From an uncultured Erysipelotrichaceae bacterium (lineage in GTDB: Bacteria > Bacillota_I > Bacilli_A > Erysipelotrichales > Erysipelotrichaceae), in contig CADBPK010000190.1 of the NCBI GenBank assembly GCA_902796465.1, positions 1 through 14,049 on the forward strand: a stretch of DNA of 14,049 nt, in the 5' to 3' direction. The notes beneath the pieces are model-generated. The model made no database searches and was not told the origin of the DNA. It saw only the letters and a list, made by a program, of their open reading frames with translations. Below are positions 1-14,049 of the stretch, one piece after another; position 1 is the stretch's first letter; each line of letters begins with the position of its first letter. Made by a program: the position numbers and the translations under genes.

Positions 1-1
1 C

Positions 2-415
2 AGAAATACATATGATATGGTCATTCTGCCCGGGGGACAGCCGGGTTCCACGCATCTGCGTGATTCGGAACAGGTCATAGCCTGGATCCGTGCATTTGAC
101 GCACAGGATAATAAATATGTCGCTGCCATCTGCGCAGCCCCGATGGCTGTGGCGGCAAGCGGAATCGCTGCAGGACGGAAAGTGACTTCCTTCCCGCAGG
201 ATTTTCTGCGCGAGCTTCTCAGGGACGCCGAGTATATTGATGACAATGAACTGCTTGAAGAGATGGTGGCTGTTGACGGCAATCTGATCACGAGCCGCGG
301 ACCTGCGACAGCACTTCCGTTTGCGTTCAGACTTGCGGAAATACTGGGCAAAGACAGCACGCCGCTGCGTCAGGCAATGCAGTATGATGCTTTGAAGGAA
401 GTTATGAAAAAATGA
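2..415 (+). CDS. DJ-1/PfpI (ThiJ) family protein, 5' end outside window
   Basis: The frame is open from base 2 and reads R-N-T-Y-D-M-V-I-L-P-G-G, the usual middle of a DJ-1 domain, so the gene starts upstream of the window and the ATG at 17 is internal. The nucleophile-elbow motif A-A-I-C-A-A-P, with the conserved cysteine codon at 131-133, is present. A later segment, I-T-S-R-G-P-A-T-A, matches the family's C-terminal pattern. Family members include protein deglycase or chaperone-like proteins (DJ-1, YajL) and other class I amidotransferase-fold enzymes, so the exact activity cannot be read from this part. The stop codon overlaps the start of the next gene by 4 bases, which suggests translational coupling to the two acetyltransferases. 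The family call is secure; the specific function is not. Confidence 0.9.
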   Translation, partial: RNTYDMVILPGGQPGSTHLRDSEQVIAWIRAFDAQDNKYVAAICAAPMAVAASGIAAGRKVTSFPQDFLRELLRDAEYIDDNELLEEMVAVDGNLITSRGPATALPFAFRLAEILGKDSTPLRQAMQYDALKEVMKK

Positions 416-849
416 AGACTTCCTTCTTCAGGCTGCATGAGATGACGCCGGAAAAGCTGCTGGATATCCTGAAGCTCCGTCAGGATGTGTTCATCGTTGA
501 GCAGGAATGTATTTATCCCGATATTGACGATACTGACAGGCATGCCGTACATGCCGTTCTGGAAGAAGACGGACAGATCCTTGCTTACCTCAGGATCTTT
601 CACCGGTCGGGCGAAGAAAATACCGCCCAGATCGGACGTGTCATCTCCGCTGTGCGCAGAAAAGGATACGGTTCTGAGATCCTGAAGGCTGCTCTGGGAT
701 ATGCAAAAGATATCATGCACTGCAGCGAAGCATATCTGGAAGCGCAGTGCTATGCATCCGGTCTGTATGAAAAACAGGGTTTTCATATTGTTTCGGAGCC
801 TTTTCTGGAGGACGGAATACCGCATGTGCGTATGAGGAGGCATCTGTGA
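412..849 (+). CDS. GNAT acetyltransferase, ElaA-like
   Basis: This is a 145-residue protein of the GNAT fold. The N-terminal segment L-R-Q-D-V-F-I-V-E-Q-E-C followed by Y-P-D-I-D-D-T-D is characteristic of the ElaA group. The acetyl-CoA pyrophosphate-binding motif R-R-K-G-Y-G (R-x-x-G-x-G) lies near residue 80, and the C-terminal Y-E-K-Q-G-F is the usual GNAT motif B end. The ATG overlaps the upstream stop as ATGA, and its own stop overlaps the next gene's GTG start. The substrate is unknown for this family. It is a single-domain soluble protein without signal peptide or membrane segments. Family assignment is by motif reading only. Confidence 0.88.
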   Translation: MKTSFFRLHEMTPEKLLDILKLRQDVFIVEQECIYPDIDDTDRHAVHAVLEEDGQILAYLRIFHRSGEENTAQIGRVISAVRRKGYGSEILKAALGYAKDIMHCSEAYLEAQCYASGLYEKQGFHIVSEPFLEDGIPHVRMRRHL

Positions 850-1316
850 AAGAAGGAAGGATACGGAAAGCAGAGAAAAAGGATCTTGCCCGGATCGCTG
901 AGATCCTTGTTTTTAACAACCGTCTTTTTTTCTATCCCATTTTCCGGGATGAAGAGTATTCTTTCGGCTTTATGAATGTGGAAGCTGTAATGAAGGAATA
1001 CCGGCAGGATCCGGTGATGATGAATGAGACATATGTTTATGATGACGGTCTGATCCGTGGTATACTGCGGTTTGACGGAACTGAAATCATTAAACTGTAT
1101 GTTGATCCTTTTTTCCAGAACCGGGGGATCGGACAGAAGCTTCTTGAATTTGCCCTGGAAGGAAAAGAAAGGGTATTTCTCTGGGCTCTGGAAAAAAATG
1201 AAGCAGGGCGCCGCTTTTACCGCCGGAACGGATTCGCGGAAACGGGAGAGAGAAAGTTTGAAGAAGGAACAGAAGAATATCTGATCCGTATGGAATACGC
1301 AAAGGCAGATGTCTGA
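846..1316 (+). CDS. GNAT family N-acetyltransferase
   Basis: This 156-residue protein starts with GTG at 846, overlapping the stop of the preceding acetyltransferase (GTGA). No later ATG keeps the beginning of the domain. The acetyl-CoA motif Q-N-R-G-I-G-Q-K-L-L is clear, preceded by the beta-strand I-I-K-L-Y-V-D-P-F-F. Motif B appears as E-K-N-E-A-G-R-R-F-Y-R-R-N-G-F. This is a standard RimI-like or general GNAT layout of normal length; the acceptor substrate cannot be inferred. It is distinct in sequence from the ElaA-like neighbour, so the pair is not a recent duplication. Overlapping frames suggest co-translation with the DJ-1 family gene. The stop codon TGA at 1314-1316 is also part of a possible extended -10 promoter for the next gene. 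Confidence 0.88.
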   Translation: MKEGRIRKAEKKDLARIAEILVFNNRLFFYPIFRDEEYSFGFMNVEAVMKEYRQDPVMMNETYVYDDGLIRGILRFDGTEIIKLYVDPFFQNRGIGQKLLEFALEGKERVFLWALEKNEAGRRFYRRNGFAETGERKFEEGTEEYLIRMEYAKADV

Positions 1317-1322
1317 TATAAT
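1314..1322 (+). promoter_or_regulatory. Possible extended -10 promoter for the CorA-family gene
   Basis: TGATATAAT is a perfect TGnTATAAT extended -10 element. I see no convincing -35 hexamer 16-18 bases upstream, which is tolerable for extended -10 promoters. Transcription would begin near 1329, leaving a short leader before the ATG at 1346. The TG overlaps the stop codon of the upstream gene, so a chance match is possible. Confidence 0.4.
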
Positions 1323-1345
1323 AGTTCAGAAAGCAGGTGAGTCAT

Positions 1346-2266
1346 ATGCCATATTACCTCATTCATGAAAGACTGGATGAATGTGCCAGGGAAGAGATCC
1401 GTGGGGCGGATGCGCAGTTCGTTGCGATCCTGACACATGCGGAATATGCTGAAATCGAAGAACTCTTCGATATGAAGATCGATATCGAAATGGATCTGAG
1501 ACATATTCATGAAACAAAAGCCGTCGTGAATATCGATTCACTGACAGGCACATTCAATATTCCGGATCATGAGAATTATTCCGGACATAAATTCAAGATT
1601 GCCTTTGTGCTGGATGAAAAGGGCATCGTTTTCATTGATGACACTGACTATACACATATGATCATGGAACGGATCCGTGCCAGCAAAAAATGGAAGTTTC
1701 CTTCCCTTGAAAGACTGATCTATGATTTCCTTGAGGAAACAATACGGCATGACATTTCACTTCTGGAAAAAACGGAACAGGATCTGGATATCATGGAACG
1801 CTCGATCATGAAAGGCGAGATCGAACAGTATCCGATCCAGCTGAATGATATCCGCAGCGATCTGCTGGACATGCATATGCATTATGAGCATCTGCTGGAT
1901 GTCGCAAAGGAATTCGAAGAAAACGAGAATGACTTTTTTGACGAGAGGAATACACGCTACTTCCGCCTTTTCCAGGAAAGGGTCGCACGTCTGGAAGACA
2001 ATGTCGATAATCTCCGTGACCTGATCGTCCAGCTGCGTGATCTCGTTTCCGAACAGCTCAGCATCAAACAGAACAACATCATGACGCTTCTGACAGTCGT
2101 CACAACGATCTTTATGCCGCTGACGCTGATTGCCGGCTGGTACGGCATGAACTTTGTGAACATGCCGGAATTGTATATGGCATGGGGTTATCCGATCGTA
2201 ATCATCGTCAGTCTCATGATAGTGGTCGGATGTCTGGTCTTCTTTAAAAAGAAGAAATGGATGTGA
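1346..2266 (+). CDS. corA: CorA-family divalent cation (Mg2+/Co2+) channel
   Basis: A 306-residue protein with the CorA/MIT plan: a long cytoplasmic acidic and helical N-terminal domain, then two membrane helices at the extreme C terminus. The signature Y-G-M-N-F lies at the end of the first membrane helix (nucleotides near 2140-2156), and the second helix runs to a basic tail K-K-K-K-W-M. The region before the first helix is charged and alpha-helical, as in the family's stalk helix. I chose ATG 1346 rather than GTG 1337 because AGGTGA at 1335-1340 is well placed as ribosome site for 1346 and overlaps the GTG. The family forms homopentameric channels driven by membrane potential. Ion preference among Mg2+, Co2+, Ni2+ or Zn2+ cannot be decided here. 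Confidence 0.92.
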   Translation: MPYYLIHERLDECAREEIRGADAQFVAILTHAEYAEIEELFDMKIDIEMDLRHIHETKAVVNIDSLTGTFNIPDHENYSGHKFKIAFVLDEKGIVFIDDTDYTHMIMERIRASKKWKFPSLERLIYDFLEETIRHDISLLEKTEQDLDIMERSIMKGEIEQYPIQLNDIRSDLLDMHMHYEHLLDVAKEFEENENDFFDERNTRYFRLFQERVARLEDNVDNLRDLIVQLRDLVSEQLSIKQNNIMTLLTVVTTIFMPLTLIAGWYGMNFVNMPELYMAWGYPIVIIVSLMIVVGCLVFFKKKKWM

Positions 2267-2277
2267 GGATATATAAC

Positions 2278-3219
2278 ATGAAAAGAATTTTTCTTTCATT
2301 CCTGATGATTCTCTTTTTTCTGTGCGGCTGCCGGGCGGAAACGCAGACCGGAAACGAGGTCAATTCTGCCGGGCAGAGTTTTTCGTCTGCCGATATGGTC
2401 GCATTTAAATGCAGGTTTGTTTCGGAAGACAACTATACCGGGGAAGAGGGAATCGGTTCGGCAGAGTACTATTTTGAACTGAAAGTACTGGATGACGGCA
2501 GGATCGAAGGAAAAGCACAGAGAAACGCAAATGATGAAGATCCGTCCTATGACCTGGTTTTTGCGTCTGACAGGCAGACGCTTTCAGCTCTTCAGGAACT
2601 TACGGAAGAGATCGGGCTGAAGGATCTGGACGGCATCAGCCACATTGAAAACGGCGCACCGGAAGGGAAGGGAATATCGCTGAGAATACGCTACGCTTCC
2701 GCAAAGATCGTAAGCTGTGAAGACAATACGAAAAACCATCTTTCACTCAGGCAGATGCTGGCAGTGCGTGACTGGTTCGAGCAGGTATCCGGGGCAGGGC
2801 GTATCCGCCGCCATCCGGTGGAAGATATTTCACCTGAAACATTTGCGGAGGAGACCGGGCTGGATCCGGACCTCTCGTCTGTAACTGATAAGGACATTGT
2901 ATTTACCAGGATCCGGGAAAACCGTACGGTCATCTATAAAATATCATTTACGACGCATGAGGGAAATGCTTATGAACTGTATTTTTCGGCAGATACGGAT
3001 GACCTGTGCCCGGAGGATAACGGATGGGATACGGTATATCCTTTTGAAGATTTTACAGTCAGTCTGAATGGCAGTGGTCAGGGACTCTGTGAGTGGAAGA
3101 CAGACGCATATGCATATGCGCTGTATATGCCGGAAAATGCGGAAGAAGGTTATCTGGAATATATGCGGATCGCACTGAAAGGCATTCTCTGGAATTCTTC
3201 CGCCGGCAGCGGTTCATAA
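2278..3219 (+). CDS. Lipoprotein of unknown function
   Basis: A 313-residue protein. It starts M-K-R-I-F, then a hydrophobic stretch ending in L-C-G-C, a lipobox with the modified cysteine most likely at residue 18. It is therefore probably a diacylglyceryl-anchored surface lipoprotein. ATG 2278 is preferred over the in-frame ATG at 2257 because it has TGAGGA at 2264-2269 as ribosome site and gives a proper signal peptide. The mature part is acidic, with beta-rich text such as Y-Y-F-E-L-K-V-L-D-D-G-R-I-E-G-K and no internal membrane segment. I do not recognise a domain. It follows the cation channel by 11 bases and is probably co-transcribed with it. No clear terminator follows, but a new promoter starts 13 bases after the stop. 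Confidence 0.82.
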   Translation: MKRIFLSFLMILFFLCGCRAETQTGNEVNSAGQSFSSADMVAFKCRFVSEDNYTGEEGIGSAEYYFELKVLDDGRIEGKAQRNANDEDPSYDLVFASDRQTLSALQELTEEIGLKDLDGISHIENGAPEGKGISLRIRYASAKIVSCEDNTKNHLSLRQMLAVRDWFEQVSGAGRIRRHPVEDISPETFAEETGLDPDLSSVTDKDIVFTRIRENRTVIYKISFTTHEGNAYELYFSADTDDLCPEDNGWDTVYPFEDFTVSLNGSGQGLCEWKTDAYAYALYMPENAEEGYLEYMRIALKGILWNSSAGSGS

Positions 3220-3231
3220 CATATGCCAGGA

Positions 3232-3259
3232 TTGACAAATATATGGTTTGAATTATGAT
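3232..3259 (+). promoter_or_regulatory. Sigma-A type promoter for the ECF/SAM-hydrolase cluster
   Basis: TTGACA at 3232-3237 (6/6) and TATGAT at 3254-3259 (5/6), separated by 16 bases. A transcript would start near 3266 and have a leader of about 75 bases before the ATG at 3341. This is the strongest promoter in the first 8 kb and marks the likely start of the transport operon. Confidence 0.75.
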
Positions 3260-3265
3260 AATTTC

Positions 3266-3340
3266 GTATGGGAAAGCCGTCTTCCCGCTTCGTAATACAG
3301 GCAGAAGTACGGCATTGCATATCAATAAGGGGGTAGCAAA
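3266..3340 (+). promoter_or_regulatory. Structured 5' leader of the S-component gene, unassigned
   Basis: Two mutually exclusive hairpins can be drawn. The first pairs GGGAA 3270-3274 with TTCCC 3282-3286. It could sit inside a further pairing of GTAT 3266-3269 with ATAC 3295-3298. The second pairs GCCGTCTTC 3276-3284 with GAAGTACGGC 3304-3313, nine pairs with one bulged T. The ribosome site AAGGGGG is at 3327-3333. I could not match it to a riboswitch class from memory, including preQ1 and the SAM types, so it is only a candidate regulatory leader. Confidence 0.3.
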
Positions 3341-3901
3341 ATGAATTCACAGTCTTCAACCAAAACGATCGTAGCGACAGGCCTCGGTGCGGCAGTGTTT
3401 CTGGTTCTTTTCATGTATGTGAAAGTTCCTTCTCCGGTACCGGAAACCAATCTTCAGATTGCTTACGGTGTCTCCAGTTTTTTTGCGGCAGTATTCGGAC
3501 CTGTCGCCGGCTTCCTCGTAGCCTTTGTCGGGCATGCACTTTCTGACTTTATCCAGTACGGTTCCCCGTGGTGGAGCTGGGTCGTAGCTTCCGGTGTCGG
3601 AGCACTCATTACCGGTCTCTGTGCGAAGAAAGTCGCTCCAGCTGTTGAGGAGGGCAGATTCAATACATCAGAACTGATCACATTCGTGATCTGGGCAGTC
3701 ATCGCAAACGCTGTTGCCTGGCTGGTCGCAGCACCTGTTCTGGATATCGTTATGTATTCCGAACCGGCATCAACTTCTTTCCTGCAGGGTGTGACTGCAT
3801 TTGGTCTGGATTCCATCGTATCCTGTGTGATCGGTGCGATTCTGCTGAAAGCATACGCCTCCACAAAAACAGGAAAAGGCAGTCTTTCCAAAGATATCTG
3901 A
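3341..3901 (+). CDS. ECF transporter substrate-binding (S) component, UPF0397 family
   Basis: A 186-residue integral membrane protein. Its text closely follows the UPF0397 pattern: V-A-T-G-L-G-A-A-V-F near the start, then P-S-P-V-P-E-T-N-L-Q, F-G-P-V-A-G-F-L-V-A-F-V-G-H-A-L-S-D and Y-G-S-P-W-W-S-W-V-V-A-S. The N-terminal A-x-x-x-A-type small-residue helix is where S components contact EcfT. About five or six membrane helices can be seen, and there is no signal peptide. S components bind the vitamin or small molecule and dock on the ATPase/T module. Automatic pipelines often label this family a riboflavin transporter, but I see no basis for a substrate. The gene heads the cluster and is separated from the ATPase gene by a terminator-like hairpin. 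Confidence 0.9.
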   Translation: MNSQSSTKTIVATGLGAAVFLVLFMYVKVPSPVPETNLQIAYGVSSFFAAVFGPVAGFLVAFVGHALSDFIQYGSPWWSWVVASGVGALITGLCAKKVAPAVEEGRFNTSELITFVIWAVIANAVAWLVAAPVLDIVMYSEPASTSFLQGVTAFGLDSIVSCVIGAILLKAYASTKTGKGSLSKDI

Positions 3902-3917
3902 TAAACCAGTCATGAAC

Positions 3918-3954
3918 GGGAAAGCAATGTGAATGCTTTCCCTTGCTTTTTCTT
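3918..3954 (+). terminator. Intrinsic terminator or attenuator between S component and ATPase genes
   Basis: A perfect 9-base-pair inverted repeat, GGGAAAGCA at 3918-3926 and TGCTTTCCC at 3934-3942, has a 7-base loop and is followed by TTGCTTTTTCTT. The stop of the S gene is 15 bases upstream, and the ribosome site of the ATPase gene begins just after. I see no separate promoter for the ATPase gene, so partial termination would yield more S-component mRNA than ATPase/T mRNA. Confidence 0.7.
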
Positions 3955-3966
3955 GAAAGGAATTCT

Positions 3967-5676
3967 ATGAAAGAACCTATAATCACCTTCACTGATTTTT
4001 CTTTTCAGTATTTCGAACAGAGTGAGCCGACGCTGCATCATATCGATCTGACGATCCGGCGCGGCGAAAAAATACTGATTGCGGGACCTTCCGGTTCCGG
4101 AAAAAGTACGCTCGGAAACTGTATCAACGGCCTGATTCCCTTTGCGCATAAAGGGAAGATCACCGGATCTTTGAACGTGGACGGAATTGAAACGAAGAAA
4201 TCCAGTCTGTTTGAACTGTCCATGAAAGTCGGAACAGTGCTCCAGGACAGTGACGGGCAGTTTATCGGTCTGAGTGTCGGTGAGGACATTGCATTTGCCC
4301 TGGAAAATGATTTGGTTCCCCAGAAGGAAATGAAGGAAAGGGTAAAAAGGATTTCAGCTATCGTGGGAATGAGTGACCAGATCGGACAGAATCCCCATAA
4401 TCTGAGCGGCGGTCAGAAACAGCGTGTTTCCCTGGCCGGCGTAATGGTCGATGATGTCGATATCCTGCTGTTCGACGAACCGCTGGCTAACCTTGACCCG
4501 AAAACAGGGAAAGTCGCGATCGAACTCATTGATGATATCGCAAAGGAAGACAAGACAGTCATTATCATCGAGCATCGTCTTGAAGATGTTCTGCACAGAC
4601 CGGTTGACAGGATCATACTGATGAATGACGGGAAAATCGTGGCAGACGGTACACCGGATGAAGTGCTTGCGTCCGGTATTCTGAGAGATTACGGGATCCG
4701 GGAACCGCTTTACCTGACCGCTGCGAGGTATGCCGGAAGTGAGATCACAGCGGATCTGCATCCTGCATCCCTGGAAACATTTGATGTCTCCGGAATCAGA
4801 CATGATCTGCAGAAATGGTATGACGATCATTACAACCGCGTACCGCAGCCGCAGAAGAAAGAGATGCTGAAGATCGAAGATATCAGTTTTTCCTATTCCG
4901 GTGTCAAGCCGACACTGAATCATATCAGCGCAGTCATACATGAAGGGGAGATGGTCAGCATCGTCGGAAAGAACGGTGCCGGCAAGACAACGCTTTCCTC
5001 CGTGATCTGCGGGTTTATCAAGCCTGATGACGGAAAGATCACCATGTACGGAGAAGATCTTTCCCCGTATTCGATATCAGAAAGGGCGGAATATGTAGGC
5101 ATCGTCATGCAGAATCCGAACCAGATGATCTCCAAGACGATGATCTATGACGAAGTCGCCCTGGGACTGACGATCCGGAACCTGCCGGAGGAAGAGGTCA
5201 GACAGAAAGTATATGATGTTCTGAAGATCTGCGGTCTCTATGAATTCCGCAGCTGGCCGATCAGTGCGCTGAGTTTCGGACAGAAAAAGAGGGTAACCAT
5301 CGCTTCCATCCTTGTTCTGAATCCAAAGGTGCTGATACTGGATGAACCGACAGCCGGGCAGGATTATCATCATTATTCCGAGATCATGGAGTTTCTGAAA
5401 AAACTGAATGAGAACGGACAGACGATCATCCTGATCACCCATGACATGCATCTGATGCTTGAATATACGGAAAGGGCAATTGTTATTTCCGACGCAGAGA
5501 AGCTGGCTGACCAGAAAGCATTTGAAGTTCTCTGTGATCCGGTCCTGACGGAAAAGGCAAACCTGAAGGAAACGTCGCTGTTTGAACTGGCACAGAAGGC
5601 CGGGATCGAGGATCCTCTCGGATTTGTCGAGTGCTTTATCCATTATGACCGGGAGGTGCGTGCCCATGAAAATTAG
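3967..5676 (+). CDS. ECF transporter ATPase, two ABC domains fused (EcfA-EcfA')
   Basis: A 569-residue protein with two complete ABC nucleotide-binding domains. Domain 1: Walker A G-P-S-G-S-G-K-S at 40-47, Q-loop V-L-Q-D, signature L-S-G-G-Q at 146-150, Walker B with D170-E171, switch histidine H203. Domain 2: Walker A G-K-N-G-A-G-K-T at 334-341, Q-loop V-M-Q-N, signature L-S-F-G-Q at 435-439, Walker B with D459-E460, histidine H492. This is the YkoD/CbiO-like double ATPase of energy-coupling factor transporters. The L-S-F-G-Q variant also occurs in CbiO-type ATPases, so both sites look catalytically complete. ATG 3967 is chosen over TTG 3943 because AAAGG at 3956-3960 precedes it and 3943 lies at the terminator. 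Its end overlaps the EcfT start by 11 bases. Confidence 0.95.
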   Translation: MKEPIITFTDFSFQYFEQSEPTLHHIDLTIRRGEKILIAGPSGSGKSTLGNCINGLIPFAHKGKITGSLNVDGIETKKSSLFELSMKVGTVLQDSDGQFIGLSVGEDIAFALENDLVPQKEMKERVKRISAIVGMSDQIGQNPHNLSGGQKQRVSLAGVMVDDVDILLFDEPLANLDPKTGKVAIELIDDIAKEDKTVIIIEHRLEDVLHRPVDRIILMNDGKIVADGTPDEVLASGILRDYGIREPLYLTAARYAGSEITADLHPASLETFDVSGIRHDLQKWYDDHYNRVPQPQKKEMLKIEDISFSYSGVKPTLNHISAVIHEGEMVSIVGKNGAGKTTLSSVICGFIKPDDGKITMYGEDLSPYSISERAEYVGIVMQNPNQMISKTMIYDEVALGLTIRNLPEEEVRQKVYDVLKICGLYEFRSWPISALSFGQKKRVTIASILVLNPKVLILDEPTAGQDYHHYSEIMEFLKKLNENGQTIILITHDMHLMLEYTERAIVISDAEKLADQKAFEVLCDPVLTEKANLKETSLFELAQKAGIEDPLGFVECFIHYDREVRAHEN

Positions 5677-6499
5677 AACATTCTCATATGATCAGCTGGA
5701 TACATTTGTCCACCGGCTTTCGGGACTGTCAAAACTGGTATGTTTCCTGCTTCTGACAACCGCGATCATGCTGACATACGATATCCGGATCATACTGGCG
5801 ATCATGGTGCTGTCCTACATCATGATGATGATTTCGAAGATCAGGTATTCCCAGATCAAGGTCATGCTGATCTATGTATTCGCGTTCCTGGCGTTCAATT
5901 TTATACTTACATATGTTTTCGCTCCGGAATACGGCGTGAAGATCTACGGTACAAGGCATCAGCTGTTTTCGTTCGGCGGTCCCTATACGGTCACGCTGGA
6001 GCAGTTATTTTATCAGGTCACCAAGTTTTCCAAATATCTCTCTGTCATCCCGCTGGGTATTATTTTCATCCTGACGACCAATCCGAGCGAATTCGCATCT
6101 GCTCTGAACGGTGTCGGGATCAGCTACAAGATCTGTACGTCCCTGTCACTGACCTTAAGGTATTTTCCGGATGTGGCAGATGACTACAATTCGATATCGC
6201 TGGCCCAGCAGGCACGCGGACTGGAAATGAGCAAGAAGGCAAAAATGATGGATCGTCTGAAACGCATCGCGGGAATTCTGATACCGCTGATCATGACGAC
6301 GATGGACCGGATCGATATCATTTCCAATGCAATGGACCTGAGAGGATTCGGAAAACACAAGAAAAGAACGTGGTATGCTAAAAAGCCGCTGAAGAGGAAT
6401 GATTATATCTCCATGGCAGTGTGCCTGGCTGTCCTGATCATTTCCCTGTATATCCGCTTTGCCGTGAACCACAGTATTTATTACAACCCGTTTCAGTGA
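5666..6499 (+). CDS. ecfT: ECF transporter transmembrane component EcfT (CbiQ-like)
   Basis: A 277-residue polytopic membrane protein of the EcfT/CbiQ family. The hallmark coupling-helix motif A-R-G is at 183-185, in Q-Q-A-R-G-L-E. A second L-R-G-F-G motif is at 225-229. These two short motifs contact the ATPases in known ECF structures. Membrane helices occur around residues 23-60, 68-88 and 125-145, plus one at the C terminus after the cytoplasmic segment. The start ATG 5666 lies inside the end of the ATPase gene with GGGAGG at 5651-5656 as ribosome site. This gives translational coupling and presumably balanced A/T stoichiometry. With the S protein and the double ATPase it makes a complete, dedicated (group I-like) ECF importer. 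Confidence 0.93.
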   Translation: MKIRTFSYDQLDTFVHRLSGLSKLVCFLLLTTAIMLTYDIRIILAIMVLSYIMMMISKIRYSQIKVMLIYVFAFLAFNFILTYVFAPEYGVKIYGTRHQLFSFGGPYTVTLEQLFYQVTKFSKYLSVIPLGIIFILTTNPSEFASALNGVGISYKICTSLSLTLRYFPDVADDYNSISLAQQARGLEMSKKAKMMDRLKRIAGILIPLIMTTMDRIDIISNAMDLRGFGKHKKRTWYAKKPLKRNDYISMAVCLAVLIISLYIRFAVNHSIYYNPFQ

Positions 6500-6513
6500 G
6501 GAGGTATCCGCAT

Positions 6514-7374
6514 ATGAATGAGAACATACTTCCGATTCTGGTTTTCCAGACGGATTTCACATATCTTGAAGGGGCTGTCGCCGCCATGTACGGTGTGGTC
6601 AGAAGTGTTGACCGCAATGTCGAGATCATTACGGCCACACATGATCTGCCGCAGTATGATATATGGAGCGCTTCCTATCGTCTGCGCCAGTATATGCCGT
6701 TCTGGCCTGCCGGAACTGTATTTGTTTCCGTTGTGGATCCCGGTGTCGGAACAGCGCGCAAGGCCTGTGTGGCACGTACCGCAGACGGATATTATATTGT
6801 CACGCCGGACAACGGGACTTTGACACATGTCGCAGACCGGCATGGAATCGAAGAGGTCCGGGAAATCGATGAGACCGTCAACCGTCTCCCGTCCACCCGC
6901 GGTACCAGTGTCTTTCACGGCAGGGATCTGTTTGGCTATTGTGCCGCAAAACTGGCTTCCGGAAAGATTACATTTGAGGAAGTCGGTCCGGCATATTCAC
7001 CCGATGACATAGTGCGCCTGCCGGTGCATTCCTTTGAACGCAGGGAAAATGCAGCAGAGGGAATTATAGAGATCGATGATCCTAATTTCGGCAATATGTG
7101 GACCAATATCCCGGTTGAAGAACTGCATAAAGCAGGAATGTCCTTCGGGGATATGGTCATGGTCACGATCACAAAAGACGGAGAGGAGATTTTCCGCAAA
7201 CCGGTGCGCTTTGACCAGACATTCGGAAATGTTCAGAAGGGAGATGTGATCCTTTACAACAACGAACTCATGAACGCGGCGCTTGCTGTTTCACAGGGCA
7301 GTTTTAAGGACAGTTACTGTCCCAGATACGGACCGGAGTATCATATCTGCATTTCCCGGGAGGAGGCGGAATGA
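6514..7374 (+). CDS. DUF62-family SAM hydroxide adenosyltransferase (SAM hydrolase), copy 1
   Basis: A 286-residue soluble protein of the DUF62/SAM_adeno_trans family, the same fold as fluorinase and SalL. The hydrolase triad described for archaeal DUF62 proteins is present: D75 in V-V-D-P-G-V-G, R82 and H135 in F-H-G-R-D. The D-to-R spacing of seven fits the family. Halogenases lack the Asp/Arg, so hydrolysis to adenosine plus methionine is the expected reaction. The C-terminal domain carries D189-P-N-F-G-N194 and W-T-N-I, as in canonical members. The usual T-D-F-G-x-x-D at the N terminus is altered to T-D-F-T-Y-L-E. The ribosome site GAGGAGG lies just upstream, 14 bases after the ecfT stop. 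It is followed by a second copy with a 4-base overlap. Confidence 0.9.
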   Translation: MNENILPILVFQTDFTYLEGAVAAMYGVVRSVDRNVEIITATHDLPQYDIWSASYRLRQYMPFWPAGTVFVSVVDPGVGTARKACVARTADGYYIVTPDNGTLTHVADRHGIEEVREIDETVNRLPSTRGTSVFHGRDLFGYCAAKLASGKITFEEVGPAYSPDDIVRLPVHSFERRENAAEGIIEIDDPNFGNMWTNIPVEELHKAGMSFGDMVMVTITKDGEEIFRKPVRFDQTFGNVQKGDVILYNNELMNAALAVSQGSFKDSYCPRYGPEYHICISREEAE

Positions 7375-8222
7375 ACCGTCTGCTTGTATTCCAGACTGAT
7401 TTCGGGCTGTCCGACGGTGCTGTTGCGGCTATGTACGGCGTTGCCTTATCAGTGGATGAAGATCTGAAGATCTTCAATCTCACACACGATATACCGCCGT
7501 TTGATACCTTTGAAGCTTCCTACCGACTGTTTCAGGCAGTCCCTTACTGGCCGCAGAATACGGTTTTTGTTACCGTGGTTGATCCCGGTGTAGGCAGCTC
7601 CCGCCGCAGTATCGTTGCCAGGACAAAACTTGGCCAATATATTGTCACACCTGACAACGGTTCACTTTCCCATATCGCAAGAGCAGTCGGAATTGAATCC
7701 GCCCGTGTGATCAGGGAAGAAGTCGGACGCAGAAAGGACAGCGAAAACTCCTATACATTCCACGGCAGGGACATCTTTGCATATACCGGAGCGCTCCTTG
7801 CATCCGGAAAGATCACATATGATGACATCGGGGAAGAGATCGATCCTGAGGATCTGGTTATGATGAAGGGCATGTATCCTGTCATCAGTGAAACGAGCAT
7901 TCTCGGAACGATCGAAACACTGGATGTGCGCTTTGGTTCCTTATGGACCAATATCTCCCGTGAACAGTTTGAAAAACTGGGAATCCGTCCCGGCGAATCC
8001 GCTGATGTGGCGATCCTCTGCGGCAAAACGACAAGATTTCATTCCTTTGTACCGTTCAGTCACACATTTGCGGATGTGCAGATCGGGGAATATCTTCTCT
8101 ATGTGAATTCCATGGATTATATCGGCCTTGCGATCAATCAGGGTAATTTTGCAAAGGCATATAATATCGGTACGCGTGATCCGTGGCATATCCGCATCGA
8201 TAAGATCAGGACGCCGCTATGA
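7371..8222 (+). CDS. DUF62-family SAM hydroxide adenosyltransferase (SAM hydrolase), copy 2
   Basis: A 283-residue paralogue of the preceding protein, collinear throughout. Both share runs such as G-A-V-A-A-M-Y-G-V, T-P-D-N-G and A-S-G-K-I-T. The triad is D71, R78 and H131. It keeps the canonical T-D-F-G-L-S-D N-terminal loop. At the C-terminal pocket it reads D185-V-R-F-G-S190, so the family's usual Asn in F-G-N is Ser. The start overlaps the upstream stop (ATGA) with GGGAGGAGG upstream; the stop overlaps the next gene. The two proteins differ too much to be a recent duplication. DUF62 proteins are generally homotrimers with ligand at subunit interfaces, so mixed trimers are conceivable. The expected reaction is SAM plus water to adenosine plus methionine. 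Confidence 0.9.
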   Translation: MNRLLVFQTDFGLSDGAVAAMYGVALSVDEDLKIFNLTHDIPPFDTFEASYRLFQAVPYWPQNTVFVTVVDPGVGSSRRSIVARTKLGQYIVTPDNGSLSHIARAVGIESARVIREEVGRRKDSENSYTFHGRDIFAYTGALLASGKITYDDIGEEIDPEDLVMMKGMYPVISETSILGTIETLDVRFGSLWTNISREQFEKLGIRPGESADVAILCGKTTRFHSFVPFSHTFADVQIGEYLLYVNSMDYIGLAINQGNFAKAYNIGTRDPWHIRIDKIRTPL

Positions 8223-8485
8223 ATTATCTGATCCTGGTATGGGCTGTGCTGAATCTGATCAGTTTTGCTGCATTCGGACTGGATAAACTGTATGCGGTCA
8301 AAGGTCACTGGAGAATTCCCGAACTGCATCTCATTGCCTTGTCAGCGGCAGGCATACTCGGCGGTCTGCTGGGTATGGTAATGTTCCGCCACAAGATACG
8401 CAAACCGAAATTCACCATCGGTCTTCCCGTCATCGCCATGCTGGAGGTATTCCTGACAGCGCTGGTGACAGGAAGAATGTACTGA
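8219..8485 (+). CDS. Small membrane protein, DUF1294 family
   Basis: An 88-residue protein with three hydrophobic helices, near residues 1-20, 37-56 and 66-84. The DUF1294 pattern is clear: F-G-L-D-K-L-Y-A, then W-R-I-P-E-L-H-L, then G-G-L-L-G, then F-R-H-K-I-R-K-P-K-F. Its function is unknown; the conserved charged residues sit on the loops between helices. In other bacteria this domain can be fused to a cold-shock domain, which is absent here. The start overlaps the stop of the second SAM-hydrolase copy as ATGA, so it is probably translated with the cluster. Whether it belongs functionally to the transport unit is not shown. Confidence 0.85.
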   Translation: MNYLILVWAVLNLISFAAFGLDKLYAVKGHWRIPELHLIALSAAGILGGLLGMVMFRHKIRKPKFTIGLPVIAMLEVFLTALVTGRMY

Positions 8486-8503
8486 AAATTATAAGGAGGA
8501 AAT

Positions 8504-8905
8504 ATGACAAACATTGAAAGAGTATGCACATTTTTAAAAGAAGCAGGTACGTATTACCTGGCAACAGCTGACAAGGATCAGCCCCGTGTCAGACCGTTCG
8601 GAACAGCACATATCTTTGAAGACAAACTGTATATCCAGACAGGTCTTTCCAAAGACGTCGCAAAGCAGATGGCTGAGAATCCCAAAGTTGAGATCTGCGC
8701 TTTCAAAGATGGAGTATGGGTCAGAGTAGAAGCAGAAGCGGTCCTGGATGAAAGGATCGAAGCACAGGAATCCATGCTTGATGATTACCAGTCACTCAGA
8801 AGGATGTATACGCCCGGTGACGGAAACACGGCTGTCTACTGGCTGAAGAATGCCAAAGCAACATTCTCATCATTTACAGCAGCACCCGAGACCGTTACAT
8901 TCTGA
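8504..8905 (+). CDS. Pyridoxamine 5'-phosphate oxidase-like FMN-binding split-barrel protein
   Basis: A 133-residue protein of the PNPOx-like split beta-barrel type. The start T-Y-Y-L-A-T-A-D-K-D-Q-P-R-V-R-P-F-G is typical, followed by L-Y-I-Q-T-G and a K-D-V-A-K-Q-M-A-E-N-P-K-V-E-I segment. The family binds FMN or related flavins as a dimer, and many members have no known substrate. It is shorter than genuine PdxH (about 200-230 residues), so it is unlikely to be the B6 biosynthetic enzyme. The ribosome site AAGGAGG is at 8493-8499. It begins 18 bases after the DUF1294 gene with no promoter visible between, so it may be the last gene of that transcript. I see no GC-rich terminator after it. 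Confidence 0.87.
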   Translation: MTNIERVCTFLKEAGTYYLATADKDQPRVRPFGTAHIFEDKLYIQTGLSKDVAKQMAENPKVEICAFKDGVWVRVEAEAVLDERIEAQESMLDDYQSLRRMYTPGDGNTAVYWLKNAKATFSSFTAAPETVTF

Positions 8906-8910
8906 AAAAT

Positions 8911-8926
8911 TTGAAAACGATTACAT
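8911..8926 (+). promoter_or_regulatory. Perfect CcpA-type cre site upstream of the his promoter
   Basis: TTGAAAACGATTACAT matches the cre consensus WTGNAANCGNWWNCAW at every fixed position, and its core matches TGWAANCGNTNWCA fully. The centre is about 70 bases upstream of the estimated transcription start of the his leader. That is an upstream position of the kind linked to CcpA activation in Bacillus (for example ackA and ilvB). Another LacI/GalR-type regulator could read the same sequence. Confidence 0.55.
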
Positions 8927-8934
8927 TTTCTGAA

Positions 8935-8954
8935 AATCATTTTCAAAAATGATT
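8935..8954. promoter_or_regulatory. Palindrome touching the his promoter -35, possible operator
   Basis: AATCATTTT at 8935-8943 and AAAATGATT at 8946-8954 form a perfect 9-base inverted repeat around a 2-base centre. The right arm overlaps the first two bases of the -35 hexamer. This fits a dimeric repressor or activator site, but the region is A/T rich and a chance palindrome is possible. No regulator gene is adjacent. Confidence 0.35.
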
Positions 8955-8981
8955 GACAACAGACAGCATTTTTTCTAATAT
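8953..8981 (+). promoter_or_regulatory. Promoter of the his operon
   Basis: TTGACA at 8953-8958 (6/6) is followed after 17 bases by TAATAT at 8976-8981 (4/6). An overlapping TATACT at 8979-8984 (5/6) is closer to consensus but has a 20-base spacer. Transcription should begin near 8988-8992, directly before the T-box stem I. Confidence 0.7.
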
Positions 8982-8989
8982 ACTGGTAA

Positions 8990-9237
8990 ATGCAGTGAAG
9001 GGAAAAAGTAGGCAGACTGCGGTGGATAAAGAGAGCTTCATCCGGTGAAAAGAAGCCGATCCGTCCTGTTGAAACACATCCCGGAGCAGCGTTTCCGAAC
9101 CACTCAGTAGGAAACGACGCACGTACCCGTTACCGTACAGAAGTATGTTTGTACTTCATGAGGCTGTGTCCGTGAGGGCATGGCGAATTTGGGTGGAATC
9201 ACGTTATGAAAGACGTCCCTTGGCGGGGCGTTTTTTT
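8990..9237 (+). promoter_or_regulatory. T-box riboswitch, histidine specifier, controlling the his operon
   Basis: Stem I has GAAGGGAAAAAGTA at 8997-9010, with the AGTA partner of the loop-E motif at 9007-9010. It continues with AGAGAGC and a GCTTC/GAAGC hairpin, GAA at 9071-9073, then CAC at 9075-9077 followed by A, and CCCGGAGC closing the stem. CAC is a His codon and is the likely specifier; the overlapping CAT at 9077-9079 is also His. Further hairpins pair 9090-9096 with 9110-9116, and 9140-9145 with 9152-9157. The T-box GGGTGGAATCACG is at 9191-9203. The antiterminator pairs GGG 9191-9193 with CCC 9217-9219 and ACG 9201-9203 with CGT 9214-9216. It competes with the terminator at 9213-9231. 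Uncharged tRNA-His should favour read-through into hisZ. Confidence 0.92.
9213..9237 (+). terminator. T-box intrinsic terminator
   Basis: ACGTCCC at 9213-9219 pairs with GGGGCGT at 9225-9231 (one G-U pair) around a 5-base loop and is followed by a run of seven T from 9231. Its 5' arm contains the CGT and CCC that the antiterminator needs, so the two structures exclude each other. Confidence 0.9.
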
Positions 9238-9257
9238 GGATACAGGAGAAAAGAGAT

Positions 9258-10346
9258 ATGAAACAGATACAGCTTCCGCAGGGAATGCAGGACTTGTTTC
9301 CGGAAGACTGCCGGGAAAAGGAAAGACTGAGATCGGTATTTCTGGACGTGTTCAGAAGATACGGTTATCGTCAGATCGAAACACCGCTGATCGAATATTA
9401 CGCAACGTATCAGAATGCCTACGAGGAACTTGAAGAGACAAAAATGTATAAACTGACTTCCTCCGAAGGTAAGGTGATGACCCTGAGAGGGGATATGACA
9501 CTTCCGATTGCACGGCTCTGTGTGACAAAGTTCAATACTACAAAGCCACCGTACCGCTTTGCCTATTGCGGGGATGTCTATCAGATCAATGAATCCTTTG
9601 CCGGCAAGCGAAACGCTGTTACCGACTGCGGGATCGAGCTTGTGGGAATGGATGAAAGCGGTGATCTGGAAGTCCTGTGCTGCGCGCTGGATGCGCTGGA
9701 AGTATCCGGATGTGAAGGCTATATTCTGGAGATCGGCACCAGTGCCGTATTCCTCATGGCCTGCAGGGAGGCCGGGATCGATGAAGATACCGGAAAGGAA
9801 CTGGCTGAGCTGATCGACCGGAAATCGATACCGGATATTGAAAAGATGGTAAAAGGTCTGGGACTGAGCGCAAAGCAGGAACGGTTCTTTCAGAAACTTG
9901 CGCTGATGTCCGGCATCGATGTATTTACCCGTACGGAAGAACTATGTTTCTCAGAATCGCTCCTGCAGGAGATCCGGAAGCTGGAACGCCTGAAAATCAT
10001 GCTGGAAGAACTGGGTTACGGTGAGCATATACGCTTTGATCTCGGAAAGGCTGCCCAGCTGGATTACTATACAGGCATAATATTCCAGGCCTACGTCAAC
10101 GGGGCAGGAACAGCAGTCCTCAGCGGCGGCAGATATGATGATCTTCTGAACAAACTGGGAAGACCGCTCCCGGCGATCGGCTTCAGCATCAAGCTGGATT
10201 ATCTCCTGGATGCAGTAAAGACGGAAAAAAAGGAGATCCGGAAGCTCTTCTATAAAAAGGATGATCTTGTATCGGCCATACGCATGGCAAAAGAAATGCA
10301 GAAAGACGGACCGGTGGAGCTGGTGCCGGAAGAAGGCGGTGAGTGA
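9258..10346 (+). CDS. hisZ: ATP phosphoribosyltransferase regulatory subunit HisZ
   Basis: A 362-residue protein related to histidyl-tRNA synthetase. It has class II motifs: T-P-L-I-E-Y-Y-A, then M-T-L-R-G-D-M-T-L-P-I-A near residues 74-85, then Y-R-F-A-Y-C-G-D-V-Y-Q, then D-Y-Y-T-G-I-I-F and L-S-G-G-R-Y-D-D-L-L. It is shorter than HisRS (about 420 or more) with no anticodon-binding domain. The motif 3 region reads A-I-G-F-S-I-K-L-D without the catalytic arginine. This fits the regulatory paralogue that forms a hetero-octamer with short HisG and is needed for its activity. The adjacent short hisG supports this strongly. ATG 9258 has AGGAGA at 9244-9249 and lies 21 bases after the T-box terminator run. 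Its stop is one base before the hisG ATG. Confidence 0.93.
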   Translation: MKQIQLPQGMQDLFPEDCREKERLRSVFLDVFRRYGYRQIETPLIEYYATYQNAYEELEETKMYKLTSSEGKVMTLRGDMTLPIARLCVTKFNTTKPPYRFAYCGDVYQINESFAGKRNAVTDCGIELVGMDESGDLEVLCCALDALEVSGCEGYILEIGTSAVFLMACREAGIDEDTGKELAELIDRKSIPDIEKMVKGLGLSAKQERFFQKLALMSGIDVFTRTEELCFSESLLQEIRKLERLKIMLEELGYGEHIRFDLGKAAQLDYYTGIIFQAYVNGAGTAVLSGGRYDDLLNKLGRPLPAIGFSIKLDYLLDAVKTEKKEIRKLFYKKDDLVSAIRMAKEMQKDGPVELVPEEGGE

Positions 10347-10347
10347 A

Positions 10348-10989
10348 ATGCTGTCGATAGCACTGACAAAAGGCAGACTGGAAAAAGCAACAGTCAAACT
10401 TCTGAAAGAATGCGGATACGGCACGGAAGCACTGGAAAACAAGGGAAGAAGCCTTGTATTTCAGGATTCCGTAAAAGATATACGTTATTTTCTCGCAAAA
10501 GCAGCGGACTGCATCACCTATGTGGAACATGGTGTTGCCGATGCGGCTGTGACAGGCAAGGATACACTGATCGAGAATCCCGGTGAATATTATGAACTGC
10601 TGGATCTGAAGATCGGGGAATGCCGCTTCATACTGGGAGGTCTTCCCGGAAGGAATCCGCTTGCCAGGAACGGTCTGGTACGGATCGCTTCCAAATATCC
10701 GGAAGTGGCGAGAAAGTATTTCCGCAACAAAGGAATGGATGTTGAGATCATCCGGATCGAAGGCTCTGTTGAACTGGCTCCGCTGCTGGGCTTATGTGAC
10801 GGCATCATCGATATTATGGAGACTGGTACGACCTTGAAGGAAAACGGCCTTGTGGTTTTCGATACCGTTGAAGATATCAGCGCACGCCTGATCGTGAATA
10901 AGGCCAGTTTCCGGCTGAAACAGGATGAGATCATGGCACTGCTGGAAGACATGAAAGGAATGGTGGAAAAACGATGCTCAGAAGAATAG
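10348..10989 (+). CDS. hisG: ATP phosphoribosyltransferase catalytic subunit, short form (HisG-S)
   Basis: A 213-residue protein, the length of short HisG without the C-terminal ACT-like regulatory domain. It catalyses the first committed step, ATP plus PRPP to phosphoribosyl-ATP, in the cytoplasm. The start M-L-S-I-A-L-T-K-G-R-L is typical, and the PRPP-binding segment E-T-G-T-T-L is at 158-163 after G-I-I-D-I-M. Y-V-E-H-G-V-A-D-A-A-V-T-G-K-D matches the family. ATG 10348 is chosen because it follows GGCGGTGAG and gives the standard N terminus; an earlier in-frame start would run inside hisZ. Histidine feedback would be expected through HisZ. The end overlaps hisD by 16 bases. Confidence 0.95.
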   Translation: MLSIALTKGRLEKATVKLLKECGYGTEALENKGRSLVFQDSVKDIRYFLAKAADCITYVEHGVADAAVTGKDTLIENPGEYYELLDLKIGECRFILGGLPGRNPLARNGLVRIASKYPEVARKYFRNKGMDVEIIRIEGSVELAPLLGLCDGIIDIMETGTTLKENGLVVFDTVEDISARLIVNKASFRLKQDEIMALLEDMKGMVEKRCSEE

Positions 10990-12257
10990 ATGCGAAAGAC
11001 AGGGAAAAACTGAAGAAATACCTTCTTGCAAGGAGAAAAGGTATCGGCCTGGATATCCTGACACAGGCGCAGGCGATCATTGACCGGGTCATCATGAACC
11101 AGGATGCCGCGCTTCTGGCATACACCGAACAGTTTGACGGTGTGCATCTGGAATCCCTGCGTGTGAGTGACGCGGAGATCAAGGCGGCGGAAAAACTCTG
11201 TAAACCTGCATTCAGAAAAGCACTGCAGAATGCCGCTAAAAATATACTTTCATTTCATGAAGCACAGAAACAGAACAACTATATCCTGCAGAGGGAAGAC
11301 GGCATTTATCTCGGGCAGAGAGTACTGCCGCTGGAATCGGTCGGTGTCTATGTGCCGGGCGGAAGAGCGCAGTATCCAAGCTCGGTATTAATGAATGTGA
11401 TCCCGGCAAAAGTAGCAGGTGTTTCCCGCATCGTTATGGTGACGCCGCCGCAGAAAGACGGATCACTGTCTCCGAATATACTCTACGCCGCAAAACTTGC
11501 AGGTGTGGATGAGATCTATAAAGTCGGCGGGGCACAGGCAATCGCGGCGCTGGCTTACGGGACGGAAACAATCAAACGGGTGGATAAGATCGTCGGCCCG
11601 GGGAATATCTACGTAGCCGCCGCCAAGAAGCTGGTCTATGGGACGGTTGATATTGATATGATCGCCGGTCCCTCTGAAATACTGGTCGTTGCGGACAGCT
11701 CTGCTGATCCTGTCTATGTCGCGGCTGATCTTCTTTCACAGGCGGAACATGATCCTATGGCAAGCGCGATCCTGCTGACAGACTGCGCGGAGCTTGCGGA
11801 TCAGACAGATGCCTGTATCAGAGAACAGATGATGAAGCTTCCGAAAAAGGAGATCGTAGAAGACTCCCTGGCGGATTACAGTGCCTGCATCGTATTTGAT
11901 TCCATAAAAGAATGCATTGACTGCGCAAACGAGATCGCGCCGGAGCACCTGGAACTCGCTGTGGAAGATCCGATGCGTTATCTCAGCAGTGTCCGGAATG
12001 CCGGTTCTGTATTCCTTGGCAAATATACCTGTGAAACGATCGGCGATTACTATGGCGGCACCAACCATGTCCTGCCGACGAGCGGTACAGCGCGCTTCTC
12101 CAGCGCACTTGGCGTGGATGCCTTTATCAGAAAGTCTTCCTTCCTGCACTATACGGAAGAAGCTTTGAGAAAAGCAGCTGACGATATTATCACACTTGCG
12201 GAGGAAGAGGACCTGGAAGGACACGCAAATGCCGTGAAAGTGAGGGTTAAAGCATGA
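10974..12257 (+). CDS. hisD: Histidinol dehydrogenase HisD
   Basis: A 427-residue protein of normal family length. It catalyses the last two steps, L-histidinol to histidine with two NAD+, using one zinc. Recognisable segments are V-G-V-Y-V-P-G-G-R-A-Q-Y-P-S-S, K-I-V-G-P-G-N-I-Y-V-A and I-A-G-P-S-E-I-L. The zinc ligands correspond to Q256 and H259 (S-Q-A-E-H), D358 (G-D-Y-Y-G-G-T-N-H) and H417 (E-G-H-A-N-A-V). The catalytic Glu-His pair is E324-H325 in A-P-E-H-L-E-L. All match the E. coli positions within a few residues. The ATG lies inside the end of hisG, and the stop overlaps hisC as ATGA, so the his genes are tightly coupled. Confidence 0.97.
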   Translation: MLRRIDAKDREKLKKYLLARRKGIGLDILTQAQAIIDRVIMNQDAALLAYTEQFDGVHLESLRVSDAEIKAAEKLCKPAFRKALQNAAKNILSFHEAQKQNNYILQREDGIYLGQRVLPLESVGVYVPGGRAQYPSSVLMNVIPAKVAGVSRIVMVTPPQKDGSLSPNILYAAKLAGVDEIYKVGGAQAIAALAYGTETIKRVDKIVGPGNIYVAAAKKLVYGTVDIDMIAGPSEILVVADSSADPVYVAADLLSQAEHDPMASAILLTDCAELADQTDACIREQMMKLPKKEIVEDSLADYSACIVFDSIKECIDCANEIAPEHLELAVEDPMRYLSSVRNAGSVFLGKYTCETIGDYYGGTNHVLPTSGTARFSSALGVDAFIRKSSFLHYTEEALRKAADDIITLAEEEDLEGHANAVKVRVKA

Positions 12258-13276
12258 AACAGGTGGAAAGCTATACTGCCCACAAACAGGAAGGCATCCT
12301 GCTGAATGCGAATGAATGCTGGCACGGTCTGGACCGGGAACTGACGGAGAAGGTCATCGCGGCTTTGGCGGAGATCCCGTCCAACCGCTATCCGGATACA
12401 AACATGCATGCGCTCCTTTGCGCTTATGCGCAGTATGCCGGCCTGAAAGAAGAAAACCTGCTGGCAGGCAACGGATCCGATCAGATGCTCGGATACCTGA
12501 TCGGCACATATCTGGGAAAGGGAAGAGTCCTGTTTACACTGGATCCGGACTTTTCCATGTATGATTATTATGCGAGTTCATACGAAGCAGATGTCCGGAA
12601 ATACCGTACGAATGCGGACGGTACATGGGATGTACAGGATTTTATCAATGCCGCGAAAGAACAGAACGCGGGCATGATCATGTTTTCCAATCCGAACAAT
12701 CCGACCGGCGGCTATATACCGGATGAGAAGATCCTTTCCATCGTGAAGGAGTGTCCTGACATACCGGTAGTGGTGGATGAGGCATATATCGAGTTCTCGG
12801 GTGAAAAGAGTGTTTCCGCATATTGTGAACAGTATGATAATCTGTTTGTAACAAGAACGCTGTCAAAAGCTTTCGGCATCGCAGCGGCCCGTGTCGGGTT
12901 TCTGTGCGGGAAAGCATCTGTCATGGAAAAACTGAAAAAAGATTTCGTTCCTTACGCACTGAACGCCTACAGCCAGACGATCGGACGGATCGTACTGGAA
13001 AACAGTGAAAAAGCCGCCGATACAATAAAGGAAATCATGGCGGAAAGAGAAAAGATGTACAGTTTGCTGAAATCGCTGCCGGATCTGACCGTTCTGGAAA
13101 GTCATGCGAATTTCCTGTACTGCCGCTCTGAAAAGCGCAGTGAGCTGCTGGAAGCACTGCAGAATAAAGGAATTGTGATCCGCAGCTACCGTGATGAAAC
13201 ATCATTCCGGATCACGATCGGAAATAAAGAGGAGAACGGACAGGTTGCTGCCGTCCTGAAGGAGGTATTTCAATGA
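12254..13276 (+). CDS. hisC: Histidinol-phosphate aminotransferase HisC
   Basis: A 340-residue fold-type I PLP enzyme converting imidazole-acetol phosphate plus glutamate to histidinol phosphate plus 2-oxoglutarate. The family markers are in order: N-R-Y-P-D near 44-48, G-N-G-S-D-Q at 72-77, S-N-P-N-N-P-T-G at 145-152, V-D-E-A-Y at 174-178 and the PLP lysine K205 in L-S-K-A-F-G. R-V-G-F-L-C-G follows. Length is slightly short but within the family range. The start overlaps hisD and the end overlaps hisB by 4 bases. Related class I aminotransferases can act on other substrates, but the operon position makes HisC the natural call. Confidence 0.95.
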   Translation: MKQVESYTAHKQEGILLNANECWHGLDRELTEKVIAALAEIPSNRYPDTNMHALLCAYAQYAGLKEENLLAGNGSDQMLGYLIGTYLGKGRVLFTLDPDFSMYDYYASSYEADVRKYRTNADGTWDVQDFINAAKEQNAGMIMFSNPNNPTGGYIPDEKILSIVKECPDIPVVVDEAYIEFSGEKSVSAYCEQYDNLFVTRTLSKAFGIAAARVGFLCGKASVMEKLKKDFVPYALNAYSQTIGRIVLENSEKAADTIKEIMAEREKMYSLLKSLPDLTVLESHANFLYCRSEKRSELLEALQNKGIVIRSYRDETSFRITIGNKEENGQVAAVLKEVFQ

Positions 13277-13854
13277 GAGAAGCTGAATTGAGAAGGGAAA
13301 CAAAGGAAACGGTTATTGACTGCAGAATCGATCTGGATGGGTCCGGGGATGCGGAAATATCTACCGGCATCGGCTTTTTTGATCACATGCTGACACTCTT
13401 TGCATACCATGCGGGAATTGATCTGAAACTGTTTGCGGATGGTGATCTGGATGTGGATGATCATCATACGGTTGAAGACTGCGGCATCGTCCTGGGCAAG
13501 GTAATACGGGAAGCGCTCGGTGACAGAAAAGGAATCGCGCGCTACGGCTTTTTCCTGCTTCCCATGGATGAAACGCTGGCTGAAACAGCTCTGGACATCT
13601 CCGGACGCCCGTATCTTGTTTTCCGCTGCGACTGGAAACGTGATCAGATCGGCATGCTGAGTACAGAGATGATAGAAGAGTTTTTCCGCGCACTTGCAGT
13701 ACATGCCGGCATTACCCTGCACATCAATGTACGCTGGGGCGAAAATGAGCATCATAAGGCAGAAGCGATCTTCAAATCCTTTGCCCATGCTTTCCGGGCA
13801 GCTGTTGCTGTAAACGGAGAAGAGGTTCTGAGTACGAAAGGATCTCTGGAATGA
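13273..13854 (+). CDS. hisB: Imidazoleglycerol-phosphate dehydratase HisB (monofunctional)
   Basis: A 193-residue protein of the monofunctional type, without the histidinol-phosphatase domain of the enterobacterial bifunctional HisB. It dehydrates imidazole glycerol phosphate to imidazole-acetol phosphate and is Mn-dependent. The metal-binding motifs are clear: G-I-G-F-F-D-H-M-L, D-D-H-H-T-V-E-D and E-N-E-H-H-K-A-E-A-I-F-K. The ribosome site GGAGGT at 13261-13266 sits six bases before the ATG. A separate histidinol-phosphate phosphatase must be encoded elsewhere; none is visible here. Both ends overlap neighbours as ATGA. Confidence 0.97.
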   Translation: MREAELRRETKETVIDCRIDLDGSGDAEISTGIGFFDHMLTLFAYHAGIDLKLFADGDLDVDDHHTVEDCGIVLGKVIREALGDRKGIARYGFFLLPMDETLAETALDISGRPYLVFRCDWKRDQIGMLSTEMIEEFFRALAVHAGITLHINVRWGENEHHKAEAIFKSFAHAFRAAVAVNGEEVLSTKGSLE

Positions 13855-14049
13855 TCGGAATCATTGATTACGGAAAAGGCAATCTGCGCAGTGTCGAGAA
13901 TGCCCTGAAAAAACTCGGAATACCATGTCTGATCAGCAGCGATGCTTCTGTGCTGAATGACTGTAATAAACTGATCCTGCCGGGTGTCGGTGCTTTCCGC
14001 GACTGCATGGAGGAGATTCAGAACAGAGGTCTGTTTGAACCGGTCCGCG
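13851..14049 (+). CDS. hisH: Imidazole glycerol phosphate synthase glutaminase subunit HisH, 3' end outside window
   Basis: The first 66 codons are present. The start M-I-G-I-I-D-Y-G-K-G-N-L-R-S-V-E-N-A-L is the classic HisH N terminus, and K-L-I-L-P-G-V-G-A-F-R-D-C-M follows. HisH is the glutamine amidotransferase half of IGP synthase and feeds ammonia to HisF. The catalytic cysteine region (G-x-C-x-G-x-Q) and the His/Glu lie beyond the window end. The ATG overlaps the hisB stop as ATGA. The order predicts hisA, hisF and hisI or hisIE downstream, which cannot be checked here. Confidence 0.95.
   Translation, partial: MIGIIDYGKGNLRSVENALKKLGIPCLISSDASVLNDCNKLILPGVGAFRDCMEEIQNRGLFEPVR

What the first reader, a model, noticed from the sequence alone, without database searches (positions are those of the whole stretch)
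3232..8485. Dedicated ECF importer co-operonic with two SAM-hydrolase paralogues
One promoter precedes UPF0397 S protein, double ECF ATPase, EcfT, two DUF62 enzymes and DUF1294, with overlaps or gaps of at most 14 bases from the ATPase gene to the DUF1294 gene. The gene order and motifs are seen directly. From family knowledge, ECF importers bring in vitamins or small molecules, and DUF62 proteins hydrolyse SAM to adenosine and methionine. The inference is a salvage unit that imports an adenosyl-, nucleoside- or methionine-related compound and processes it. The alternative is that the enzymes lower SAM to favour uptake or to regulate it. The substrate of this S family is not settled, so this context is a real clue.
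Basis: partly seen in the sequence, partly recalled or inferred. Interest (0 to 1): 0.78.

Follow-up and report, generated by a model that had tools for sequence, protein, structure and literature searches.

The report
Likely SAM importer with two hydrolases
A set of bacterial genes that probably pulls the cofactor S-adenosylmethionine (or a close relative) into the cell and splits it into methionine and adenosine, which would explain both an orphan transporter family and an orphan enzyme family; nothing has been tested at the bench yet.

Summary
In detail: S component (PF07155), fused EcfAA', EcfT and two SAM-hydrolase (DUF62) genes lie in a tight same-strand run. DUF1294 is only a local neighbour. 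A terminator-like hairpin sits between S and EcfA.

The link recurs. DUF62 lies within 10 kb of strong S genes at 43 of 51 loci (145 genomes, same family), 41 of 51 (148 genomes, order of Enterococcus innesii), 14 of 29 (391 genomes, class of a Clostridium; 2 more cut by contig ends) and 63 of 78 named loci, Anaerolineae included. Six T-boxes ahead of S or DUF62-S genes all read AUG (methionine). One locus has a guanine-type purine riboswitch; others have metQ/N/I, metK or a nucleoside phosphorylase beside them. Both DUF62 clades keep the hydrolase triad but differ in the substrate pocket. Two one-contig reduced genomes (one a phytoplasma) keep S-A-T and SAM-dependent methyltransferases; no metK or DUF62 was found in them.

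Best reading: import of SAM (or a close adenosyl-sulfonium) and hydrolysis to methionine plus adenosine. Methionine regulation of this family is already in annotation; no paper seen in the held library proposes SAM as cargo. Substrate binding is untested.

The parts
3232..3259 (+). promoter-like site ahead of the S gene
   Evidence: TTGACA-16-TATGAT, 11 of 12; consensus match only
3341..3901 (+). S component (UPF0397/PF07155; MtsA-type)
   Evidence: PF07155 1.4e-46; NF010182 204.9 bits, cut-off 99; AF2 model pLDDT 92.5, nearest solved folds are ECF S components
3918..3942 (+). terminator-like hairpin between S and EcfA (probable partial terminator)
   Evidence: a hairpin at the same place in 26 of 86 distinct related S-A neighbours, 0.3 expected from shuffles
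3967..5676 (+). fused double ECF ATPase (EcfAA')
   Evidence: two ABC_tran stretches plus DUF3744
5666..6499 (+). EcfT transmembrane protein
   Evidence: PF02361 7.8e-28
6514..7374 (+). DUF62 paralogue D1 (SAM hydrolase family)
   Evidence: PF01887 5.4e-47, PF20257 1.2e-14; D1 clade, hydrolase triad kept, Glu usual at the FlA S269 and D21 positions
7371..8222 (+). DUF62 paralogue D2 (SAM hydrolase family)
   Evidence: PF01887 3.2e-50, PF20257 2.8e-21; D2 clade, hydrolase triad kept, Asp15/Ser247 kept

Best explanation
This is a dedicated ECF-type importer for S-adenosylmethionine (SAM) or a very close adenosyl-sulfonium, coupled to its own hydrolases. S binds the compound outside; the EcfAA'-T module powers its release inside; D1 and D2 break the 5'-carbon-sulfur bond with water to give methionine and adenosine, which feed the methionine and purine pools. 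Shown here: gene content, linkage, regulators in relatives, conserved active-site residues, and no detectable metK in two S-bearing genomes. Inferred: the substrate, the reaction, the direction, and the division of labour between D1 and D2.
For: Linkage in samples drawn without regard to the link: 43 of 51 strong S loci in 145 genomes of the same family, 41 of 51 in 148 genomes of the order of Enterococcus innesii, 38 of the DUF62 hits upstream on the same strand, 14 of 29 in 391 genomes of the class of a Clostridium; and 63 of 78 named loci, found by similarity to the window S. Six T-boxes upstream of DUF62-S or of an S-bearing met operon, all with an AUG specifier: L099, L161, L216, L219, L226, L228. 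Guanine-type purine riboswitch just upstream of S in G005. Neighbours: metQ-metN-metI-hydrolase-S (L161), metN-metI-DUF62-S (L197-L199), nucleoside phosphorylase next to EcfA (L198), metK directly upstream of S (L007). S. pneumoniae spd-0431/0432/0434 rise without methionine and spd-0431 is CmhR-activated (PMC5359408, passages); that these are DUF62, S and ATPase I infer from Trk-gene synteny in L178 (gene names read by eye) and recalled names. His-Arg-Asp triad of SAM hydrolases (PMC10491745, passages) kept: D 89/89 and 58/58, R 88/89 and 58/58, H 85/89 and 57/58 in D2 and D1. Two one-contig reduced genomes keep S-A-T, TrmD and RsmG (KsgA checked in one) but show no metK and no DUF62 (motif scan of one).
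Against: No binding, transport or enzyme data. The window itself has no Rfam match ahead of S, and the window's own genome was not tested for metK or methionine synthesis. 16 of 20 upstream regions scanned in the Enterococcus order have no T-box, and one of the four positives had been picked because a motif was already seen there, so 3 of 19 is the fairer count; no other T-box was seen at S in the scans of 9, 20 and 9 loci apart from L099. 13 of 29 Clostridium-class S loci and 10 of 24 S genomes in the window's class sample lack DUF62. The S proteins of the two reduced genomes are divergent (22 and 24 of 40 invariant positions) and may carry something else; those genomes also have a second ECF A/T set and other ABC genes. 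Solo DUF62 genes exist without S (13 of 56 in the Enterococcus-order sample). NCBIfam names the S family a riboflavin transporter.
Confidence: 0.57

Rival explanations
1. The importer carries a different methionine-linked compound (methionine itself, a precursor, S-methylmethionine, methylthioadenosine), and DUF62 recycles the cell's own SAM to methionine during methionine starvation.
For: Met T-boxes and met-operon neighbours fit any methionine source; some S loci lack DUF62 and some DUF62 lack S; the existing annotation says only 'methionine-regulated'.
Against: Very tight pairing of S with DUF62 rather than with methionine enzymes; destroying SAM that cost ATP to make is wasteful; D2's relative in E. 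coli carries an export signal-like N-terminus, so at least one relative may act outside the cell; guanine-type riboswitch on one operon.
Confidence: 0.22
2. SAM epimer clean-up: DUF62 removes damaged (R,S)-SAM, and the importer is co-regulated for another reason.
For: StDUF62 hydrolyses only (R,S)-SAM (PMC12120602 abstract and passages; PMC10491745 passages).
Against: D1 and D2 score far below the NCBIfam (R)-SAM hydrolase cut-offs (120-145 against 350; 91-116 against 470); repair does not explain a dedicated importer or methionine control.
Confidence: 0.08
3. The S protein imports riboflavin, as its database name says, and the DUF62 link is incidental.
For: NF010182 'ECF-type riboflavin transporter' above cut-off; only sequence match in PDB (E up to 1) is RibU at 6e-5; TmRibU is among the top fold matches.
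Against: No FMN riboswitch among the Rfam matches of the loci scanned; methionine T-boxes instead; the RibU stretch shares 9 of the 40 positions invariant in the 29 aligned S proteins, the last ten of which it does not reach; biotin and folate S components match the model as well as RibU does.
Confidence: 0.06

Closest known systems
MtsABC / MtsTUV, 'methionine-regulated ECF transporter' (name style recalled as SEED)
   Same: S. suis SSUSC84_0348 is named MtsA (PMC9423846, passages); same S family by recall, dedicated A and T, methionine control
   Different: Cargo unassigned there; the DUF62 partners and the SAM reading are added here. That Rodionov et al. 2009 proposed methionine or precursors is recalled, not read
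RibU-type ECF riboflavin transporters
   Same: Pfam PF07155 and S-component fold
   Different: 9 of 40 conserved positions shared, last ten not compared; no FMN riboswitch found; dedicated fused ATPase
DUF62 SAM hydrolases (SaDUF62, StDUF62, PH0463)
   Same: Both Pfam domains and the His-Arg-Asp triad
   Different: Below (R)-SAM hydrolase model cut-offs; Trp192 and (D2) Asp15 as in SalL rather than as in TM0089; two diverged paralogues in one operon
SAM-dependent halogenases (SalL, fluorinase)
   Same: Fold family; several residues of D2 resemble SalL
   Different: Halogenases lack the hydrolase triad (PMC10491745); D1 and D2 keep it
SAM transporters of intracellular bacteria (EamA/DMT type; recalled)
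   Same: Proposed cargo
   Different: Unrelated protein family and energy source

Membership tests
ECF transporter, dedicated module (group I) | S component, two ATPase domains and EcfT together | tested here: met
   T overlaps A by 11 bases
ECF transporter, dedicated module (group I) | S-component fold | tested here: met
   AF2 pLDDT 92.5, pTM 0.87; Foldseek ranks 1-26 are titled as ECF transporters or S components or as the S proteins RibU, FolT or ThiT, except 4huq, titled only 'a transporter'; best E 2.2e-4, 4 hits at E 0.001 or better
ECF transporter, dedicated module (group I) | High-affinity binding of the cargo by S | not testable with these tools
   -
MtsABC methionine-regulated ECF | Methionine-responsive regulation in relatives | tested here: met
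   6 T-boxes, all AUG; none in the window itself
RibU riboflavin transporter | NCBIfam NF010182 score above cut-off | tested here: met
   204.9 against 99 bits; a name, not an assay
RibU riboflavin transporter | FMN riboswitch on the operon | tested here: not met
   no RF00050 among the matches
RibU riboflavin transporter | RibU ligand-site residues | tested here: inconclusive
   9 of 40 positions shared with the 3p5n stretch, last ten not covered; ligand residues of RibU not looked up
DUF62 SAM hydrolase | PF01887 + PF20257 and His-Arg-Asp triad | tested here: met
   triad from PMC10491745
DUF62 SAM hydrolase | Hydrolysis of SAM to adenosine and methionine | not testable with these tools
   -
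(R)-SAM hydrolase equivalogs NF058624 / NF053629 | curated cut-offs | tested here: not met
   120.4 and 144.9 against 350; 91.5 and 116.4 against 470

The most novel reading that the evidence does not exclude
The UPF0397 ECF family is the first known ABC-type SAM importer. With D1/D2 it treats outside SAM as food (methionine plus purine), the two paralogues covering the two sulfonium epimers that form spontaneously; without DUF62, as in phytoplasmas where no metK was found, it supplies the cofactor itself.
Probability: 0.3. Interest if true: 0.82.

Novelty: new variant of a known kind. Interest (0 to 1): 0.63.

Why it matters
It would settle the cargo of an orphan ECF S family that databases call a riboflavin transporter, give DUF62 enzymes a physiological role that a 2025 paper calls still unknown for at least some of them (PMC12120602, passages), and show that gut and rumen bacteria scavenge extracellular SAM. 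It also gives a testable answer to how reduced bacteria without metK obtain SAM.

Tried and rejected
Rejected: DUF1294 and the PNPOx gene as parts of the unit (no hit in 78 related loci). Rejected: halogenase activity for D1/D2, because the hydrolase triad is kept. Rejected: T-box control of the window operon itself; the only T-box (8986-9223) precedes the his genes. A first hairpin count (28 of 88) was replaced by 26 of 86 after dropping L051 (4.2 kb gap) and the duplicate L056. An S-component fold search does not tell the cargo. Ten paper searches showed, in the listings and in the passages I opened, no paper that proposes SAM as cargo of this family; the library lacks most subscription papers.

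Uncertain: the S. pneumoniae assignment (synteny and recall); the guanine type of the G005 riboswitch and the T-box specifier positions (read by eye with recalled rules); D15 = FlA D21 (recalled motif) and S247 = FlA S269 (offset of the end coordinates; FlA residue list from a PMC3999930 figure legend). metK absence rests on tblastn in both genomes, phmmer in G376, with three MetK queries, plus recalled motifs on G376 only. Dropped before counts: 7 sequences outside the two main DUF62 clades were left out of the residue counts, and DUF62 frames under 240 residues and identical copies out of the tree. Of 51 Enterococcus-order S loci 40 were fetched, and 20 of those had their upstream region scanned. 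Samples overlap: the class sample contains family genomes, and some Clostridium-class loci are also among the 78 named ones.
Full report
1. What is there. Seven genes on the + strand were checked. S component 3341-3901 (PF07155, NF010182), fused EcfAA' 3967-5676, EcfT 5666-6499, DUF62 D1 6514-7374 and D2 7371-8222 form the core; DUF1294 (8219-8485) and a PNPOx-like gene (8504-8905) follow. D1 and D2 are the only DUF62 matches in the genome. A terminator-like hairpin (3918-3942) lies between S and EcfA. Among 86 distinct related loci where EcfA is the next gene (gap up to 400), 48 have a gap over 40 bases and 26 of these hold a hairpin with T tract; shuffled gaps give 0.3 on average, at most 1. 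In the loci L026-L058, L070 and L101 (mostly Erysipelotrichaceae) it is 22 of 25, in the Enterococcus-order loci 2 of 13. It probably makes S in excess over its module; this is inference.

2. Is the link real? Four samples, partly overlapping. (a) 145 genomes of the same family: strong S (over the curated cut-off) in 50 genomes (51 loci), DUF62 in 51, both in 48; 43 of 51 S loci have DUF62 within 10 kb and 90 of 108 DUF62 hits are near a strong S. Of the 8 unlinked S loci, two look like contig breaks (G061: a piece starting with A-T-M20-D1-D2; G092: a piece starting with A-T-D1), G004 has no DUF62 match but its contig ends inside the next gene after T, G096 has none, G135 has its module elsewhere, and G137, G049 and G093 have DUF62 on other contigs. 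(b) 346 genomes of the window's class: 24 with strong S, 14 of them with DUF62; 10 S-only; 4 DUF62-only. (c) 148 genomes of the order of Enterococcus innesii: 51 S loci, 41 linked, with 38 DUF62 hits upstream and 5 downstream, all on the S strand; 13 of 56 DUF62 hits alone. (d) 391 genomes of the class of a Clostridium: 29 strong S loci; from the fetched stretches and two earlier loci 14 linked, 2 cut by a contig end, 13 without DUF62. Among 78 named loci found by similarity to the window S, 63 have DUF62 on the same strand within 10 kb; 6 of the 15 others end within about 1.3 kb after S. Titles include Erysipelotrichaceae, Lachnospiraceae, Clostridium, Fusibacter, Anaerolineae, Enterococcus and Actinomycetaceae. 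Gene order varies (S-A-T-D1-D2; D2-A-T-D1-S; D2-S-A-T; S-A-T-D1), so the association is not one inherited block. In S. aureus the two products also have consecutive locus tags (KQ76_RS13825/13830; PMC13210130, passages). The Fisher p-values (3.6e-32, 1.7e-15, 1.4e-16) ignore relatedness.

3. Regulators. T-box leaders: Enterococcus L099, 105 bits, just before DUF62; 4 of 20 Enterococcus-order regions upstream of DUF62-S (L216, L219, L226, L228; 94-107 bits), of which L228 had been picked because one search showed a motif there, so 3 of 19 otherwise; and L161, where T-box-metQ-metN-metI-hydrolase-S run on one strand in G135, whose A-T-D1-D2 lie on another contig. Read against the model, all six have AUG at the specifier, i.e. 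methionine. In G005 a purine riboswitch (63.1 bits) lies about 54 bases ahead of the S match; its C in GACUA reads as guanine type by the recalled rule. Of 61 purine riboswitch matches in 54 genomes it is the only one beside S. Elsewhere nothing was found at S: among 18 longer loci only L099 had an element there, among 20 short ones, three of them paralogue loci, only L119. The window has none before S. A GntR-UTRA gene lies upstream of S in L057, L069, L071, L072, L075 and L077 (Pfam on L069).

4. Neighbours (names partly read by eye). metN-metI-Trep_Strep-DUF62-S in L197-L199, and a PNP_UDP_1 phosphorylase directly before EcfA in L198 (Pfam on L198); a uridine-kinase-family gene before EcfA in L181, whose genome has no DUF62; metK about 80 bases upstream of S in L007; a PNP_UDP_1 gene reading as MTAN near S in L205 and L206, which lack DUF62 (Pfam on L206); mmuM and an amino-acid permease near an IS1216-flanked DUF62-S-A-T stretch of an E. 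faecium conjugative plasmid; metF and metH facing away from a solo DUF62, one gene between, in L156. M20-type genes follow EcfT, or lie between D1 and D2 (L150), in several loci with a divergent S (Pfam on L147), and a GNAT gene lies between D1 and D2 in L057, L069, L072, L075 and L077 (Pfam on L069). Much of this is methionine- or purine-flavoured, which is what SAM hydrolysis yields. The neighbours of DUF62-less S loci in sample (d) show no such theme, and many Enterococcus-order loci have unrelated neighbours.

5. The enzymes. D1 and D2 are sister clades: 58 D1 sequences plus 7 relatives (support 0.95) and 89 D2 sequences (0.89). Window D2 numbering: Asp71, Arg78 and His131 of the hydrolase triad are kept in both. 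D2 has Asp15 in 88/88 and Ser247 in 88/88; D1 (the 7 relatives left out) has Glu at 15 in 50/58 and at 247 in 54/57. PMC3999930 (figure legend) lists D21 and S269 of fluorinase among residues for SAM and fluoride binding; S247 maps to S269 by offset, D15 to D21 by recalled motif. So D1 keeps the chemistry but has a changed pocket, by recall on the amino-acid side. This could mean the other epimer or another sulfonium; commercial and in-house SAM can be up to half (R,S) (PMC12120602). Both score far below the (R)-SAM hydrolase models. An E. coli homologue (45% identical to D2) begins with a signal-peptide-like stretch in the copy read, and its DNA is found in 2374 of 5426 E. coli genomes, hinting that D2-type enzymes meet an outside substrate.

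6. The S protein. In 29 aligned S proteins (window included) 40 positions are invariant, among them P30, T36, H65, D69, W77, W78, W80, D135, Y139, E141 and Q149; acids and tryptophans suit a cationic ligand (inference). The RibU stretch shares 9 of the 40 and does not reach the last ten. AF2 gives pLDDT 92.5; S components for biotin (E 2.2e-4), riboflavin (6.6e-4), folate (8.3e-4), pantothenate (2.6e-3) and thiamin (5.7e-3) match in similar measure.

7. A test by absence. In the class sample, five genomes of one genus of 0.7-0.9 Mb have S but no DUF62. I fetched two of them whole. tblastn with three MetK proteins finds nothing credible (best E 2.8 and 0.96), while TrmD and RsmG queries hit at 1e-35 to 1e-75; KsgA and RsmD-type genes were confirmed in G376 by Pfam. 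The L041 and L042 MetK queries find that of L007 at about 1e-154. Such cells should need outside SAM. Their S is divergent (22 and 24 of 40), a second ECF A/T set is present, and other importers cannot be ruled out, so this is suggestive. The five other S-only genomes of the class sample (g82) were not fetched whole; two of their S proteins keep 36 of 40. In two phytoplasma genome papers my terms found cobalt and methionine transporters and no occurrence of S-adenosylmethionine or metK (PMC2459194, PMC6148798; find passages).

8. What is known. S. suis annotation names an S protein MtsA of a methionine-regulated ECF transporter (PMC9423846). In S. pneumoniae spd-0431, 0432 and 0434 rise in methionine-free medium and spd-0431 is CmhR-activated (PMC5359408, passages); I assign them to DUF62-S-A by synteny with L178 and recall. 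New here, as far as the searches reach: the size and spread of the DUF62 link, the two-clade split, the guanine-riboswitch and metK clues, and the SAM reading.

Noticed in passing
window 8986-9223 (+): T-box leader (109 bits) ahead of a histidine-biosynthesis gene run (names read by eye); unrelated to the ECF operon.
   Followed up: no
window 2257-3219 (+): Predicted lipoprotein upstream of S with no Pfam or NCBIfam match.
   Followed up: no
L136 6929-7831; DNA in 2374 of 5426 E. coli genomes: E. coli DUF62 with a signal-peptide-like N-terminus between yigE and uvrD: a possible exported SAM hydrolase.
   Followed up: partly
L256-L291 and L292-L329 (G376, G370): Two one-contig reduced genomes (G376 matched to a phytoplasma) with no detectable metK but with SAM-dependent methyltransferases.
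   Followed up: yes
L138 (E. faecium plasmid NZ_CP064407): DUF62-S-A-T on a conjugative plasmid between IS1216 copies, near mmuM and an amino-acid permease.
   Followed up: no
G115:C2:16650-20998: Array of six DUF62 matches in a row, one weak (38.6 bits) and one in a short open frame.
   Followed up: no
L043, L044, L045, L101: An additional, diverged D1-like DUF62 copy in these loci.
   Followed up: partly
L099 7085-7900: DUF62 reading frame of Enterococcus innesii lacks the usual C-terminal part: frameshift or sequencing error; not mended.
   Followed up: no
L055/L056 and G085:C106: The operon appears twice in inverted orientation on one contig, perhaps an assembly artefact.
   Followed up: no
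L147, L162, L249, L250, L251, L253, L254, L255: M20-family peptidase-like gene right after EcfT in loci with a divergent S; role unexplained.
   Followed up: partly
L143-L146, L149: Solo D2-type DUF62 directly upstream of an ffh-like gene in these genomes, with a thiI-like gene before it (gene names read by eye).
   Followed up: no
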